Positions 1 to 64,000 of a stretch of DNA of 64,000 nt are shown here, piece by piece. A model generated the notes under the pieces. It was not told where the DNA came from and made no database searches. It was given only the letters and a program-made list of their open reading frames with translations. Within the stretch, counting starts at the first letter, position 1, and every line of letters begins with the position of its first letter. Origin of the DNA: Sporosarcina ureae (GTDB taxonomy: Bacteria; Bacillota; Bacilli; Bacillales_A; Planococcaceae); the NCBI RefSeq assembly GCF_002109325.1, contig NZ_CP015348.1, positions 275,501 to 339,500 on the forward strand, given 5' to 3'. Made by a program: the position numbers and the translations under genes.

Positions 1-510
1 ATCCATCACTTGGTTCGCTTGCTCCGAAATGGACTTGATGACATTGGCATTGACATCGGCCAATTGTGTTTGCAATTGCGAAAATATCGTGCTATTTAAT
101 AAATGATCTATCTGTTCGATTAATCGATTCCAATAAGTCGGCCAGTTTTCAATCAAACTAATAGTCTGTTCACGTATGATTGGAATCAGAATAATAATGC
201 CCCATACGACCAAGCCGATAATCACTAGAAAGACGGTAACGATTCCACCGATACGTGGAACTTTTTTTCTTTCAAGCCAATCAATTAAGGGATTCAGTAG
301 ATAAAATAAAATCCCCGCCATAATTACTGGCAATCCAATCACACTGAAAAACTCTTTTACGGGATGCAGAAGGTAGGTAATCTTTGAAAAGAGTAATAAA
401 TTCGCTAGTAGCAATAAAGTAATCAATAAAATCGCAACGACTTTATTATCTAAAAACCATTTGCGGAACCATGTCGCCATGCCTTTTAACTTAGCTCTCT
501 CCTGATCCAT
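1..510 (-). CDS. AI-2E family transporter, N-terminal part (runs off the left edge)
   Basis: Reverse-strand frame open from the left edge to an ATG at 510, with a second in-frame ATG at 480. About 170 N-terminal residues are present. Two hydrophobic hairpins are visible: one near residues 27-50 and one near 65-115, the latter containing GIVTVFLVIIGLVVWGIIIL. After these comes a soluble amphipathic stretch with EQTISLIENWPTYWNRLIEQ. This layout matches the N-terminus of the AI-2E exporter/PerM family of polytopic membrane proteins; the actual substrate is not knowable here. The start is uncertain: AAAGGAATGGGG lies upstream of 510 and GGAGAGAG upstream of 480. Two operator-like palindromes lie 100-150 bp upstream. 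Confidence 0.75.
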   Translation of the reverse strand, partial: MDQERAKLKGMATWFRKWFLDNKVVAILLITLLLLANLLLFSKITYLLHPVKEFFSVIGLPVIMAGILFYLLNPLIDWLERKKVPRIGGIVTVFLVIIGLVVWGIIILIPIIREQTISLIENWPTYWNRLIEQIDHLLNSTIFSQLQTQLADVNANVIKSISEQANQVMD

Positions 511-607
511 TGGCTGTACCCCATTCCTTTTTCTAGATGTGACATGCTGTATGTATAGTATACAACGTTAAGAGAAAAGCAGTTAGTAATACTATCTTTC
601 ATAATAG

Positions 608-658
608 TTGTTTGCCTATTAGCAAACAAAACTAAACTTTGTTTGCTAACTGGCAAAC
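608..658. promoter_or_regulatory. Tandem operator-like palindromes GTTTGC-N6-GCAAAC
   Basis: The first palindrome is at 610-627 (GTTTGC CTATTA GCAAAC, arms extend to TTG/CAA at 608-629). The second is at 641-658 (GTTTGC TAACTG GCAAAC). Their centres are 31 bp apart, about three helical turns. They lie between the osmC stop and the AI-2E-type gene, both on the minus strand, so they could control the latter. The binding protein is unknown; dimeric TetR- or MarR-type repressors bind sites of this shape. The right arm of site 1 and left arm of site 2 can also form a hairpin, so a weak terminator role is not excluded. Confidence 0.45.
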
Positions 659-713
659 GAATGCACAAATAAAAAACGTCTGCACCCATACATCTGGTAC
701 AAACGTTGAATAA

Positions 714-1172
714 TTATTTCTTAATCCATTTAGACTCAAGCGAAATTCCCGCATCCGCAAATAAATTATACACTGGACATCTTCTCTCTACTTCAGCTTT
801 CAATTGATCGATCGCTTCTTGTGATTCATTCGTGGTGATTTCACAAACAAAGCGTACTTTTTGGAAATGTGTTTTCACACCTTCTTCTCCCATCAAGCCA
901 CGCGCATCTACGATTCCTGTTGTATCAAAATCAATTGCAGTGAATGTGAAGTTTTGTTCTGTCGCAATTAAAGGGATCATGACCGCTTTACAACCATTCA
1001 GTGCAGCTGCGATAAATTCGAGTGGATTGGCACCGGTATCCGTTCCGCCCAATTCTACTGGTTCATCCATCGGAAACGCTTCGAAATTACGAATGCTATG
1101 CGTTGAGCGAACGCCTTGATCCCACTTCGCTGTTGCGGCAATCTTAACTAATGTACTGTTTTTCGTCGACAT
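714..1172 (-). CDS. OsmC/Ohr family protein
   Basis: 152 residues, a usual length for the family. The two conserved cysteines are visible in NGCKAV (about residue 60) and RRCPVYN (about residue 132), which form the peroxidatic/resolving pair in OsmC and Ohr thiol peroxidases. LGGTDTGANPLEFIAAALNG is the family's helix region before the first Cys. The family reduces organic hydroperoxides in the cytoplasm, but which OsmC subgroup this is cannot be told without alignment. The ATG is preceded by AGGGAGATG. The gene appears monocistronic. Confidence 0.85.
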   Translation of the reverse strand: MSTKNSTLVKIAATAKWDQGVRSTHSIRNFEAFPMDEPVELGGTDTGANPLEFIAAALNGCKAVMIPLIATEQNFTFTAIDFDTTGIVDARGLMGEEGVKTHFQKVRFVCEITTNESQEAIDQLKAEVERRCPVYNLFADAGISLESKWIKK

Positions 1173-1265
1173 ATACCCATCTCCCTTTAATCCTTAGTAA
1201 TATAATATGTATTGTAGCATATAAGGTTGTGAAATGTAATAGAGTATTAAGAATTCTTTTGCATA

Positions 1266-1298
1266 GAAAAACACCTGTAGAAAAAACAGGTGTTTCTG
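1266..1298 (-). terminator. Intrinsic terminator after aldo/keto reductase
   Basis: The stem AAACACCTGT / ACAGGTGTTT (1269-1278 with 1286-1295) is followed on the minus strand by TTTTTC. It is placed just past the 3' end of the aldo/keto reductase gene. Confidence 0.75.
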
Positions 1299-1346
1299 CT
1301 TCTCATACAGGTGGTAGTCATTTGTTTTTTATCAAAAAATATTCAA

Positions 1347-2195
1347 TCAATCAAACTCTTCATATTCATTCGGATGTTGTCCTTCCACTCTTCCAGCTTC
1401 ACCTTTATCCAATGCATCAATTTGTTTCATATCTTCTTCGCTCAGTTCAAAGTCGAATACATCCAGATTAGCTTTTTGATGAGCGTATGACGAGGATTTC
1501 ACGACAGTCAATACGTCGTTCTGTAAGTTCCAGCGAATAATGATTTGTGCAGGTTCTTTGTTGTATTTTTCAGCGATCGAAACAATGGTTTCATTTGTTA
1601 AGACGTCATTTAATTCACGACCTAAAGGACTCCAAGCTTCTGTTACGATTCCACGGCTCTTATTGTATTCAACCAATTCATTATTGTTAAAGTACGGATG
1701 ACGCTCGATTTGGTTGGTCGCTGGTGTGACGCCAGTTTTTTCAATGATTTTCTCCAAATGCTCCGGCAAGAAATTCGATACGCCTATCGTCTTGATCAGT
1801 CCGAATTTCTGTGCATCGACTAACGCTTGCCATGCTTCTTCATATTGACCTTGTTTTGGAAGCGGCCAATGAATCAAGTATTTATCAAAGTAGTCGAGAC
1901 CTAGACGATACAGCGATTCTTGAATCATGAGTATCGCTCTGTCGTAACCGTGTGAATGTCCGGGAAGTTTCGAACTGATGATCAATTCCTCGCGAGGAGT
2001 AGATGAACGTCGAACGGCTTCGCCTACCATGCCTTCGTTGTTGTAGTTAGTGGACGTGTCGATGAGTCTGTAGCCTGCTTCGATTGCGGATAATACGGAC
2101 GTGACACCTTGTGCACCTTTAACTTGTACAGTTCCGAATCCAATGGATGGAAGGCTCGTTCCGTCATTTAATCGCATCGTTTGTAGTTTTTCCAT
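1347..2195 (-). CDS. Aldo/keto reductase
   Basis: NADPH-dependent cytosolic carbonyl reductase of the AKR superfamily (TIM barrel), about 282 residues. The catalytic tetrad is readable: Asp and Tyr in LIDTSTNYNNE, Lys in IISSKLPGH and His in DKYLIHWPLP. WNLQNDVLTVVKSS matches the cofactor-binding region near the C-terminus. Closest in style to the Bacillus YtbE/YvgN group (methylglyoxal/aldehyde reductases), an inference from motifs only. Start: ATG at 2195 has AAAGGTG 10 nt upstream; an in-frame TTG at 2204 abuts that site, so the ATG is preferred. Flanked by its own terminator. Confidence 0.88.
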   Translation of the reverse strand: MEKLQTMRLNDGTSLPSIGFGTVQVKGAQGVTSVLSAIEAGYRLIDTSTNYNNEGMVGEAVRRSSTPREELIISSKLPGHSHGYDRAILMIQESLYRLGLDYFDKYLIHWPLPKQGQYEEAWQALVDAQKFGLIKTIGVSNFLPEHLEKIIEKTGVTPATNQIERHPYFNNNELVEYNKSRGIVTEAWSPLGRELNDVLTNETIVSIAEKYNKEPAQIIIRWNLQNDVLTVVKSSSYAHQKANLDVFDFELSEEDMKQIDALDKGEAGRVEGQHPNEYEEFD

Positions 2196-2314
2196 TTTAC
2201 TCAAACACCTTTCATTTTTATTAATTGTACTTGTGTAGATACTCTATTTATCTTCCCTGCGTAAACGCAAATAAACATTTCTACATTTCTGACGCTTTCT
2301 ATCGTGCACATCTA

Positions 2315-2355
2315 AAAAGCACCCACGCGGAAATGCTCCATGCATGGGTGCTTCT
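2315..2355 (-). terminator. Intrinsic terminator after epimerase gene
   Basis: The stem AAGCACCCA / TGGGTGCTT (2318-2326 with 2345-2353) is followed by TTTTTA on the minus strand, directly downstream of the epimerase stop. Confidence 0.8.
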
Positions 2356-2361
2356 GGGTGA

Positions 2362-3417
2362 TTATACTTTGCTTATACCTGGCTGTGTAGACAAGGTGAT
2401 GTCTTCCCCCACATATTTCATGAATTCTGGCTGTTCTTTCAACCACAAAGGGGCATCCAGATCAAAGTATCGTACATTAGGATGAGCTACTGCAAAATGT
2501 GCTGCCGCCGCTACCGATTGGTCAGATTCCATCATGCTGCCTATCATGCAATGAACACCAGCTGTTTCAGCAATACTGGCAATTTTCAACGCATTGGAGA
2601 TCCCTCCACACTTCATCAGCTTGATATTCAATAAATCAATATATTTTCCACTAACTAACTTTAGCGCATCATGCGGAGAGAATAAGCTTTCGTCTGCCAT
2701 AATCGGAATATTGACGTTGTTCGTAACAAATTTTAATCCTTCCAAATCATGTGCAGCGACTGGCTGTTCAATGAATTCTATATTCAAATTTTCACGTTCC
2801 ATTTGATTGATTAACTGAACAGCTTGTTTAGGCGTCCATCCTTGATTGGCATCTAGGCGCAACGTAACATCTGGCGGTATAACGGCACGTATTGCAGAAA
2901 CTCGAGCCATATCCAATTCCGGTGCGGAGCCGACCTTTACTTTCAAGCTCTTAAACCCAGAATCCACATTTTTTATCGCGTTTTTTGACATAATTTCAGG
3001 TGTATCTACCCCAATTGTCATACACGTTTTCAAGTGTTTATGATTTCCTAAATAACGATAGAGCGGAATTCCCAACAACTTACTGTAAGCATCATACATC
3101 GCGATATCTGCTGCTGCTTTGGCACTTGTATTTCCTACGCAACTAGTTTGGATATCCATCAATAAGGATTGAAAATTATCCATATGTTGATTTAACAATA
3201 TTTTTTTTATTGGACCCAACAAAGCAGCTTGGATACTTTCAGTTGAATCTCCTGTAATTACCCACGTAGGAGCGGCGGATCCCATACCTACCACCCCATT
3301 TTCCAAATGAATAGTTACTTCAATACTGTCGATTTCAGTCGCTGTCCGAAGAGCGGTTTTAAATGGTCTTTCAAGAAGAATGTTACGACATGTGACTTCT
3401 ACATCTAGTATTCTCAC
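2362..3417 (-). CDS. Dipeptide epimerase, enolase superfamily (muconate-lactonizing subgroup)
   Basis: 351 residues, typical for L-Ala-D/L-Glu-type dipeptide epimerases, which act on murein-derived dipeptides in the cytoplasm. The enolase-superfamily signature is complete: KVKVGS (general base Lys pair), RLDANQGW (metal ligand Asp), EFIEQP (Glu), MADESLF (Asp) and NIKLMKCGG (second catalytic Lys). Substrate specificity is inferred from the family; other MLE-subgroup enzymes (N-succinylamino acid racemase) share these residues. Starts at GTG with AAGGAGAG 6 nt upstream. Monocistronic, own terminator. Confidence 0.85.
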   Translation of the reverse strand: MRILDVEVTCRNILLERPFKTALRTATEIDSIEVTIHLENGVVGMGSAAPTWVITGDSTESIQAALLGPIKKILLNQHMDNFQSLLMDIQTSCVGNTSAKAAADIAMYDAYSKLLGIPLYRYLGNHKHLKTCMTIGVDTPEIMSKNAIKNVDSGFKSLKVKVGSAPELDMARVSAIRAVIPPDVTLRLDANQGWTPKQAVQLINQMERENLNIEFIEQPVAAHDLEGLKFVTNNVNIPIMADESLFSPHDALKLVSGKYIDLLNIKLMKCGGISNALKIASIAETAGVHCMIGSMMESDQSVAAAAHFAVAHPNVRYFDLDAPLWLKEQPEFMKYVGEDITLSTQPGISKV

Positions 3418-3620
3418 GCAATCTCTCCTTAGATATTTAATTAAGTACTAATTTATTTAAACGAGTATGTTTACATCATGCCGAAACTAATAGACCTAAA
3501 CCTATCGTGTACAGTGCTATACTATTTCCCAGGTTATAGTTACATGTTATACTGCTCTAGCGGCATAATGAATTTGCATGCAAGCTTGTTTAATTTATTG
3601 TTCTAGAAAGGAAGTAACTC

Positions 3621-5030
3621 GTGTCATCATTACAAATTGTTCAAGTACGTCATCCTAAAGCTATGGCTTTCACTCTGATGTTCGGAGCCTTTATTGGGTT
3701 GTTTGGTGAAACAGCATTAAATATGGCTCTGACAAATATTATGGCCGATTTCTCGGTCAACTCTGCTACCGCTCAGTGGTTGACAACAGGATACTTATTA
3801 ACGCTCGGTATTCTAGTACCTGTGTCTTCTCTCTTAATTCGGTGGTTTACAACGAAACAATTGCTCGTTGCGTCTTTGGCCTTTTCCATAGCCGGTTCAT
3901 TTCTAGCGGGGTTCGCTCCGAGTTTTGCCGTGTTATTTATAGGTCGTGTCGTGCAAGCGATAGGAACAGGAATATTATTACCATTAATGATGAACGTTAT
4001 TTTATTGATATTCCCAATCCATAAACGCGGTGCCGTTATGGGCGTCATGGGGCTTGTGATCACGACAGCTCCTGCGATTGGACCTGCGTTGTCCGGATTG
4101 ATCGTGGATACACTCGGTTGGTCATATATCTTCTGGGTCAGCTTGGTGTTTTATGTAGGATTGATCGTATTCGGTCTCAAACAAATTGACAACGTCTCAC
4201 AAATCACGAAGCCAGCGATTGATATCGTTTCGATTGTATTATCAACAGTTGGATTTGGCGGAGTCATTTATAGTTTAAGTACTATGGCAGAAAAGTCTTT
4301 AACATCTGCATACGTATATCTTCCATTAGTAGTCGGTTTAGTCTCCCTATCATTATTTGCGGTAAGGCAGTTCAAGATGAAACACCCGATGATTAATTTA
4401 CGTGTGTTTAAATATCCGATGTTCACGTTAGGGGTCGTGCTGTTGTTCATCGGCATGTTTTTAATTCTCTCTTCAGCCATTTTACTTCCTCTGTATATGC
4501 GAACATCTTTGCTCGTCAGCGCAGCAGTCGCAGGATTTGCTTTGCTGCCAGGTAGCGCTATGAACGCATTATTGTCTCCCATCATTGGCATGCTGTCGGA
4601 CAAGTTCGGTGTCAAAAAAATCTTACCGATTGGCTTTTTATTTACAGCGGTCGCAAGTGTGTTATTTATCGTCATTATTTCGGCTGAAACGCCTATTTGG
4701 CAAGTGGTCATCGCATTCCTAATCTATTTTGTAGGCATTTCTATGATTATTATGCCTGCTCAAACAAATGGGTTAAATGAATTACCGCGCGAACTTTACG
4801 CGGACGGCTCAGCTGTCATGAATACTTTACAACAAATCGCAGGCGCTACAGGAACAGCGTTGGCGATTACATTTATGATACATGGGCAAAATGTATTTTT
4901 AGAAACTTCACCTAGTGCTTCGGCTGCTGAAATGATTGCGGCGGGTACGAAATATGCGTTCTACTTTATCGCTGGATTTGCTATTGTTGGATTCATAGCG
5001 TCATTGTTTGTGAAACGGGTTCGGGTGTAA
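3621..5030 (+). CDS. MFS drug:H+ antiporter, DHA2 (14-TM) family
   Basis: 469 residues with about 14 hydrophobic segments, as in EmrB/QacA/LmrB-type exporters. Family hallmarks are the N-terminal MFGAFIGLFGETALNMAL segment, GRVVQAIGTGILLPLMMNV (motif B region) and GLVITTAPAIGPALSGLIVD (motif C of antiporters). Predicted to expel hydrophobic drugs across the plasma membrane using proton motive force; the substrate is unknown. GTG start with GAAAGGAAG upstream. Divergent from the epimerase with a 200-bp gap; ends at a strong bidirectional terminator. Confidence 0.88.
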   Translation: MSSLQIVQVRHPKAMAFTLMFGAFIGLFGETALNMALTNIMADFSVNSATAQWLTTGYLLTLGILVPVSSLLIRWFTTKQLLVASLAFSIAGSFLAGFAPSFAVLFIGRVVQAIGTGILLPLMMNVILLIFPIHKRGAVMGVMGLVITTAPAIGPALSGLIVDTLGWSYIFWVSLVFYVGLIVFGLKQIDNVSQITKPAIDIVSIVLSTVGFGGVIYSLSTMAEKSLTSAYVYLPLVVGLVSLSLFAVRQFKMKHPMINLRVFKYPMFTLGVVLLFIGMFLILSSAILLPLYMRTSLLVSAAVAGFALLPGSAMNALLSPIIGMLSDKFGVKKILPIGFLFTAVASVLFIVIISAETPIWQVVIAFLIYFVGISMIIMPAQTNGLNELPRELYADGSAVMNTLQQIAGATGTALAITFMIHGQNVFLETSPSASAAEMIAAGTKYAFYFIAGFAIVGFIASLFVKRVRV

Positions 5031-5056
5031 GTAGACAAGTTATGTATATAGAACGT

Positions 5057-5096
5057 AAAAAAGACCGCTAATTTAACTAATGATTAGCGGTCTTTT
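5057..5096. terminator. Bidirectional terminator
   Basis: A 14-bp stem, AAAAGACCGCTAAT / ATTAGCGGTCTTTT, lies just after the exporter gene and upstream of the converging SLH gene 3' end, with T-runs on both strands. Confidence 0.88.
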
Positions 5097-5154
5097 CTAT
5101 TATATAGTCTTATAAAAGTATCTGCATCTTAATGGCCGTTACATAAATGCTCCC

Positions 5155-6504
5155 TCACTTCTTAAACACATATTTCTTCCCATCTTGGCCTGTTACGATC
5201 AACTGTGTGTCAGATACAGACATATGTTTCCCTTGAATACTTGATAATTTACTCGTCTTCTTATCCAGCAAGCTGTACTTATAAATACCTGTTTTATTGA
5301 AATAATACATCGTGGAATGATCGTACAGCACGGATGCATTGTTTTGATTTTCATTTGGAATAAATGATTTTTCTTTCGGATCTTCGTAAAATAGGATTCT
5401 TGCATCAAAATCGTGTTCTTTTTTTCTGTCCGATCCATTCATTGCGACAGAGTTGAGTGTCAACTTACTATCTTTTGGGATGTTAGGCGTTCGGTAATAG
5501 TCTCTTTTCGTTGCTTCATTTGTATAATAGATGCGATCATTCCAAATAAATACGTTTCGCATCGTCTCACCGAAAAGGGAAGACATAATCATAGAATCTT
5601 TCGGCCCCGTAAAACGCTCTGTTTTCGTCCGTATGATACCATACTCCATCGGTAATTCTGAAGCTTGGCCGATTGCACGTAAATAGGGAATGAATACTTC
5701 ATCATTATAGACAATTACATCAAACCAATCTTCCATATAACTAACCCAAACCCCGTCGACGGGTTCGAAATTTTGCTTACTCAAGATTATTTCACTTTTA
5801 GCCGTTTTTAAATCTTTTTTCACCAATCCATTATTTATATTGTATGAAAAGCCATTCTGCTCAACTGTTTTTCCTTTCTGGCTGACATATGAATGGTAAC
5901 GACTGAGTTTCATCGAATCGTCAAGCGCTCGTGTCAGAAATGCCGAAAACTGTGCGCGCGTCACCGATTGAGATGGCATGTATTTGCCTTCTGATCCGCC
6001 AGCAATGCGATGTTTAGCAATACCGTTAATGTCAGCATACGCCCAGTGCGCCGGAACTACATCAACAAAAGTCGGTTGACTGTCAAACGGTATATTGAAT
6101 GAACGGCGTAAAATGGCCGCCATCTGCGCACGTGATGTATTTTCCCCTGGACGCATTAACCCATGGTCTCCACGGAGAATTCCTTTTTCATTTACCGTCG
6201 CGAGAATTTTATAATAAGGGGACTTCTTTGAAACGTCTTTAAACACTACGTTTGGATTTTCCACGAGTGGAATCTTTAGAGCTTTGATCAGCATGGCGGA
6301 TGCTTGTGCTCGTGTGATCGGTTCATTCGGTTTGAATGTACCGTCTGGGTATCCTCCAATAATGTTGCGGTCATATAAATACTTGATTTCTTTTTGTGCC
6401 CAGTGGCCATTCATATCTGTAAACTCTGCTGCATGTGCTGGAAACGGCATGGCTGGAACTATGAGTAGTAATGCGATGAACGCCGCTATAAGTTTTTTCT
6501 TCAT
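5155..6504 (-). CDS. SLH-domain secreted surface protein
   Basis: 449 residues. A signal peptide (MKKKLIAAFIALLLIVPAMP, cleavage after AHA) is followed by three S-layer-homology repeats, about residues 27-75, 88-135 and 148-195. Each carries the FxDV/M-x-HWA and ITRAQxSAxL patterns that bind pyruvylated secondary cell-wall polymer. The C-terminal 250 residues are beta-rich, resemble a propeller-like DUF5050 region and have no clear catalytic motif. Start chosen at ATG 6504, 9 nt after AAAGGAGAG; upstream in-frame ATG at 6528 lacks a site. An ECF-sigma promoter lies about 60 bp upstream. Paralogue of the SLH gene at 22745-23971 in layout. Confidence 0.85.
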   Translation of the reverse strand: MKKKLIAAFIALLLIVPAMPFPAHAAEFTDMNGHWAQKEIKYLYDRNIIGGYPDGTFKPNEPITRAQASAMLIKALKIPLVENPNVVFKDVSKKSPYYKILATVNEKGILRGDHGLMRPGENTSRAQMAAILRRSFNIPFDSQPTFVDVVPAHWAYADINGIAKHRIAGGSEGKYMPSQSVTRAQFSAFLTRALDDSMKLSRYHSYVSQKGKTVEQNGFSYNINNGLVKKDLKTAKSEIILSKQNFEPVDGVWVSYMEDWFDVIVYNDEVFIPYLRAIGQASELPMEYGIIRTKTERFTGPKDSMIMSSLFGETMRNVFIWNDRIYYTNEATKRDYYRTPNIPKDSKLTLNSVAMNGSDRKKEHDFDARILFYEDPKEKSFIPNENQNNASVLYDHSTMYYFNKTGIYKYSLLDKKTSKLSSIQGKHMSVSDTQLIVTGQDGKKYVFKK

Positions 6505-6564
6505 CTGTTTCTCTCCTTTATCCGTCATATGTGCTGTGTACTTTCATCACTTATGCACCGTACA

Positions 6565-6590
6565 GACGGAGAATTTCAGAAAAAGTTTCA
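6565..6590 (-). promoter_or_regulatory. ECF-sigma promoter for SLH gene
   Basis: Minus strand TGAAAC (-35), 16-nt spacer, CGTC (-10), then TGTACG. This is the TGAAAC-N16-CGTC form used by sigma-M/W-like ECF factors. The predicted transcript start is about 50 nt before the ATG at 6504. Near-identical elements stand at 22592-22617 and 24015-24040. Confidence 0.8.
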
Positions 6591-6593
6591 AAT

Positions 6594-6632
6594 AAAAAAT
6601 ACCAAACCCCCAATTATGTAGGGGCTTGGTAT
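6594..6632 (-). terminator. Terminator of the ba3 oxidase operon
   Basis: The stem TACCAAACCCC / GGGGCTTGGTA (6600-6610 with 6621-6631) has one mismatch and is followed on the minus strand by TTTTTTA. It sits just upstream of the ECF promoter of the next gene. Confidence 0.75.
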
Positions 6633-6663
6633 ATAAATAGTTCTCGTTTAGTAAATAACATGT

Positions 6664-8337
6664 TTACCAAGTGACAAATGGTGGTGATCCGGGTGGTGCA
6701 TTTTGTATCATATCCACTAGAGGGATCACATAACCGAACGCGACAATGACCAGCATGATAATAATCCATACAGTCCATCGTTCTGTCCACTTCGGTGTCT
6801 CACTTGCGTTTTCTTCACCTTGGGCAATTGGAAATTCTGTATTTCCTTTTGGTGCGAAGAACATTAAGTTGAAGACGATATAGACAATCATCACGAGGGC
6901 TATAGTTAATAATGTTCCACCGACAGCTAATAATAGTAAGTATGGATCCCAACTTGCAGCCGTTGCACTATCGCCATACGTTGTGTAAGAAGTTCTTCTT
7001 GGAGCACCAAGTAGACCTACCGTATGCATTCCTCCGGCCATGAATACCATTCCAATAGTCCAAATGAGTGTTTGAATTACGCCTAATTTATTCATTGCTG
7101 GCGTCAGTGTCCGTTTGGATAAATAAGGTATTAACCAATACATTGCACCGAAGAAAGTCAACACCGCTGTCACTCCGACGGTTATATGGAAATGACCTAC
7201 AACCCAAAGCGAATTATGAACGACTTGATTCAATTGGTTCGCGTTTTGCGCTATTCCGCCAGCTCCACCTGGAATGAAGAAGATCATCGCAATCATAGGG
7301 GCTAGGAAACGAACATCTCCCCAAGGCATTTTCTTAATCCAGCCGAAGACTCCTTTTGCTCCTTTTTTCTTGCCGACACGAGCGAATACGAAGAACATCG
7401 CAAATGCGGTCATTAAGGACGGGAAGCCGATTACCATGCTCATTAGCGCATGTGTAAGTTTAATTCCTTCTGACATTCCTGGGTCAACAATTTGATGATG
7501 AAAACCGCCTGGAATATTCGATACGACTAACAAGATGACAACTACTCTCGTTAATGTATCACTGAATAAGCGCCCACCAATCACTTTCGGTACGACGACA
7601 TACCATAATGAAACTGCCGTTAAGTACCAAATGTTTACAAACGTATGTCCGAAGCTCCAAAATAACGTTCTACTGAGCATAACATTAATTGTTTCCGTCC
7701 AACCAAACGCCCATGGGATCAGCATTAACACTTCTGCTGTTACACCAAGGCTTCCGAAGAATAGAAGAATAAATACACCCATCGCAAAGAATCCTAGTAA
7801 CGGTATATGTTTGCCACGATTTCTTTTTCTCCACTTAGCGATTTGGGTGAATCCACCAAACGCAGCAATCCAAATCCCTGCGACTACAATAAATAAGCCG
7901 ACATAGAACCAAGGAGATGCTTTCATAGGCGGATAAAATGTATACATCACGGATGCGTTCCCCATTACGACTTGCGTAACGACGAGTACTACTCCTACCA
8001 GCATAGTGATGAGAGAAATCCACCCCATCTTCCTAACGATCGGAAATAAACCGTCCATCGTGTGAGAAAGTATCGAGTAAAAATAAGCAATTACAAACAA
8101 CACAGAGAACACTAAAACTAATAAAATACCATGTGCAGTTAAGACTTGATAGTAATTAAAGTTTGTGGGTAGTTCAAGTAATCCTGCACGGTTAAGTCCT
8201 TGAAGTAAACCTAACAGTCCACCTGCCAACAAGGTGATAAAAGCTATGGAGAAATACATTAACGTAAGACGAGAGTCTAGTCTATTACTTCCTGACATAG
8301 TACTGATTTTATTTTCAATTGTTTCCATTTGATTCAC
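6664..8337 (-). CDS. ba3-type cytochrome oxidase subunit I
   Basis: 557 residues and 13 or so membrane segments. Terminal heme-copper oxidase, reducing O2 with proton pumping in the plasma membrane. Metal ligands are readable: QVLTAHGILLVLVF (low-spin heme His), FWSFGHTFVNIWYLTAV (CuB His with the cross-linked Tyr), GGFHHQIVDPG (CuB His pair) and VGHFHITVG (heme a3 and low-spin heme His). The spacing matches the B-type (Thermus ba3-like) branch. ATG preceded by AGGAGGTG. Third gene of an operon 2A-II-I; 3 nt separate it from subunit II. Confidence 0.92.
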   Translation of the reverse strand: MNQMETIENKISTMSGSNRLDSRLTLMYFSIAFITLLAGGLLGLLQGLNRAGLLELPTNFNYYQVLTAHGILLVLVFSVLFVIAYFYSILSHTMDGLFPIVRKMGWISLITMLVGVVLVVTQVVMGNASVMYTFYPPMKASPWFYVGLFIVVAGIWIAAFGGFTQIAKWRKRNRGKHIPLLGFFAMGVFILLFFGSLGVTAEVLMLIPWAFGWTETINVMLSRTLFWSFGHTFVNIWYLTAVSLWYVVVPKVIGGRLFSDTLTRVVVILLVVSNIPGGFHHQIVDPGMSEGIKLTHALMSMVIGFPSLMTAFAMFFVFARVGKKKGAKGVFGWIKKMPWGDVRFLAPMIAMIFFIPGGAGGIAQNANQLNQVVHNSLWVVGHFHITVGVTAVLTFFGAMYWLIPYLSKRTLTPAMNKLGVIQTLIWTIGMVFMAGGMHTVGLLGAPRRTSYTTYGDSATAASWDPYLLLLAVGGTLLTIALVMIVYIVFNLMFFAPKGNTEFPIAQGEENASETPKWTERWTVWIIIMLVIVAFGYVIPLVDMIQNAPPGSPPFVTW

Positions 8338-8340
8338 CTC

Positions 8341-8808
8341 CTATTTCACTATGATTTTCATGCTCATCAATTGATGTCCGACGCCACAATATTCATTACA
8401 AATGGCTAAATATTCACCAGGTTTCTTAAACTTTTGTTTCGCTTCTTGAATATGTCCTGGCATGATCATGGCGTTTAAATTTGTACCAATTACTTGGAAG
8501 CCATGCATGACATCTATAGAAGTCATTTTAAAATGAACAGTTGCGCCAGCAGGTATTTCAATTATATTTGGCTCAAACGAAAAGGCGCGTAATATCATGA
8601 CGACTTCGTATTCGTTATCGCCAATCTTTGAAATTCCGGGATTATCAAACGGTGCTGTCTCTTCGACTTTTTCTGGATCAATCATGCCTACACCGCTTGG
8701 CGGGCCTTGGCCTAATGCAAAAGTCTGGACTCCACTATAAACTACTGCGATGACCAACATAGAAGCTGCTAAGAAAAGCCAGATTTTTTCATATCGATGC
8801 ATTTTCAT
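8341..8808 (-). CDS. ba3-type cytochrome oxidase subunit II (CuA)
   Basis: 155 residues. One N-terminal membrane anchor (KIWLFLAASMLVIAVVYSG) precedes a cupredoxin domain. The CuA site is complete: His in DVMHGFQV, then CNEYCGVGHQLMSM with both Cys, the second His and Met. It receives electrons from cytochrome c on the outer face of the membrane. ATG at 8808 with AAGGAGG 7 nt upstream; that site overlaps the stop codon of the small 2A gene, suggesting translational coupling. Confidence 0.92.
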   Translation of the reverse strand: MKMHRYEKIWLFLAASMLVIAVVYSGVQTFALGQGPPSGVGMIDPEKVEETAPFDNPGISKIGDNEYEVVMILRAFSFEPNIIEIPAGATVHFKMTSIDVMHGFQVIGTNLNAMIMPGHIQEAKQKFKKPGEYLAICNEYCGVGHQLMSMKIIVK

Positions 8809-8820
8809 TTGAATACCTCC

Positions 8821-8973
8821 TTATAGTCGTACTGAAAAGAAAATAAATAATAGTACCCAAAACAAAGCGATTCCGCCTCCAACAAACAGTATAGAAGCAT
8901 ACATAGCATTTCTGAATGAACTTTCATCCACTACTTCCTCATTGTTCACTCGTTCGTTTGGTGAATTCTTCAT
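8821..8973 (-). CDS. Cytochrome oxidase subunit 2A-like small membrane protein
   Basis: A 50-residue reading frame, MKNSPNERVNNEE at the N-terminus then a single membrane helix (NAMYASILFVGGGIALFWVL). It starts at ATG 8973 with AAGGGGGG upstream. Its TAA is the first part of the TAAGGAGG site of subunit II. Size, single helix and place directly before subunit II match the short subunit 2A of ba3 oxidases, which in those enzymes supplies the helix missing from the short subunit II. Family assignment is by context and topology. Confidence 0.75.
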   Translation of the reverse strand: MKNSPNERVNNEEVVDESSFRNAMYASILFVGGGIALFWVLLFIFFSVRL

Positions 8974-9396
8974 TTTATCCCCCCTTAATAAGTGGTTGAC
9001 GCAAATACATAAAGCAAATCTACGATGTCTGCTCTATGAGTGATGAACCATAATACTATTGTAAAATCAATTCAACTTACCTCTTTTAAAAAATCATAAG
9101 TTTCTTGTACACTACTTATAGGCAAGTAACTATTGATAATAGTATAAACATAACATAGATTACAGAAATATTGTATTAATTAAAAGATTATTCTGTTAAT
9201 TTTTAGATCATTTTTACTATATAAGAATAATTATTAATAGGTTTTAAATTTTTAGATTAGTGGTTACCTAGAATGATTTTACCGTTTTCATTTTATGTAT
9301 AATGAGTGATTCAGCCATCGCATCAGTTGTTCCCTTACCTATTTTTAGTATTACGTAACTCCTAGCTTTAGTATGAAACAAGTAGCAGACTTACAC

Positions 9397-9412
9397 CTTG
9401 ATGTGCATCAAG
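9397..9412. promoter_or_regulatory. FNR/CRP-type palindrome
   Basis: CTTGATG TG CATCAAG is a perfect 7+7 palindrome containing TTGAT-N4-ATCAA, the consensus of proteobacterial FNR/ANR. It lies 424 bp upstream of the first oxidase gene and 310 bp upstream of the NAT gene. Control of the oxidase operon by an oxygen- or redox-sensing Crp/Fnr protein is inference; Bacillus FNR prefers TGTGA-N6-TCACA. Confidence 0.4.
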
Positions 9413-9560
9413 TTTTTATATTCAAGTTCTCAACACGATTAATTAAAAACATTTGAGCGCATTAGGTAAGTTTCTTGTGAATGTACTTTAATTGGATTTT
9501 TATATAGCCCCAAAAAACGTATTACTTCCTTTCTGTTATGTAACAATAGATCAACGTACA

Positions 9561-9586
9561 AACAGAAAAATCCGCAAATAGTTTCA
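9561..9586 (-). promoter_or_regulatory. Degenerate ECF-sigma promoter
   Basis: Minus strand TGAAAC, 16 nt, TGTT, then TGTACG. It has the same -35, spacer length and downstream TGTACG as the intact sites, but CGTC has become TGTT. No gene follows on this strand for almost 600 bp, so it is probably a relic. Confidence 0.4.
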
Positions 9587-9722
9587 TTGTATTGATCATA
9601 TATTTATAGTCAGAAGCAGATTTGTTCGATAGTGAAAATAGCGCCAAGTCCCAACACTATTATCATCGCAAGTAAATTTGCTATGATGGTGTTATTCCTA
9701 CTGAAGAAAGGATCGATAAAAT

Positions 9723-10523
9723 ATGCTGCAATGGATTTCAAAACGTTTAACACTTACCGGCACACCACTTGAGCAGATCAGCCAAATTCAGAAACTCTTC
9801 GCCGAGCAATTCGAATTTGAAAACTTGGATGTTTTGCTTGCGAATGAAGAACCTATTACGGAGCAATACTTGGAAGATAAAATGATGAAACAAGGACGTG
9901 GCGGCCTGTGCTATGAACTTAATGGCCTGCTGTATATCGTACTTAGAGATTTAGGTTTTCCTGTACAACTCGCTGCTGGCACTGTTTGGGCACCCTCGCC
10001 ACGAAACAGTTTCGTCATGGATAGTACTCACGTCGTGAATTTACTCGAATACGAAAATACACTGTACCTGATCGACAATGGTTTCGGCAACAACCTCGTC
10101 AACCACCCTGTACCATTAGATGGAGAACCTGTTACTTCTCCCGCTGGCACATTTCGGTTGCGGACCGAAACGACGGAAAAAGGTACGATGGTATTTGAAC
10201 AACTGAAAGACAACAACTGGGAACTTCGCTATAGCCTATCACCTGACGTAGTCGACTGGGCACATTTGGACGATGTGAAACAGCAAATCCATCACAGCCC
10301 AGATTCTTCTTTTAACAAAGCATTACTTATCGCTAAATTGACGGATGATGGCACATACTCGATTAATGAAGACCGTTACTATCGTAAATATCATGGCGAT
10401 GAAGAAACTCTGCCGTTCCAAGATCACAGTGAACTACTCGATCAAGTTAGATGGCATGCTGCGCCAGCTGTTTATGAAGCGACTGTGAATTATATTAATG
10501 AACAAAAACCCTCCCACGACTAA
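9723..10523 (+). CDS. Arylamine N-acetyltransferase
   Basis: 266 residues, normal length for NAT. It transfers acetyl from acetyl-CoA to arylamines/hydrazines in the cytosol. The catalytic triad is visible: Cys in GRGGLCYELNGLL (about residue 63), His in DSTHVVNLLE (about 102) and Asp in YLIDNGFGNN (about 117). ATG preceded by AAAGGAT. The stop codon sits in the loop of a strong terminator. A fossil of a second NAT 3' end lies at 18843-18911. Confidence 0.92.
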   Translation: MLQWISKRLTLTGTPLEQISQIQKLFAEQFEFENLDVLLANEEPITEQYLEDKMMKQGRGGLCYELNGLLYIVLRDLGFPVQLAAGTVWAPSPRNSFVMDSTHVVNLLEYENTLYLIDNGFGNNLVNHPVPLDGEPVTSPAGTFRLRTETTEKGTMVFEQLKDNNWELRYSLSPDVVDWAHLDDVKQQIHHSPDSSFNKALLIAKLTDDGTYSINEDRYYRKYHGDEETLPFQDHSELLDQVRWHAAPAVYEATVNYINEQKPSHD

Positions 10524-10544
10524 TTTAGGTCGTGGGAGGGTTTC
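10505..10544 (+). terminator. Terminator enclosing the NAT stop codon
   Basis: A 15-bp perfect stem, AAACCCTCCCACGAC / GTCGTGGGAGGGTTT, whose loop begins with the NAT stop TAA. The last coding codons form the left arm. Confidence 0.88.
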
Positions 10545-10712
10545 TTGTATTTGACTCGCTGTTGAATTGTGGTGGGAAATATAACTACTTTTCACATCTC
10601 TATTTTATTGTATTAATTACTAATACCGATGACGAATTTGTAAATGGCAAATTAAATGAGATATTTTTTTTTGAAATACAACCGTTAATGTATGAACAAT
10701 CATGAAAGCCTA

Positions 10713-12143
10713 TCAATCAAAAGTTAAAAAGTACTTTGCCATTTCATCTTCTGTCAATCCGAAATACTCTAAACCCGCAACACAGTAAGCCAACAGAATG
10801 TCGCTTCCTTCTGATTGTTCGAATCTCACATCATATTCTTGTTGTAATAACTCAGCCATATCCCACTTTCGTTGATCATCATTTCCCTCACCCATATAAT
10901 AATAATCTGCCAACCTATATAATTCATCAAGCGCAAGTCTTGTAAAGGGATGATTTGTAACCATTTGACTATAGTGCGAATCTAGAATTTGGGGTTCCGT
11001 ATAATATTTATCTTTAAACATTACTTGAATCAGTTCACCTATCGGGATAGAGTTTTTTTCTATAAATGGTATGCACCAAACCTTTTCACCCGATTCCGTT
11101 TCACTTCTCTCCGTATTTCTCAACTTTTCATTTTGAAATAGATGATTGATCCAATAACCATTCACCACGCCTGTTACATTATAATTTGTCATATAATCCA
11201 AATCTAACGGAGTCAATTCTTCTACAATCATGCTCTCTTGACTCTGTAATATATCGACACTTGTATTGTAGTCTACTATGAATACATGTTCATCTTCACT
11301 CATAAATCCTGTTGTATACGTAGTGAAATTAATTATATCCTCATTTGACTGATTTTCTACTATTAATAAATAGTCACTGTCTTTACTTTCAATTCGTAAC
11401 GTGATTTTATTTTCCGATATGCCTTCTACCTTTCTCCACTGATCATTTATATGTGTAATGACCGTCTTCGTAAAATCCTTAAAAGAATCTCCATTTTTTC
11501 CATAGTACATTAAATGTCTACAAGCGAAAACAGTGGCTTCTTTACCACTTTTATATTTAAAACGTAAAACTGGTATACCGCTTTTTTCTACTTCTCTGAC
11601 TTTAATCTTTAGCGGAGGGACAGTACTCAAAAGCCCTGCATTATTTAGTACACTTACAAGGTTTTGAATAGTAGACTGTCCATACGTGATCAAGGTTTTA
11701 GGCTCATGTTCATACAGGACTTTCAAAAATAACTGTGTAGCACGATCTATTTCATTTTTAGGTAATAATTCCAGATGTTTAGCTCGTGGAGTAGGATAGG
11801 TAATAACATTTGTGAGGAGTACTTTTTGTTTTGTTTCTTTTTCTAACAAATCAACCAAACTACTCGTTCCCAAACGAGTACGTGAAATACTAGTCTTGCC
11901 GTCATTAGACCTAAGATTGCTATAAAACTCATTAAATTTCTCTTCATTATATAGTAAATTAACATAACAATTTACACAAATGTCTTTAGGTGAAATCAAT
12001 GTGGCTGGATTAATGCCTATTAAAAAGATATCAACAGGAATTTGAAATCCTTGTGGTAGCGTGAAAGGACGTAAATAAGGCATAGTGGTCGTCCTGTTAT
12101 AAACTAGTGGTGTAACTAGTTGTTTCAATTCATCGATATTCAT
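10713..12143 (-). CDS. Uracil-DNA-glycosylase-like protein of unknown function
   Basis: 476 residues. The N-terminal 240 residues recall the UDG superfamily fold: IFLIGINPATLIS (residues 39-51) resembles the motif-1 GINPS loop, TNVITYPTPRAKHLELLP follows, then PKTLITYGQSTIQNL as the strand-helix seen before motif 2, and FACRHLMYYG where HPS is expected. The catalytic residues are not clearly conserved, so DNA-repair activity is not claimed. The C-terminal half (from about residue 250) has no recognised domain. Start: ATG 12143 follows GGAGGATGG; the longer frame from 12191 lacks a site. Monocistronic. Confidence 0.55.
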   Translation of the reverse strand: MNIDELKQLVTPLVYNRTTTMPYLRPFTLPQGFQIPVDIFLIGINPATLISPKDICVNCYVNLLYNEEKFNEFYSNLRSNDGKTSISRTRLGTSSLVDLLEKETKQKVLLTNVITYPTPRAKHLELLPKNEIDRATQLFLKVLYEHEPKTLITYGQSTIQNLVSVLNNAGLLSTVPPLKIKVREVEKSGIPVLRFKYKSGKEATVFACRHLMYYGKNGDSFKDFTKTVITHINDQWRKVEGISENKITLRIESKDSDYLLIVENQSNEDIINFTTYTTGFMSEDEHVFIVDYNTSVDILQSQESMIVEELTPLDLDYMTNYNVTGVVNGYWINHLFQNEKLRNTERSETESGEKVWCIPFIEKNSIPIGELIQVMFKDKYYTEPQILDSHYSQMVTNHPFTRLALDELYRLADYYYMGEGNDDQRKWDMAELLQQEYDVRFEQSEGSDILLAYCVAGLEYFGLTEDEMAKYFLTFD

Positions 12144-12287
12144 TTTCACCATCCTCCAGACAAGTTTTAATTTTACTTTCAAGAACCACATAGAATTAAT
12201 TAATTATTTCGATTCTTCTACTTAATTCCAGTATACACTATCTACTATCATTTATTTCAGAAAAAGCAGTTTTAAACCATTTATAAA

Positions 12288-12335
12288 AAACAGGTCCCGA
12301 CACGATTCTACATTGTGTCGGGACCCTCTATAAAA
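12288..12335 (-). terminator. msrA terminator, member of the GTCCCGACAC hairpin repeat family
   Basis: The stem GGTCCCGACAC / GTGTCGGGACC has an 11-nt loop and is followed by TTTTTTA on the minus strand. The same arms recur at 16767-16817 and, more diverged, at 22684-22742 and 26052-26105. Confidence 0.75.
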
Positions 12336-12408
12336 ACTCATTTCTTCAATTACATATTGTTGCTATTTAGATTCATTTAATGAGTGAGTGCAAATTTTCT
12401 CGATGGTA

Positions 12409-12942
12409 TTACTCTCCCCAGTGCTCAGCAATGAATTCATTGCGCCCTGAACGCGCACGATCTTCTTCATAATGTTCTTCTTCTTTTATGTAATAATCTT
12501 GATGGTACTCTTCTGCCGGATAAAACGTTTCGGCTGGGCGGATGGGTGTGACGATCGGTTTTGCGAAAATACCGCTTGCAGCTAGGTTGTCTTTCGATTT
12601 TTCAGCAGCTTCCCGTTGTGCCTCTGTGTAATAGAAAATAGCAGTTGTGTAGGATGGGCCACGGTCTTGAAATTGACCTTCTGCATCAGTTGGATCGATT
12701 TGTTGCCAGTATACTTCAAGCAACTTCTCATAAGGAAATAGTACAGGGTCAAACGTGATTTCAACGACTTCCACATGACCGGATGTACCTTTTTTCACAT
12801 CTTCATATGTTGGATTATCGAGATGCCCGCCCATGTAGCCGGACACTATGTCTTGCACTCCTGGCCATTCTTTAAACGGTTTCACCATACACCAGAAACA
12901 GCCTCCCGCAAATGCTGCTTTTTCAACTTTTTTATCAACCAT
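12409..12942 (-). CDS. msrA: Peptide-methionine (S)-S-oxide reductase
   Basis: 177 residues, a single-domain MsrA. It repairs methionine-S-sulfoxide in proteins, using thioredoxin. The active-site GGCFWCMVKPF (nucleophilic Cys in GCFWC) is at the N-terminus. VSGYMGG, PTYEDV, GHVEVVEITFDP, YWQQIDPTD and EEYHQDYY are the conserved family blocks. No MsrB domain is fused. ATG with AAGGAGACGG upstream; monocistronic with a repeat-family terminator. Confidence 0.95.
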   Translation of the reverse strand: MVDKKVEKAAFAGGCFWCMVKPFKEWPGVQDIVSGYMGGHLDNPTYEDVKKGTSGHVEVVEITFDPVLFPYEKLLEVYWQQIDPTDAEGQFQDRGPSYTTAIFYYTEAQREAAEKSKDNLAASGIFAKPIVTPIRPAETFYPAEEYHQDYYIKEEEHYEEDRARSGRNEFIAEHWGE

Positions 12943-12993
12943 TTCTACCGTCTCCTTTTATATGATACCGAATACGTATTTTTGATTATAGTA

Positions 12994-13037
12994 GAAAAAG
13001 CACCTGTATTACAAGCAATTAAGATGCATACAGGTAC
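12994..13037 (-). terminator. Intrinsic terminator
   Basis: The stem ACCTGTAT / ATACAGGT (13002-13009 with 13028-13035), then TTTTTC on the minus strand, lies immediately past the stop of the 13038-13400 gene. Confidence 0.65.
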
Positions 13038-13400
13038 TCAGATCAGACGGTCTTCCAATGATTCGATTGCCAGTTTAAGTGCAGTTAAACGACGCGTATT
13101 TAATGTCTTTTGAGAACTACCACCCCCTGCTTTTGCAAGTTGTTTTTCAATAGAGGGAATCATACTTTGTAGAATATCTTTAGATGGTAAGATCGCTTCT
13201 TCATCATAGAAAAAGTCTACATCGTACCAAACATCTCGTAAGCTCTCCAAGCCCACATGTAGGGCATCACGTCTTTTTAGTACGAGTGTAGTATTGGAAC
13301 CTTTTTTCGTCATACTTTCATACGCATTCGAAAGCTTCATATAAGTGGACTCTAAAGATGCGATAGATAATTCTTGAACTTGTCGGCTAACTATTTTCAT
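13038..13400 (-). CDS. Conserved-looking small helical protein, unknown
   Basis: 120 residues, soluble, largely helical by composition, rich in Leu/Lys/Ser with no Cys. Segments such as LSIASLESTYMKLSNAY and RRLTALKLAIESLEDRL look like amphipathic helices that could pack as a bundle. I do not recognise a family. ATG at 13400 with CGAGGTTC upstream; own terminator. Not linked in an operon to the ABC genes 50 bp away, which end before its start on the same strand. Confidence 0.65.
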   Translation of the reverse strand: MKIVSRQVQELSIASLESTYMKLSNAYESMTKKGSNTTLVLKRRDALHVGLESLRDVWYDVDFFYDEEAILPSKDILQSMIPSIEKQLAKAGGGSSQKTLNTRRLTALKLAIESLEDRLI

Positions 13401-13451
13401 TTATGAACCTCGTCTTTCATTTCAACTATTCTACGATCGAATAGTTTTATA

Positions 13452-14156
13452 TCATGTTATTTTAATCGGTGTGTCTTTCACTACTTTATAAACGGCTATG
13501 GCTGTTATCGCCGCTATAGCGAATGACGCTATAATCGCAACTGCAATAGTAGGCACTGGAATGTGATAGGTAAGCAATCCCATCAAAGGTTTAGGAGTAT
13601 TGAATGACCATAATAAATCATTTAACGATACAATTACGAGACTTGCCATAATCGTTACAAATCCGCCCATCCCCCCATAGCGATAAAATCCTAATCCGAT
13701 TAGCCATCCGACTAGAGAGTACATCATGACGACTAGGAAATAAGCAATACTAGTCATGAACCAACTATTTACTCCAAGTGATGATAATACAACTTCTCTG
13801 AACACCTGTATGTTCAATACATGGACGATCCACGATAGAATGGTTGTCAGACCGATGATCGTAATAGCTAAGCCTATTGCGGACAACAACACACCTTCGA
13901 AATAGGACTTTCTAGTAACACCATTCTTCACATATAGAGGTAAGAATACGGTGCTTGAAAGGATTCCACACACAAGCATAAATATTGTAGATGTTTGAAA
14001 TGTAAAAGTGAGTAACGACATGGATCGTATATCTGGTTCATTGATAAACCAAACAATTGCAAAGTACGCTATATACACAATCGATAAATACCACGCTACC
14101 CATTTCATTTGGATTAAGTAGAGATCAGCAGCTACTTTCTTTCCTACTTCGTTCAT
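13452..14156 (-). CDS. ABC transporter membrane protein (YtrC/D-like context)
   Basis: 234 residues with six hydrophobic segments and no signal peptide, fitting an ABC-2-like permease half. It begins 1 nt after the stop of the ATPase gene, with AAGGAGGG inside the ATPase 3' end. In the GntR-ATPase-permease order it is the membrane partner of the upstream ATPase. Such operons in Bacillus answer to cell-envelope antibiotics; the substrate is unknown here. Confidence 0.75.
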   Translation of the reverse strand: MNEVGKKVAADLYLIQMKWVAWYLSIVYIAYFAIVWFINEPDIRSMSLLTFTFQTSTIFMLVCGILSSTVFLPLYVKNGVTRKSYFEGVLLSAIGLAITIIGLTTILSWIVHVLNIQVFREVVLSSLGVNSWFMTSIAYFLVVMMYSLVGWLIGLGFYRYGGMGGFVTIMASLVIVSLNDLLWSFNTPKPLMGLLTYHIPVPTIAVAIIASFAIAAITAIAVYKVVKDTPIKIT

Positions 14157-14157
14157 T

Positions 14158-15030
14158 TTACAAGCCCTCCTTCGTTAAATGAATAAACAAATCATGAAGT
14201 GAAATAGTACCTATATCTAGCTCTTTTCGTTTTATTTCATCTTCTTTTTCTTTCGTTAATTCACCATACAACATGACCGATTTTGTGCCACCTAGCTGTT
14301 CTTCATTTAATACGTGAAGGCCCGAGACAGCTTCTAGTACATCATGAGTTGGACCTGTAACCGAATACCCTCTTTCTAGAAGCGTATCCACTTGCTCTTG
14401 AAGTATTAACTTACCTTGATGAACAACTAGAACTTCGTCAAATAAGTACTCCATTTCAGAAATTAAGTGTGTAGATAAAATGAAAGTCCGAGGATATCGT
14501 GATTGTTCCTCTAAGATTTCATTGTAAAAAATTTCACGAGTCGGGGCATCCATCCCTTGATAGGCTTCGTCAAAAATCGTGATAGGCGTTCTATTCGCTA
14601 ACCCAATCGTTACTTGAAAAGCAGACTGCATACCTGCCGACAACGTCTTTAGAGGTTTGTTTAGTGGGAGTTGAAATACTTTAGCTAATTGTTCGGCGTA
14701 TGTTCGATCAAATGTAGGACGGTAGCGCTCGGCTAGATCAAAGTATTTGTGAATGGTGTCATAGTTATCTTTATAGTCTGATTGAAAAACAAATGTAATT
14801 TGAGACATCGCTTTCTCGTTCTCAAAAATCGTTTCTCCATCCATTTCAACTTCACCGCTTGTCGCTTTTCGGTAGCCGGCTAACAAAGATAGCAAGCTAG
14901 TTTTCCCTGCTCCATTACGTCCGATTAATCCATAAATCTTCTCGTTTTCTAACACCAAGTTGATATCATGCAATGCTTGAAAATCTTTATAAGAAACATT
15001 TGCATTCTTCGCCTCTACTTTTTTAGTCAT
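14158..15030 (-). CDS. ABC transporter ATP-binding protein (YtrB-like)
   Basis: About 290 residues. Walker A GRNGAGKTSLL (about 36-46), Q-loop FVFQSDYKDNY, a divergent signature LSAGMQSAF, Walker B TIFDEAYQGMD and H-loop LSTHLISEME. The signature has SAGMQ rather than SGGQ, and the Walker B end is EAYQGMD; both deviations are usual in this GntR-linked subfamily. Start ATG 15030 follows the GntR stop by one base with AAAGGGAG upstream; a GTG at 15039 would overlap the site. Second gene of the operon. Confidence 0.88.
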   Translation of the reverse strand: MTKKVEAKNANVSYKDFQALHDINLVLENEKIYGLIGRNGAGKTSLLSLLAGYRKATSGEVEMDGETIFENEKAMSQITFVFQSDYKDNYDTIHKYFDLAERYRPTFDRTYAEQLAKVFQLPLNKPLKTLSAGMQSAFQVTIGLANRTPITIFDEAYQGMDAPTREIFYNEILEEQSRYPRTFILSTHLISEMEYLFDEVLVVHQGKLILQEQVDTLLERGYSVTGPTHDVLEAVSGLHVLNEEQLGGTKSVMLYGELTKEKEDEIKRKELDIGTISLHDLFIHLTKEGL

Positions 15031-15031
15031 C

Positions 15032-15403
15032 CTACACACTCCCTTTCAACTTTTCCATTAATTTCAGAATATCATTGTCGGTTAACATCAATTTCTTCGC
15101 TTCTTTTAACATCGGCAATACAAATTCCTCTGCGAATTCGTCTCTTCGTTTGACGATCAATTTCTCTTTTGCCCCTTCCATCACAAACATGCCTACACCT
15201 CTTTTTTTATAAACAATCTCTTCTTCAACTAGGAGGTTAATTCCTTTTGAAACTGTAATGTGATTAATTTTATAAAACTGAACAAGCTGGTTTGTGGATG
15301 GAATTTGATCATGCGCTTGCAGTTGATTATTCATAATTTGGTCTTCAATCATTTCTTTAATTTGAAGATATATGAGCTTTTTATCATCCAAAGTTTTACT
15401 CAC
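15032..15403 (-). CDS. GntR-family regulator, YtrA type
   Basis: About 123 residues: an N-terminal winged helix (IYLQIKEMIEDQIMNNQL, then QIPSTNQLVQFYKINHITVSK as the recognition region) and a short C-terminal helix pair. This short form is typical of YtrA proteins, which repress an adjacent ABC operon. First gene of a three-gene operon. Start GTG 15403 follows AGAGGTG by 9 nt; a GTG at 15415 sits on the site itself. An operator-like repeat lies 51 bp upstream. Confidence 0.85.
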   Translation of the reverse strand: MSKTLDDKKLIYLQIKEMIEDQIMNNQLQAHDQIPSTNQLVQFYKINHITVSKGINLLVEEEIVYKKRGVGMFVMEGAKEKLIVKRRDEFAEEFVLPMLKEAKKLMLTDNDILKLMEKLKGSV

Positions 15404-15453
15404 CGCTCTATTCACCTCTTCTCATATTATGTTATGCTATGCTGTTGAATGGT

Positions 15454-15481
15454 GTTATAGTTATGTATATAACCATATAAC
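15454..15481 (-). promoter_or_regulatory. Probable GntR/YtrA operator
   Basis: Minus strand GTTATATG GTTAT ATAC ATAAC TATAAC: an inner GTTAT-N4-ATAAC palindrome within outer GTTATA/TATAAC arms. Located 50-80 bp before the regulator start, where an autoregulatory site is expected. Binding is inferred. Confidence 0.55.
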
Positions 15482-15503
15482 AGTTTATTCTTTAAGTCAA
15501 CTA

Positions 15504-15536
15504 AAAAAACGATCACATTGTACGTGATCGTTTTTT
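15504..15536. terminator. Bidirectional terminator
   Basis: A 13-bp stem, AAAAAACGATCAC / GTGATCGTTTTTT, with 7-nt loop. It ends the DUF3885 transcript on the minus strand. Confidence 0.85.
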
Positions 15537-15593
15537 CGGGTATAAGATTATTGTGTCGCTTTCATTAGTCAATTGAATGTATCCCAATTTTAA

Positions 15594-16223
15594 TTAACTA
15601 AACGTCTTATTGATTTCTACTCGATCATAATCTAAGATCCATTCATTGAACTCGTTATATATCCAACGTATTGTTTCTGTATCCACTCCAAGTAGATCAC
15701 AGCCCCTGTCGTCGTAGACATAGTAGATGGTACCTTTCGTTTCGTTCAAAAAGTAGATTGGATAGTGAATGCTCGGACTTTTCCCCATATCCTGATTGCA
15801 AATCGCTTTCAAAAGTGCCGCATAGTGGAAATCCGAACGATGACATCTCAAGCTGAATCGATGTATACGATAGCTCTCGTCTTCATTCTCTTCTAGAAAC
15901 GTCTCGTGTTGTAATCGGTACAATATTGACTGGTGTTTCACATACTTAGCAAAGACATTTAACTTCCGCTGCAAGGTAGAACCTTCTCCAAAGTCGTAAA
16001 CATCTACTACGAGATATAGCTCATCTTCCGGAGCATGCAGCGCTTCGAATAAGTCGATAGCTCGTCGGTAGACTCCTGGTAGATATACAGGATTTTCGTG
16101 AATGCTGAGAGAACTTTCGTTCACGCCGAGTTCGAATCGTATGCTTGGTTTCCATGAGTAAAATAGTGGAGATTCGAGTTTTAAATTTGGGAAGTTATTT
16201 TCCAGGAAATTTGTTGGTGTCAT
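15594..16223 (-). CDS. DUF3885 protein
   Basis: 209 residues. LESPLFYSWKPSIRFELG at the N-terminus, AIDLFEALHAPEDELYLVVD in the middle and YVYDDRGCDLLGVD near the C-terminus match the DUF3885 family of Bacillales cytosolic proteins of unknown function. ATG with GAAGGAACC upstream. A decayed copy of the first 180 bp, including this ribosome binding site, lies at 19031-19225. Confidence 0.78.
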   Translation of the reverse strand: MTPTNFLENNFPNLKLESPLFYSWKPSIRFELGVNESSLSIHENPVYLPGVYRRAIDLFEALHAPEDELYLVVDVYDFGEGSTLQRKLNVFAKYVKHQSILYRLQHETFLEENEDESYRIHRFSLRCHRSDFHYAALLKAICNQDMGKSPSIHYPIYFLNETKGTIYYVYDDRGCDLLGVDTETIRWIYNEFNEWILDYDRVEINKTFS

Positions 16224-16403
16224 GTGGTTCCTTCTTTCTAGAGAATAGGGTTCTGATGGAATTAATCTCCGTGTAAAATTTTTAAGATAGTTTCTTGTAA
16301 AGGAACCTTACTTCATGAATATAATGGATTTAGAAAACCAACGACACAAATAGTATCATTGGCTTTTTCCAATTTGAAATACCTAGAACATCAGCGGCCT
16401 ACA

Positions 16404-16673
16404 TTATGGCCGATCTTGACCGCCGTGCCGAAATGGAAGGCTTGAACCGGGCCAGCCTTGACCTTGTTGCATTGGGGGCGCGCCGGTCCCAGCAACACTA
16501 ATCTGATTGACATCTACTGTAATCATAGAACCAGAATCCAATTGTATCTCGGCAGAATTCCCAAATGTTCTGATAAGTGTACCCGAAAAAGTACCGTTAG
16601 GAAGTGATACCCATATTCTCATACCAGGTCTATACTGTTGATTGAAATCTCCCGGATCCATATATCTAGCCAT
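16404..16673 (-). CDS. Small SH3-like beta-barrel protein, unknown
   Basis: 89 residues. The middle (PGMRIWVSLPNGTFSGTLIR, then NSAEIQLDSG, TVDVNQISV) alternates like an SH3/Sm-type barrel; the tail is Gly/Pro/Gln-rich (GAPPMQQGQGWPG). No family recognised; the tail recalls small spore or coat proteins but that is a guess. Start ATG 16673 follows GTGGAG by 8 nt; a GTG at 16682 is less well spaced. Confidence 0.6.
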   Translation of the reverse strand: MARYMDPGDFNQQYRPGMRIWVSLPNGTFSGTLIRTFGNSAEIQLDSGSMITVDVNQISVAGTGAPPMQQGQGWPGSSLPFRHGGQDRP

Positions 16674-16766
16674 CAACCACACTCCACATATTATTCTTTC
16701 CTAGTAAGATATGTAAGAAAAAGATATATTCCTGTGCTGTTGACTAAATTCCTCTGAATTTTAATA

Positions 16767-16817
16767 AAAGCGTACCAGGTCTCGACACAATTCATAACCG
16801 TGTCGGGACCTGGTACC
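16767..16817. repeat. Hairpin repeat, best-preserved copy
   Basis: GTACCAGGTCTCGACAC / GTGTCGGGACCTGGTAC (16769-16785 with 16799-16815), one mismatch in 17 pairs. It acts as a terminator-like element and overlaps the last codons of the nucleotidyltransferase gene. Related copies: 12288-12335, 22684-22742, 26052-26105, partial at 9637 and 18808. Confidence 0.75.
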
Positions 16818-17511
16818 CAAAATCAGTCTTTCTCCGAAAATCAAGGATTCTTTTATAGTCTTCTATAACGTCTATTTCTGACCAAAACATACCGCTAACG
16901 TCTATAACATTTATAGGTATCTCATTTATAAAAGAATATAAAACGTTTTCCCACCAAAAATAGTGATTTTGCTGTTTTATTAGTTCCTCAAGTCTCTCTA
17001 CGAACTTTCCCAAAAATACTTTCTTGATTTTTGCTATGCCTACATATTCACCACTATATTCTTTTAATTCTTTACCATGCCCAATTAGCTGATTACCATT
17101 ACAATAGAAAAGATAATCTAGTTCACTATTCGAATCCATCAGTAAAGTTTGTTCATGCTCAGAGCTTAGTAGTTTGTCCAACATATTCTGCTCAAAGTAT
17201 ACATCTGCATTCGCTATGATAATATCTTCATCATTCAATTCGTTTCTCGAAAACCATAGAGAGGCTAGACTATTTGTAACACTATAAAATGGGTTGAAAT
17301 AATATTTAACATCAAGATCGCATAAAAGATCCTTGATGATATCCGCTTTATACCCAACGACAATGATTACTTCAATATTATTTCTTTGGAATAATTCTAC
17401 AGTATGGCGAATTAATGACCTCCCTCCTATATCAAGTGAACATTTAGGTACGTCTCCAATAAATTCGCTAATTCTTGTCCCTCTTCCGCCAGCCAATAAT
17501 ATAGCTTTCAA
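16792..17511 (-). CDS. Sugar/phospho-alcohol nucleotidyltransferase
   Basis: 239 residues, single GT-A-like NTP-transferase domain. MKAILLAGGRGTRI is the nucleotide-binding loop, followed by PKCSLDIGGRSLIRH (catalytic Lys) and NADVYFEQ (metal-binding Asp). This resembles LicC- or PntC-type cytidylyltransferases acting on choline- or aminoethylphosphonate-like alcohols; substrate is inferred from the adjacent transaminase. TTG start with GGGAGGG upstream, 14 nt after the transaminase stop. The C-terminal GYQVPTRL and the stop are encoded inside the hairpin repeat, so the native end may have been replaced. Low G+C relative to neighbours. Confidence 0.8.
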   Translation of the reverse strand: MKAILLAGGRGTRISEFIGDVPKCSLDIGGRSLIRHTVELFQRNNIEVIIVVGYKADIIKDLLCDLDVKYYFNPFYSVTNSLASLWFSRNELNDEDIIIANADVYFEQNMLDKLLSSEHEQTLLMDSNSELDYLFYCNGNQLIGHGKELKEYSGEYVGIAKIKKVFLGKFVERLEELIKQQNHYFWWENVLYSFINEIPINVIDVSGMFWSEIDVIEDYKRILDFRRKTDFGYQVPTRL

Positions 17512-17525
17512 ATATAACCCTCCCT

Positions 17526-18596
17526 TTACGAAATGGTTTTTAGATTTTTCTTTATTTCATCAAGTAGATATTGGTTATTTTCGATAGTAATAGCACCGAG
17601 ATGTCCGACTCTAAATATTTTACGACTTAATTCTCCTCCGTTAGGCATTACATAGATATCACTATTCATCTTAAGCGATTGAACAACTGATTCAGGGCTT
17701 ATTGATGTAAGTGGAGTTAAAGCTGTTAATGCATTTGAAGGGCTCTTAGTAGGAATTTTAAAAGGCAACTTGATAATTTCATTTCTAAAATGCACTGCTA
17801 GTTCTCTAGTTTCTTTAATAATTTTTGAAACACTTTCCTTCTCAATATACTTCAATTTATTATTCAATTGGATTAAATTACCTACGGCTGGAGTATAGGG
17901 GGTCTGCCCTCTTTCACCGTCAAACAAGTATTTGTTGAAGTTAAAGTAAACGCTTTTAAAGGAAATTTCGCTTACACGATCTTGTGCTTTTTTGTCGAGA
18001 ACAACATAGGACATACCGGGCGGAAGACCTAATGCCTTCTGGGAGCTTATAATAACTGCATTAGCATTACTTCCTTCCATGTCAAAAGGATCGGCTAAAT
18101 ATGAACTAATTGCGTCTACCACTAGGAGTAAATGATTTTTTTTACAAAACTCCTTAACCAAGTTTATATCATAGAGTACACCTGTAGAAGTTTCATGTAT
18201 ATTAATGAGAAGTCCGGTAAAACCTTTTTTTTCGTAAGGAATTACATCATCATTAGTTAAATCTTCAAAGAAGTTTAATTTAATCTCTTTATAATGTAGA
18301 CTGTGGATTTGGCAAATCTCCGTGAACCTAGAACCAAAAACTCCTCCATTTACAACAAGCAACTTATCTTCTTGATCAAACAAATTTAAAACGGTTGCTT
18401 CCATTGCAGCTGTACCAGAAGCAGTTAAAAAAACTACTCTAGAATCTGAAGGAGAGTTTATACTTTGTTTTAACAGCTCTTCACTTTCTAATGTCATGGC
18501 AGAGAATTCTTCATTCCTAAAGTAAGGAATTTGATTGGACCCTATCTCCAGTATTTCTTTATCAAGTGTGACAGGGCCGACTGTGAAATTTAACAA
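17526..18596 (-). CDS. Class V aminotransferase, 2-aminoethylphosphonate-pyruvate transaminase-like
   Basis: 356 residues, PLP fold type I. The N-terminal LNFTVGPVTLDKEI and LTASGTAAMEATVLNL match the AGXT/PhnW group. LLVVDAISSY holds the Asp that contacts the PLP pyridine nitrogen, and VIISSQKALGLPPG holds the Schiff-base Lys. PhnW-like enzymes interconvert 2-aminoethylphosphonate and phosphonoacetaldehyde; serine/alanine-glyoxylate activity is an alternative. TTG start with GGAGGAG upstream. Paired with the nucleotidyltransferase as a two-gene operon; no PEP mutase is present in the window. Confidence 0.8.
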   Translation of the reverse strand: MLNFTVGPVTLDKEILEIGSNQIPYFRNEEFSAMTLESEELLKQSINSPSDSRVVFLTASGTAAMEATVLNLFDQEDKLLVVNGGVFGSRFTEICQIHSLHYKEIKLNFFEDLTNDDVIPYEKKGFTGLLINIHETSTGVLYDINLVKEFCKKNHLLLVVDAISSYLADPFDMEGSNANAVIISSQKALGLPPGMSYVVLDKKAQDRVSEISFKSVYFNFNKYLFDGERGQTPYTPAVGNLIQLNNKLKYIEKESVSKIIKETRELAVHFRNEIIKLPFKIPTKSPSNALTALTPLTSISPESVVQSLKMNSDIYVMPNGGELSRKIFRVGHLGAITIENNQYLLDEIKKNLKTIS

Positions 18597-18842
18597 TATA
18601 GCTCCTCCTTCTATATGTGTTGATGTATCGATGGTTTGACCGCCTTAGTTTAAATATATTTAAAGTATACACTAAGAGATATAAATAGTTATCTAAATCT
18701 TCTATATAGTTAACGACACGTATTCATTTCAATGGAAATTCACGGAAATCCCTATTCTTTATCCACACTTACTCCAAGATAGCGATCCTACCCCTAATCT
18801 AGCTAACAAGCATTGGGACCTAGTATCTCGAATTTAAGACCC

Positions 18843-18911
18843 CATGCATCTCCAACTGTTTATAAAGCGACGGTGAATTACATTTATCAGCAAAAACCCT
18901 CCTGCGACTGA
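18843..18911 (+). pseudogene. Fossil 3' end of an arylamine N-acetyltransferase
   Basis: Reads HASPTVYKATVNYIYQQKPS then CD and a stop, in frame. This parallels the end of the intact NAT at 9723-10523 (HAAPAVYEATVNYINEQKPS then HD). The DNA after the stop still shows the NAT terminator, now mismatched. The rest of the gene is gone. Confidence 0.75.
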
Positions 18912-19030
18912 TTTAGGTCGTAGAAGGGATTTCTTTTATAAAGTATATTTCCATCAAAATAATTGAAATTTAGGGAATGGTATTAGGTGCTACGTCATGC
19001 TACTTTGAATTTAAGATAAAGATTATTTTC

Positions 19031-19214
19031 AAGAGCATGTAGCGCTTCGAATAAATCGATAGCTTTTCAGTAGACCTCTCAATCGATTTTCGTAAATGCT
19101 AAGAACCTTCGTTCACTCGGAGTTCGAATCGGCTGCTTGGATTCCATGAGTAAAAGAGCGAATTCCTACTTTCAGGTTGGAGAATTTATTTTCCAGGAAA
19201 TCTAATGTTGTCAT
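19031..19214 (-). pseudogene. Fossil 5' end of a DUF3885 gene
   Basis: Strongly similar over about 190 bp to the first third of the DUF3885 gene (16030-16223), including the ATG and its GAAGGAACCAC leader. Small indels break the frame and nothing corresponds to the remaining two thirds. Confidence 0.75.
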
Positions 19215-19422
19215 GTGGTTCCTTCTTTTTGGAAATATTCTATCCTAAGAAATTCCTGAGTTTAAAATATTCATTCTGTTATTAGTAAACAAGAATATTG
19301 AAACTATCATGTTAGATTTTTATGGTAGTTTCTTTACACAAGTAACTAGCAAAGCTATGCTATTTACTTTAATGATGTTCTAATCATAAATAGAACATAA
19401 GTGAAACCGTGGGCATTTAGAT

Positions 19423-19593
19423 ATGACGGAATTTTTCTCAATGTTATCTTTATTAAATTCGATTATTTATTATTTATTAGATGGTTTTTCTATTAAAAAG
19501 AATGTAAAAAGGGATTGGGTTTGTAAGCATTGTAATTCTTTGAACAAATCAAAATCCTATAACTGTCATAGCTGTGGTGCAAATAAAAAATAG
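19423..19593 (+). CDS. Small zinc-ribbon protein
   Basis: 56 residues. A hydrophobic N-terminus (MLSLLNSIIYYLLDGFS) is followed by a zinc-ribbon WVCKHCNSLN...YNCHSCGANKK with two CxxC knuckles 11 residues apart. The ordered Cys pattern makes chance unlikely, but the ribosome binding site is weak (only GTGGG nearby). Possibly a remnant of a larger zinc-ribbon protein. Ends just before a bidirectional terminator. Confidence 0.5.
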   Translation: MTEFFSMLSLLNSIIYYLLDGFSIKKNVKRDWVCKHCNSLNKSKSYNCHSCGANKK

Positions 19594-19618
19594 ATACACA
19601 ATGAAAATATCGGCATAT

Positions 19619-19676
19619 TAAAAAGCGCCTGGTTAAGAAACTACAATAAATGTTTCCTGCCCAGGTGCTTTTTTCT
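19619..19676. terminator. Bidirectional terminator
   Basis: AAAAGCGCCTGG / CCAGGTGCTTTT outer arms with an inner GAAAC / GTTTC pair; T-runs on both sides. Serves the converging zinc-ribbon gene and dehydrogenase. Confidence 0.75.
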
Positions 19677-19679
19677 ATT

Positions 19680-20651
19680 CTATCGTCCGAGAACATCGGG
19701 ATTCAACAAGTTCGCTGGTTTCTTGCCTTCAAGTCCTGCTATAAGATTATCAGCAGCAAGATGCGCCATCGCGACTTCTGTTTCATGGGTTGAGGAGCCA
19801 ATATGCGGCAAAGTGACGACGTTCTTCATCTGCAACAGCGGATTCTCGGGGTCGACAGGTTCTTGTGCGAACACATCGAGGCCAGCTGCGGCGATTTCAT
19901 TTTGTTGTAGTGCGTGGATTAGATCTTCTTCAATGATAGTGCCGCCACGCGAAATATTGAGGAATATAGCGGACGACTTCATTAGACGAAACTGTTCGCT
20001 GCCGATCATGCCCCGCGTTTCTTCGGTCAACGGGATTACGAGACAGACGTAATCAGATTCTTTCAGCAAACTGTCAAGGTCCCGGTAAGATGCATCAAAC
20101 CGTTCCTCCGCTTCCGTCTTCCTTGATCTCGTATGATACAGGATGTCCATATCGAAGCCGAACCGCGCGCGTTTGGCGATTGCACTACCAATACGCCCCA
20201 TACCGATGATACCGAGAGTTTTGTGATGGACGTCCACACCGTACCATTCATTCGGCAGAAGCCCTTTCCACAAACCTCGTTTAACATAACCATCAAGCTC
20301 AGGCATCCTCCGCGCTGTTGCAAGCATCAGCCCCATCGCCATGTCAGCCACAGTATCGTCGAGCACGCCAGGCGTATGGGTCCCCATCACACCGCGTTTT
20401 GTCAGATCGCCCAGTTCGAGATTGTTGTAACCGACAGATACGTTGCTGATAATTTTCAGATTCGGCGCTTTATCGAGTGTCGCTGCATTCCCAGGGAAAC
20501 CAATTCCGATCACGCCTTCCGCCTCACGCAAGAATTCAGGAAAATCAGAGTCGTTTTCTGGATCTATGAACAGTCGAACGTTATAGTCTTTCGCTAGTCG
20601 ATCATAAACCGGTTGCTCAAGACGTCGATAAGCGAGTATTTTCTTTTTCAT
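19680..20651 (-). CDS. D-isomer-specific 2-hydroxyacid dehydrogenase (glyoxylate/hydroxypyruvate reductase-like)
   Basis: 323 residues, cytosolic NAD(P)H-dependent reductase. The dinucleotide-binding motif GIIGMGRIGSAIAKRAR is at about 150; HTRSR just after the second strand suggests NADPH preference. Catalytic residues: Arg in NISRGGTI, Glu in DVFAQEPVDPENPLL, His in TLPHIGSSTHET. SVGYNNLEL matches the substrate-domain consensus of the GhrB/YvcT group. ATG with GGGAGGA upstream. Monocistronic. Confidence 0.9.
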   Translation of the reverse strand: MKKKILAYRRLEQPVYDRLAKDYNVRLFIDPENDSDFPEFLREAEGVIGIGFPGNAATLDKAPNLKIISNVSVGYNNLELGDLTKRGVMGTHTPGVLDDTVADMAMGLMLATARRMPELDGYVKRGLWKGLLPNEWYGVDVHHKTLGIIGMGRIGSAIAKRARFGFDMDILYHTRSRKTEAEERFDASYRDLDSLLKESDYVCLVIPLTEETRGMIGSEQFRLMKSSAIFLNISRGGTIIEEDLIHALQQNEIAAAGLDVFAQEPVDPENPLLQMKNVVTLPHIGSSTHETEVAMAHLAADNLIAGLEGKKPANLLNPDVLGR

Positions 20652-20786
20652 GTATATTCCTCCCTATAGGTTGATCCTTACTGTCAGTATACATGAATGG
20701 GTTCTGACAAATCATCTGCTTTCTTACCTTCTAGAGGAACTTTCATAGATAAACATATCTGTGCTTTAGACAAATGCGAGTATTTT

Positions 20787-20858
20787 AAAAGGTACCTGCG
20801 AGAGACACTAACGTGAATGCTTAAACATTCATGAAAGTTTCGTTCACAGGTACCTTAT
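20787..20858. terminator. Long nested hairpin, probable terminator
   Basis: Outer arms AAGGTACCTG / CAGGTACCTT enclose an inner GAATG / CATTC hairpin. Located between the lipoprotein stop and the dehydrogenase start; it would stop minus-strand transcription from the lipoprotein gene. Confidence 0.55.
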
Positions 20859-20902
20859 GAAATTTTCAAGATCACTTTCCGCACAAGTTCTTTACAAAGT
20901 TT

Positions 20903-21544
20903 TTAATCCTCATTCTCCCCCAAATCCTCCATGTCCTTCGGGTAGTTCACCGTCCCAATTCTTTCCCCAGTAGCTTCATTCACTGAATGTATTGTCACAT
21001 CCAGCTTGTCGGCATGTACTCCATCAAACAATTGATAGAACATACCCGCCATACCTAGACCTAGAACAGCGAATCCGTCGAAACTGTTCTCGAATACTTC
21101 TTGATCAACAACCATTGAAAATTCTTTGAAATTCTTGTCGTAGGTAATATCTTTAATAGAAGAAAACTCATCATTGCTGACTAAATCATCCGTATATTCA
21201 ACCAGGTTGTTTTTCATCTCTGTCATTAATTCTTTATGCTTTGCTTTCGACATTTTATACGTAATTGTGTCATCTGAATTTACGGTCGCACTCTTCATGC
21301 CACTTTCTTTTGCGTTTGCTGCTACTTCATTTAGATCCTCGTCTGGAAAGAAGGATCCCGGTATGGTTATTTCCACATCTAGCAAACCTTTGTCTACCGC
21401 CACTGCTCCATTCGTATCTTCTGATTTTTCCACTTCGTCCGCTTTTTCACTTTGCTCTTGATTGCTATTCTTCACTTCATTTGATGAACAGCCCGCTATA
21501 AGAACTAGCATGAGTAATAATAGTGTAGCTACGTTCTTTTTCAT
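20903..21544 (-). CDS. Lipoprotein, unknown function
   Basis: 213 residues. Lipobox LVLIAGC gives a membrane-anchored extracellular protein. A charged linker (about 25-60) precedes a compact alpha/beta domain containing LDVEITIPGSFF, TYKMSKAKHKELMTEM and MVVDQEVFENSFDGF. No family recognised with confidence; it recalls antigen-like lipoproteins of Bacillales. Start ATG 21544 follows GGGAGATGAGG. It lies 118 bp after the next lipoprotein gene and may share its ECF-driven transcript. Confidence 0.72.
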   Translation of the reverse strand: MKKNVATLLLLMLVLIAGCSSNEVKNSNQEQSEKADEVEKSEDTNGAVAVDKGLLDVEITIPGSFFPDEDLNEVAANAKESGMKSATVNSDDTITYKMSKAKHKELMTEMKNNLVEYTDDLVSNDEFSSIKDITYDKNFKEFSMVVDQEVFENSFDGFAVLGLGMAGMFYQLFDGVHADKLDVTIHSVNEATGERIGTVNYPKDMEDLGENED

Positions 21545-21661
21545 TTTCCTCATCTCCCTATTTAGAATGACCTGTGCAGCTATGTGAGCGACAACTAGAA
21601 CCCTTAAACATTCATGATAGTTTAATACATAGAAACACTTTTTCAATAATGCATATTTTAA

Positions 21662-22513
21662 TTATTGCTGAACACTCACATCAAACCTAAACGGCTCAAT
21701 AGTATTTTCGTAATTATCACTAGAGCCTTCTGCATAGATTTGGAACTCTGTTATATCCTCGCTTAAAGGTGGATATATTACTACACCGGACGTATTTGTT
21801 CCTGGTAGGATTTCGCTTTGAGGCTCCTCTAGATCCGATTCGTAATCACTTTCGTTTTCAAGTTGTTTTCCATCCGCGACTAGCTTAGAGTTGAAACTAT
21901 AAAAGCTGACTTTTTCACTAGATGTATTAGTAATTGTGATAAATACTCGTGTTTGTTTCTCTGATAGTTCTACTTTCTCTACCTTCATTTCATAGCCGTG
22001 TTGTTCTTTCATTTCGTTAACTTCTATTGTCTGTAATGTAGGGGCCATAGCATCTGTATAACCTATGATTTCTAATTCTGTTGCTTCAATCATCGGCATA
22101 GTGAGTTCTGCACCCATCATGTTTTCCCCCTTAAATTCATCTTTTATTATGCCTGTGATTTTTAGGTAGTCTTCATCAGATACTGAAAGGGATGCGTCAG
22201 GATAGAATACGATAGTATTTTGTTCATATTTCTCTGGATTTGCGTATACTTGCAAGTATACGCCGTCGTCATCTTTTTCGGGCGTATTCATCACTCTGCC
22301 TATATAGCTGACTTCGTAGTTTTTGTACTTCTTTGGATTGGTGTACATTTTATCGAAATCTTCTGCTGCTAACACTTTGCCTTTTCCATCAGCTTGAGTT
22401 TCTTCAACTTCTTGTGCCGTGTCGTTCTTCTCTTCCTTCACCTCATCAGTTCCGCATCCAGCCAATAATAAAACTGCTAAAGCACTTCCTACGTAAAATC
22501 TTTTCTTAAACAT
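21662..22513 (-). CDS. Lipoprotein with OB-fold-like and DUF4352-like domains
   Basis: 283 residues. Lipobox LLLAGCG. The first domain (about 45-150; VSYIGRVMNTPEKDDDGVYL, DYLKITGIIKDEF) looks like a tRNA_anti-like/OB fold. The second (about 165-283; GYEMKVEKVELSEKQTRVFI, TITNTSSEKVSFYSF) has the DUF4352 immunoglobulin-like pattern. Both are common in Gram-positive extracellular lipoproteins of unknown role. ATG 22513 follows GGAGGAGAA. An ECF-type promoter starts 80 bp upstream. A decayed paralogue fragment is at 26217-26275. Confidence 0.78.
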   Translation of the reverse strand: MFKKRFYVGSALAVLLLAGCGTDEVKEEKNDTAQEVEETQADGKGKVLAAEDFDKMYTNPKKYKNYEVSYIGRVMNTPEKDDDGVYLQVYANPEKYEQNTIVFYPDASLSVSDEDYLKITGIIKDEFKGENMMGAELTMPMIEATELEIIGYTDAMAPTLQTIEVNEMKEQHGYEMKVEKVELSEKQTRVFITITNTSSEKVSFYSFNSKLVADGKQLENESDYESDLEEPQSEILPGTNTSGVVIYPPLSEDITEFQIYAEGSSDNYENTIEPFRFDVSVQQ

Positions 22514-22591
22514 TTCATTCTCCTCCATTACTCATAAAATTATGTATTCTTACGACATCTGTTCAAATATGTTGCAAGTTAGCAACGTACA

Positions 22592-22617
22592 GACGGCATC
22601 TTGTGAGAAAAGTTTCA
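22592..22617 (-). promoter_or_regulatory. ECF-sigma promoter for lipoprotein gene
   Basis: TGAAAC, 16-nt spacer, CGTC, TGTACG on the minus strand, same architecture as at 6565 and 24015. Confidence 0.8.
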
Positions 22618-22683
22618 GATTATTTATACAAACTTTTTTATTAATCAATTCCAACTATCTCTTATACTTCATTTTAGTAGCTT

Positions 22684-22742
22684 TAAAAAAGAGCACCAAG
22701 CCCCAACACTATTCTAAATAGTGTCGAAACCTAGCGCTCTTA
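22684..22742 (-). terminator. Terminator of SLH gene, hairpin repeat family
   Basis: AAGAGC...GCTCTT outer arms with inner CAACACTATT / AATAGTGTCG and an A-run that reads as TTTTTT on the minus strand. Diverged copy of the GTCCCGACAC repeat; also the only separator between the SLH stop and the lipoprotein's ECF promoter. Confidence 0.7.
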
Positions 22743-22744
22743 AC

Positions 22745-23971
22745 TCACTTGCTGTTTTTCATTTTTGTTATCTCGATTTCATAGTACAGCTTATGCTTAG
22801 TCGGCGCTTTCACATCCACCGCATAACGCACTTCTTTTCCGTTAGTTAAACGGACTGTCGCGATATAGTTGCCGTGTCTATTGACGCGAATGAACACATC
22901 CGGTGAATCGATATATCCTTCAAAAGCCATATTGTCGGATATCACCACTCCATCGGTTTGCGCGAAATGAATACTTTCGACCTTTTCACCCGCTGCCATT
23001 TTCAGCCGTGCACGAGTCTTTAAGATTTCGCTCGGATGTTGAAGCTCGATCTTCAATCGACCGTTCACCTTTTTCACATCGACATAATATTTATCGTAAT
23101 ACCGTTTAATGTTTTGCGCTTCCATGCCATAATTACCACCGACTTGAAGTGTTCCTCTGCCCTCTTTAAGCGGCGTCAACTGCAAGCGGTCGCCTGTATA
23201 GCCAGCAGGTGTTTGTCTGCCTTTAATGATCGCTGCATGGTAGATTTCAGAGTTCGGAATGAATTCATCCGTATCCTCATCCGCCATGATTTCCGAAAAT
23301 CGCATCATCATTCCAGACTTATCGCCTTGCGTTTTTATAGAATACGTATCAGGATACACGCGCTCCGTTGTCAGCATCAGTTTAGAAGCTTGCCCTCTTG
23401 TCACGAATTCATTGATGCCGAACCTCTCGGGTGTCACGCCTGAAGTGATGCCGAGTTTATACAGAATCAACACATTGGCACCGTGTGAATTAGTCGATTT
23501 CACATCACGGAAAGGATTTTCCTTAGAAATGAAATCAAAACGCGGCAAATCATATGCTTTAACAAGAATAGAAGCCAGTTGCCCACGTGTGACAGGATCA
23601 TTCGGACCGAAATTGCCGTTCGCATAGCCTGACATGATTTCTAGTTCTGCAAGCTTCGCGATGGAATTGTAATAGCCATTTGCTTTTGAAACATCCTTAA
23701 ATCCTGGATCCTGTACATAATAATCCGGGTTTTCTTTCAGCAGCTTCACGATGATCGCTGCAGCTTGCCCGCGAGTGATGGGATTGCCTGGTTTGAACAG
23801 GCCGTCCGCATACCCCGTAATAATATGACGTTCTGCCAATTCATTAACGGCCTCCGCAAAGTGCTTTGTTTCAGGCACATCTGTGAACTTCTGGTTACTA
23901 GTGGCCATACTTGTTAATGGCAAGCTCAGAGCGAGAGCTACCGTACTAAATGCTATCCAGATCTTTTTCAT
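22745..23971 (-). CDS. SLH-domain secreted surface protein
   Basis: 408 residues. Signal peptide MKKIWIAFSTVALALSLP, then three SLH repeats at about 30-78, 95-142 and 155-205 (ITRGQAAAIIVKLL, VTRGQLASILVKAY, VTRGQASKLMLT). The remainder is beta-rich with two possible Ig-like domains; the last contains DVFIRVNRHGNYIATVRLT. Predicted to bind cell-wall polymer non-covalently. ATG 23971 after GAAAGGAAGG; ECF promoter 45-70 bp upstream. Same architecture as 5155-6504 but a different C-terminal domain. Confidence 0.85.
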   Translation of the reverse strand: MKKIWIAFSTVALALSLPLTSMATSNQKFTDVPETKHFAEAVNELAERHIITGYADGLFKPGNPITRGQAAAIIVKLLKENPDYYVQDPGFKDVSKANGYYNSIAKLAELEIMSGYANGNFGPNDPVTRGQLASILVKAYDLPRFDFISKENPFRDVKSTNSHGANVLILYKLGITSGVTPERFGINEFVTRGQASKLMLTTERVYPDTYSIKTQGDKSGMMMRFSEIMADEDTDEFIPNSEIYHAAIIKGRQTPAGYTGDRLQLTPLKEGRGTLQVGGNYGMEAQNIKRYYDKYYVDVKKVNGRLKIELQHPSEILKTRARLKMAAGEKVESIHFAQTDGVVISDNMAFEGYIDSPDVFIRVNRHGNYIATVRLTNGKEVRYAVDVKAPTKHKLYYEIEITKMKNSK

Positions 23972-24014
23972 TGTGTTCCTTCCTTTCTGTTCTGTAATCA
24001 TAAGTCAACGTACA

Positions 24015-24040
24015 GACGCTAAATTTCCAATATAGTTTCA
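24015..24040 (-). promoter_or_regulatory. ECF-sigma promoter for SLH gene
   Basis: TGAAAC, 16-nt spacer, CGTC, TGTACG on the minus strand, about 45 bp before the start codon. Confidence 0.8.
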
Positions 24041-24088
24041 AAGATTATTATTATTTTTTTGTATAATAGGGTTGGTATATATAGGTAA

Positions 24089-24166
24089 ATAGAATCTTTT
24101 GAGTATAGCGAATTTGAAGGATTTATTACACTTGAAGCGGCTGCTCAAGAAGCTATGCAAGGTTAA
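24089..24166 (+). pseudogene. Possible coding remnant (25 codons)
   Basis: Plus-strand frame reads ESFEYSEFEGFITLEAAAQE then AMQG and a stop, with protein-like composition but no start codon or ribosome binding site. It could be the last piece of a deleted gene, or chance. Confidence 0.3.
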
Positions 24167-24170
24167 ATTA

Positions 24171-24220
24171 AAACAGACTCCTGATTGGCTCACATGACGG
24201 AGTGGGCTGATCAGGAGTCT
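24171..24220 (-). terminator. Terminator of ABC-2 exporter operon
   Basis: AGACTCCTGAT / ATCAGGAGTCT with a second inner GCCCAC/GTGAGC pairing, followed by TTTTAATTT on the minus strand. Confidence 0.8.
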
Positions 24221-24281
24221 AGTGTATTGTTTAGGCATTCAAGTTAATTTCTCAAGTAACTGTTACAATACGTCACAGTTG

Positions 24282-25052
24282 TTAACTTCTCAGTCCACGA
24301 CCTTTTTCAATCAAATACCAGTTGATTACGTAAAGCACTACGATAAACGTAATCGAAATGAGAATGGAAAATAAAATGGGAACATCGATCACACCGAGAA
24401 TCCCGAACCGGAATCCAGAAATCATGTAAACGATCGGGTTGAACTGTGAAATCACCTGCCAAAATGGAGGCAACATCGAGATGGCAAAAAACACCCCACC
24501 TAAGTAAGTCAACGGCTGAAGAATAAACGTAGGTACAATAGACACATCGTCAAATGACTTGGCAAAAATACCGTTCAACAGGCCGGCCAACGAGAACAAA
24601 ATAGCCGTCATCAAAAACGTCAAGATGACCATGCTCCACGAGTGCACTTGCAACGGAACGAAAAACAGAGAGATGATCGTGACCAGTATCCCTACGAGAA
24701 CACTTCTACCTATTCCTCCAATGACAAAGCCCCAAATAATAATATGAGTCGGTACAGGGGCAACTAATAGTTCTTCAATGTTCTTTTGAAACTTTTGCGA
24801 GAAAAATGATGACGAAACATTTGAGTAGGAACTGGTGATGACGGACATCATGATCAATCCTGGGACAATAAATTCCATGTAAGAGAATCCGTCCATTTCG
24901 CCAATCCGTTTACCAATCAAATTCCCGAAAATGATAAAGTACAAAGAAGTTGTGATGACTGGCGGGACCAATGTTTGGATCCAGATTCTTAAATAGCGGT
25001 TCGTTTCTTTGACCGATAAACCTTTTAATGCGGTTAAATATAATTTAAACAT
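24282..25052 (-). CDS. ABC-2 type permease (drug/lipid exporter subunit)
   Basis: 256 residues, six membrane segments, with the ABC-2 signature region (PTFILQPLTYLGGVFFAISM, then NPIVYMISGFRFGILG) near the end as in YadH/NodJ-type exporters. Partner of the ATPase encoded immediately upstream, 12 nt away. Start ATG 25052 is 7 nt after GGAGG; the ATG at 25058 abuts the site. Confidence 0.88.
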   Translation of the reverse strand: MFKLYLTALKGLSVKETNRYLRIWIQTLVPPVITTSLYFIIFGNLIGKRIGEMDGFSYMEFIVPGLIMMSVITSSYSNVSSSFFSQKFQKNIEELLVAPVPTHIIIWGFVIGGIGRSVLVGILVTIISLFFVPLQVHSWSMVILTFLMTAILFSLAGLLNGIFAKSFDDVSIVPTFILQPLTYLGGVFFAISMLPPFWQVISQFNPIVYMISGFRFGILGVIDVPILFSILISITFIVVLYVINWYLIEKGRGLRS

Positions 25053-25064
25053 GTACATCCTCCA

Positions 25065-25979
25065 CTACGCAGTTTCTTCTGTAAGCTTTAAAAATAACTC
25101 TTCTAATCGATTGGACTTGTTGCGCATAGATAACACTTTAATCCCTTGTTCTGTCAATTGGTTAAACACTTCATTGATCCCTTGATCACGTGCTACTTCT
25201 ACAGAAAGAGACCCATCATCCATGAGTTCACTAGTATAACCTTTAATCACTGGCGTCTGTCCTGAAGGTTCGATATCTAAAATAATGGTTTCATACTGAA
25301 GCTTAGCGAGCAATGATTTCATACTAGTATCTTCAATCAGCTGCCCTTTTTGAATGATCCCGATATTACGACACAACATTTCCGCTTCTTCCAAGTAATG
25401 TGTTGTCAGAATAATCGTCGTGCCATTTTCATTCAATTCTTTAAGAAACGTCCACATCTCTCGTCTTAATTCAATATCTACCCCAGCTGTAGGCTCATCA
25501 AGAATAAGTAAGCGCGGTTCATGCATCAAAGCACGTGAGATCATCAGTCGACGTTTCATCCCTCCAGAAAGCATCTGGGCTTGAACATTTCGTTTCTCCC
25601 ACAAATCAGACTGCTTCAAGTATTTTTCGCTACGCTTTAGCGCCTCTTTCCTAGACACACCGTAATAGCCCGCCTGGTTCACTACAATCTGCTGAACCGT
25701 TTCAAACGGACTGAAGTTGAATTCTTGAGGAACCAGACCGATCTGCAGCTTGGCTTGCATTAACTGCGTATCCATATCATAGCCAAAGACATTCACTTTT
25801 CCTGATGTCTTATTGACGAGAGACGTCACAATTCCGATAGTTGTAGATTTGCCGGCACCGTTAGGACCTAAAAGAGCATAAAAATCCCCTTCCTCCACTT
25901 TCAAATCGATGCCACGCAAAGCTTCAACACCACCAGCATAGACTTTTTTTAGATCTTTAATTTCTAATGCGTATGTCAT
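25065..25979 (-). CDS. ABC exporter ATPase
   Basis: 304 residues. Walker A GPNGAGKSTTI, Q-loop LVPQEFNFSPFE, signature LSGGMKRRLMISRAL, Walker B LLILDEPTAGVD, H-loop LTTHYLEEAE. C-terminal 80 residues form the extra domain usual in YadG/CcmA-type export ATPases. Start ATG 25979 after GGAGATAAA; the frame runs open to 26114 through a hairpin repeat and should not be used as the start. Confidence 0.92.
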   Translation of the reverse strand: MTYALEIKDLKKVYAGGVEALRGIDLKVEEGDFYALLGPNGAGKSTTIGIVTSLVNKTSGKVNVFGYDMDTQLMQAKLQIGLVPQEFNFSPFETVQQIVVNQAGYYGVSRKEALKRSEKYLKQSDLWEKRNVQAQMLSGGMKRRLMISRALMHEPRLLILDEPTAGVDIELRREMWTFLKELNENGTTIILTTHYLEEAEMLCRNIGIIQKGQLIEDTSMKSLLAKLQYETIILDIEPSGQTPVIKGYTSELMDDGSLSVEVARDQGINEVFNQLTEQGIKVLSMRNKSNRLEELFLKLTEETA

Positions 25980-26051
25980 TCTATTTATCTCCTCACCATC
26001 TTTGTGATCGGGTTTATATAAATATCCATTTGCCAGTATACCATTCCTATA

Positions 26052-26105
26052 GTAGAGGTACCAGGTTCTCGCACCAGTCTGAATGGTGTTAAAACCTAGT
26101 ATTTC
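26052..26105. repeat. Diverged hairpin repeat copy
   Basis: GTACCAGGTTCTCGCACCAG ... TGGTGTTAAAACCTAGTAT keeps the outer GTACCAGGT / ACCTAGTA arms and the GTGT core of the family best seen at 16767-16817. Confidence 0.5.
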
Positions 26106-26216
26106 ACGATTCAACTCAATAAAGAAAGAGTACCAGCCATCGATATGGTGATCGATAGCTGGTACTTTAAGGTGCCTTGTTCCAATACATTTTCGGATTA
26201 TAAAAACTAATATTTT

Positions 26217-26275
26217 TACCAGATGTAGTAGAAATCGTGAAAAATACTAGTGTTTGTTTCTCTGATAGTTCTAGC
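26217..26275 (-). pseudogene. Fossil fragment of the OB/DUF4352 lipoprotein gene
   Basis: Closely matches 21919-21974 within the intact lipoprotein gene, including the shared 19-nt run TGTTTGTTTCTCTGATAGT. A relic ECF promoter (TTAAAC, 16 nt, CGTC at 26292-26317) stands just upstream, so an entire paralogue with its promoter has collapsed to about 100 bp. Confidence 0.65.
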
Positions 26276-26291
26276 ACGATAGCTCCGTTCA

Positions 26292-26317
26292 GACGGCAAA
26301 ATGCAAGATAAGTTTAA
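26292..26317 (-). promoter_or_regulatory. Relic ECF-sigma promoter
   Basis: TTAAAC, 16 nt, CGTC, TGAACG: one -35 base and one downstream base differ from the intact sites. Only a gene fossil follows. Confidence 0.5.
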
Positions 26318-26516
26318 AATTTTTATGCGCTCATATTATATTAAACAATTTTAGTTATCTTCTAGACTTCCAATTACTTCTGCCAATAACTCTACTCTTT
26401 TACTTTATTCTACATTAATCTATACGCTTTTATAGTCAAATACTCCTTTCATTTCCTCGCTCCTCCCACAAAATCACCACCCCAACCCGCATAAAACAAC
26501 AACAATAAGGACATGA

Positions 26517-26546
26517 TGAATAAAACAGTAATGAAAAATCAATATA
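26517..26546 (+). promoter_or_regulatory. Sigma-G-like promoter of the germination operon
   Basis: TGAATA, 17-nt spacer, CAATATA. The -35 fits TGHATR fully and the -10 fits CATWHTA at 6 of 7 positions. The predicted start is about 38 nt before the gerA-type ATG. Forespore sigma-G control is established for germinant receptor operons in Bacillus. Confidence 0.6.
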
Positions 26547-26590
26547 TATGCGTTCCTACGCAAAATACCAAACAGTAAATGAGGTAGTGT

Positions 26591-28192
26591 ATGGGCTTTT
26601 TCAAAAAGAAAGTGAATACTAAAGTACAATCCACTCCCCCTAGCCAAACGAAAGAAAATACTTCACCTAATGATCTAAAGACAAGTCTTCAAGACAATAT
26701 ACAATTTGTAAAAGATAGCCTTGGTTCGAGCACGGATATTGTCATTCGTGAAATTCGAATTGGTAAAGGTGGATCGGTAAAAGCAGGGGTTTTCTATACT
26801 GACGGCTTAAGCGATACACCGGCATTGCAAAATTTCATCATGGAATCGTTGATGTTAGATATAAAAGGGACTCCGTTAGAGAAGAAGTTAACGCCTGAAC
26901 AAAATCTCATAACAGCTTTAAAAGATTTTGCTATGACGGTGGGAGAGATTAAAGATCTAACCAATTTTGATGATCTTTTTACTTCTCTTTTATCTGGGGA
27001 TGCTATTTTGTTAATTGATGGATATTCTGAAGGTTTGGTCATTGGAAATAAGCACTGGGTTGAGCGTGGGGTAACGGAACCAACGTCTCAGACAGTAGTT
27101 AGAGGACCGCGCGAAGGTTTTTCTGAAAATCTGCGTGTCAATACGGCATTGGTTCGTCGGAAACTGAAAGATCCAAGTCTTTGGATGGAGTCAAAAGTGA
27201 TTGGGACACGGACGAAAACGAATGTTGCGATTATGTATATCCATGGCATTGCTGATGACAAAATCGTCGATGAAGTCCGTTTACGTTTGGACCGAATTGA
27301 TATTGATGGGATTTTGGAAAGCGGTAATATCGAGGGGCTAATTGAAGATTCAACGTACTCCCCTTTCCCTACCGTTTTTAATACCGAACGTCCCGATACA
27401 GTCGCTGCAGCACTTCTCGAAGGACGCATAGCCATTTTAGTGGATGGAACTCCTTTTGTACTACTTGTTCCCGCACTATTCGTCCAATTTTTCCAATCTC
27501 CAGAAGACTACTATGTGCATACCGGTATTGGGAGCCTGATTCGACTGCTACGCTTCTTTGCATACGTGATTGCTTTGCTTGCACCCGCGTTATTTATTGC
27601 AATCACTACCTTTCATCAAACGATGCTACCGTCAGCGTTGCTGCTTAGCCTGACAGCACAACGAGAAGGTGTGCCATTTCCGGCATTTATTGAAGCCGTC
27701 ATAATGGAAATCACTTTTGAAATTTTAAGGGAAGCAGGCGTTAGGATGCCCCGCTCCATCGGTTCAGCCATGTCCATTGTAGGTGCGTTCGTAATTGGTA
27801 CCGCAGCAGTCGAAGCAGGCATTATTTCAGCCGCAATGGTCATCGTCGTTTCCATAACCGCTATATCAAGTTTTGTTTCGCCTACTTACAACCTTGCGAT
27901 ATCTGCAAGGATACTCCGCTTTGGATTTATGGCACTAGCTGCTTCGTTTGGTTTATACGGTATTGCCATAGGTTTCGTAGCTCTGATTCTCCATTTATGC
28001 AGTTTACGTTCATTTGGTGTGCCTTATATGTCACCATTAGCTCCATTTAATGTTTCCGATCAAAAAGATACGTTGATTGTGGCACCTATATGGAAAATGT
28101 TTACCCGCCCCCGCCTAACCAATCAAACAAATAGGGTAAGACAACAAAATCCAGCTTCCGCAAAGCCACAGCCACCAAAAAATGAAGATTAG
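26591..28192 (+). CDS. Spore germinant receptor A subunit (GerA family)
   Basis: 533 residues. Soluble N-terminal half (about 1-285; DIVIREIRIGKGGSVKAGVF, VRGPREGFSENLRVNTALVR, the latter the family's most conserved block), then four to six membrane segments from about 295 (ALFIAITTFHQTMLPSALL, REAGVRMPRSIGSAMSIVGA) and a basic tail. Together with B and C subunits it forms the inner-spore-membrane receptor/ion channel that starts germination; the germinant is not predictable. ATG preceded by GAGGTAG. First gene of an A-C-D-B operon. Confidence 0.93.
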   Translation: MGFFKKKVNTKVQSTPPSQTKENTSPNDLKTSLQDNIQFVKDSLGSSTDIVIREIRIGKGGSVKAGVFYTDGLSDTPALQNFIMESLMLDIKGTPLEKKLTPEQNLITALKDFAMTVGEIKDLTNFDDLFTSLLSGDAILLIDGYSEGLVIGNKHWVERGVTEPTSQTVVRGPREGFSENLRVNTALVRRKLKDPSLWMESKVIGTRTKTNVAIMYIHGIADDKIVDEVRLRLDRIDIDGILESGNIEGLIEDSTYSPFPTVFNTERPDTVAAALLEGRIAILVDGTPFVLLVPALFVQFFQSPEDYYVHTGIGSLIRLLRFFAYVIALLAPALFIAITTFHQTMLPSALLLSLTAQREGVPFPAFIEAVIMEITFEILREAGVRMPRSIGSAMSIVGAFVIGTAAVEAGIISAAMVIVVSITAISSFVSPTYNLAISARILRFGFMALAASFGLYGIAIGFVALILHLCSLRSFGVPYMSPLAPFNVSDQKDTLIVAPIWKMFTRPRLTNQTNRVRQQNPASAKPQPPKNED

Positions 28193-28204
28193 GAAAGGGA
28201 GTAT

Positions 28205-29395
28205 ATGATGAAAAAGTGCATAGTTACTCTTCTGTTTCTCACTCTTTTCTTGTCTGGGTGCTGGGACAGGAGGGAATTAAATGAGCTGGGTATCGCAATG
28301 GCAATAGGAATCGATAAAATAGAAAATGAATACGTAATAAGTGCACAAGTGGTCGTACCTTCGGAAGTATCCATGAAGGCAAGTACGGGACGTTCTGCAG
28401 TCACTCTCTATACAGCACCCGGGGAGACTGTATATGAAGCCATTCGAAAAATGACAAAGAACGCCCCACGAAAAATGTATCCGGGACATCTACAAATTCT
28501 AGTCATCAATGAGGACTTGGCTAAAGAAGGAATAGCCGAATCATTAGAATTGCTATCAAGGGATTGGGAGCTTCGATCGGACTTCTACGTAGTAGTTACG
28601 AAAGATATAACGGCTACTGAAGTATTGAATGTGACTACACCTATAGAAAACATCCCAGCTAATAAAATGTTTAATTCCTTAAAAACATCAGAAAAAAACT
28701 GGGCCGGGACAGAAGGCGTTATATTAGATGAGCTAGTAACCAATCTGATAAGTGACGGAAAGGAAGCGGTGTTAACAGGGATTCAAGTATTAGGTAACAA
28801 AGAAACAGGAACTAGCAAACAGAATGTGGAATCGATTACTCCATCTACGCGAATTGAGTATGATAATTTAGCTGTGTTTAAAGGAGATCAGCTAGTCGGC
28901 TGGTTAAATGAAGAAGAAAGCAGAGGCTACTCAGATATCACCAACACCGTTAAAAAAACCGTAACCTCTATTTCATGTCCTAAAGAAGGAAAAATCATTA
29001 TAGATATTTTTCGATTTCATTCTAAAATTGTAGGTTCTATAAACAAAGGTGAACCTGAGGTGGATATCAAAATTGAAGCGGAAGGCAATATAGGGGAGGT
29101 TTTATGTTCAATTGATATTATGGAACCTGAAACCATTGACAAGCTAGAGAAAATTTATGAAGAAGAAGTGAAAGAGATTATTCATCAAACGATCGAGTCA
29201 GTACAAAAACAATATCAATCAGACATTTTTGGATTTGGTGAAGCTATTCACAGATCCAACCCGAAAGAATGGAACGAGATGAAAGAGCACTGGGATGAAA
29301 AGTTTTCCGATTTAACCGTAAATGTTCATATTGATATGAAAATTCGTCGCATCGGTACAGTAAATAATTCCTTCTTAAAAAAGATAAAGGACTAA
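28205..29395 (+). CDS. Spore germinant receptor C subunit (GerC family lipoprotein)
   Basis: 396 residues. Lipobox LFLSGCWDRRELNELG, the invariant GerC start. YTAPGETVYEAIRKMTKNAP and PGHLQILVINEDLAKEG belong to domain 1; the C-terminal third (ETIDKLEKIYEEEVKEIIHQ, SDIFGFGEAIHR) is the conserved GerAC helical region. Anchored on the outer face of the inner spore membrane. ATG follows AGGAAAGGGAG, 12 nt after gerA-type stop. Confidence 0.93.
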   Translation: MMKKCIVTLLFLTLFLSGCWDRRELNELGIAMAIGIDKIENEYVISAQVVVPSEVSMKASTGRSAVTLYTAPGETVYEAIRKMTKNAPRKMYPGHLQILVINEDLAKEGIAESLELLSRDWELRSDFYVVVTKDITATEVLNVTTPIENIPANKMFNSLKTSEKNWAGTEGVILDELVTNLISDGKEAVLTGIQVLGNKETGTSKQNVESITPSTRIEYDNLAVFKGDQLVGWLNEEESRGYSDITNTVKKTVTSISCPKEGKIIIDIFRFHSKIVGSINKGEPEVDIKIEAEGNIGEVLCSIDIMEPETIDKLEKIYEEEVKEIIHQTIESVQKQYQSDIFGFGEAIHRSNPKEWNEMKEHWDEKFSDLTVNVHIDMKIRRIGTVNNSFLKKIKD

Positions 29396-29401
29396 CTCAT
29401 C

Positions 29402-29635
29402 ATGATAAATAGTATAGGTATTCTCTTAATAGCAGCTGCCATTATCTGGTTTGAAGTTCCCCCTCTCTTAGATAAAAAACATAAAAAAGAATTGCTCGCG
29501 TTTTCTGTTTTTCTTACAATTGGAGTTGTATTAGGCATGGTGCTTGGATTTGGAAAGTCGATTCCAACACCACTGGACTTACTCACTTTTTTATTCACAC
29601 TGTTAACTAACCTGATGGCTCCTTTGCTGAAGTAA
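29402..29635 (+). CDS. Small two-helix membrane protein in germination operon (D-subunit-like)
   Basis: 77 residues: helix MINSIGILLIAAAIIWFEV, short basic loop LLDKKHKKEL, helix AFSVFLTIGVVLGMVLGFG, then a hydrophobic end. Small two-helix D proteins occur in some ger operons and modulate receptor output. Assignment rests on size, topology and position between the C and B genes. Confidence 0.72.
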   Translation: MINSIGILLIAAAIIWFEVPPLLDKKHKKELLAFSVFLTIGVVLGMVLGFGKSIPTPLDLLTFLFTLLTNLMAPLLK

Positions 29636-29667
29636 AGATCTAAGTAAAGGGAAAGGTAGGATATGAA

Positions 29668-30783
29668 ATGATGCAAAACGTAAAAATTAATCCATATCAA
29701 TTTCTAATTTTGGTTATTTTCTTTACGATTGGTACAGGCATCTTAATTGTCCCGTCAGTTTTAGCTACTGAAGCGAAGCAAGATGCTTGGATTGCAGCAA
29801 TCGTGGGGACAGTAATCGGCTTATTAGTCATATGGCTATTCACAACTATATCTCTTTGGTTCCCACACCTAACCTATATCCAAATCAATGAAAAGATATT
29901 TGGTAAATGGATAGGAAAAGCTGTTTCCGTACTATTCGTATCCATGGCTACTCTTTACACATCTAGTCTTTTGTATTATTCGGCTACATTTATAATGACT
30001 AATATGATGCCTAACACTCCAGTAGTAGCCCTGAATATTCTAATGATGGGGATCGTCGTAATGGGCGTCCGGCTTGGATTGGAAACGATCGCTCGTTCTG
30101 CAGAAATTTTTATTGTCGTATTTTTTGTCCTTTTTCTCATTTTAGCGGTGTTTATTTCACCTCAAATCAAGTTTGAAAATTTACAGCCTGTATTTGAGGC
30201 AGGGACCAAAACGATCGTTCAATCCAGCATCTATTTTATTACCTCTTCCTCTGTCAACGCCATTGTGTTATTAATGATCTTCCCGGCCTTAATTAATAAA
30301 GTGAAACAAGCTAAAAAGTCATTTCTACTTGGAAACTTAATAGGCGGAATCTTCATTTTCATTTTTACATTCTTAAGCGTTTCGGTAGTAGGTGCCGATG
30401 ATACAGCAAGACAGATTTATCCAAGTTATGAATTGGCCAAACGAATTAATGTTGGGGATTTTGTACAGCGCATTGAAGAATTGATGGGTTTCCTTTGGTT
30501 TATCGCCCTCTATTTTAAGACGATTCTTTATTTTTATGCTTCTGTTTTAGGCATTGCACAACTATTAAATTTGAAAGACTACCGCCCTTTAACGTTACCC
30601 TTAGGCATGTTGGCCATTATACTCTCTCTTGTGATCTATCCTAACGTCGTCTACCAAAAAGAAGTGGAACAATCGACTGAAATATATTTCTCTATTACTA
30701 TTGGACTGTTCTTTCCTCTTTTGCTCGCTATCGTATACGCATTTCGAAAAAATAAATTGAAAAAGGAACCCGATAGCCCTTAG
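29668..30783 (+). CDS. Spore germinant receptor B subunit (GerB, spore permease)
   Basis: 371 residues, ten membrane helices, APC-superfamily fold. Starts INPYQFLILVIFFTIGTGIL, the family's first helix with its unwound GTGI; IYFITSSSVNAIVLLMIFPA is the sixth-helix region that would form the ligand pocket. Last gene of the operon; GGTAGG upstream of ATG 29668 (a second ATG follows at 29671). Ends before a strong terminator. Confidence 0.92.
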   Translation: MMQNVKINPYQFLILVIFFTIGTGILIVPSVLATEAKQDAWIAAIVGTVIGLLVIWLFTTISLWFPHLTYIQINEKIFGKWIGKAVSVLFVSMATLYTSSLLYYSATFIMTNMMPNTPVVALNILMMGIVVMGVRLGLETIARSAEIFIVVFFVLFLILAVFISPQIKFENLQPVFEAGTKTIVQSSIYFITSSSVNAIVLLMIFPALINKVKQAKKSFLLGNLIGGIFIFIFTFLSVSVVGADDTARQIYPSYELAKRINVGDFVQRIEELMGFLWFIALYFKTILYFYASVLGIAQLLNLKDYRPLTLPLGMLAIILSLVIYPNVVYQKEVEQSTEIYFSITIGLFFPLLLAIVYAFRKNKLKKEPDSP

Positions 30784-30807
30784 TGAATCCGCTTAGGAAT
30801 TGATGGT

Positions 30808-30862
30808 ACATCAAGTAATCCAGCTCATTTGCTAACGTGAAGATGAGCTGGATTTTGATGTA
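30808..30862 (+). terminator. Terminator of the germination operon
   Basis: AATCCAGCTCAT / ATGAGCTGGATT (30817-30828 with 30843-30854), followed by TTTGATG; outer ACATCAA / TTGATGT pair extends the stem. Confidence 0.78.
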
Positions 30863-30886
30863 AAAAGATCAAAATGTACATATCAG

Positions 30887-31141
30887 CTACAGAGTATCTC
30901 TTATTGGCTTACTTCCCACTACCGCCTTTCCCCCACTATACAAACCGCCAGCAGATAAACCCATGACAATTCCACTCAATACTCCACTAGCCCAGTCCTC
31001 TGGAAATACATATACGACTCCGCTTGCTACTCCAAGTACTATCGATACAACCGGACACCATTTCTTCTGCAGCCCATAGCCTTTTAACGCATCTACCAAT
31101 CCGACGATCACTGGGACCAACACCATATCTGTTATTTCCAC
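30887..31141 (-). CDS. Phage holin-like protein
   Basis: 84 residues with two to three hydrophobic segments. VPVIVGLVDALKGYGLQKKW followed by CPVVSIVLGVASGVV and a glycine-rich last segment match the holin 5_2 type seen in Bacillales phages. Holins make the pore that releases endolysin. No endolysin gene adjoins it. Last gene of a phage-derived minus-strand set. ATG with GGAGAGAGG upstream. Confidence 0.7.
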   Translation of the reverse strand: MEITDMVLVPVIVGLVDALKGYGLQKKWCPVVSIVLGVASGVVYVFPEDWASGVLSGIVMGLSAGGLYSGGKAVVGSKPIRDTL

Positions 31142-31159
31142 ACCCCTCTCTCCTTTCCT

Positions 31160-31624
31160 TTATAACATACGTTGCACTAAGCGCTTCCCTGCTTCTACAT
31201 GACCAACGTACACCGGAAACTGCATCACTCGTTTTCGGTACTCATACAAACTTTCTTCTTCGCCTGATTCAACAAAGGTTAATAAATTCGGCATCAATCG
31301 GTCGGCATGTGTGACTTTCACACCGGTCTCGCGAAACGTTTCGCTATGTAACCGATAAGCGTCTGCCTCTTTCTTGCTGAGATAAAACGCATACCAATTC
31401 GGTTGCTTACTTTCCACCACAAAGAGTTTGATGTCTCCAATACGCAATATGTTTTCTTTCATCGATTGCTGAATCGCTTCCTGATCGAAATCGATCTCTT
31501 TCAGTTTCTCGCTGTCTTCTTCCATGCGGATTTTTTGATTACTGATTGCCCAGAAAATACTGTGGGCGGTTAGGGACATATCGTTATCGATCGCGTAATC
31601 GAATAGTTCTTCAACTGTGATCAT
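31160..31624 (-). CDS. Hypothetical protein in phage-like replication set
   Basis: 154 residues, soluble, acidic N-terminal half. IGDIKLFVVESKQPNWYAFY looks like a beta-hairpin core; QFPVYVGHVEAGKRLVQ lies near the end. No family recognised. It follows the helicase gene by 18 nt with AGGAGAGG upstream, so it is probably part of the same transcript. Confidence 0.65.
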   Translation of the reverse strand: MITVEELFDYAIDNDMSLTAHSIFWAISNQKIRMEEDSEKLKEIDFDQEAIQQSMKENILRIGDIKLFVVESKQPNWYAFYLSKKEADAYRLHSETFRETGVKVTHADRLMPNLLTFVESGEEESLYEYRKRVMQFPVYVGHVEAGKRLVQRML

Positions 31625-31641
31625 GTGTAACCTCTCCTTTT

Positions 31642-32895
31642 TTAACCTTGTAGGTCTCTGAGTCGACCCGTATCTTTGTCGTAGTAGACGGTGAAGCTGC
31701 CGACTGGGCCATTGCGGTGTTTGGCAACGGTAATATCCAGATGATTCGATACTTCCGAGTCCTGGTCGTAGTAGTCATCCCTGTAAAGGAAGCACACGAC
31801 ATCAGCATCTTGTTCGATGTTGCCTGAGTCACGTAAGTCGCTCATCATCGGGTGTTTGTCTTGACGTTGTTCGACGGCTCTTGATAGCTGCGACAAGACG
31901 ACGACAGGGCATTTAAATTCTTTCGCCATAGATTTTAGATCTGCGCTAATTTGACCGATTGCCTGATTTTGATTGTTCGCGGTTTCTTCTGGTCGGATGA
32001 TCTGCAAGTAGTCGACGAAAATGATCGGACGCTTTTCTGGATTTGCTTTAATGATTTTACGGGCTGCTGCTTTCATTTGGCTCACTTTTAATCCGCTTCG
32101 ATCGTCGATTCGGATCATAGCACTTTGCAGGAGTTCTAGCGCCTTCATCCAGCTATTCTTTTGTGAATCAGGAAAGTACTTATACGGATCGCGCATTTTC
32201 AAACGACTGTATCCACCAACTGAGGCAATGAGTCGGTCTGATAGTGTTTTACGGCTCATTTCCAGTGAGAAAATCATTGGCAAATGATTAGCCAATCCAG
32301 CAGTAAGTGCGAAATGATTGAGTGTGTCCGTCTTGCCCATCGATGGTCTCGCCGCAATGACAATGAATTCACCATCTCGGAATCCGTTCAGTACATAATC
32401 CATAGACTGTAAGCCCGTACTTATTCCTGTCATGTGCGGTGCTTTGATGAATGGTTGTTCGTATTGAGATGCAAGATAGTTGTCGAGTAACTCCAGTTCC
32501 ACGGATGCATGATCACTATCCAGTTCGTCTAAAGCATTCTGAACCTTCCCAATCACCCACTGCTCGGCCAACGCTCGCTGCAAAGTCTTTTCCGTTTCAA
32601 TCTTCTTATACTTGTTGATCACGATATCCAAGTATTCGTCAAAGCGATCCGGGTTTGCAAAGCGACGTAAATCCGATACATAATTTGCTCCACCTAGTTC
32701 TGCTGGTTCACGTGTCGTCAGAATGGTAATGAAGTCGACTGAGCGTCCCTGTAATGCCAATCCTTTCATGGACAGATAAATACTTCTGTGTAGCTGTGTC
32801 TCAAAGAAAGCTACTTGGATTCCACTGTCGAGTATTAGATAGTTTTCTTGCATCATCGTACCGAGAAGACTTTTTTCTACTAGTTCGTTCATCAT
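31642..32895 (-). CDS. DnaB-type replicative helicase (phage-like)
   Basis: 417 residues against about 450 for chromosomal DnaB. An N-terminal DnaB domain (EKSLLGTMMQENYLI) is followed by a RecA-fold core: Walker A IAARPSMGKTDTL, H1a MIFSLEMSRKTLSDRL, Walker B PIIFVDYLQII, H3 VVVLSQLSRAVEQR, Arg finger AKHRNGPVG. Unwinds DNA at replication forks. The variant GRPSMGKT with Ala-Arg and the context point to a phage or plasmid helicase, not the host's. Its ATG overlaps the stop of the upstream initiator gene by 4 nt. Confidence 0.9.
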   Translation of the reverse strand: MMNELVEKSLLGTMMQENYLILDSGIQVAFFETQLHRSIYLSMKGLALQGRSVDFITILTTREPAELGGANYVSDLRRFANPDRFDEYLDIVINKYKKIETEKTLQRALAEQWVIGKVQNALDELDSDHASVELELLDNYLASQYEQPFIKAPHMTGISTGLQSMDYVLNGFRDGEFIVIAARPSMGKTDTLNHFALTAGLANHLPMIFSLEMSRKTLSDRLIASVGGYSRLKMRDPYKYFPDSQKNSWMKALELLQSAMIRIDDRSGLKVSQMKAAARKIIKANPEKRPIIFVDYLQIIRPEETANNQNQAIGQISADLKSMAKEFKCPVVVLSQLSRAVEQRQDKHPMMSDLRDSGNIEQDADVVCFLYRDDYYDQDSEVSNHLDITVAKHRNGPVGSFTVYYDKDTGRLRDLQG

Positions 32896-33686
32896 ACGTG
32901 ATCATCTCCTTTCGTGAAATCTAGCACTGGCGGAACGAGCGGGCGTCTTTTCGGTTTCTTCGACAAAGTCTGTTCGTTCACATAATTTTCGAAGTTACTT
33001 GCGCTAAACAACGTCGCAGGCCGCAAGTATTGGTTGAATTCCGGTAGATGCAACCACTGATTTGTTTTGAGGTCGATGACACGTATGAAATCTTCTTGTG
33101 TATATCCCTCGCTCAATCGATCGTTGATACATTTTCGAGTAGTAACGTTTTCAGTTTTGAACTGTTTTCCGGTTTTGTTATTTAAGTACTCAATAACAGA
33201 ATGGAGGACGTCGAGATTCATCTCGACACTCTTTTTATTCTTTATTATTAAAGGTTCTTTAAGTTCTTTAGTTATTGGCTTGCCCAATTCCGACACCTGG
33301 AGTTGCTCAACATCGACACGTGCAGCTGGCGGTGTTGGACAATCGATTTGCCCGATTCCGAACGGATTTCCTGGGAATAACGTATAGTCGATTCGGTACC
33401 ACTTTGTTTTGTCAATTTTCATTTGGTTGTGTTGATCTGTTGAAATGAGATAGCCCTTATTTTCCAAATCATACACAATGCGTCGAATCGTATTTGTAGA
33501 CCAAAACGTAAATTCTTTTGTCCAGTCCACATACGTCTTATAGACCCATTTATGACCGTCCTTACTGTTTTTGGAAACAAGCGAACGGAAGTGCAATTGC
33601 TGTAAAAATAGTGCGCCATTTATTCCCACTTCGTGTACAAGCGATGGTAATAACGGAATCGTCTCTTCTTCAATTAATAATTTCAT
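32892..33686 (-). CDS. Phage replisome organizer/initiator with Phg_2220_C domain
   Basis: 264 residues. An N-terminal winged-helix region (about 1-110; WVYKTYVDWTKEFTFWSTNT, then IRRIVYDLENKGYL) is followed by a variable linker and a C-terminal domain (about 165-245; VIEYLNNKTGKQFKTEN, EDFIRVIDLKTNQWL, YLRPATLF) diagnostic of the conserved phage C-terminal domain of DnaD-like initiators. Recruits helicase to the phage origin, in line with the DnaB-like gene directly downstream. ATG with no long gap to the 33852 gene. Confidence 0.85.
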   Translation of the reverse strand: MKLLIEEETIPLLPSLVHEVGINGALFLQQLHFRSLVSKNSKDGHKWVYKTYVDWTKEFTFWSTNTIRRIVYDLENKGYLISTDQHNQMKIDKTKWYRIDYTLFPGNPFGIGQIDCPTPPAARVDVEQLQVSELGKPITKELKEPLIIKNKKSVEMNLDVLHSVIEYLNNKTGKQFKTENVTTRKCINDRLSEGYTQEDFIRVIDLKTNQWLHLPEFNQYLRPATLFSASNFENYVNEQTLSKKPKRRPLVPPVLDFTKGDDHV

Positions 33687-33851
33687 ATGGTGGTCCCCCT
33701 AAATTTGTTGTAAGAGTACGCGTTTCGCACTCCTTACACTCCATATAGAAAGTTTTTCAGGAAAGGATACTCATTTTGAAAATTAATTTTACGAAATTTA
33801 AAAATGAGTTGAAGTAATGTACTCCAACCCCTTGTAACGTATCGCTTTTCT

Positions 33852-34160
33852 CTACACATACATTGCATAATTAATTCGATAATATTTCGATGTACTTCCT
33901 TCTCTGCCGGTCATTACGTCCAAATAGCCGATGGTTTCCAAATTCAAAAGAATGCTTTCGATCATCTTGAGCGACCAGAATGGGAACATCTCTTGCCATT
34001 CATTTGCCGTTTTATAAATCCAGCAATCTTGATTTTGTTCATTTTTCAAGCTGTAAACATACGCATGAATTTCTTGCAATGCGAGGTATTCATGCCAGGC
34101 GTTTTGTTCCACTAATAAATTCGGCGTTTTTAAATAGTGCATAGTAGCGGTTTGTCTCAT
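33852..34160 (-). CDS. Short winged-helix protein, paralogue of the initiator N-terminus
   Basis: 102 residues. IYKTANEWQEMFPFWSLKMI, then ESILLNLETIGYLDV and KYYRINYAMYV parallel the winged-helix region of the 32892-33686 initiator (WVYKTYVDWTKEFTFWSTNT; WYRIDYTLF) but no C-terminal domain follows. Could be a regulator of the set or a truncated duplicate. ATG 34160 after GAGGGGGAATGG; an upstream ATG at 34196 lacks a site. Confidence 0.7.
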   Translation of the reverse strand: MRQTATMHYLKTPNLLVEQNAWHEYLALQEIHAYVYSLKNEQNQDCWIYKTANEWQEMFPFWSLKMIESILLNLETIGYLDVMTGREGSTSKYYRINYAMYV

Positions 34161-34728
34161 ATCCCATTCCCCCTCGATGTAACTTGCTCGTTTCATACGT
34201 TATATAGCGAGATTTATAGAGAGGGATACACAAAAAATAAACCGGTCGCTTTTACTACAAGCGGTCAGTTTATGATCTTTACTGATTGGGTGCTCAATCT
34301 CACCCACAAGTGTCGTGCCGTGTTACCGTTCCATTGATACTCCAATGAATGCTATACTAAGATACGTTGAAAACAGACTGCTTTAAGCTATCATCATCGA
34401 CAGACATGGTTGTAATGATTTTCCAACGATTTCAGTTTTCTACTGCAGAAGAATAGCCGCTGAGGAAGTAATTGGGGATGCCTAGTTATGCATAGAAGTA
34501 TTTGTTGTTTTTATTCAATCATCCATATCGTCAAATCAAAAATTTGCTAAATGAGTGCTTTGCAGCGTGTATCATTCATGCTTCTTTTAAACTTAGCTAC
34601 AACTCATTCGAATCATGCAATGGATCATTTCATCACCGTTTACAAGACATGCTCTTCGAATTTCACATAAAGAATGACATTACATAAAACTGCACATACT
34701 AATTTGCAGTTGGAAATGGGGGATTATA
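34161..34728. other. Gene-free stretch
   Basis: About 570 bp between the phage-like set and the divergent BCCT gene. An imperfect hairpin around AAGCGACC / GGTCAGT at 34245-34275 is the only structure noted; no promoter could be assigned with confidence. Confidence 0.5.
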
Positions 34729-36201
34729 TTGAATATCACAAAAGTATTCTGGTATAGCATAGTCATATGTATAGCAATTGTACTTTGGGGATCTATTGCC
34801 CCTGAACATCTAAATGGATTAACCGCATCTATGACAAGTTTTATTTATACTCATTTTGGTTGGTTTTATATGCTCGTCATTGTTGCCATGATAAGCTTTT
34901 GTTTTTATATGATGTTCTCACGTTTTGGTAAAATCAAACTAGGAAAAGATAGTGATCAACCAGATTACAGCTTACCAGCATGGTTTGCCATGTTATTTAG
35001 TGCAGGTATGGGAATTGGGCTCATGTTTTTTACAACAGCAGAAACGATTTCACATGCTTTCATTAAATCACCAAACGCTGTGCCGGGATCAGAACAGGCG
35101 ATTTTGGATTCTATCCAATATACATACTTACACTGGGGTTTTCATGGCTGGGGATTATATGCCGTTGTCGGTCTGATCTTCGCTTATTTTAAATTTCGTG
35201 TCGGTGCACCTGGGTTAATTAGCGCAACACTTGAACCATTATTTGGAGAAAAGGCTATGCGTGGTCCATTCGGGCAAATAATTGATACCCTCGCTATTTT
35301 CGCAACCGTTGTCGGCGTTGCCTCCACACTTGGATTTGGCTCAGCACAAATTAATAGTGGGTTAACCTATGTATTTAATACACCCAACACTTTTTGGTTT
35401 CAGTTGCTTATTTTGGCGATTGCGACTGTCATTTTCATCCTATCTGCTTGGTCAGGTATTGGAAGTGGTATAAAATACTTAAGTTCAATTAACATGTGGC
35501 TTGCCATCATACTATTATGCGCACTATTTGTAGTTGGTCCATCGATGTATATTTTAAATATGTTCACAACGGGTATTGGTAATTATATAAGCAACTTTAT
35601 TCAAATGAGCTTCGAGTTAAAACCAGAAAACACAGAACAGCGAGCCTGGATTAACGATTGGACAATTTTTTATTGGGCATGGTGGATCTCTTGGGCGCCA
35701 TTTGTTGGAATGTTTATTGCTCGCGTATCAAAAGGACGAACCATCAAACAATTTATTACGGGTGTATTAATCGCCCCTACACTTGTGACCATGGTCTTCT
35801 TTGCTGTTTTTGGTGGTTCAGCATTGAATATAGAGCGAAACGGTATTGCCAAGTTATCTGAATTAGCTACAGAAACGGTGACATTCGGTATGCTGCAGCA
35901 GTATCCATTTGGAACCGCACTTTCATTCTTGACGATCATCGTCATTGCGATATTCTTTATTACGTCAGCCGATTCAGCCACGTTTGTACTTGGTATGTTC
36001 AGTACCGGTGGTCAGCTAAATCCATCCAACTCAGTGAAAATCATTTGGGGTTTACTACTATCATCGATGGCTGCCATTGTCATGTATTACGGAGGGATTG
36101 GCGGATTTCAGAACATGCTTATTATTGCTGGTTTACCTTTTTCCATTATTCTTATTTTGATGCTCCTGTCTTTTTACAAGACAATCAAGAAAACACGGTA
36201 A
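34729..36201 (+). CDS. BCCT-family (betaine/carnitine/choline) transporter
   Basis: 490 residues, 12 membrane segments. GMGIGLMFFTTAE is the glycine-rich first-repeat segment (the GMG(I/L)G that binds Na+ in BetP-like carriers), and WTIFYWAWWISWAPFVGMFI is the BCCT signature helix with its Trp box. Imports a quaternary amine osmolyte with Na+; specificity unknown because substrate-box residues differ somewhat from OpuD/BetP. TTG start with GGGGGA upstream. Followed by an unknown gene 41 nt downstream. Confidence 0.9.
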   Translation: MNITKVFWYSIVICIAIVLWGSIAPEHLNGLTASMTSFIYTHFGWFYMLVIVAMISFCFYMMFSRFGKIKLGKDSDQPDYSLPAWFAMLFSAGMGIGLMFFTTAETISHAFIKSPNAVPGSEQAILDSIQYTYLHWGFHGWGLYAVVGLIFAYFKFRVGAPGLISATLEPLFGEKAMRGPFGQIIDTLAIFATVVGVASTLGFGSAQINSGLTYVFNTPNTFWFQLLILAIATVIFILSAWSGIGSGIKYLSSINMWLAIILLCALFVVGPSMYILNMFTTGIGNYISNFIQMSFELKPENTEQRAWINDWTIFYWAWWISWAPFVGMFIARVSKGRTIKQFITGVLIAPTLVTMVFFAVFGGSALNIERNGIAKLSELATETVTFGMLQQYPFGTALSFLTIIVIAIFFITSADSATFVLGMFSTGGQLNPSNSVKIIWGLLLSSMAAIVMYYGGIGGFQNMLIIAGLPFSIILILMLLSFYKTIKKTR

Positions 36202-36242
36202 ATGGTAGTATAGACTATATTTTAGATGAGGCGGGATCATAG

Positions 36243-36902
36243 ATGAAGCTATTAAACGTTCGTAAAGGTCAATTCGTTTATTATAAAAATAAATTACACA
36301 AAGTATATTCTATAAAAACGTTCCTTCAAAAGTCGGTTCACCTCATTCGGTTGGAAGATTATGAACAAGAATTGGCTACAGCGAAAAACATTGATTATTA
36401 TAAACCAAGACATTTGGATAGTTTTGTTTTCCTTAAAAAACGTTATACACTTGATAAAAACGTCAAAGCTAAAGTCGGCGATTACATTTTAGTTATCAAT
36501 CCAAAGCCTGATTTGCTCGATTTCCATCATCTTCATGCAATAGAACTCGTTTCATCGATTGAGAAAAATGGCATAGTTAGTAGTAAATCTAATGGCATTA
36601 AACATCATGAATATTGGGTGATGGTACCTGGGCTTATGGAAGGTGCAACGGATATTGACTTACAAAATCCAGCGGTAGATGTAGTGGATGAACACGTATT
36701 AAATGAGACAGAAGCCGAATTGCTGGAAACGCATATACCGAAAGTCGGGGATGTGTATCAAAAAAATGATAGTGTCCCTTTTAAAGCGATGATCATCGCA
36801 ATAAAAGGGGAAAACGTCTTTTTAGGTGGCAATGTAGAAGTGGAAATGAGTGAGTTAATAGATAATGAAGAATGGAGTTATGTACCAAGTATATTGAACT
36901 AG
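36243..36902 (+). CDS. Hypothetical protein downstream of BCCT transporter
   Basis: 219 residues, soluble. The first 120 residues (RKGQFVYYKNKLHKVYSI, KAKVGDYILVINPKPDL) and the last 60 (PKVGDVYQKNDSVPFKAMII, GGNVEVEMSEL) have repeated short beta-barrel character, as in KOW/SH3 folds, but no known family was recognised. ATG after GAGGCGGGA; probably co-transcribed with the transporter; ends at a terminator. Confidence 0.7.
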   Translation: MKLLNVRKGQFVYYKNKLHKVYSIKTFLQKSVHLIRLEDYEQELATAKNIDYYKPRHLDSFVFLKKRYTLDKNVKAKVGDYILVINPKPDLLDFHHLHAIELVSSIEKNGIVSSKSNGIKHHEYWVMVPGLMEGATDIDLQNPAVDVVDEHVLNETEAELLETHIPKVGDVYQKNDSVPFKAMIIAIKGENVFLGGNVEVEMSELIDNEEWSYVPSILN

Positions 36903-36938
36903 TAATTTGAGATGACAATGGAATAGTTGCCTATTTCT

Positions 36939-36968
36939 AATGCACAACGTTACTAAACGTTGTGCATT
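36939..36968. terminator. Bidirectional terminator
   Basis: A 13-bp perfect stem, AATGCACAACGTT / AACGTTGTGCATT, with 4-nt loop. Its right arm overlaps the stop codon of the converging hydrolase gene. Confidence 0.8.
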
Positions 36969-37914
36969 AATTTGTAATAATGGATCTAGATACTGAATGA
37001 ATCCAATCGGAAATATCCTGAATCACTTGTTGATCAATATGCTGTGCAACGTTATACTCTTTCTTTGCTTTTCGTATTTCACCATAAACAGATGGCATGA
37101 ACGCATGATTCAAATTGGGATAAAGTTTATACTTAACCTTTGGATGATCTCCCAAAATTTCTTGATAACCGTTAAAATCATTATCCACTGAAACATGGAA
37201 GTCTTTCTCTCCTTGTAGAATGAACAAAGGCTTATTTAATGCAAGTAAATATTTAGCAGATGGATGTTCACCCATTTCTTTCAAATAGTACGCTCTAACA
37301 TGTTTCCCCAAAACTTTAGTTGTTTTTGCTTCTTCATCGCTTAGATTATAGATGTTCTCAAGTTTTGCCGATAACGCTGCTATTTGTTTACTCGCAATTA
37401 CTTTCAAAAATTTATTAAGTGAATGTAATACTTGATTATTTTGATCTATTAAGATTTCTTCCAATTTGCGTGGAGACCCAGCCATAATTACAATCCCAGC
37501 AAAGTTACCACCTTCTGCATCAACTCTTGGGGCCAACATTCCACCTAAACTATGACCAATAATGAATATTTGGTTTGGATCAATACGTGAGTCTTCTCGT
37601 AAAAAATTGGCGGCGAGAATTGCATCTTCGATCGTTTCTTCTTTTACAGATAGGGCACTATCTTTTTTCATTTCTTTGCCGTAGGTGAATGTTCTCTTAT
37701 CATATCGTAGGACGGCAATTCCCTTTTTCGACAAACCATCAGCAAGATCCTTAAAAGGATAAATGTTTCCTACTTTTTCATCCATATTGCTTGGACCAGA
37801 GCCATGCACCAATACAACTCCAGGTATCAATTTATTCGATTCTTCAGGAAAGGCTAAAATTCCGTTTAGTGGATACTTCGTTTGGGCACCGATCACAATC
37901 ATTTCATCCGTCAT
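36967..37914 (-). CDS. Alpha/beta hydrolase (dienelactone hydrolase/BAAT-like)
   Basis: 315 residues. Nucleophile elbow FIIGHSLGGMLAP (Ser about 121); oxyanion region VLVHGSGPSNMD; probable acid Asp in LQGEKDFHVSVDNDF and His in LYPNLNHAFM. The 60-residue helical insert after HSLGG forms a lid. Broad esterase/peptidase activity is likely; substrate unknown. ATG with AAGGAGGGA upstream; monocistronic. Confidence 0.85.
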   Translation of the reverse strand: MTDEMIVIGAQTKYPLNGILAFPEESNKLIPGVVLVHGSGPSNMDEKVGNIYPFKDLADGLSKKGIAVLRYDKRTFTYGKEMKKDSALSVKEETIEDAILAANFLREDSRIDPNQIFIIGHSLGGMLAPRVDAEGGNFAGIVIMAGSPRKLEEILIDQNNQVLHSLNKFLKVIASKQIAALSAKLENIYNLSDEEAKTTKVLGKHVRAYYLKEMGEHPSAKYLLALNKPLFILQGEKDFHVSVDNDFNGYQEILGDHPKVKYKLYPNLNHAFMPSVYGEIRKAKKEYNVAQHIDQQVIQDISDWIHSVSRSIITN

Positions 37915-37995
37915 TCTGTTCCCTCCTTAAATGGTCAATCAATATACGATTTATAATAGTTTCGTATAGTATGCACCGCTGACATAACGTTATTC

Positions 37996-38418
37996 TTAAC
38001 TTGGATAGGCTTCTTTCAGATAAATGACAGTTTGCTTAATTAATTCCACCAATACTTCTATATCAATATCGTCTACTTTGTTTATATACACACATGATTT
38101 TCCGGTTGTGTGTTTCCCGAAACGTTCCAATAACTCACTTCTATGTTTTTCCCCCGGAGTAACATATAAACTGATTTTAGCCTTTCGTGGTGAAAAGCCA
38201 ACAATCAGTGCATCGCCTTCGTGTCCAGATTTATATTTGTAATGATATTTGCCAAATCCTATAATACTTGGTCCCCACATTTTAGCTTCATAACCTGTTG
38301 CATCTGTAAATATATCTAATAACCTAAATGCATCTTCGCGTTTTTTAGGTTGTTCTACGTTTTCAATAAATTCTATAACACTGCTGTCAGTTTCTGTAGT
38401 TTTTAATTTGTACATCAT
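37996..38418 (-). CDS. DUF1801 protein (YdhG-like)
   Basis: 140 residues. EDAFRLLDIFTDATGYEAKM, WGPSIIGFGKYHYKYKSG and GFSPRKAKISLYV are the DUF1801 blocks; the fold is shared with frataxin-like iron chaperones (YdhG/Fra), but function is not established. ATG with AGGAGTTT upstream. Stands alone. Confidence 0.82.
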   Translation of the reverse strand: MMYKLKTTETDSSVIEFIENVEQPKKREDAFRLLDIFTDATGYEAKMWGPSIIGFGKYHYKYKSGHEGDALIVGFSPRKAKISLYVTPGEKHRSELLERFGKHTTGKSCVYINKVDDIDIEVLVELIKQTVIYLKEAYPS

Positions 38419-38498
38419 CTAAACTCCTTTAAATGCTAGATGTTAGTTACTCGTTTAAAGTTGAAGAAATTCTTTCCCTAACACCGTAACATTAAGTA

Positions 38499-38924
38499 TT
38501 ATTCAATGGCCATCAGAACTTCCAGTGTATAGGCTTCCGCCCCCAATGCATGAATATAACGTTCCAATCCAAAGCTTTCTCTAATCCGTATCCCAGGTTT
38601 ATTTATCAGTTCTGAAAATACATAAGGTATACTCTCTATTCCGTCCAATACGTCTGCTACAATAAATTTGCCGTTTGGAATCACTATTTCTTGCAAGTCA
38701 GGTATCCCTATACAGTGCTCTTTTTTGATACCTGCTAAATAATGAATGAAACCATCCTCTATTGCTATGGTAATGCCAAAGGATTCATCAGCCAGTTTAA
38801 CATTTGGATATTTCTGCAGTTCTTCGTTTAATCGATCCCACAACTTAGGAATCTCCGAAATAGGTCCTTTCATTTCAAAACCTTTCACTGTGAATGATTC
38901 CATATATATTATTCGTGTTTCCAT
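38499..38924 (-). CDS. GyrI-like effector-binding domain protein
   Basis: About 141 residues, a standalone domain of the AraC effector-binding/GyrI-like superfamily. FTVKGFEMKGPISEIPKLWD, a central YLAGIKK strand, IPNGKFIVADVLDG and the final RESFGLERYIHAL match the two-fold SHS2 repeat. Such proteins bind small ligands or drugs in the cytosol. ATG 38924 after AGGAAG; the frame from 38933 begins with GTG inside the site. Confidence 0.75.
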   Translation of the reverse strand: METRIIYMESFTVKGFEMKGPISEIPKLWDRLNEELQKYPNVKLADESFGITIAIEDGFIHYLAGIKKEHCIGIPDLQEIVIPNGKFIVADVLDGIESIPYVFSELINKPGIRIRESFGLERYIHALGAEAYTLEVLMAIE

Positions 38925-39056
38925 TGACTTCACTTCCTACTCATTACTTAATTATGATCTTCTTCTGAAATTACAGTAAACGTTACAACTACTATTATTT
39001 TTTTCAACAAATGTTTATCTTGAATGAACTTATGATCCAGTACTTCTTAAGTTTAA

Positions 39057-39101
39057 AAACAGCACACTAATTGGTAAAGAGTATCCTTTAGTGAGCTGTT
39101 T
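39057..39101 (-). terminator. Terminator downstream of SRPBCC pseudogene
   Basis: AAACAGC(A)CACTAA / TTAGTG(A)GCTGTTT, followed by TTTTTA on the minus strand. Confidence 0.7.
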
Positions 39102-39157
39102 AATATCTCTTATTTTATACTAATTGTGCCTGTAGACTTAGTTGCAGCTAAATGTAG

Positions 39158-39568
39158 TTATTGTTCCAACATTTTTTTGAGTTGCTCACCAAAATTCATC
39201 CAACTATATTTAGCTCCTTCCAGTGCTCCTTTTGTTGCTTTTGTTTGTTCACTGAAGCCGGTTTATTCAAAATGTACTCGTGTAGCAACTTCTGATTCTG
39301 CTTTTAATGTCCATGTAATTATAGTGGTTTCCCCTGCGCTTGCCCACTTGTAAGAGAGGATATAAGGCTCCTCTACTTCGAGCACCTCACCATCCACGAT
39401 GCCATCCCACCATTCATTTGGCTCTGAACGAAATTGGAAGGCTTCTCCTATTACTGGCTTAAAATCATTTTTCCAAATCCATTTTTCCAATATATTTGAA
39501 TCTGTTAATGCCTTCCACACTTGCTCAACTGAACTTGTCATTTGAAAATCTAATGATACGTCTGCCAT
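39158..39568 (-). pseudogene. SRPBCC (AHSA1-like) protein with a premature stop
   Basis: Residues 1-101 read as a normal AHSA1/CalC START-like protein (EQVWKALTDSNILEKWIW, SYKWASAGETTIITWTL). A TAA at 39263-39265 interrupts it, and the same frame continues as TGFSEQTKATKGALEGAKYS then WMNFGEQLKKMLEQ to the true stop at 39158, which is the conserved last helix of the family. A CAA-to-TAA change would explain it. ATG 39568 has GAGGAAT upstream. Confidence 0.85.
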
Positions 39569-39708
39569 TTTCTATTCCTCCAATATTCTCTTATAGACGA
39601 TACGTCTTCCATACTCAAATTCTCGCAAATAACCATCTGAATTTTTAGTTTGAAGTTATCGGTAATTTCGTACAAAAGGTAAGTCTTACGCATCCGCTAA
39701 CACTATTT

Positions 39709-40001
39709 TCAACCCATCGGTAAGTCCAGTTGCCAAGAAACACCAAACTGGTCATTTAGCCAACCAAACTTCTTACTGAATCCATAGTCCCCCAACGGCA
39801 TAAGTGCTTGTCCATTCATCAATAACTTTTCATACAGTGGGTAAAGATTGCGTGCATCACTGTACCTTCTTCTCCCGCTTCATTTTCTCCATAATGAATT
39901 ATACTTGTAATACCCGAGTCTTCAATAAGTGAACAATAATAATTCATTGCTTCTTCTGCGTTGCCTTCTTGAAACATTAAGAATGGCGTCACTTTTTTCA
40001 T
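39709..40001 (-). pseudogene. PhnB-like VOC protein with internal deletion
   Basis: N-terminal part MKKVTPFLMFQEGNAEEAMN through MHAIF is followed, in another frame, by YEKLLMNGQALMPLGDYGFS and KKFGWLNDQFGVSWQLDLP. In intact relatives some 35 residues separate these two blocks, so about 100 bp plus a frame are lost near 39845. ATG with AGGAAAGG upstream. Confidence 0.85.
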
Positions 40002-40263
40002 AGGTAATCATTCCTTTCCTGTTACGTCAAATGAGTTATTATTGCTATCCAAATTTTTATAACCTAACTAGTATATTACCCAATATACCATTAAGTAATA
40101 CGAACATTCTATGTGGAATTCATTTTCAACTTTTGTTGCAAATGAACCACTTTCTCTATATACCTGTACTAGTGATTCATCGCTATTTTTGTCTTTACAA
40201 CGTATAATGAGGTAACAGAAGAAGATTTATTTATTCTTTAGTTTAAAAAAGAGGTGCAATGAC

Positions 40264-40692
40264 TTGAAACAATTTGAAACAACATTACCTGAGCAGTATG
40301 AAGCATTAAAAAAACAGGCCAATTATACGTCTAGCTGGCGAGATCGTTTGGAAGCAGTCAAAACGTTATCGGATTATAAACATGACAAAGTCATAGATTT
40401 ATTAAAAAACCGCATGCAGCATGACACTGTCCACGAGGTGCAAGTAGCAGCGTATGAAGCACTAGCAGCGTTTGGTGAGGATGTAGAGAAGCCAGCGCCT
40501 GCACGTTTTGACATTATCAAAAACACAGACAAGATCTTCTTGCGCGTGAAAAAAAGCTTGCCGAAAGATCATACCGTGGCAGACTTTGCGGATAAACTAA
40601 AACGTATGCGTGTAGATGTCTTTGATGCATATGAAGGCAACAAAGGTGCAGAATTTATGAACTGGTTAGAGCAACGTTGGGCGAAGCTGTAA
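40264..40692 (+). CDS. HEAT-repeat-containing protein
   Basis: 142 residues. SSWRDRLEAVKTLSDYKHDK and TVHEVQVAAYEALAAFGEDV form two HEAT repeats; the C-terminal half (VADFADKLKRMRVDVFDAYE) is helical. Probably a protein-protein adaptor; partner unknown. TTG start with GAGGTG upstream; the ATG at 40259 hits a stop at once. Own terminator. Confidence 0.8.
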   Translation: MKQFETTLPEQYEALKKQANYTSSWRDRLEAVKTLSDYKHDKVIDLLKNRMQHDTVHEVQVAAYEALAAFGEDVEKPAPARFDIIKNTDKIFLRVKKSLPKDHTVADFADKLKRMRVDVFDAYEGNKGAEFMNWLEQRWAKL

Positions 40693-40696
40693 TATG

Positions 40697-40736
40697 AAAG
40701 AAAGCCATTTTCTCAGCAGAGAAAATGGCTTTCTTT
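40697..40736. terminator. Bidirectional terminator
   Basis: An 18-bp stem, AAAGAAAGCCATTTTCTC / GAGAAAATGGCTTTCTTT, with 4-nt loop, between converging genes. Confidence 0.88.
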
Positions 40737-40765
40737 ATTTCACATTTACATTAAAATCATCCACT

Positions 40766-41485
40766 TCAAAATTCCTTCACCCGTAGCAGCCTTCTATTTC
40801 TCTTTGTCGCCAAATCTGCCAGTCTAACCGGGATAGGTGTTCGACTTTCATTATTGATTAATTCCATAGTAATAGAAGTTGCGGTCGGTAAGTCTATATA
40901 GTTCCCACATGAAACAAATATCGGTTTTACATTTCGATGCGTTCGTAAAGCTCTGCCGTAGATCTCTTTGTGTATACGTATATCTTCATAAGAACCCGCC
41001 TCGTTTTCAGGCATTTTAAATTCGGCATACGCTATTTTCAAGTAACTTTTGGCAATGCCGATAGTTGGTTTATCCAGAAAGAAAGAAGCATGCGTTGCGA
41101 TTCCCATATGCCTCGGATGTAAATAGCCATTGCCATCAAACATAAATAGATCTGGCGTGTGCGTAAGCTTTTTGGCCGCTTCAATAACTAAAGGAAGTTC
41201 CCGAAATGCCAAATAGCCGGGAATATAAGGAACGGTGATCATTCCTTTGCTCGTTGTTTCCTCAATAACTGCCTTTGTAGCATAGTCAATGACGACGATG
41301 CTGCAAACACCCCATTCCATCCCATCATCTTCCCAGTAAGCTACGTCCACCCCTGCAATGAGATGCATAGCAGAAGCACTCGTACTGTTTACCAAACGTA
41401 TCTTTTCGTTTAAACCGCTTTGAATGGCATTCCATTTCTTATGGTCGTTCGAAAACGGATGAACATCCTGTATATCTATTTTCAT
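40766..41485 (-). CDS. nfi: Endonuclease V
   Basis: 239 residues. Cuts DNA near deoxyinosine in alternative excision repair. Catalytic Asp in IAGVDVAYWED, conserved Tyr/wedge region PYIPGYLAFRELP, Asp in LFMFDGNGYLHPRHMGIATH and the GIAKSYL block are all present. ATG 41485 sits unusually close to AGGAGGA (one spacer base), so the true start may be non-canonical, but no better in-frame start is seen. Monocistronic. Confidence 0.92.
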   Translation of the reverse strand: MKIDIQDVHPFSNDHKKWNAIQSGLNEKIRLVNSTSASAMHLIAGVDVAYWEDDGMEWGVCSIVVIDYATKAVIEETTSKGMITVPYIPGYLAFRELPLVIEAAKKLTHTPDLFMFDGNGYLHPRHMGIATHASFFLDKPTIGIAKSYLKIAYAEFKMPENEAGSYEDIRIHKEIYGRALRTHRNVKPIFVSCGNYIDLPTATSITMELINNESRTPIPVRLADLATKRNRRLLRVKEF

Positions 41486-41597
41486 TCCTCCTAGATGACT
41501 GCATTACTTCTTTCTATCGAGAAATCAGCTAACCTACTTTTAACCATAATATGTTCGGTATGAACGATATATATACTCTTCCCCGCTACTAGTGAAA

Positions 41598-42206
41598 TCA
41601 TTTCTTGAAATTTATTAATTTATATTTGAATAATATAGTCATCCCAACATTCATGATGAAATGAACAAAAATCGGCACTAGCAGATTGTTCGTTTCAAAG
41701 TAAATCCAACCAAAAACTAAGCTTGGGATGCAAATATTCAGTAACATAATAGGCTTTTTAAAGTATTGGGTATGTATGAGCAAAAACAAACCAGTCGTTA
41801 ATAAAATAGCACCCCATTCGTGGGATATATAAAGGAAAAGTACGTTTTGAATGATGCCCCTAAAGAATGTCTCTTCAAATACTGCGGCAATGAACATAAA
41901 CAGGAAAATCCTTGGCAGTGAATCGTCTTGATAGGAATTATTGTTATCATCGATAAAATTAAATGGAATCGTAAAAGTCAGAACGACTCCGTATATGACT
42001 AAAGCAATGGATGACACAGCTACAATCATGATAGATTCCATTGGTTGATCAAATGAAAGTAGATTTTGTATGGTGAGAATGTCGTAAACTAACAAGGCAA
42101 ATAGGATAGCTATACAAATAAACGTAAATGAAGTAAATACGATAATCATATCTTTAGTTTTGGATTCTTGTGTTCTTTTTTCAAACCCATTGTGAACTTG
42201 ATCCAT
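41598..42206 (-). CDS. CPBP-family intramembrane metalloprotease (CAAX protease-like)
   Basis: 202 residues, six or so membrane segments. FEETFFRGIIQ (EExxxR), LLIHTQYFKKP (His) and IFVHFIMNVG (His, Asn) are the three conserved motifs of the Abi/CPBP family of membrane-embedded peptidases. Roles include bacteriocin self-immunity and regulated proteolysis. ATG with AGAGGAAG upstream. Confidence 0.88.
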   Translation of the reverse strand: MDQVHNGFEKRTQESKTKDMIIVFTSFTFICIAILFALLVYDILTIQNLLSFDQPMESIMIVAVSSIALVIYGVVLTFTIPFNFIDDNNNSYQDDSLPRIFLFMFIAAVFEETFFRGIIQNVLFLYISHEWGAILLTTGLFLLIHTQYFKKPIMLLNICIPSLVFGWIYFETNNLLVPIFVHFIMNVGMTILFKYKLINFKK

Positions 42207-42283
42207 TTAAATGACTTCCTCTCTCGATGACGTTGTTCAAGTTGAAATACTATCTGGTGATTCTTAAACTTTCTAAAATCCCC

Positions 42284-42601
42284 TCATTTTCTAGGGAGCG
42301 TTCCATTCGTTATCTTATTCATCATTTTATCCGACAAAGTTCCAATGCTGATCAGAACAAGGAAAACAATAATGAGGAAAACGAGAGATTGCAAGAAGAT
42401 ATTCGAAAACTGTCCCGCCATCCAATTTCCACCGTAATAAATCAGAGACGTTATAGCTAGTACCGTAAAGACAAAATTAATGGCCACACCTATACGTTGG
42501 CTTGTATGTAGCTTTTTAATCTCTCTCCAAGTTTCTTTGTCTTTTATGAAATTCCGTATCACTAGTAGTACTAATAATGAAATTAAAACATAATCGTTCA
42601 C
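42284..42601 (-). CDS. Small membrane protein, unknown
   Basis: 105 residues with three hydrophobic segments (YVLISLLVLLVIRNF, VAINFVFTVLAITSLIYYG, LQSLVFLIIVFLVLISIGTL). No family recognised. Start GTG 42601 is 6 nt after GAGGAGG; the GTG at 42607 abuts that site. Confidence 0.68.
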   Translation of the reverse strand: MNDYVLISLLVLLVIRNFIKDKETWREIKKLHTSQRIGVAINFVFTVLAITSLIYYGGNWMAGQFSNIFLQSLVFLIIVFLVLISIGTLSDKMMNKITNGTLPRK

Positions 42602-42636
42602 GTTCACCCTCCTCTATTAACGTACAAGATCATGCA

Positions 42637-42807
42637 CTATTTTTGAATGAAGTGTAATATTATATCACTTATGTAGGTTTCCAAGAATACTGCCAAGATA
42701 ATGAGCGGCCCTATTAGCGTCACGTAAATTTTTATTATTTGCCTTTTATTTATTAACTTAAAAATGTGTAACGCCTCTTCTTTACAAATGCCTTTAAAGT
42801 TGAAGCT
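42637..42807 (-). pseudogene. Remnant of a membrane protein (possibly SpoIIM-like C-terminus)
   Basis: Open frame of 56 codons without a usual start codon near its beginning: FKGICKEEALHIFKLINKRQ then IYVTLIGPLIILAVFLETYI. The final hydrophobic segment with LAVFLETYISD resembles the last helix of SpoIIM/DUF95 proteins. It reads like the tail of a deleted gene; low certainty. Confidence 0.35.
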
Positions 42808-42895
42808 TTACGGAAAAACCAACGTCTACTTGTCTATCTACGAGAACCAGGATTTCCACCATACGATCATTCGAACGTACAGATGCTACTACTTT

Positions 42896-43351
42896 TCACT
42901 CCTCAATAAAGTACGGACTCAAGTATGCGATTCCTAGACTAACGCCGAGCGCTACTGAAAAAGCAGTTAATACGTTGAGATTATCTTTAAAAATAATATT
43001 ACTTAGTATACAAAGAACAAAAAGAATCAAAAAGTATTTCAAAAATTTAGTATGACGTTTTCTCAAATTCTTGACTCCCCATTCACCTTGTCTAGCGTTA
43101 TTAAAATATTCTTCCGTTCGTAGAAGGTATGACCCAACTTTATATCGGTCCTCTGGTGTGTTTTCTGTAATCACCTTGAATTCTTCTATCGCAGCAAGCC
43201 TAAAAGCTAATGCATACGCTATTTTATAATCACACGTGTCATAGCCATCATACAATCTGGCATACATTTCATTTGCTATTGAATCGGCCCAAACATCCGC
43301 TTCGAACAAGCTATCAAATATAATATCCTCAGTTTTCCACCTATCCGTCAT
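42896..43351 (-). CDS. Hypothetical protein with two C-terminal membrane helices
   Basis: 151 residues. Acidic, aromatic-rich helical N-terminal 100 residues (WADSIANEMYARLYDGYDTC, ALAFRLAAIEEFKVI) then helices FLKYFLILFVLCILSNIIF and LTAFSVALGVSLGIAYLSPY. No family recognised. ATG with AGGAGG upstream. Divergent from the Fur-box gene. Confidence 0.7.
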   Translation of the reverse strand: MTDRWKTEDIIFDSLFEADVWADSIANEMYARLYDGYDTCDYKIAYALAFRLAAIEEFKVITENTPEDRYKVGSYLLRTEEYFNNARQGEWGVKNLRKRHTKFLKYFLILFVLCILSNIIFKDNLNVLTAFSVALGVSLGIAYLSPYFIEE

Positions 43352-43423
43352 CTTTTAACCTCCTATTATTGAGTTCGATTCATTAGAAATTTTTAAAAGC
43401 TACTATCCCTTTTCCTTCCACTT

Positions 43424-43442
43424 GAAAATGATAGTCATTATC
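43424..43442. promoter_or_regulatory. Fur box
   Basis: GAAAATGATAGTCATTATC matches the 19-bp consensus GATAATGATAATCATTATC at 17 positions. A TATACT that could be a -10 stands 13 bp downstream. It precedes the siderophore-binding lipoprotein gene by 190 bp. Confidence 0.8.
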
Positions 43443-43632
43443 ACTTGTTTATTGTATACTAAAAACAATCTTCCTCTACTTGATTTCTTGTAGGGATCAG
43501 CTTTATTATACAAAGAAAGGACGAGTTAATAAAACATATATACATACTTTGCAACATGCAAATGGTTTTCTATCCGTATTTCCATGTAAGGTAGAGTCAT
43601 TCGTAAATTCATCAAAAGTGAGGTTAATTATC

Positions 43633-44603
43633 GTGAAAAAATGGTCATTATTTGTATTCATATTTGCCTGTATGCTTGTGATCTCCGCATGCGGATCGAA
43701 AGAAACGGATACACAAACAGACAAATCGTCTAGCACTACTCAAGAAGGCACGGAATCGACTGAAATCAAGATTAAGCATGAACTTGATGATCAAGAAGTA
43801 GTTTTGAATAAAGTTCCAGAAAAGTTGTAGTATTGGATTTTGGTGTTTTAGATACTTTGGATTCATTAGGCATTGAAGTTGCAGGTGTTCCACAAAATGC
43901 GGTACCTGAGTATCTAAAAAAATACGCTGGATCTGAGTATACGAATGTCGGAAGTTTAGTGGAACCGGATTTTGAAGCAATTGATGGAATGAAACCAGAC
44001 CTTATTATAATCGGAGATCGTCAAGCTGAAATGTATGACGAATTCAAAAGTATTGCCCCAACTGTTTATATGAGTGTCGACTTCACGAACTATATCGATT
44101 CCTTTACAAATAATATGGAAACGATTGCGAGTATATTTAATGAAAAAGAACAAATCGACATAGAACTAGCTGAAATAAAAGAAAAAGTCGAGGCTGTTCA
44201 AGAGAAAACGATAGATCTAGATGCGAAAACGTTAATTGTCATGGTCAATGAAGGTAAAATAAGTGCCTACGGGCCGGGTTCTCGTTACGGTGGATTCATC
44301 CATGATGTCGCTGGATATAAACCGGTAGATGAAAACATTGAAAAAGCGAAATTTGGTCAATCCATTAACTTTGAATATATAACGGACAAAAATCCAGACA
44401 TTATCTTTGTGGTTGACCGTAGTGCAGTGCTAAATACCGCGCATGATAGCACGAAGGAAATATTTGAAAATGAGCTTGTGAAAAGAACAACTGCGTACAA
44501 GAATGACCATATTATTTATCTGGACACAGAAGCATGGTTTTATGGCGGCGGATTGCAATCATCGAAAGTGATGGTTGAAGATACAAGTGCGTATTGGAAT
44601 TAA
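43633..44603 (+). pseudogene. Siderophore-binding lipoprotein (YclQ/FeuA-like), frameshifted
   Basis: GTG start after GAGG; lipobox LVISACG; then a FhuD/TroA-type binding protein of about 323 residues (EYLKKYAGSEYTNVGSLVEP, PDLIIIGDRQAEMYDEF, NPDIIFVVDRSAVL, DHIIYLDTEAWFYGGG). One base is missing near 43823: VPEK should continue VVLDFGVLDTLDSLGIEV, but the current frame reads KL and stop. Restoring one G rejoins the frames. It would deliver ferric siderophore to an ABC permease, none of which is encoded nearby. Fur box upstream. Confidence 0.88.
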
Positions 44604-44636
44604 CAAGATTCACATCTTGTTGTTTATAGCCTAAAG

Positions 44637-44690
44637 AAAAACTATCTAAAGCTGTCGGAGTCTCTCCGTTTGCATTAGATGGTTTTTTTC
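44637..44690 (+). terminator. Terminator of siderophore-binding gene
   Basis: AACTATCTAA / TTAGATGGTT outer stem, CGGAG / CTCCG inner stem, followed by TTTTTTT. Confidence 0.75.
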
Positions 44691-44738
44691 TGTGTAATCA
44701 AGTGAATAGCGCTTGCCCTTGGCGCTATACTCATCTCA

Positions 44739-45041
44739 CTACTCCCCTATGTACGTCTCTTGGCTACTTAACTTCACTATAAATGGATACAGAATCAGAA
44801 CCAAAATAAATAAAATAGGAAATAAGCTGAATATTATAGTCCCCGGAATGTCAAAAAACAATTGAATAACTAATGGCAATAAAACAATCAAAGTTAATAT
44901 ACCCATTTTCCCCTTAGATTTTTGCGTTTGATACTGTGTTTTATCGCAGTGAGGGCAAGTCATGGTAGGGTTCAATGTGGAAGTCTTTTTTATTGTTTGT
45001 ATCCAACTCCATTTATTATGACAAATTTGGCATGTTGGCAT
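44739..45041 (-). CDS. Zinc-ribbon membrane protein (CXXC-20-CXXC type)
   Basis: 100 residues. MPTCQICHNKWSW then TCPHCDKTQY: two CxxC pairs about 21 residues apart, the pattern of the CXXC-20-CXXC family in Bacillales. Two hydrophobic helices follow (GILTLIVLLPLVIQLFF, FSLFPILFILVLILYPFIV). Function unknown. ATG 45041 is 7 nt after AGGAG. Confidence 0.75.
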   Translation of the reverse strand: MPTCQICHNKWSWIQTIKKTSTLNPTMTCPHCDKTQYQTQKSKGKMGILTLIVLLPLVIQLFFDIPGTIIFSLFPILFILVLILYPFIVKLSSQETYIGE

Positions 45042-45107
45042 ATAAATCACTCCTATATCTCTTTTGTCTGGCCTTTTAACGGCATGGAATATCTAAAGCC
45101 ATACCCA

Positions 45108-45335
45108 CTACCCCCGTGCTGAATTCCTTTTTTTAATTAATAAATCCGAAACTACAAATGATATTATGGGAACTAATGGCAACAAAATTATCCAATTTCT
45201 GAAGCTGATATAAAGTAAGGGCGCAATAAAAGTAATTGTACCAAAAAATATAGTTAATCTGGACTTACTCTTTAGCCCGAGAAAAAGAAGAATAAGTGAT
45301 ATGAAAATCATTAATCCACCGAAAATATTTAACAC
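45108..45335 (-). CDS. Small three-helix membrane protein, unknown
   Basis: About 75 residues, hydrophobic throughout (VLNIFGGLMIFISLILLF, TIFFGTITFIAPLLYI, ILLPLVPIISFVVSDLL) with a basic tail. Start GTG 45335, 8 nt after GAAAGG; other GTGs overlap the site. Preceded by a copy of the cluster's leader repeat. Confidence 0.6.
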   Translation of the reverse strand: MLNIFGGLMIFISLILLFLGLKSKSRLTIFFGTITFIAPLLYISFRNWIILLPLVPIISFVVSDLLIKKRNSARG

Positions 45336-45382
45336 AACATTCACCCTTTCACTTGTTAATAACCTAGAGCGTCTGCAACAAT

Positions 45383-45430
45383 CTAGCTCGTTTAAAGCAC
45401 AACATGTCATGTTTCGTTATTGCCCCCTAT
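45383..45430 (-). repeat. Leader repeat copy D of the small-gene cluster
   Basis: Minus strand GGGGGCAATAACGAAACATG then TGTGCTTTAAACG: shares GGGGC-ATAAC-AACA-GA-TGTGC-T-AA with copy A at 45861-45910. Confidence 0.45.
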
Positions 45431-45440
45431 TCTTGAACTA

Positions 45441-45836
45441 TTAAGGGGCTACAAGCTCCACTTTTATTCTGTCTGGGTCTTCAAAATAAACAGCATAATA
45501 GTCCTTTCCACCAGCGAATGGATGCTTCTTTGTATAAAGTATAGAAATCCCCTTACTTTTCAATTTCTCTGTTATGTCATCGACGTGTTGACGTGAAGCA
45601 GCGTGAAATGCTAAATGATTTAATCCCACTCTAGATCTATGATAGGGGACGTCAAGGAAACGTTCTTCTGTTTGAACAAAAACTAGATAAGTATCATCTA
45701 ATTTCCAACTTTGTCCGCTTTTCCACTCTTGAAAGGAGCTGTATCCTAATTCCTCAAGAAACCAACCCCAAAAATTGATTGTTCTTTTCAAATCCGAAAC
45801 ATATATCTCAACGTGATGAAGTAATCCTTTCGACAA
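45441..45836 (-). CDS. VOC-family (glyoxalase/bleomycin resistance-like) protein
   Basis: 131 residues, one VOC domain. Metal-site pattern: His in LLHHVEIYVSDL, His in VGLNHLAFHA, Glu in DRIKVELVAP. KKHPFAGGKDYYAVYFEDPD is the family's last beta block. Substrate unknown. TTG start with AAAGGGG upstream. Confidence 0.82.
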   Translation of the reverse strand: MSKGLLHHVEIYVSDLKRTINFWGWFLEELGYSSFQEWKSGQSWKLDDTYLVFVQTEERFLDVPYHRSRVGLNHLAFHAASRQHVDDITEKLKSKGISILYTKKHPFAGGKDYYAVYFEDPDRIKVELVAP

Positions 45837-45860
45837 TAAATAACGCCCCTTTATTTATTC

Positions 45861-45910
45861 AATTGGTCCCATTTAGGCACAGTTCTTGTTCTGTTATCGC
45901 CCCGATTGTA
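45861..45910 (-). repeat. Leader repeat copy A
   Basis: Minus strand CGGGGCGATAACAGAACAAG then ACTGTGCCTAAATGGGACC, ending 25 nt before the VOC start codon. Confidence 0.55.
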
Positions 45911-45917
45911 GTAATCG

Positions 45918-46094
45918 CTATTTTTTCTTAATGGACTCTCGACTCATTAAATAATAAGCAGTGCCAGCTATAAATAACCCTGTACTAAGCCACATCGCTA
46001 TACCGTTCCATTCGGCATTAAACAATGTGATATTTGTTAGGTTCACAAAATATATGGCAATTAAAATAACGTATAATCCCATTATTTCTTTCAT
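45918..46094 (-). CDS. Small two-helix membrane protein, unknown
   Basis: 58 residues: LYVILIAIYFVNLTNITLF, loop NAEWNGI, AMWLSTGLFIAGTAYYLM, basic tail. ATG 46094 is 7 nt after GGGGG. Unknown function; one of several tiny membrane genes in line. Confidence 0.6.
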   Translation of the reverse strand: MKEIMGLYVILIAIYFVNLTNITLFNAEWNGIAMWLSTGLFIAGTAYYLMSRESIKKK

Positions 46095-46108
46095 TTTCAC
46101 ACCCCCAC

Positions 46109-46166
46109 AAAATGGTCTATTCCTGAAATAGGTGCAGATCTCTAATACAAGAATTGCGCCCTTTAG
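46109..46166 (-). repeat. Leader repeat copy B
   Basis: Minus strand GGGCGCAATTCTTGTATTAG then AGATCTGCACCTATTTC and AATAGACCATTTT, directly before the 46094 gene. Confidence 0.55.
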
Positions 46167-46423
46167 CGTAATAAGTAAATGTAAATTATAAATAGCAAAG
46201 AAATCGCTATGATAGATTTAATCCATAATATTTTTTTACCTATACCAGCTTTCCCTTCAAGATAATTTAAGTAAATCATTGTTAAAGGAAAACCTAACAA
46301 TGCAAATGAAGAATCCCCACCAACGGCTTCAACATATTTGATTAATCCTACTACAATGATGAGAAGTCCTAGTGTACCAATGGACATATTAAAATATAAA
46401 GTGCCCCTATCGTTTTCCTCCAA
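46163..46423 (-). CDS. Small three-helix membrane protein, unknown
   Basis: 86 residues with helices near MSIGTLGLLIIVVGLIKYV, FALLGFPLTMIYLNYL and SIIAISLLFIIYIYLL. TTG 46423 after GGGAGGAG; upstream ATG at 46468 lacks a site. Confidence 0.58.
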   Translation of the reverse strand: MEENDRGTLYFNMSIGTLGLLIIVVGLIKYVEAVGGDSSFALLGFPLTMIYLNYLEGKAGIGKKILWIKSIIAISLLFIIYIYLLR

Positions 46424-46492
46424 TTTTTCTCCTCCCAGTTGTATATATCTATATTTACTTATTCTCACTTCTAAAAACTAATCGTTGTTAAA

Positions 46493-46552
46493 CTAAATGG
46501 TCCGATTGCTTAAGAGGTGTAAGTCTTTGATCGAGAGTTGCCCCGATCGAAG
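46493..46552 (-). repeat. Leader repeat copy C
   Basis: Minus strand CGGGGCAACTCTCGATCAAA then GACTTACACCTCTTAAG and AATCGGACCATTT, before the 46423 gene. Confidence 0.55.
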
Positions 46553-46572
46553 AAAAAACTGTTTTATTCCAT

Positions 46573-46719
46573 TTATGCATTTCGTCTAGAAACTAGATAT
46601 ATGAAAATTGTTATGAGAACAAAGTTTTGCATAGCTGACACTCTAATCCCAATAAAGGTCTCTTCACTGTTTGCGACAGAGACGTAATTATATCCATTAC
46701 TTGAATAACAAACCGTCAT
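46573..46719 (-). CDS. Small one-helix protein, translationally coupled
   Basis: 48 residues: a polar start (MTVCYSSNGYNYVSVANSEE) and a C-terminal helix FVLITIFIYLVSRRNA. The ATG overlaps the TGA of the upstream gene (ATGA), the main support. No separate ribosome binding site. Could be a remnant of a longer membrane protein. Confidence 0.42.
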   Translation of the reverse strand: MTVCYSSNGYNYVSVANSEETFIGIRVSAMQNFVLITIFIYLVSRRNA

Positions 46720-46901
46720 TTAATAGCTTTCTTAAACTCTACTAGCCCTAAAATCAACATCGCTGTAGCTAAAGTATTTATTAGTAATATTAACCACCGA
46801 TTTATTTTTCCTTTGTACAAATCCTCGATCATCGGATCTGTTTGCTTGGCAATGTTCGCCCAGTTGACGCCTTTATTTATGGAACTACCAAAGTGGTTCA
46901 T
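46716..46901 (-). CDS. Small one-helix membrane protein
   Basis: 61 residues: polar N-terminus with NWANIAKQTDPMIEDLY, then helix WLILLINTLATAMLILGLVE. The ATG lies inside the 3' end of the zinc-ribbon gene (17-nt overlap), suggesting coupling. Only AGTGGAAA as a weak site. Confidence 0.52.
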   Translation of the reverse strand: MNHFGSSINKGVNWANIAKQTDPMIEDLYKGKINRWLILLINTLATAMLILGLVEFKKAIK

Positions 46902-47103
46902 CTTTTCCACTTAATTTGATTTTCGAAATTAAAAACGGAACAAATAGTAGACTTAACCATCCCAAAGTTAATAATTTCTGCGATTCAGCTGAGATGTATT
47001 GTCTGTCACCACAATTGGGGCAGTCTTTTCCCTTCTTTAAAAATCCAAGTGCGATTATGTCTAATACATTCCACTTGTTGTTACAGTTAGTGCAACGTGG
47101 CAT
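46885..47103 (-). CDS. Zinc-ribbon membrane protein (CXXC-20-CXXC type)
   Basis: 72 residues. MPRCTNCNNKWNVLD then KDCPNCGDRQYI: CxxC pairs exactly 20 residues apart; one C-terminal helix LTLGWLSLLFVPFLISKI. Same family as 44739-45041, so the cluster is bounded by two paralogues. ATG with GGAGGGGA upstream. Confidence 0.75.
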   Translation of the reverse strand: MPRCTNCNNKWNVLDIIALGFLKKGKDCPNCGDRQYISAESQKLLTLGWLSLLFVPFLISKIKLSGKDEPLW

Positions 47104-47290
47104 GACGATCCCCTCCTATCCTTCTTTAACCAACACCCATGTTCTTAATGAAAAACTAACTTCCAGTAAGAACATGGACCACTCTAGTATTCTTACGTTT
47201 ATATAGTAGAGTAGGTTTCACTTTTTTGACGGTTTCGAATTCATAGAACTATGTCCCGGCCTTCTTCCTATTGTTACTGCTCTATCTATT

Positions 47291-47324
47291 TAAAAAAGAA
47301 AACACCGCAATATGCGATGCTTTC
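47291..47324 (-). terminator. Terminator of the B12-riboswitch operon
   Basis: CATCGCA / TGCGGTG stem with 3-nt loop followed on the minus strand by TTTTCTTTTTT, just past the transglutaminase-like gene. Confidence 0.65.
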
Positions 47325-47337
47325 TTCTACTTCCTAT

Positions 47338-49557
47338 TTATTGATGATGCAAAACAAATCGCAATTTCTTCAACCCTTTTTTCGATCTCTTCACCGCCAC
47401 ATAAACTTGCGCAAATAACTTCTCTACCTTTGCGCGTTCTTCATTGGTCACACTATGCGGACTATATTTGGCTTTTTGATAAATTTTCAAACTGTCTTCT
47501 GTGTCTTGTCTTAGTTGCGGATCAATTCCCCCAACTGCGTCAGGTATTGTTTTAAATGAAGGTAGTTTCGCAACAACTTGTTCTTTTTCTAACATTTGCA
47601 CCATTAGCTGGACATGGTTCACAACAGCTACTCGATGATCTTTCACTTGGAGTTTGTGCTGACGTTTTCTCTTTCTTAAGACGTACCATACAAACAGGAT
47701 GAATAGAATCACAACGATGATCATATTCAACCAGAACCACAACACCGTGTTTGGATTCACTTGCTTTGCATCTTCTGGTTTGTCCTGATCTTGCTGCACT
47801 TCCGTCGTATCATTCGGTTCAGGTTCAGCTGCACCTCCGCCAGTGACATCCGGTGAATCAGCGCCCGAAGCTGGATAGTCTTTTTTATTGATTTCTGGCA
47901 TTTTCTCAGCATACCCCGGTGTCACTTCAATCGGCACCCAGCCGACCATATCGACGTAGATTTCTGTCCACGCATGAGCGTTTTTCTCGCTGATGTTGAT
48001 TTCACTGAATGACTGAAGATCTTTCACGTCATCCAGCCCAACGATATAGCCTTCCGCATAACGCGCAGGTGTGCCGAGCATTCTGAATGCTAATGTCGCG
48101 ACCGTCGCATAGTGAACGGAGTAGCCTTCTTTTGACTCTTCCAATATGCCCGTCACAAAATCCTGATCTTGTATCGGTTCGGCATGTTCGTTATAACTCA
48201 TCGACTGTGCTAAGAAACGTTCCACTTCTTGAATCGTTTGTTCATATGGTAAACGTCTTTCTAAATCGAGTACGTTCTCGTCTAAATGGTTACGCAACAC
48301 ATTCAAGCTATCTTGCGGCACAGTAAGATATTCATTGTAGACATATTGATTGTAATGACTTTCACGACGTAAATAGTCAGTGTTTTTTGTTGCATATAAC
48401 GCATTAGCGATTTGTGGATAATCGGTGTAGGGCGTTAACATATAGTTCATTTCTACTGTGCGTCTGCCGAAGATCCCTGTCGCATGCAGCGCGTCTGCTT
48501 GTTTCGTACGGATGAGGTTTGTATCGATCCCTGCCAATTCATACGGTGCATACATATATCGACTTGATGCACCGACATTTTGAATGATGAGTTTCGCTTC
48601 TTCGTACTTCTCTGGCAAACTACTTTTTGCAGCCAAGCTCAACTGTTTCGCTCCGGTGAAATCTTCTTTCTCTAGCGCTTCAAGCAACGACTTCTCTTTC
48701 CTATATGCGTCGCCCTCGATTTCCTTCCAGCCGACCGGTGTGTAAGTCGAACCGACGAATCCTTTCAAATACAGTGGACTCGGATTTTCCATCACGACTT
48801 TTAACACGGTATGGTCGTCCGGTGTAAACGTGGAAAGCCGATTGAAGTTGCCGCCTGTCAGCACAGGTGCCCCGCCTTTAAAATAGCGTACTTTCTCCCC
48901 TTGATAACGTACAGTGTCTTCCCATTTTGAACTGCTCGTAAATTCTCCATTCCCATTCTGATTGATTGCCGTATAAGCAAACATCAGCACGACCAATGAA
49001 ATAGGTAAGATCGCCATCCGTTTCCACCAACGCAATGAAAGTTGGTTCATATACAGCAGTGTCAAAATCAACACTGCGAAAAACAAAATGTCCAGGATCA
49101 ATGATGGAGACGTGCTTAAAAGTACTTGAATCGACCAAATCACAAGTGCAAGCGTCACGACGATCCAACGTTTTTGATTGACAATGGCGTAATAAATGGC
49201 ACTACCGCCCAATAAAGCGATTTGACCGAGGATCATACCGTTCAGCCAGGAGTCTGTTTCATTTACAGACAGTACATCCATATAGATATGATTGTATTCT
49301 GCAAGTGTAACGAACAACGCGTTGATCGTCCGCTTCACGTCATCCACGTACTTCGATAGGAAGATTAAACTGAAGACGACACTTGCGATTAATACGGCGT
49401 CGCCACCACGTTGTGTCCACTGAATGCGCGCGACCATCCACAGCAACACGAGCACCAGTGCAGGTCCGATATGAATTTCTGGAAACAACATCGCACGGAT
49501 CACAAGGAAGGCCGCCACTAGCACACTATACGCTACTACTCCATTGAGCCATTTCAT
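47338..49557 (-). CDS. Transglutaminase-like membrane protein (TgpA/YebA-like) lacking the catalytic Cys
   Basis: 739 residues. Six N-terminal membrane helices (about 5-200), an extracellular linker, a transglutaminase-like domain (about 440-560), a Gly/Glu-rich linker, one more helix (TVLWFWLNMIIVVILFILFV) and a DUF4129-like tail. His and Asp of the core are present (NAHAWTEIYVDMVGWVPIEV), but the usual GYC is GYSVHYATVATLAF with Ser480 (TCC, one change from TGC). Hence possibly a pseudoenzyme. Its ATG overlaps the DUF58 stop by 4 nt; in such triads MoxR and DUF58 act with it in envelope assembly. Confidence 0.85.
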   Translation of the reverse strand: MKWLNGVVAYSVLVAAFLVIRAMLFPEIHIGPALVLVLLWMVARIQWTQRGGDAVLIASVVFSLIFLSKYVDDVKRTINALFVTLAEYNHIYMDVLSVNETDSWLNGMILGQIALLGGSAIYYAIVNQKRWIVVTLALVIWSIQVLLSTSPSLILDILFFAVLILTLLYMNQLSLRWWKRMAILPISLVVLMFAYTAINQNGNGEFTSSSKWEDTVRYQGEKVRYFKGGAPVLTGGNFNRLSTFTPDDHTVLKVVMENPSPLYLKGFVGSTYTPVGWKEIEGDAYRKEKSLLEALEKEDFTGAKQLSLAAKSSLPEKYEEAKLIIQNVGASSRYMYAPYELAGIDTNLIRTKQADALHATGIFGRRTVEMNYMLTPYTDYPQIANALYATKNTDYLRRESHYNQYVYNEYLTVPQDSLNVLRNHLDENVLDLERRLPYEQTIQEVERFLAQSMSYNEHAEPIQDQDFVTGILEESKEGYSVHYATVATLAFRMLGTPARYAEGYIVGLDDVKDLQSFSEINISEKNAHAWTEIYVDMVGWVPIEVTPGYAEKMPEINKKDYPASGADSPDVTGGGAAEPEPNDTTEVQQDQDKPEDAKQVNPNTVLWFWLNMIIVVILFILFVWYVLRKRKRQHKLQVKDHRVAVVNHVQLMVQMLEKEQVVAKLPSFKTIPDAVGGIDPQLRQDTEDSLKIYQKAKYSPHSVTNEERAKVEKLFAQVYVAVKRSKKGLKKLRFVLHHQ

Positions 49558-50600
49558 ACAGCGGATCCCTCCTTATTCTCCGAGATCACGATCGTTTGAT
49601 ATTCTGTGCTGCGCGCATTATTTGTTGTCAACACGATACAGTTTGGATACGTTCTTCTCAACGTTTTCCATTGTTCATCCGACATCGATAACGCGGATGC
49701 ACTTTTTGTTAGTACTTCTTTTATCGCCAGTGCGGCTTCGCGTTCATTTTTAATCGTCAACTGCTCACTTGTTGTGTGATCTACTAGAAGCTGGACTTCA
49801 TGATGGCCTGCGACATAGGAATACAACAACGCGGAAAACGTTTCGATGAATTCATTATAGAGTGCGACGCGATTTGTAAACGACGTGAAATCAACTGTCA
49901 TCATTACCGCATCCCCTATGAGCGTTTCATGCTGTTTGACGAATAGCTCATCCACTTTACTCGACAACTTCCAATGAATTTGTTTGACCGAGTCGCCTGG
50001 TTTATACACCGATACTTCCGCAAGCTCTTCGCCATCGATTTTCTTCATCGGAATCGCACCTGGCGTTTGCAGCACATGCTGATTCTGCTCGATGCGTTGA
50101 AGCTTCAAGAAATACGGATTCGGCATGATCAACATCGCGGACTGCGTATCGATCTTCTGCACTGAACGGAAGAACGCGAAACCGTCTTTGATGGTCAACT
50201 GTTTCATTCTTATCGTCACTTGCCCCATATATTTTTGCGGCAGAATGAATGCAAATTCTTCAGCACTCTTCGCGGGGATGGATAAGATGTGCTCGTGAGT
50301 TTCTTGTCTGCCTGTGAATACGTGCTCGATGACGAGTTGGATATGTAGTTGTGTGACGGGTAATCGACTCGTGTTTTCTACGCGTAGTTGATAGCCCATC
50401 TGATCATTCTTATATAGTTCATTCGTTGCTATGATCTCGCAATGTAATTTTCCTTTTACGAGGTAAACACTTAACACGAGCCACAGCCAAACAATGAATG
50501 ATCCGACTGCGAACAGTAGCGCGAAATGCGTCGTCGTAAAGATGAAAAATGCGAGCGTGAACAGCAGCCAGACGACGCTGATCAGTAATGTAAACAGCAT
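49554..50600 (-). CDS. DUF58 protein (YeaD2-like)
   Basis: 348 residues. Two N-terminal helices (LLISVVWLLFTLAFFIFT, LLFAVGSFIVWLWLVLSVYL), a beta domain, then the DUF58 block VSVYKPGDSVKQIHWKLSS, and a von Willebrand A-like end (AVMMTVDFTSF). Such proteins pair with MoxR ATPases. AAGGG precedes its ATG, 12 nt after the MoxR stop; coupled to the next gene by ATGA. Confidence 0.88.
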   Translation of the reverse strand: MLFTLLISVVWLLFTLAFFIFTTTHFALLFAVGSFIVWLWLVLSVYLVKGKLHCEIIATNELYKNDQMGYQLRVENTSRLPVTQLHIQLVIEHVFTGRQETHEHILSIPAKSAEEFAFILPQKYMGQVTIRMKQLTIKDGFAFFRSVQKIDTQSAMLIMPNPYFLKLQRIEQNQHVLQTPGAIPMKKIDGEELAEVSVYKPGDSVKQIHWKLSSKVDELFVKQHETLIGDAVMMTVDFTSFTNRVALYNEFIETFSALLYSYVAGHHEVQLLVDHTTSEQLTIKNEREAALAIKEVLTKSASALSMSDEQWKTLRRTYPNCIVLTTNNARSTEYQTIVISENKEGSAV

Positions 50601-50611
50601 ACGATCAGCCC

Positions 50612-51556
50612 TTAAAATGTCGCAAGCATTGCTTGGTCGGGCGTGGCAACACTTTGCAGTAGTTTTTCGAGTAGCGCATCTTGTTCTGCTTCAGCATCTG
50701 GTACGCTCGATAGGATGACGCGGTGTCGGCTCGTCGGTAACCACACGGCATGGACGTCTTCTGGAATGACGTAATCGCGGTCTTGCAGGAATGCATGTGC
50801 TTTCGCCATCTGACAGAGTGCGAGTGCGCCACGCGGGCTAATTCCTTGATGAATTGACGGATGGTTTCGCGTTTTCTCCGTAAGTGCCGTGACGTAACGC
50901 AAGATTTCTTCGTGAATGAAGAGGTCTTGTACTTGCTGTTGAAGCGCAAGTAATTCGTTTTTTGTGATGATCTGTTCCAGTGAAGATAGCGGATCGGTCT
51001 GCTGTCGATTTTTCAGCATCTCGACTTGATCTTCAAAATCAGGATATCCGACACTTAATTTTGTCATAAAACGGTCGATTTGCGCGCTAGGTAACGGCTG
51101 CGTTCCGATCGTGCCGTACGGATTTTGCGTTGCAATGACGTGAAACGGTGCGGGCAATGGATACGTCACACCATCGACTGTCACTTGTCTTTCCTGCATC
51201 GCTTCAAGCAATGCCGCTTGTGTTCTTGAAGACGTCCGGTTGATTTCATCGCCGAGCAATAAGTTACACATGACGGCACCTTCTTTAAAGACAAATTCGT
51301 TCTTTTCTTTATCGAACATCGTGAAACCGATGACGTCAGATGCCACGACGTCTGGTGTGAACTGGATACGGTTTGAATCAAGTCCGACGACCCGGCTGAA
51401 TGCTTTTGCGAGTGTCGTCTTCCCGACTCCCGGTAAATCTTCGAGCAGTACATGTCCTCCAGCTAGAAACGTCATCCATACTTTTTGGATGACGTCGTCT
51501 TTCCCGTTAATTACTTTTTTCATTTCATTGAGTACGTGTGTTGATTGATTGCTCAT
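50612..51556 (-). CDS. MoxR-family AAA ATPase
   Basis: 314 residues. Walker A EDLPGVGKTTLAKAF, Walker B LLGDEINRTSSRTQAALLEA, sensor-1 FHVIATQNPYGTIGTQPLP, sensor-2 region GISPRGALALCQMAKAHA. Cytosolic chaperone-like AAA+ that works with vWA/DUF58 proteins. ATG with GGAGGAAC upstream; 4 nt after the stop of the fused EcfA gene, so almost certainly co-transcribed with the ECF transporter. Confidence 0.93.
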   Translation of the reverse strand: MSNQSTHVLNEMKKVINGKDDVIQKVWMTFLAGGHVLLEDLPGVGKTTLAKAFSRVVGLDSNRIQFTPDVVASDVIGFTMFDKEKNEFVFKEGAVMCNLLLGDEINRTSSRTQAALLEAMQERQVTVDGVTYPLPAPFHVIATQNPYGTIGTQPLPSAQIDRFMTKLSVGYPDFEDQVEMLKNRQQTDPLSSLEQIITKNELLALQQQVQDLFIHEEILRYVTALTEKTRNHPSIHQGISPRGALALCQMAKAHAFLQDRDYVIPEDVHAVWLPTSRHRVILSSVPDAEAEQDALLEKLLQSVATPDQAMLATF

Positions 51557-51559
51557 TCG

Positions 51560-53185
51560 TCAGTTCCTCCTGTTGTTGCTGTTCACAGCTTCCACGATAT
51601 CGTCCGCTGTAATAGCAAATGGAAATAATCCTCGCGCGATTTTACTCGCCGCGGTTGTATAAAATCGATTGGACGTAAAGAACGTCTTCGGGTTATTGAT
51701 CGCGATCAGTGATTTGTCGAACAGCATGCCGACACGTGTTGACACTTCTGCCGCAAATTCTATGTCGTGCGTTACGATGATCGTCGTGATATTGCGTTTT
51801 TGCAGTGTTTGAATCAACTGAACCACTTCTTGTTTCGACATGACGTCCATTCCTTTAGTCGGTTCGTCGAGCAATAAAATAGCTGGATTATGCAGCAATA
51901 ATTTCGCCAATGCGATCTTTTGCTGCTCACCGCCACTTACATCAAAAGGGTTTCTCTTTGCTAACTGTTCAATTTGTAGCTGTTTCATCATATCCGTAAC
52001 AGTGGATTCTCTTTGCTCTTTCGGCAATTTTTGCACAGTAGCCAACAGTTCTTCGTTCACTGTCGAGTGCATAAACAACGCTTGCGGGTTTTGCGGCAAT
52101 AAAACGATATTGCCTTTCCACTTAGCTGGCACGACGTCATCCATAAGAATCTTACCTGCATACGGCTTATGCAATCCCGCAAGCAACTTCAAGAACGACG
52201 ACTTGCCGACCCCGTTGCCTCCGACGATCGTGAAAATTTCTCCACGGTGAATCGTCAGGCTCATATCCGCAAGCAAATCATCGCTTTTACGGTTATAACG
52301 GAAATACAGATTTTTTACTGTAATGAGAGGGGGATGCTTTTTCCTCATCGGATCCATCGGCGGTACAGCGGGTGGATAGCGCCGAATGAAGTCCATCCCT
52401 TCGCGCACAGTAATCGGCGTGTTCTCCAGAAAACCAAGCTTATGATAGACACGCATCGCCGCAGTGAGTGCGTCAAGCATCGGATGGTCGAGTAACGAAT
52501 GACCGATCAACTTCGGCGTCGAATCGTACAGAAGCGAGCCGTTTTCCATGAATAATACGCGGTCACAGACAGGCAACAATTCTTCTAGCCGATGTTCGAC
52601 AATGAGAATCGTCATGCCGAGTTCTCGGTTGATTTTATCAAGCAACGTCAAAAACTCGGAAGCCGCGATCGGATCGAGCTGTGAAGTCGGTTCATCGAGC
52701 AATAAAATTTCCGGCTCCATCGCAAGCACTGCCGCTAAATTGACGAGTTGTTTCTGCCCGCCCGATAAGTCGCTAATACTGTCATGTAACCAGTTCTGAA
52801 TGCCGAAGAAACTGGCCACTTCCGCAATCTTCCGCTGCATCTCTTCCGTCGCGACCCCCATGTTCTCGAGGCCGAACGCGAGCTCTTGCCAAACTTTTTC
52901 CATGACCATCTGCTCGTCGGGATTTTGCATCATATAGCCGATCGCGGTCGCCGTCATTGTAGCGGGCAGGTCATCGAGTTTTCGACCACTGAAATACACA
53001 TTGCCGCTCAATTTACCAATCGGTCGCATTTCCCGCTTCAGCATCTTGAGTAACGTCGACTTTCCAGAGCCCGTAGGACCAAATAACGTCACGAATTCCC
53101 CTGGCATAATCGAAAAGGAGACGTCACGCAAGACTTGTTGTTCTTCATAATAGAAGTTTAGATTTTCGACTGTAAGTATCGCCAT
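51560..53185 (-). CDS. ECF transporter fused A-A' ATPase
   Basis: 541 residues, two ABC domains in one chain. Domain 1: GPTGSGKSTLL, Q-loop MMQNPDEQMV, LSGGQKQLVNLAAVL, EILLLDEPTSQLDP. Domain 2 (from about 290): GGNGVGKSSFL, LPQNPQALF, VSGGEQQKIALAKLL, ILLLDEPTKGMD, VTHDIEFAAEV. This is the EcfA/EcfA' pair, here fused, that drives vitamin uptake by EcfT-coupled S proteins. AAGGAGAG before the ATG; overlaps the EcfT end by 28 nt. Confidence 0.93.
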   Translation of the reverse strand: MAILTVENLNFYYEEQQVLRDVSFSIMPGEFVTLFGPTGSGKSTLLKMLKREMRPIGKLSGNVYFSGRKLDDLPATMTATAIGYMMQNPDEQMVMEKVWQELAFGLENMGVATEEMQRKIAEVASFFGIQNWLHDSISDLSGGQKQLVNLAAVLAMEPEILLLDEPTSQLDPIAASEFLTLLDKINRELGMTILIVEHRLEELLPVCDRVLFMENGSLLYDSTPKLIGHSLLDHPMLDALTAAMRVYHKLGFLENTPITVREGMDFIRRYPPAVPPMDPMRKKHPPLITVKNLYFRYNRKSDDLLADMSLTIHRGEIFTIVGGNGVGKSSFLKLLAGLHKPYAGKILMDDVVPAKWKGNIVLLPQNPQALFMHSTVNEELLATVQKLPKEQRESTVTDMMKQLQIEQLAKRNPFDVSGGEQQKIALAKLLLHNPAILLLDEPTKGMDVMSKQEVVQLIQTLQKRNITTIIVTHDIEFAAEVSTRVGMLFDKSLIAINNPKTFFTSNRFYTTAASKIARGLFPFAITADDIVEAVNSNNRRN

Positions 53186-54027
53186 TTGACACTCTCCTTC
53201 GCTTCATAGATAAACGGCAACAGCATCAGTAAGCTAATAATGACATAATGCCCTGTACCTAGTGTCTGTTCACTAATTTCCGGGTAATACTGTGTTTGGT
53301 GTTGCGTGAAGTACCCGATGTAATAGAGAAGAAATAAAACGAGTCCTGCAGTCAGCACACCGTCACGCTTCGTAAAGCGCATGATTTTATACTGCGTCCT
53401 CGCTTTCGTCATACCATATCCACGTGCTTTCATGACGTCTGGCTTCACAAAGACGAACTCAGCCGTCTGGACAAGTGTCTGCCGCCATAAAGCGAACGCT
53501 CGATGAAATTTCACGAATCTGCTGGATACTTTGTAATAACCAATCCCACGCTGCGCCATGTGCTTTTCCTGCCATTTCGTTTTAAATATCGGAATGAACC
53601 GCCATAGCATCGAAACGAGAATACCGAGATTAGCAGACACTTTCGTCACTACAGCAAGTATTTTATTCGTCGTGAAAATCTCGAAATAACTCTTCATCCA
53701 AAAACACGTCGCGACAATGGCCCCCGCTAGAACGAGACCTTTCGTTACAGCTTCCCGCGTCACCGCATGGTCGTTCAGGAAAAACAAGGGAGTGAAACCG
53801 TTATGCACATACGATGGGTACGCGAGCGCAATGAATAGAAAGACGAAAAAGTAATACAGTAGATCTTTACTTGCCGCCCGTACTCCGTGCAACATGGAAA
53901 AATACAGAATACCGCCGACGAGCGAAAGCGCCACGATGATCGGATGAAACGAGCTGAACATCGTGACGAGGACAACGGTCATATAGACAAGTAGCAATAC
54001 AGGATGAAAGTTCGAAAATGCGCTCAT
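53158..54027 (-). CDS. ECF transporter T component (EcfT)
   Basis: 289 residues with membrane segments at both ends and a cytosolic coupling region. ARG motif analogues are visible: MAQRGIGYY and VMKARGYGMTKART, which dock on the two ATPases. Start ATG follows directly on the stop of the DUF4430 gene (TAG ATG). No S component is encoded beside it. Confidence 0.88.
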   Translation of the reverse strand: MSAFSNFHPVLLLVYMTVVLVTMFSSFHPIIVALSLVGGILYFSMLHGVRAASKDLLYYFFVFLFIALAYPSYVHNGFTPLFFLNDHAVTREAVTKGLVLAGAIVATCFWMKSYFEIFTTNKILAVVTKVSANLGILVSMLWRFIPIFKTKWQEKHMAQRGIGYYKVSSRFVKFHRAFALWRQTLVQTAEFVFVKPDVMKARGYGMTKARTQYKIMRFTKRDGVLTAGLVLFLLYYIGYFTQHQTQYYPEISEQTLGTGHYVIISLLMLLPFIYEAKESVKWRYLQSKI

Positions 54028-54582
54028 CTAGTTTCCTTCTTTCTTTGTTTGATGTATGTAGCCATCCAGATCCCGTCCTAGATCACATGTGTAGTGGAAT
54101 TCGACTTCATCGCCGTCATGCAGTTTGTATTGACTAACCCCCTGACTCGGGAATTCGCCGTTCACTTTATACATCCAACCACTTAATGGCCCACAATTAA
54201 ACTCATACAAATAGTTGATGCCTTGAACGTAAATACTATTGTAGATATTATAGTCGGCTCCTTGGTACTCCATCGGGATGCGGTGGTGGCGAGTCGCGCG
54301 GTCGAGAAGATCAAACGCGGTATCCCCGCTACGTAAAACATATTCCGATTTCGCAAGGATTTCGCCGTCCGGTTCGATATATTTCTCAAGGCCGGCTTTT
54401 AACTGGTCCATTGAATCGAGAACGGCATCACTGCGTATTTCGAGCGTCACTGTCTCTGAGTCTTCGGTAATTTCGTCGACATGTGTCAAATAATACTCTT
54501 CTACCGACTGGATTTTCGTTCCCGTAATGAGCCATCCGACAATAAAGAGGATGAATGCTACGACTAATAGATCTTTCTTCAT
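54028..54582 (-). CDS. Membrane-anchored DUF4430 (transcobalamin C-terminal-like) protein
   Basis: 184 residues. An N-terminal anchor (LLVVAFILFIVGWLITG) precedes one DUF4430 domain (about 85-180): GDTAFDLLDRATRHHRIPME, YEFNCGPLSGWMYKVNGEFP and GVSQYKLHDGDEVEFHYTCD. This domain is homologous to the C-terminal lobe of intrinsic factor/transcobalamin, which covers one face of B12. Inferred to present or cap cobalamin near EcfT. AGAGGG before the ATG, 9 nt after the toroid gene. Confidence 0.85.
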   Translation of the reverse strand: MKKDLLVVAFILFIVGWLITGTKIQSVEEYYLTHVDEITEDSETVTLEIRSDAVLDSMDQLKAGLEKYIEPDGEILAKSEYVLRSGDTAFDLLDRATRHHRIPMEYQGADYNIYNSIYVQGINYLYEFNCGPLSGWMYKVNGEFPSQGVSQYKLHDGDEVEFHYTCDLGRDLDGYIHQTKKEGN

Positions 54583-54591
54583 TATATCCCT

Positions 54592-56427
54592 CTAGTCTCT
54601 CTGACGCCTTCTTTTTTGAATTCTTAATAGAATTATAATGATCAACCCCGTCGCCACGATTCCAAGTAGCCATGAAATTCGCTTCGCACGAACAGCATTG
54701 TCGATTTGCGTTTTCGATTTTTTAAGATCTTCATAGTTTAAGACTTTCTCTTGATCGTATGGAGCCAATGCGTTGAATCGTTCCAAAATCGCATCCACAT
54801 TGTCACGGTCTTTACTTGTCAAATCAGTGAATGGATACAGTTGATCCAGCACCGTTTCGTTAATACTTTGTATTTCGGCTTCGATCTTCTCCATGTCTTC
54901 TTTATATCGATAGAGTTGTGCGAGCTCTGCTTCATAATCGTCTTTATTGTCCGCTTGTTCGAACTGATCAATTAGCGATACCACGTCGATATAGTGTTCT
55001 GTCGTAAGCGGTGTTGGAATGGCGTTGATTTTTTCTACATCTCGTTCATTGATATTTCGTGGCACAGTTTGCTCCTGATAAATTGGGGCAATCGTACCGT
55101 TTCCTTTCGTATAGACGTCGTAGTTTTCACTAAACGCAGGTAAATCAATTTCGATCGACTGTTTCTCTGCGGCTTCTACGAGCTTATGGAAGTTGTAGAC
55201 ATACGAGCGCTCTTCTATCGGGAAGTTTTCATATGTATCAAGTAATTGTTGAAGTTTTTTAGCGTCTATGTTGTCATGGATATCCTGAATGTCTTCCATC
55301 AATTCGAGCATTTGCTGCTTCATTTCGACTGGGTTTTCAGGACGGAAATCATACATCGTGCGGTAGCCATTTTCGAGTCGATAGAGCGATACGAGCGCGT
55401 AGAGCACTTGCTCGGACGCCATCGAGTTTGATTCATCTGGCAACGAAGACGGATTGTCCGCGTTATACGTTTTCGCATGGACAAAGCCTCCGTCGTCCAG
55501 TTGATAGCTCATGATGAAATCAAGCAATGAATGATCGCCTTTTACGAAGCGTTCGTCTTCTTCGGGATGAATGCCAAGAGACGTCAACGCGACGAGAACT
55601 TGTGCGGCACTTTCGACGTTGTCGTCATTTTGTGCACTAAATCCGCCAGACGACGTTTGCATATTCGATAATTTTTCGAGTGCTTCGTCAATGATCATAT
55701 GCATCGTTTTCGTTACTTCTTCATCCAAATCCTTCTGAATATACGTGAATTCTTCGGTACTTTGATAATACGGTGCGAGTGCCTGTACTGCCATCGCGGT
55801 CATATCCGGCTCCGCTTCGTTCCCGTAGAATGAAAATCCGCCATCTTCGAGTTGCAGTGAAATGATTTCTTTGATGATCTCGATTCTTTTCATGTCCGCG
55901 TCTTCTGGCACTTTATAACGCATACTGTCAAGTGTAATTAACCCCCAAATCCAGCCGTTAATGCCCTGTGCGCCGAGTGACGTCGTCAATCCACGGTTAT
56001 ACGTACCGTCCGAAATAAGATTGATGCCGAATACTGCTGTCGGGTCACCGCCAGCTGAAAGAATCGCCAGTGAAATCCGGTGCCACTCTGTCGCTTTCAT
56101 TTCACTAAGTTTTTCACTCGTTTTATAACGTTCAATAACATTGTTCTTGATGACCGCTAGATACGCGGAGTAATCGTCAGGATAGCCGATGCGGCCGAGG
56201 CCTACCGGATACCAATCACCATTCGTATTTCCCGCGTGCGCTAGAAACGGCTTACTGAGCAGCGGTGCCGATTCGTCAATTTGTTCATCTTGTTTTTTCC
56301 ACGCAATAATTTCTTCGATCGTGTGCAGCAGGGATTCTTCTTTTTCCGGTGTCGCGAACGCAACAGATGGCAGAAGCACTACTACCGTCATCGTAATCGT
56401 CACAAGCCACGCAGTTAATTGTCGCAT
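54592..56427 (-). CDS. Cell-surface alpha/alpha-toroid protein (terpene-cyclase/transcobalamin N-lobe-like)
   Basis: 611 residues. A signal peptide (MRQLTAWLVTITMTVVVLLP) is followed by a toroid of helical repeats (about 60-350): GRIGYPDDYSAYLAVIKNNV, LEDGGFSFYGNEAEPDMTAM, SSGGFSAQNDDNVESAAQVL, LDDGGFVHAK. These GGF...D/E repeats are those of prenyltransferase-like (alpha/alpha)6 barrels, the fold of the N-terminal domain of intrinsic factor and transcobalamin. A charged helical stalk (about 420-575) and C-terminal anchor (WLLGIVATGLIIIILL, RRRQRD) follow. No cyclase DxDD motif seen. Confidence 0.85.
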   Translation of the reverse strand: MRQLTAWLVTITMTVVVLLPSVAFATPEKEESLLHTIEEIIAWKKQDEQIDESAPLLSKPFLAHAGNTNGDWYPVGLGRIGYPDDYSAYLAVIKNNVIERYKTSEKLSEMKATEWHRISLAILSAGGDPTAVFGINLISDGTYNRGLTTSLGAQGINGWIWGLITLDSMRYKVPEDADMKRIEIIKEIISLQLEDGGFSFYGNEAEPDMTAMAVQALAPYYQSTEEFTYIQKDLDEEVTKTMHMIIDEALEKLSNMQTSSGGFSAQNDDNVESAAQVLVALTSLGIHPEEDERFVKGDHSLLDFIMSYQLDDGGFVHAKTYNADNPSSLPDESNSMASEQVLYALVSLYRLENGYRTMYDFRPENPVEMKQQMLELMEDIQDIHDNIDAKKLQQLLDTYENFPIEERSYVYNFHKLVEAAEKQSIEIDLPAFSENYDVYTKGNGTIAPIYQEQTVPRNINERDVEKINAIPTPLTTEHYIDVVSLIDQFEQADNKDDYEAELAQLYRYKEDMEKIEAEIQSINETVLDQLYPFTDLTSKDRDNVDAILERFNALAPYDQEKVLNYEDLKKSKTQIDNAVRAKRISWLLGIVATGLIIIILLRIQKRRRQRD

Positions 56428-56445
56428 TCCGTCACTTCTCTTTCG

Positions 56446-58521
56446 TTACCATTCTTTCTTCCAATTATCATTCATGCCGTTTCCTGACGCTTCATGCCCA
56501 CCAATGTCTTTTCCGTAATGAAGAGTATAGCGCACTCTCACTACATCTCCATCTAAGAAATAGGCATCCGAGAAGCCGTAGTTCGGATAATCATTATTGA
56601 CGCTGAACATCCAGCCGGAACCATTCGCGAAATCGAATTCACTTAGACTATCCGGTGAATACGCATCGCGATTTGAAGTAGTGGAAACCTCCTCTACTAT
56701 TTCCCATAAATCGTCGGGAATCGCTACATGATTTAGCATGCCAGGCTTACTGACGTCCCGTAAATAAAAACTGCTGTCTAGATTTCCCGTTTTGCCGTAA
56801 TCATAGCCATGTTCTCGCATGAATTGGTCGAGGATATACGACCCTTTTTCCCCTTGATGAATATCCATTTTCGTCGGTTTGATCAAATACGGAACACCGA
56901 GAACGGAAGCTTCTAGACTAATCGTCACTTGTCCGATAATGCCATCTTCCGCCGGTGCAACGGACGTGATCATGAATGTCTCGGTCACGGTCACGGTCCG
57001 CTCTTCGTCGTCCCACACTTTGATGGTGACGGTGTTTTGTCCAGTTTGCAACGTCAGTTTATAACTCGTTTTTGCACTGTCATCCCAAGTGAATGGCACG
57101 TTTTCACCATTCACTTGCACAAGGACGTTTTTCCCTCTGATCCGTTCACCAGAAGCAGTCACTGGCCAAACGTTGATCGTTTTAATATCACCTTTGACTT
57201 TGCTGCCGGACTTGAGATCGGTTACGAGCTTCGGTGCATCGGGATCGACTTGTGGTTTTTCATTGACGTTCGGGTCGTTGTAGGAAATTTTATACTGTCG
57301 TTCAATTTGTTCGTCTTGATAGTTTCCTGATAATTTGACAACGTTCGTTCCATTGTTCAGCTGCACAACATAATTCATACCGTCTGCCGATTCGACCTTT
57401 TGATCGTTCACTGTGATGCTGAGTGATACGTCTGCTTCATTCGCAGTAGCTTTTGCGTAAAATGAAAACTCCGCGCTGTTAGCTTGTTGGTCTTTTAAGT
57501 CAGTGTTCAACTTGATCGAGATTTTTTCTTTCTCGTAGATCACAATATAGTTTTGCTCCGCTATTTTTCCGTTTACTTGCGCGGTAAGCTTGAACGTATT
57601 TTTTCCTTTGGTTAGCGTGGCTTTATAGGCACTGCCAGTCAGTGGTTTAAGTTCTTTGTTATTCATGAAGACCTTGAGCTTGGCATCTTGTTCACCTTGC
57701 GTAGCTGTTGCCGTGAATGAAATGATGTCTTCGGTCACCGTTTGGTCTTTTAGTTCGGTTGTGATCACGATATCTTGACTGTTTAAGGTCACGTGATACG
57801 ACTGGCTGACGCGCAAAAGTTTATTGTCCGATTGTTTATAGATCACTTGGAATTGAATATCGTTCGTGCCTTCTGTTAATAAAAGAACCCCTTTATAGTC
57901 ACTCAATTTCTTACCGTTTACCGTAACTTTCATTTCCTGGGCAATGAGTGTTTCATCCAAGTGATTTACCGTGACGCTGTACAATGGATCGGTAACGGTT
58001 TCATTATTGGTGATACTTGTTGTAAAATAGCGATTTTGCTGATCCGCGATGTCGACGATCTCGATATCTGGATGGTTGTTCGGTTTTGTTTTACCGGAAG
58101 CAGGTGTCGTGTTGCCACCAGCAGGGACTTTGTCATTTGGAGCCGGTTTCGTGTCCTGTGTAGTAGTCTCAGGATTAGCGAGTGGCTTATTCTGCGATTC
58201 CAGCTCGGTATTTTTTGGTTCTCGCGGCTGTTCTTCCGGCTTCTGTTGCGATTTGTCCGGAGTTGTCGGTTGTTGCGAGCTTGACAAGTTTTCTTGATCG
58301 GTCTTACTATCTGTCGTTTGATCGGATTCCGCATCAGGTAGTCCACCACTACCGCTAGCTAACTTCAGCGTAGAAGCTTCTACTTTTTCATTGAAATCAA
58401 ACGGAGCGGATTCTTCAGTCGATGTGGCTGCATAGGCAATCGTGCTAAATAATAGTAAGAATATGAGACTGTAATAGATTATGTTTTGATATTTCATGAA
58501 GGTGTTTTTCGTTTTTCTCAT
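56446..58521 (-). CDS. Secreted multidomain DUF4430 protein, first gene of B12 operon
   Basis: 691 residues. Signal/anchor (NIIYYSLIFLLLFSTIAYAA), a Ser/Pro/Gln/Thr-rich linker (about 45-150), four Ig-like beta domains (about 155-515) with repeated GTNDIQFQVIYK-, KGKNTFKLTAQV-, NGTNVVKLSG- and TGQNTVTIKVW-type cores, then a DUF4430 domain (about 530-675; GEKGSYILDQFMREHGYDYG, GSGWMFSVNNDYPNYGFSDA, DGDVVRVRYTLHYGKDIGGH). Probably reaches through the wall to display the cobalamin-lobe domain. ATG with GAAGGGATGG upstream. Directly behind the riboswitch. Confidence 0.87.
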   Translation of the reverse strand: MRKTKNTFMKYQNIIYYSLIFLLLFSTIAYAATSTEESAPFDFNEKVEASTLKLASGSGGLPDAESDQTTDSKTDQENLSSSQQPTTPDKSQQKPEEQPREPKNTELESQNKPLANPETTTQDTKPAPNDKVPAGGNTTPASGKTKPNNHPDIEIVDIADQQNRYFTTSITNNETVTDPLYSVTVNHLDETLIAQEMKVTVNGKKLSDYKGVLLLTEGTNDIQFQVIYKQSDNKLLRVSQSYHVTLNSQDIVITTELKDQTVTEDIISFTATATQGEQDAKLKVFMNNKELKPLTGSAYKATLTKGKNTFKLTAQVNGKIAEQNYIVIYEKEKISIKLNTDLKDQQANSAEFSFYAKATANEADVSLSITVNDQKVESADGMNYVVQLNNGTNVVKLSGNYQDEQIERQYKISYNDPNVNEKPQVDPDAPKLVTDLKSGSKVKGDIKTINVWPVTASGERIRGKNVLVQVNGENVPFTWDDSAKTSYKLTLQTGQNTVTIKVWDDEERTVTVTETFMITSVAPAEDGIIGQVTISLEASVLGVPYLIKPTKMDIHQGEKGSYILDQFMREHGYDYGKTGNLDSSFYLRDVSKPGMLNHVAIPDDLWEIVEEVSTTSNRDAYSPDSLSEFDFANGSGWMFSVNNDYPNYGFSDAYFLDGDVVRVRYTLHYGKDIGGHEASGNGMNDNWKKEW

Positions 58522-58577
58522 TCAATCCATCCCTTCTTTTCTAGTAAAGGCATGCTATACGCAGTGACTAATTCATT

Positions 58578-58612
58578 AAAAAAGTCCCCACCTCCTGATA
58601 GAGATGGGGACC
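58578..58612 (-). terminator. Riboswitch expression-platform terminator
   Basis: Minus strand GTCCCCA, 14-nt loop, TGGGGAC, then TTTTTT (58584-58590 with 58605-58611). It lies between the riboswitch and the first gene, so premature termination when B12 is bound is the likely mode. Confidence 0.85.
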
Positions 58613-58658
58613 ATGTATGTTCAATAATTAGACAGCGCAAATTGAATGATACACAATT

Positions 58659-58806
58659 CACCCTTTACCGGAAGGCGTCATGCTTACATACTTTGGCAAG
58701 TCTCCTGACTTAGGGATATATTTTCCCATTACAGTGGCCGGACCGCTCAGGATTTTCACCTGATTCCTATTTACTCTTCGTTTACTTGACGAAGAACCAA
58801 AATATT
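58659..58806 (-). ncRNA. Cobalamin riboswitch
   Basis: Minus-strand leader with the conserved cobalamin-riboswitch blocks: GGTGAAAATCCTGAGCGG, CCGGCCACTGTAATGGG and AAGTCAGGAGACTTGCC (the B12 box). P1 can form between ATATTTTGG (58797-58805) and CCAAAGTAT (58688-58696). A P13-like hairpin at 58660-58678 has a CCGG loop complementary to the CCGG in L5, fitting the kissing interaction. Followed by a terminator, so it should switch off the operon when cobalamin is plentiful. Periphery is compact. Confidence 0.9.
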
Positions 58807-58983
58807 CTATATAACTGCTACTAAGCATATAGTTTTTGCAGGGTAAAATCAATAGACGGTGTAAGTACATTGCGCGATTTTGTCATCGCATGAGACTGTG
58901 TTTTCTATTTTAGTTACAGCATTTTATTTAGCAAAGTGGTTCCTATAGCAAGCGATCGGTGTTCAATAACCGCATTCGTTAAT

Positions 58984-59523
58984 TCAACTCTCATGCCAAC
59001 AATTCCAAACGCTTTTAAAGTATTCCGATAAAACTCCATTTCCTTGAAATCTATCTTCAAGAACAACATAAAGCTTTTGAAATTCATCTTTAAGATTTTC
59101 GTCTGAATTCGGAAAAGATCCCAAGTAAGAATATTTATACACTGGTTCATCTGGACAAATTTCATAAGCACGCTTTAACATGGAAACCCCTTTTTCTTCC
59201 CAATGCTCAAATTCTCCAAAATAATATGGGAATAATGAAATCATAAAACCAAAACACCATAAAAAATCCTCATTTGTCCACCAATTAACCAATCCAAAAT
59301 CTGTAACCTTACGTAGTATAGTCTCTAATTCATCAAAGTCTACATCCTGAATCTCTACTGGTCCCTCTTCTGTTAGAACATACCAACAAAAAAAGCCAAG
59401 ACGAATAACAGTCTTTAAATCATCAGGATTTTGGTTCCATTTTTTTATCAAGAGTGATTTTGCTTCATTCCACTCCCCTTTATTTTCTAGTGTATCAACT
59501 TCAGCCCAACGCCAATCAATCAT
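58984..59523 (-). CDS. Hypothetical helical-repeat protein (immunity-like)
   Basis: 179 residues, soluble, TPR-like helices rich in Trp/Tyr: VDTLENKGEWNEAKSLLIKK, TVIRLGFFCWYVLTEEGP, DFLWCFGFMISLFPYYFGEF, GVSMLKRAYEICPDEP, DRFQGNGVLSEYF. It has the look of immunity proteins encoded after polymorphic-toxin tails, but no family name is claimed. Its ATG overlaps the TGA of a 40-codon frame (59520-59642). GAGGTG upstream. Confidence 0.68.
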   Translation of the reverse strand: MIDWRWAEVDTLENKGEWNEAKSLLIKKWNQNPDDLKTVIRLGFFCWYVLTEEGPVEIQDVDFDELETILRKVTDFGLVNWWTNEDFLWCFGFMISLFPYYFGEFEHWEEKGVSMLKRAYEICPDEPVYKYSYLGSFPNSDENLKDEFQKLYVVLEDRFQGNGVLSEYFKSVWNCWHES

Positions 59524-59642
59524 TGCCAGTACACCTCACATCCTAAATGCTGATTATACGTTTCAAAGCATTTATCTCGCTCTCTGCTTAGATCGAGTTC
59601 TTCTTTAATTAAACCGCCCGTTAACAGCGTAATTTTTACCAA
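59520..59642 (-). CDS. Short coupled reading frame, possible toxin-tail remnant
   Basis: 40 residues from TTG 59642 (GGGGG 7 nt upstream): VKITLLTGGLIKEELDLSRE then RDKCFETYNQHLGCEVYWQ. Protein-like composition and ATGA overlap with the next gene support coding; it may be what is left of the C-terminus of a larger protein. Confidence 0.38.
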   Translation of the reverse strand: MVKITLLTGGLIKEELDLSRERDKCFETYNQHLGCEVYWQ

Positions 59643-59672
59643 GCAACTGCCCCCGAATGTTGAATATTACCT

Positions 59673-60506
59673 TTACTTAAGTTGGTTCCAAAACATTGAA
59701 AACACGCCTTCATTCATCTCAAAATAAACATCTGCAATTCCATAATAGATATATCCATCTCTTAAAAGAGTAAGTTTAACCGTTGAACCATCATGTAATT
59801 TTAACGCTAGCTCTCTGTATTCTTCATTGTTTCGGGAACTATTTATGGGGTCTGACTTTTGTTCACGAAGATAGGGCTTTGTTTTGTTCAGCTCTTTTAA
59901 GAAAGTATTTAGTGCGTCCATATCGAAAATTGGCTTGTAATTTTCATTATCGTGATCCCAATCACTGAAAGCTCTCCACTGGGCAGAGTGTATATTTCCC
60001 ACCAGATTTAATTTACCAAATATATCCTCACCACTGCTTATTGTTATTCCGTTAAGGTTTTCAAAAAACTCTGCGTAATGGTTTCCATCCTGCATATGAT
60101 AAACCATTAATCTAAAATCTTGGTCATAGCCTTTCACAGAATAAACATCCATTTCACCAATTGTAGAAGCTAATTCTTTGTCATAGGCTTTTTGCTTGCT
60201 CCATTCATCAATATTCCCTTTTGTAGTTCCGAGTTTCTCGTCTTTAAGAGCTTTTGCATCTGTGTCATTTATCTTTGTGTTTGTTTGGGTATAAATCTTT
60301 CCGTTATACACAATTAAACCGACCATGTCTGCATTTGTATTATTTTTAGGTAATTGAATAGCTGGGATTTCCACATTCTCATCTTGATTGTCTTTTGTAC
60401 TATCTTGGGGGACATAATTGATTAAAGTGAATATTCCAATAGACATCATTACAGCAACAACAATCAAGATACTTTTCACACTAGGTCTTTGCTTATACTT
60501 TTTCAT
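59673..60506 (-). CDS. Secreted/membrane-anchored hypothetical protein
   Basis: 277 residues: N-terminal anchor or signal (ILIVVAVMMSIGIFTLINYV), acidic linker, then a mixed alpha/beta ectodomain (MVGLIVYNGKIYTQTNTKIN, DVYSVKGYDQDFRLMVYHM, GITISSGEDIFGKLNL). No known domain recognised. ATG with AGGAGGA upstream. Confidence 0.7.
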   Translation of the reverse strand: MKKYKQRPSVKSILIVVAVMMSIGIFTLINYVPQDSTKDNQDENVEIPAIQLPKNNTNADMVGLIVYNGKIYTQTNTKINDTDAKALKDEKLGTTKGNIDEWSKQKAYDKELASTIGEMDVYSVKGYDQDFRLMVYHMQDGNHYAEFFENLNGITISSGEDIFGKLNLVGNIHSAQWRAFSDWDHDNENYKPIFDMDALNTFLKELNKTKPYLREQKSDPINSSRNNEEYRELALKLHDGSTVKLTLLRDGYIYYGIADVYFEMNEGVFSMFWNQLK

Positions 60507-60641
60507 ACTATCCTCCTAATATTATTAGACCGAGATAAGTTACAAAAGTTACATGTTTTAATAGTATGGCCTTATTGTTGATCGGTTTCAAATCCTTATT
60601 CCAACATCCACACCATTTGCAGCTAATTATCTTTAAATGAG

Positions 60642-60821
60642 TTAATTTCTTTTTGAATTAAACAAAATACTAGCTATTCCTACCCCAATAACAGGAAGAA
60701 TGATTAATAGAGTACTTAATATATTGGCTTGTATGTAATTATTGAAGAGCAAAAAACTTAAAAAAGCTACTACAAAATAAACTGGTATAATTTTTTTTGA
60801 CCACAAAACAGAATTCTCCAT
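60642..60821 (-). CDS. Small two-helix membrane protein
   Basis: 59 residues: IIPVYFVVAFLSFLLFNNYI and ILSTLLIILPVIGVGIASIL. ATG 60821 is 8 nt after AAGGAG, which overlaps the stop of the upstream pseudogene; the two were probably an operon. Confidence 0.6.
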   Translation of the reverse strand: MENSVLWSKKIIPVYFVVAFLSFLLFNNYIQANILSTLLIILPVIGVGIASILFNSKRN

Positions 60822-60826
60822 TTTGA

Positions 60827-61278
60827 TCACTCCTTATGAAACGTAAACGCTATTTTTTTACTTTCTTCATTCTGGTTGGCATGAAATGTAAAGACAATCC
60901 TATAAACACCTTTTTGTTGTATATAGGATGACGAAAGTTTCTGCTCGATTTCTTTTCCAGGTTCTAATACATTCAACTTATCCTCTATGACTACATCCTC
61001 TGCAACCCAATTGCCATCTTGGAAGTATTCCAAGCTCGTTCCTGGCCCTGTGTAATCCACCGGTGTCTCACCTTCATTTTTATACTAACAATCGGTGTCT
61101 CTCCCTGATCAACTCTCTTTTGGCTAACTGCTATAGAAATGGAAATATCTCCATTTTTATAAATTGAATCAATCGTATTCACTTTTTTTAGATCTTCTTT
61201 ATCCTTACTGACATTTTCTTCTGAACAAGCAGCTAAAATCATTATTATTCCTATCAACATCATTAAACTTTTTTTCAT
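60827..61278 (-). pseudogene. Lipoprotein with Ig-like domain, single-base frameshift
   Basis: ATG 61278 (GAGGAGG upstream), lipobox MILAACS. The first frame reads to SIKMKVRH; the domain continues in another frame from NEGETPVDYTGPGTSLEYFQ to KKIAFTFHKE. Adding one A to the AAAAA run near 61080 gives SIKNEGETPVDYTG and restores about 150 residues. The C-terminal part resembles secreted Ig-like/BsuPI-type domains. Confidence 0.8.
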
Positions 61279-61376
61279 TCTATCCCTCCTCACCCTGTTA
61301 GACGGACAAAAATTAAATAAGTCACATATTTTTTTATAATCTTTCGCGGTTGTCTCTAACATTTACTAAACAAGCA

Positions 61377-61598
61377 TTATTGACATCTATTGGGTTCGTC
61401 TATAACGATACTTCCCGATACATTTAGCTTATTCCAAATCCACTCCTGATAAATCCGGTCAATTTCAATTTCCAATTCTTTTTCATTCAGATTTTCATTA
61501 ATTTCTAATTCTTCAAAAGTAAATGTCTCTGTTGCCTCAGTTCCTTTAAAGGCATTACTAGCAAATGAGAAAGTTATAGTTTTAACCAGTTCATTCAA
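61377..61598 (-). CDS. Small acidic hypothetical protein
   Basis: 73 residues: KTITFSFASNAFKGTEATET, FTFEELEINENLNEKELEIE, IYQEWIWNKLN. A beta-hairpin then helix. No family recognised. ATG with GGGAG upstream. Confidence 0.55.
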   Translation of the reverse strand: MNELVKTITFSFASNAFKGTEATETFTFEELEINENLNEKELEIEIDRIYQEWIWNKLNVSGSIVIDEPNRCQ

Positions 61599-61709
61599 CT
61601 CCCACTATGAAAAGCAAAATAGGATACTTCATTTAACAATCATATATATCAATGGGTTTAGTTTTTATGTAGATCGAATACAACTTCTAAAATATAATCA
61701 AGTACTATA

Positions 61710-61996
61710 TCATGGTGTTGATAATTTTTTTATTATAGTTGCTAAAATGGCAATAAATAAAACGATGGCGCTATTTATTAATAAATAGTATCCTATCTGC
61801 ATGCCGTAAAATATCGCAAAAGCATCACGAATAACAAAAAGTGCTACTGCGCCACCGATTGCCCCCAAAAAAACTGCTGAAAGTAATACGGTAAAAGCTG
61901 CATAGTATAGGCTTTTCTTTTCTTGTAATATATAAAACCAATAAGATTTGCAACCACAATAAAAACGCCCATAAGTATTAAGAAAAAATCACTCAT
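61710..61996 (-). pseudogene. Small membrane protein with single-base frameshift
   Basis: ATG 61996 (GGGGAGAG upstream) gives MSDFFLILMGVFIVVANLIG; a second frame gives ILQEKKSLYYAAFTVLLSAV, FLGAIGGAVALFVIRDAF and YYLLINSAIVLFIAILATII to TGA at 61710. One extra T in the TTTT run near 61938 joins them into a 95-residue protein with about three helices. Unknown function. Confidence 0.75.
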
Positions 61997-62244
61997 CTAG
62001 CTCTCCCCTTCGTAAAAACCTATTTGCCCATTTGAATTAAAGTCATTTGACATTTTTGTCATAACACTTTGCTATTTAAGTGTTACAACCAAGCTACGTT
62101 AGTTTAATTGAATGGCAAGAAACAAAGTTATTATAAAAAGATATCTTGATTCATTTTTTCTGATCTTTATAGTATCATTTTTCATGTGTCACACGATCAT
62201 TAGTTCACTTCACAGAAATCTTCATATTGAAAGGATACGTGACT

Positions 62245-62664
62245 ATGGAATATACACTAAAAGATGAAAGTTTTGACTTTAGCGAAACAGAAGTTACACA
62301 TGAAGTACTTAAGATTGGAGAGCCAGAAGATGGCCTTTTCGAAATTGAATTCAAATTAACCTTCTCTTACGGATTCTTGAATTACTCACATAACTTTGTT
62401 TGGCTCAATCAAGATATCGAAACATTACTTGAACAGTTGAAGAAAATGGATGGAAAGAATAATGGAACTTTAAGTGTGCTTTCACCAGGCGTTTCTTTCT
62501 CATATTCACAAAACCCTCATGATGAAAACTTTTATGAGTTCACAGTTTTCATGGATACTGGCTATATTAATTCGTATATGGGAACTGAATCAAAACTTGG
62601 AATCACTCTATCCGCTACCCGGGAAGATATTGAAAATTGGGTTGCGTCTTTTCTAAAGAACTAA
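62245..62664 (+). CDS. Hypothetical protein (immunity-like)
   Basis: 139 residues, acidic, beta-rich: VTHEVLKIGEPEDGLFEIEF, NFVWLNQDIETLLEQLKKM, FYEFTVFMDTGYINSYMG, ATREDIENWVASFLK. Size and composition resemble small immunity proteins; no family claimed. ATG 62245 with AAAGGAT upstream. Confidence 0.62.
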   Translation: MEYTLKDESFDFSETEVTHEVLKIGEPEDGLFEIEFKLTFSYGFLNYSHNFVWLNQDIETLLEQLKKMDGKNNGTLSVLSPGVSFSYSQNPHDENFYEFTVFMDTGYINSYMGTESKLGITLSATREDIENWVASFLKN

Positions 62665-62696
62665 AAGAAAAAATTGACCATATTAATCTGAAGACT

Positions 62697-63038
62697 TTAT
62701 ACTTTGTTTATGGTCAATAATTGCCCTTCCGCTAATAGGAGTTGTTTAGGATCAATAATTTCATGTAGTAATATACTTGATTTATTTTGTATCGTTAATT
62801 CAGTTGGATTTATTACGTGTGCTATCTGAACGGTGCATACATCATAAGGTGCAGTATTATTATGGATATACTGGAGTAACTCACGCAATTCCCACTGTTT
62901 TTCTACACCATTTATAATTTCTCGTTGAACGGGATAATCAAAACCGGGAATGATCCACTCTTCTGTCTCTACAAATTGTAGAGACGCATTACCATCTTCC
63001 AACTTTTTGTCTGAGGCAATATAATAATAATTTGTCAT
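62697..63038 (-). CDS. Hypothetical protein (immunity-like)
   Basis: 113 residues, mostly beta: NYYYIASDKKLEDGNASLQF, EEWIIPGFDYPVQREIINGV, DVCTVQIAHVINPTELTI, LLAEGQLLTINKV. ATG 63038 follows AAGTGG; an ATG at 63062 overlaps the stop of a decayed frame upstream (ATGA) and is an alternative start. Confidence 0.58.
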   Translation of the reverse strand: MTNYYYIASDKKLEDGNASLQFVETEEWIIPGFDYPVQREIINGVEKQWELRELLQYIHNNTAPYDVCTVQIAHVINPTELTIQNKSSILLHEIIDPKQLLLAEGQLLTINKV

Positions 63039-63058
63039 TTCACCACTTCTTTCTATCA

Positions 63059-63240
63059 TCATCTGCTATTTCCAATACGTTCTTTTTGAATCTGTTGTAA
63101 ATCTTCCTTCTGCAATTCAACGTAATCCCCCATGTATCCTACTAATATATATTCGAATGAATGTTTTCATTGACCTTCCCCATTTCCTTGCCTTTGTCAT
63201 CTTGGGTTTTACAAAATCAACATCAACCAATTGAAAACAA
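63059..63240 (-). pseudogene. Decayed coding remnant before the 62697 gene
   Basis: Three successive frames carry protein-like sequence: CCFQLVDVDFVKPK, then KGKEMGKVNENIHSN, then FEYILVGYMGDYVELQKEDL and QQIQKERIGNSR, ending at TGA 63059. Probably the tail of a lost larger gene; low certainty. Confidence 0.35.
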
Positions 63241-63512
63241 CATCGCCCTCTAATTGATTGGAAAGTAATGGCGTATTTTGTTTCAGTATATAATAACTTC
63301 TAATAGTATGGAAATATATTCTAACTGTTGTTATAATTTGATTTATGTGAAGTCCCTTTCATTCTTACTACTCTTCTTTTAGTTTGCAATTCCTTTAGTA
63401 AACGTTTCGTGTTCTATATATGATGTTTTTCTTAATTTAAAGGAGGAATATTACGAGTGTAAAACTACCCTAAGAAATCAGATGTAATTTTGATAGTAAA
63501 GGGGTAGTAAGA
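63241..63512. other. Short gene-free stretch before MFS gene
   Basis: AT-rich, no gene, hairpin or recognisable promoter noted. Confidence 0.4.
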
Positions 63513-64000
63513 ATGAAAAATCAATCGTTTCGTTTTTATGGATTGGCCAATCAATGGCTAATTTAGGTGATGTTTTTTATATTGTCGGGATTATTTCTTT
63601 ATTGTACACACTTACGGAGTCGCCTTTTGCATTAGCACTGGTGCCTTTCATTAATATGTTCGGTCGCTTTATAAGTGGTATTATTGCGCCATGGTGGATC
63701 AATCGATTTCCTTTAAAGACATTGCTCGTTAATTCACAAGCAAGTAAGACCATTCTATTGGTTGTTCTATCGCTTTTATTAATCTCTGAAACGACGACCA
63801 ATTTATTCATCATTCTAACGTTTGTGGGGTGTATTGCGTTTTTGGATGGCTGGGCAGCGCCGGCAAGTCATGCTATGCTGCCTCGGTTGGTACCAAAAGA
63901 GCAACTTGTAAAAGCAAACAGTTTCTTCTCTATCGTCTCTGAAACCATGAATCTAGGAGGCTGGGCACTCGGAGGAGTAGTTGTCGCATTGACAAGTGGA
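63513..64000 (+). pseudogene. MFS transporter, 5' part, frameshifted near the start and cut by the window edge
   Basis: ATG 63513 with AAAGGGG upstream reads MKNQSFRFYG and soon stops. Inserting one T near 63539 gives FRFYWIGQSMANLGDVFYIV, the usual first helix of MFS_3-type (macrolide/enterobactin exporter-like) carriers. The frame then runs on through GRFISGIIAPWWINRFPLKT, FLDGWAAPASHAMLPRLVPK and WALGGVVVALTSG to the edge. About six helices are visible. Confidence 0.8.

Follow-up and report, generated by a model that had tools for sequence, protein, structure and literature searches.

In 2007, Burroughs et al. (PMC1796856) predicted a role in B12 scavenging for proteins with toroid and transcobalamin-like domains encoded beside CbiO and CbiQ. 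The concept of toroid/DUF4430 scavenging, put forward in a preliminary description of the locus reported here, was therefore already published. As described in the sections of that paper used here, its proteins share with our locus a DUF4430 beta-grasp domain and an alpha/alpha toroid, fusion of the two in either order, a surface location, paralogous copies within one operon, and CbiO-like and CbiQ-like genes. Its main text makes no mention of a riboswitch, of ECF, of an S component, or of MoxR, DUF58 and transglutaminase. In the literature we found no assay of a system of this kind, predicted in 2007. Animal transcobalamin, intrinsic factor and haptocorrin, both lobes of which are matched in fold by a bacterial fusion protein (see below), are single soluble chains in which the toroid precedes the beta domain, whereas here three anchored or secreted chains stand beside an ECF motor. 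The surface proteins of the operon are likely cousins of these blood B12 carriers, and the bacterial lobes bear on the origin of the latter. In 2009, Rodionov et al. reportedly listed further surface components with the cobalamin ECF set that they predicted. The role predicted for our locus is that of the cobalamin importer ECF-CbrT of Lactobacillus delbrueckii (PMC5997447), also driven by an ECF motor. According to the part of that paper cited here, one module is predicted to be shared by eight S components, CbrT among them, whereas in our case one S apparently serves two modules, and surface capture proteins are present, unlike in ECF-CbrT. NorQ/NorD is a MoxR-class AAA+ ATPase with its partner gene, whose product has a VWA domain, and acts in cofactor insertion (PMC9976466, in the part used here); at our locus the partners are instead a DUF58 protein and a Cys-less transglutaminase-like protein, within a B12 uptake operon. 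What is apparently new is an operon lacking an S component, probably borrowed from elsewhere, and an integral MoxR-DUF58-transglutaminase trio.

The locus lies in a stretch of 64,000 nucleotides of Sporosarcina ureae DNA, hereafter the window. A cobalamin riboswitch with its terminator is followed, on the minus strand, by eight tightly packed genes, encoding in this order an Ig-like/DUF4430 protein, a toroid protein, a DUF4430 protein, EcfT, EcfAA', MoxR, DUF58 and a transglutaminase-like protein, with a closing terminator near 47290. From 5′ to 3′, the intergenic gaps are 18, 9, 0, −28, 3, 11 and −4 nt. The preliminary description had reported the riboswitch and terminator, the three surface-protein genes, EcfT and fused EcfA-A' as tightly packed, and the first four gaps bear it out. 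The unit extends beyond what it had covered: a gene for a MoxR-type AAA+ ATPase (Pfam AAA_3, 314 aa, 50612..51556) follows 3 nt past EcfAA', and then come the DUF58 gene (348 aa, 49554..50600) and a gene for a protein with a transglutaminase-like core (739 aa, 47338..49557), taking the operon to 47338; no S component is encoded in it. The strong intrinsic terminator that ends the transcription unit (47290..47330, minus strand, −19.2 kcal/mol, z −6.6) was found by folding energy, and is absent from the output of a pattern scan for terminators. Purifying selection (dN/dS) was found on all seven genes examined, from the Ig-like/DUF4430 gene to the DUF58 gene. On balance, we favour the reading of the locus as an eight-gene, riboswitch-controlled unit that scavenges cobalamin or corrinoids related to it, whose S is borrowed from a second operon and whose trio is dedicated to it.

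The riboswitch aptamer (58678..58816, minus strand) is a full-length match to RF00174, running from 58816 to 58678 over model positions 1-189; it scores 81.3 bits where the cut-off is 31.5 (E 1.8e-18). It was the only Rfam match above gathering score within the window, and it was recovered in the genome search too. It is a short variant, having 7 nt in place of 59 model positions, and the terminator hairpin with its T run lies at 58583..58612 (minus strand). A cobalamin riboswitch was found at all 20 genus loci retrieved and at 19 of the 25 family loci searched. Among the six family loci with none in the piece searched, two have one in a separate upstream piece, one is a decayed operon, one is a stretch starting at the first gene, and two had none seen. 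The Rfam search suggested in the preliminary description thus gave a significant match and, together with the conservation at related loci, supports its claim that the operon is under predicted cobalamin control.

The first gene (56446..58521, minus strand like all eight) encodes a beta-sandwich/Ig-like protein of 691 aa that appears secreted, as judged by eye from its signal-peptide-like start; the beta-sandwich matches are Glucodextran_B and Cadherin-like. Its C-terminal DUF4430 lobe scored 21.3 bits in the gene search and 26.1 bits in the genome search, for a Pfam cut-off of 23.8, and E 2e-37 with a profile built in this analysis. The toroid protein (611 aa, 54592..56427; Pfam Prenyltrans, E 3e-7) has a helical C-terminal part and ends, by eye, with a single hydrophobic, membrane-type helix and a basic tail; its AlphaFold2 model reached a pLDDT of 91.0 and a pTM of 0.84. 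The third protein (184 aa, 54028..54582; DUF4430, E 4e-18) is anchored by an N-terminal hydrophobic helix, again by eye, and has the lowest dN/dS among the three surface proteins (0.02-0.05).

Searched alone, the window toroid retrieved terpene cyclases first with Foldseek, and transcobalamin from rank 14 (E 0.018). A profile of 12 window-type toroids retrieved no transcobalamin from the PDB, the best matches being terpene cyclases (E 0.0027), and a search with a profile of the small DUF4430 protein gave nothing relevant; a sequence profile did match the TC2 beta domain, at E 0.016. A viral structure library gave no match at E 0.001. Two natural fusions indicate that the lobes belong together: L230 (590 aa) joins gene types 2 and 3 of the window (toroid, membrane hairpin, DUF4430), and L205 (1046 aa) joins types 1 and 2 (Ig-like/DUF4430 and toroid). 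With the fused model of L230, Foldseek ranks 1-15 went exclusively to transcobalamin, intrinsic factor and haptocorrin, with E from 2.8e-10 to 6.5e-8, the next match being at 2.7e-5. Each lobe of this model matches transcobalamin singly, with a different mutual placement (rmsd 8-15 Å over both lobes). In VIA-align 2, transcobalamin ranked below terpene cyclases and sugar epimerases, most of the matches covering the toroid alone. The 15 best PDB matches of the L230 fusion support the earlier proposal that DUF4430 and toroid correspond to the two transcobalamin lobes in fold, and the neighbourhood survey that had been called for supports their link to ECF transporter genes. The further proposal, that lobes divided among several proteins make a novel architecture, has to be rejected, because toroid and DUF4430 are commonly encoded by separate genes in the S-bearing operons of the family and in Clostridia.

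The EcfT-like transmembrane protein (289 aa, 53158..54027) is divergent and falls far below the Pfam CbiQ cut-off (E 0.62); it was recognised by its homology to clear EcfT proteins, and carries XRG motifs, QRG and ARG. EcfAA' (541 aa, 51560..53185) is a fusion of two ECF ATPases, with two ABC_tran domains and a match to TIGR04520. The window proteins have kept intact ATPase and XRG motifs, and in S-less modules dN/dS is 0.06-0.12 for EcfT and 0.07-0.10 for EcfAA'; this purifying selection leads us to reject, for the window, the possibility that an S-less module is dead. Identities for EcfT and EcfAA' are 40% and 44% between the window and Siminovitchia, versus 55% and 64% between Siminovitchia and Lactonifactor, while those of the toroid are equal (50% and 49%), which means that EcfT and EcfAA' changed faster across the loss of S. 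Identity of the small DUF4430 protein drops across this loss, too (62% versus 73%). In four other genera with an S-less module the second XRG motif of EcfT is altered; this is a weak mark of the S-less state, since the EcfT of three S-bearing Pseudogracilibacillus likewise lack this motif.

In relatives, the gene for the S component lies between those for EcfAA' and MoxR, where the window has only 3 nt. No S component was found within 12 kb around the window module and no S-like frame at the locus with all frames considered, which, given the intergenic gaps, discards an S hidden inside the operon. Over the 80 named loci, S and trio were counted with all reading frames, overlapping ones included. 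Among the 24 trio-bearing loci with a complete EcfT-EcfAA' pair, S adjoins EcfAA' in 16 and is absent in 8, 7 of which belong to the window's family; L211 was called S-less tentatively in this count. Ruminococcus albus (L232), labelled noS in the EcfT tree, was rejected as a further case, as the all-frame count gives it an S adjoining EcfAA'. In that tree the S-less members of the family group in a single clade, with support 97/96, next to S-bearing ones.

The S. ureae genome contains a second, riboswitch-controlled and complete operon with fused lobes, whose S is at C1:2161014-2161709. Exactly one B12-type S was found outside the module in 12/12 family genomes with the operon (the S-less junction was seen in 11), and none in the 3/3 in which the operon is decayed or lost. 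From this co-occurrence we infer that the window motor probably uses the single B12-type S of the second operon. The genomes are related and come from five genera, so that the independent events behind the correlation are few. The window module has the EcfA/EcfA' and EcfT of group I ECF transporters and lacks their dedicated S in the operon; the pattern among family genomes points to one S and two modules, as against the one module and many S of group II. If one S does serve two motors, the accepted division of ECF transporters, with dedicated modules in group I and shared ones in group II, lacks a case.

The trio is present in 38 of the 80 named loci, in at least three gene orders. It is not the housekeeping one found next door, since a separate housekeeping transglutaminase exists alongside it in 61/61 genus genomes. 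The operon protein is a separate paralogue of the latter: the catalytic Cys is found in none of the 46 B12-linked copies, the window having a Ser at this position, versus all 21 housekeeping copies. The trio is integral to the operon and most likely a dedicated part of the system, with a predicted role on the surface proteins. It may have another job, as it is still open in three genomes that lost most or all B12 genes (G018, G056 and G024), with MoxR and DUF58 remaining constrained by dN/dS in G018 and G056. No literature joining MoxR, DUF58, transglutaminase and cobalamin was found; the two papers with cobalamin among those retrieved (PMC3597751 and PMC3751524) do not, in the parts used here, bear on the trio.

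When cobalamin is low, the riboswitch would let transcription through, and the three exported proteins would form a split transcobalamin-like trap, made of the toroid lobe and of a pair of DUF4430 beta-grasp lobes, the first borne by an Ig-like stalk and the second by a membrane helix. The corrinoid would then be handed to the S component supplied by the fused-lobe operon, two motors having one S, and imported with energy from EcfT-EcfAA', while the most likely task of MoxR, DUF58 and the Cys-less protein would be to put the surface proteins together or remodel them. We put forward only tentatively the most specific version of this scheme, in which two ECF motors share one S and are fed by a split, membrane-tethered clamp that the MoxR-DUF58-pseudotransglutaminase set loads, opens or assembles on the cell surface. 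If true, a conserved Cys-less transglutaminase and an AAA+ ATPase would bring a new step, assembly at the surface or release of cargo, into vitamin uptake by Gram-positives.

The module might use another S of the genome, where four further PF12822-like places were detected at E 4e-5 or better, or import a corrinoid precursor or another cofactor. This is unlikely in our opinion, even though the ligands of DUF4430 proteins are themselves predictions and a group II module works with more than one S component (PMC7755397, in the part cited). The operon has a cobalamin riboswitch, and the B12-type S, the one S followed across genomes, tracks its presence, absence and decay. By neighbourhood and sequence, we take these four to be RibU, BioY, ThiW and another vitamin S component. 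The locus could also be an ordinary, redundant second version of a B12 uptake operon already known from Gram-positives, in which drift removed S and the trio is a mere neighbour. The concept dates from 2007, the genome has the complete second operon and a set resembling, we presume, btuFCD, and 56 of the 61 genus genomes are devoid of an intact copy. Yet seven genes are under purifying selection, and the trio is found inside the operon in several gene orders with its own transglutaminase paralogue, which makes redundancy somewhat less probable still than the use of another S.

The least probable reading to our mind is that of a motor acting without any S, by mechanotransmission: EcfT-EcfAA' would act on the helices that anchor the toroid and DUF4430 proteins in the membrane, opening the lobes or releasing cargo. 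It would account for the lack of S in the operon, for an EcfT and EcfAA' that diverged beyond toroid and MoxR, for the altered EcfT motif in the four other S-less genera, and for a gene order in which the small anchored DUF4430 gene adjoins ecfT with the toroid gene next. Moreover, EcfT and EcfAA' are open and constrained in G056, whose genome has no B12-type S; this may reflect recent decay, or use without such an S. However, none of the three genomes without S has kept an intact operon (it is decayed or lost in each), the motifs are intact in the window, and the lack of the XRG motif in the EcfT of S-bearing Pseudogracilibacillus too weakens the argument from altered motifs. We retain the borrowed S as the preferred reading.

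For this reading, relatives offer a natural experiment, with S present, S absent or the operon decayed, and S. ureae itself provides test objects, with the fused and the split form in one genome, besides the natural fusions that show which genes work together. At two other loci an S-less module and one with S are found together: in G222 the former is immediately followed by a second module that has S, and in Desulfosporosinus it precedes a second toroid-EcfT-EcfAA'-S set.

The preliminary description had announced a cobalamin riboswitch with a terminator, and both were found on the minus strand, the riboswitch at 58816-58678 (81.3 bits, E 1.8e-18) and, 3′ of it, a hairpin at 58612-58583. Five packed genes follow on the same strand, in the order claimed, and encode an Ig-like/DUF4430 protein (691 aa), a toroid protein (611 aa), another DUF4430 protein (184 aa), EcfT (289 aa) and EcfAA′ (541 aa). 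The unit does not end at EcfAA′, since 3 nt further on it continues on the minus strand with a trio of genes, whose products are an AAA+ ATPase of MoxR type, a DUF58 protein and, last, a protein with a transglutaminase-like core. A strong terminator (z −6.6) closes it at ~47290, directly past the last stop codon, so that the unit measures ~11.5 kb, from 58816 to ~47290. No gene for S, the substrate-binding component of ECF transporters, was found in this operon, whether in the intergenic gaps or in any reading frame. The genome is a single contig of 3.38 Mb (window at C1:275501-339500). The window toroid is 95% identical in a Sporosarcina ureae MAG, and the other near named records in a toroid-alignment scan are S. 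ureae DSM 2281 and Sporosarcina sp. P32b. At 43833-44603 (plus strand), a TTG-start frame of 256 aa resembles by eye a siderophore/B12-type periplasmic-binding protein, perhaps a fragment.

Eight cobalamin riboswitches were found in a search of this genome. The one at C1:2153550 heads a second operon, with two fused surface proteins, EcfT, EcfAA′ and an S of the PF12822 type. Both surface proteins are DUF4430-toroid fusions, of 709 aa and, with S-layer homology domains, 779 aa; DUF4430 occurs at four places in the genome (E up to 1), all within the two operons. Another riboswitch heads what we take to be btuFCD with cob genes, and riboswitches at loci L015 and L012 presumably head metE and a ribonucleotide reductase set. 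A strong riboswitch (113.7 bits) at L010:2033-2223 (G000:C1:1368032-1368222) has no evident downstream gene in its own direction, large frames next occurring on the opposite strand, and a 458-aa frame just 3′ of a riboswitch at locus L011 (8481-9857, minus strand) gave weak ribonucleotide reductase matches, under Pfam's cut-offs.

We consider it reasonably probable that the window operon is a cobalamin or corrinoid scavenging unit, with a split transcobalamin-like trap and a motor borrowing the S of the second operon, in which the trio would service the surface proteins. That two ECF motors work on one S, fed by a split transcobalamin-like clamp and serviced by a dedicated MoxR-DUF58-pseudotransglutaminase set, is conceivable but rather doubtful. 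Both estimates were lowered slightly because Ruminococcus albus dropped out of the S-less cases, as an all-frames recount no longer places it among them. The interpretation as B12 capture is supported in part; its concept is not novel, as B12 scavenging in Gram-positives was already proposed by Burroughs et al. 2007 (PMC1796856). That paper reports Gram-positive toroid fusions in both orders at the surface, with paralogues in pairs and CbiO/CbiQ as neighbours, and proposes that the animal carrier was taken from Gram-positive proteins; riboswitch, ECF, S component, MoxR, DUF58 and transglutaminase are words absent from its main text. Among cobalamin ECF transporters, ECF-CbrT has been characterised (PMC5997447), and PMC7755397 is the source of the ECF group I and group II definitions. 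The literature searched, with most subscription papers outside it, yielded neither a tie of MoxR, DUF58 or transglutaminase to cobalamin uptake nor a description of an S-less cobalamin ECF operon. The kind of system is known; what seems new is this variant, with S in trans and, as an integral part, a trio whose transglutaminase lacks the catalytic Cys.

Scanned once with the toroid alignment, a collection of named genomes yielded 109 confirmed stretches; the best 80 of them were annotated with profiles made in this analysis. Among these 80, the trio accompanies a complete EcfT-EcfAA′ pair at 24 loci; S lies beside EcfAA′ in 16 and not in 8, namely seven of the window's family and the MAG locus L215. 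Sporosarcina, Lysinibacillus alkalisoli, Caryophanon and Kurthia have no S gene at the place where their relatives carry it. In a tree of 61 EcfT rows, the 11 rows of S-less family members cluster together (support 97/96) and are sister (93/86) to rows that bear S and, for the most part, also the trio; branches around the S-less clade are long, and the tool warns that two long rows meet. This topology is compatible with one loss of S. Each of the 12 family genomes with a window-type operon has exactly one B12-type S (the S-less junction is visible in 11, the contig of G079 ending before it); in G222 this S follows the second module, and in the others it belongs to the second operon. None was found in the three genomes where the operon is decayed (G018, G056) or lost (G024). 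Seven S-less named genomes, largely of species already counted, have one S each. The same S served as query for a control set of 14 genomes, whose operon has S by the recount or which had been picked for bearing it, and gave one match in 9, two in 4 and three in 1. For L215, S matches lie on other contigs of the same genome, and in Desulfosporosinus the S-less module precedes a second toroid-EcfT-EcfAA′-S set, which carries the genome's only S match.

The S-less module is not dead, because among Sporosarcina genomes dN/dS is low for its EcfT (0.06-0.12) and EcfAA′ (0.07-0.10), as for the EcfT of the second operon (0.06-0.13). Where the toroids are equally alike (50% and 49% identity), identity across the S loss is lower than among S-bearing relatives by 15 points for EcfT, 20 for EcfAA′, 11 for the small DUF4430 protein and 3 for MoxR. 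We read the larger divergence of EcfT and EcfAA′ as that of a motor that may have adapted to a foreign S; against this counts G056, where both genes are still open and constrained though S is absent. Sporosarcina EcfT has an intact second XRG motif, but this motif is altered in the EcfT of S-less modules from four further family genera (L112, L113, L114, L127, L134).

A transglutaminase-like gene ~25% identical to the window's is present in 61 of 61 genus genomes, and eight carry an additional copy, 80-100% identical. Five of these copies adjoin an intact operon; those of G018, G056 and G024 persist although the B12 genes there have decayed or disappeared, a sign that the trio is to some extent independent of them. 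By alignment, the catalytic position is Cys in 21/21 housekeeping copies, all from the genus, and in 0/46 B12-locus copies (25 Ser, 14 Ala, 2 Asp, 1 Asn, 1 Thr, 3 gaps). These 46 rows represent 41 different sequences, some genomes being entered twice, and take in the three Sporosarcina loci whose surface genes are no longer intact, the opposite-strand copy L230 and the poorly matching rows L253 and L261. The motif reads G[YF][SA]xH[YF]AT in 37/46, versus GYCDN[FY]S in 21/21 housekeeping copies. With an AAA+ ATPase beside this dedicated pseudo-transglutaminase, the trio may remodel or assemble surface proteins.

Within the genus, the window-type operon was found with the same gene order in 5 of 61 genomes (G000, G043, G019, G001, G030). 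A riboswitch is present at 20/20 genus loci compared, window-type and other, a set leaving out matching loci of some genomes, e.g. G054; it is short at window-type loci (139-142 nt, versus 185-194 nt at the others). With EcfT as query, a survey of 261 family genomes added 7 with window-type operons, from four further genera; the contig of G079 ends within EcfT, and the EcfT and EcfAA′ frames of G084 are broken. A search of 25 family loci found the riboswitch at 19; riboswitch counts come from genus and family loci only. G030 also encodes a 1291-aa DUF4430/toroid protein under its own cobalamin riboswitch (L068:2756-6631), with no ECF gene recognised nearby.

Among the named genomes, a fuller operon (large toroid, large DUF4430, Ig/DUF4430, toroid, small DUF4430, EcfT, EcfAA′, S, MoxR, DUF58, transglutaminase-like) is found in Siminovitchia, Pseudogracilibacillus, Anaerosalibacter and others, some loci lacking some of its genes. 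The trio has another place inside the operon in Clostridium cadaveris, a Ruminococcus MAG and Thermacetogenium. Loci L224, L227, L228, L229, L231 and L235, from several Oscillospiraceae and a Clostridia MAG, group Ig/DUF4430, toroid and MoxR/transglutaminase, with no ECF genes within the stretches examined. Over all reading frames of the best 80 of 109 loci, a same-strand MoxR or transglutaminase-like match occurs in 38, and a complete EcfT-EcfAA′ pair is missing in 34. At the Clostridial toroid/DUF4430 loci L237, L238, L240, L246, L247, L250, L251, L252, L257, L258 and L260, EcfAA′ and S form one polypeptide of 816-1018 aa.
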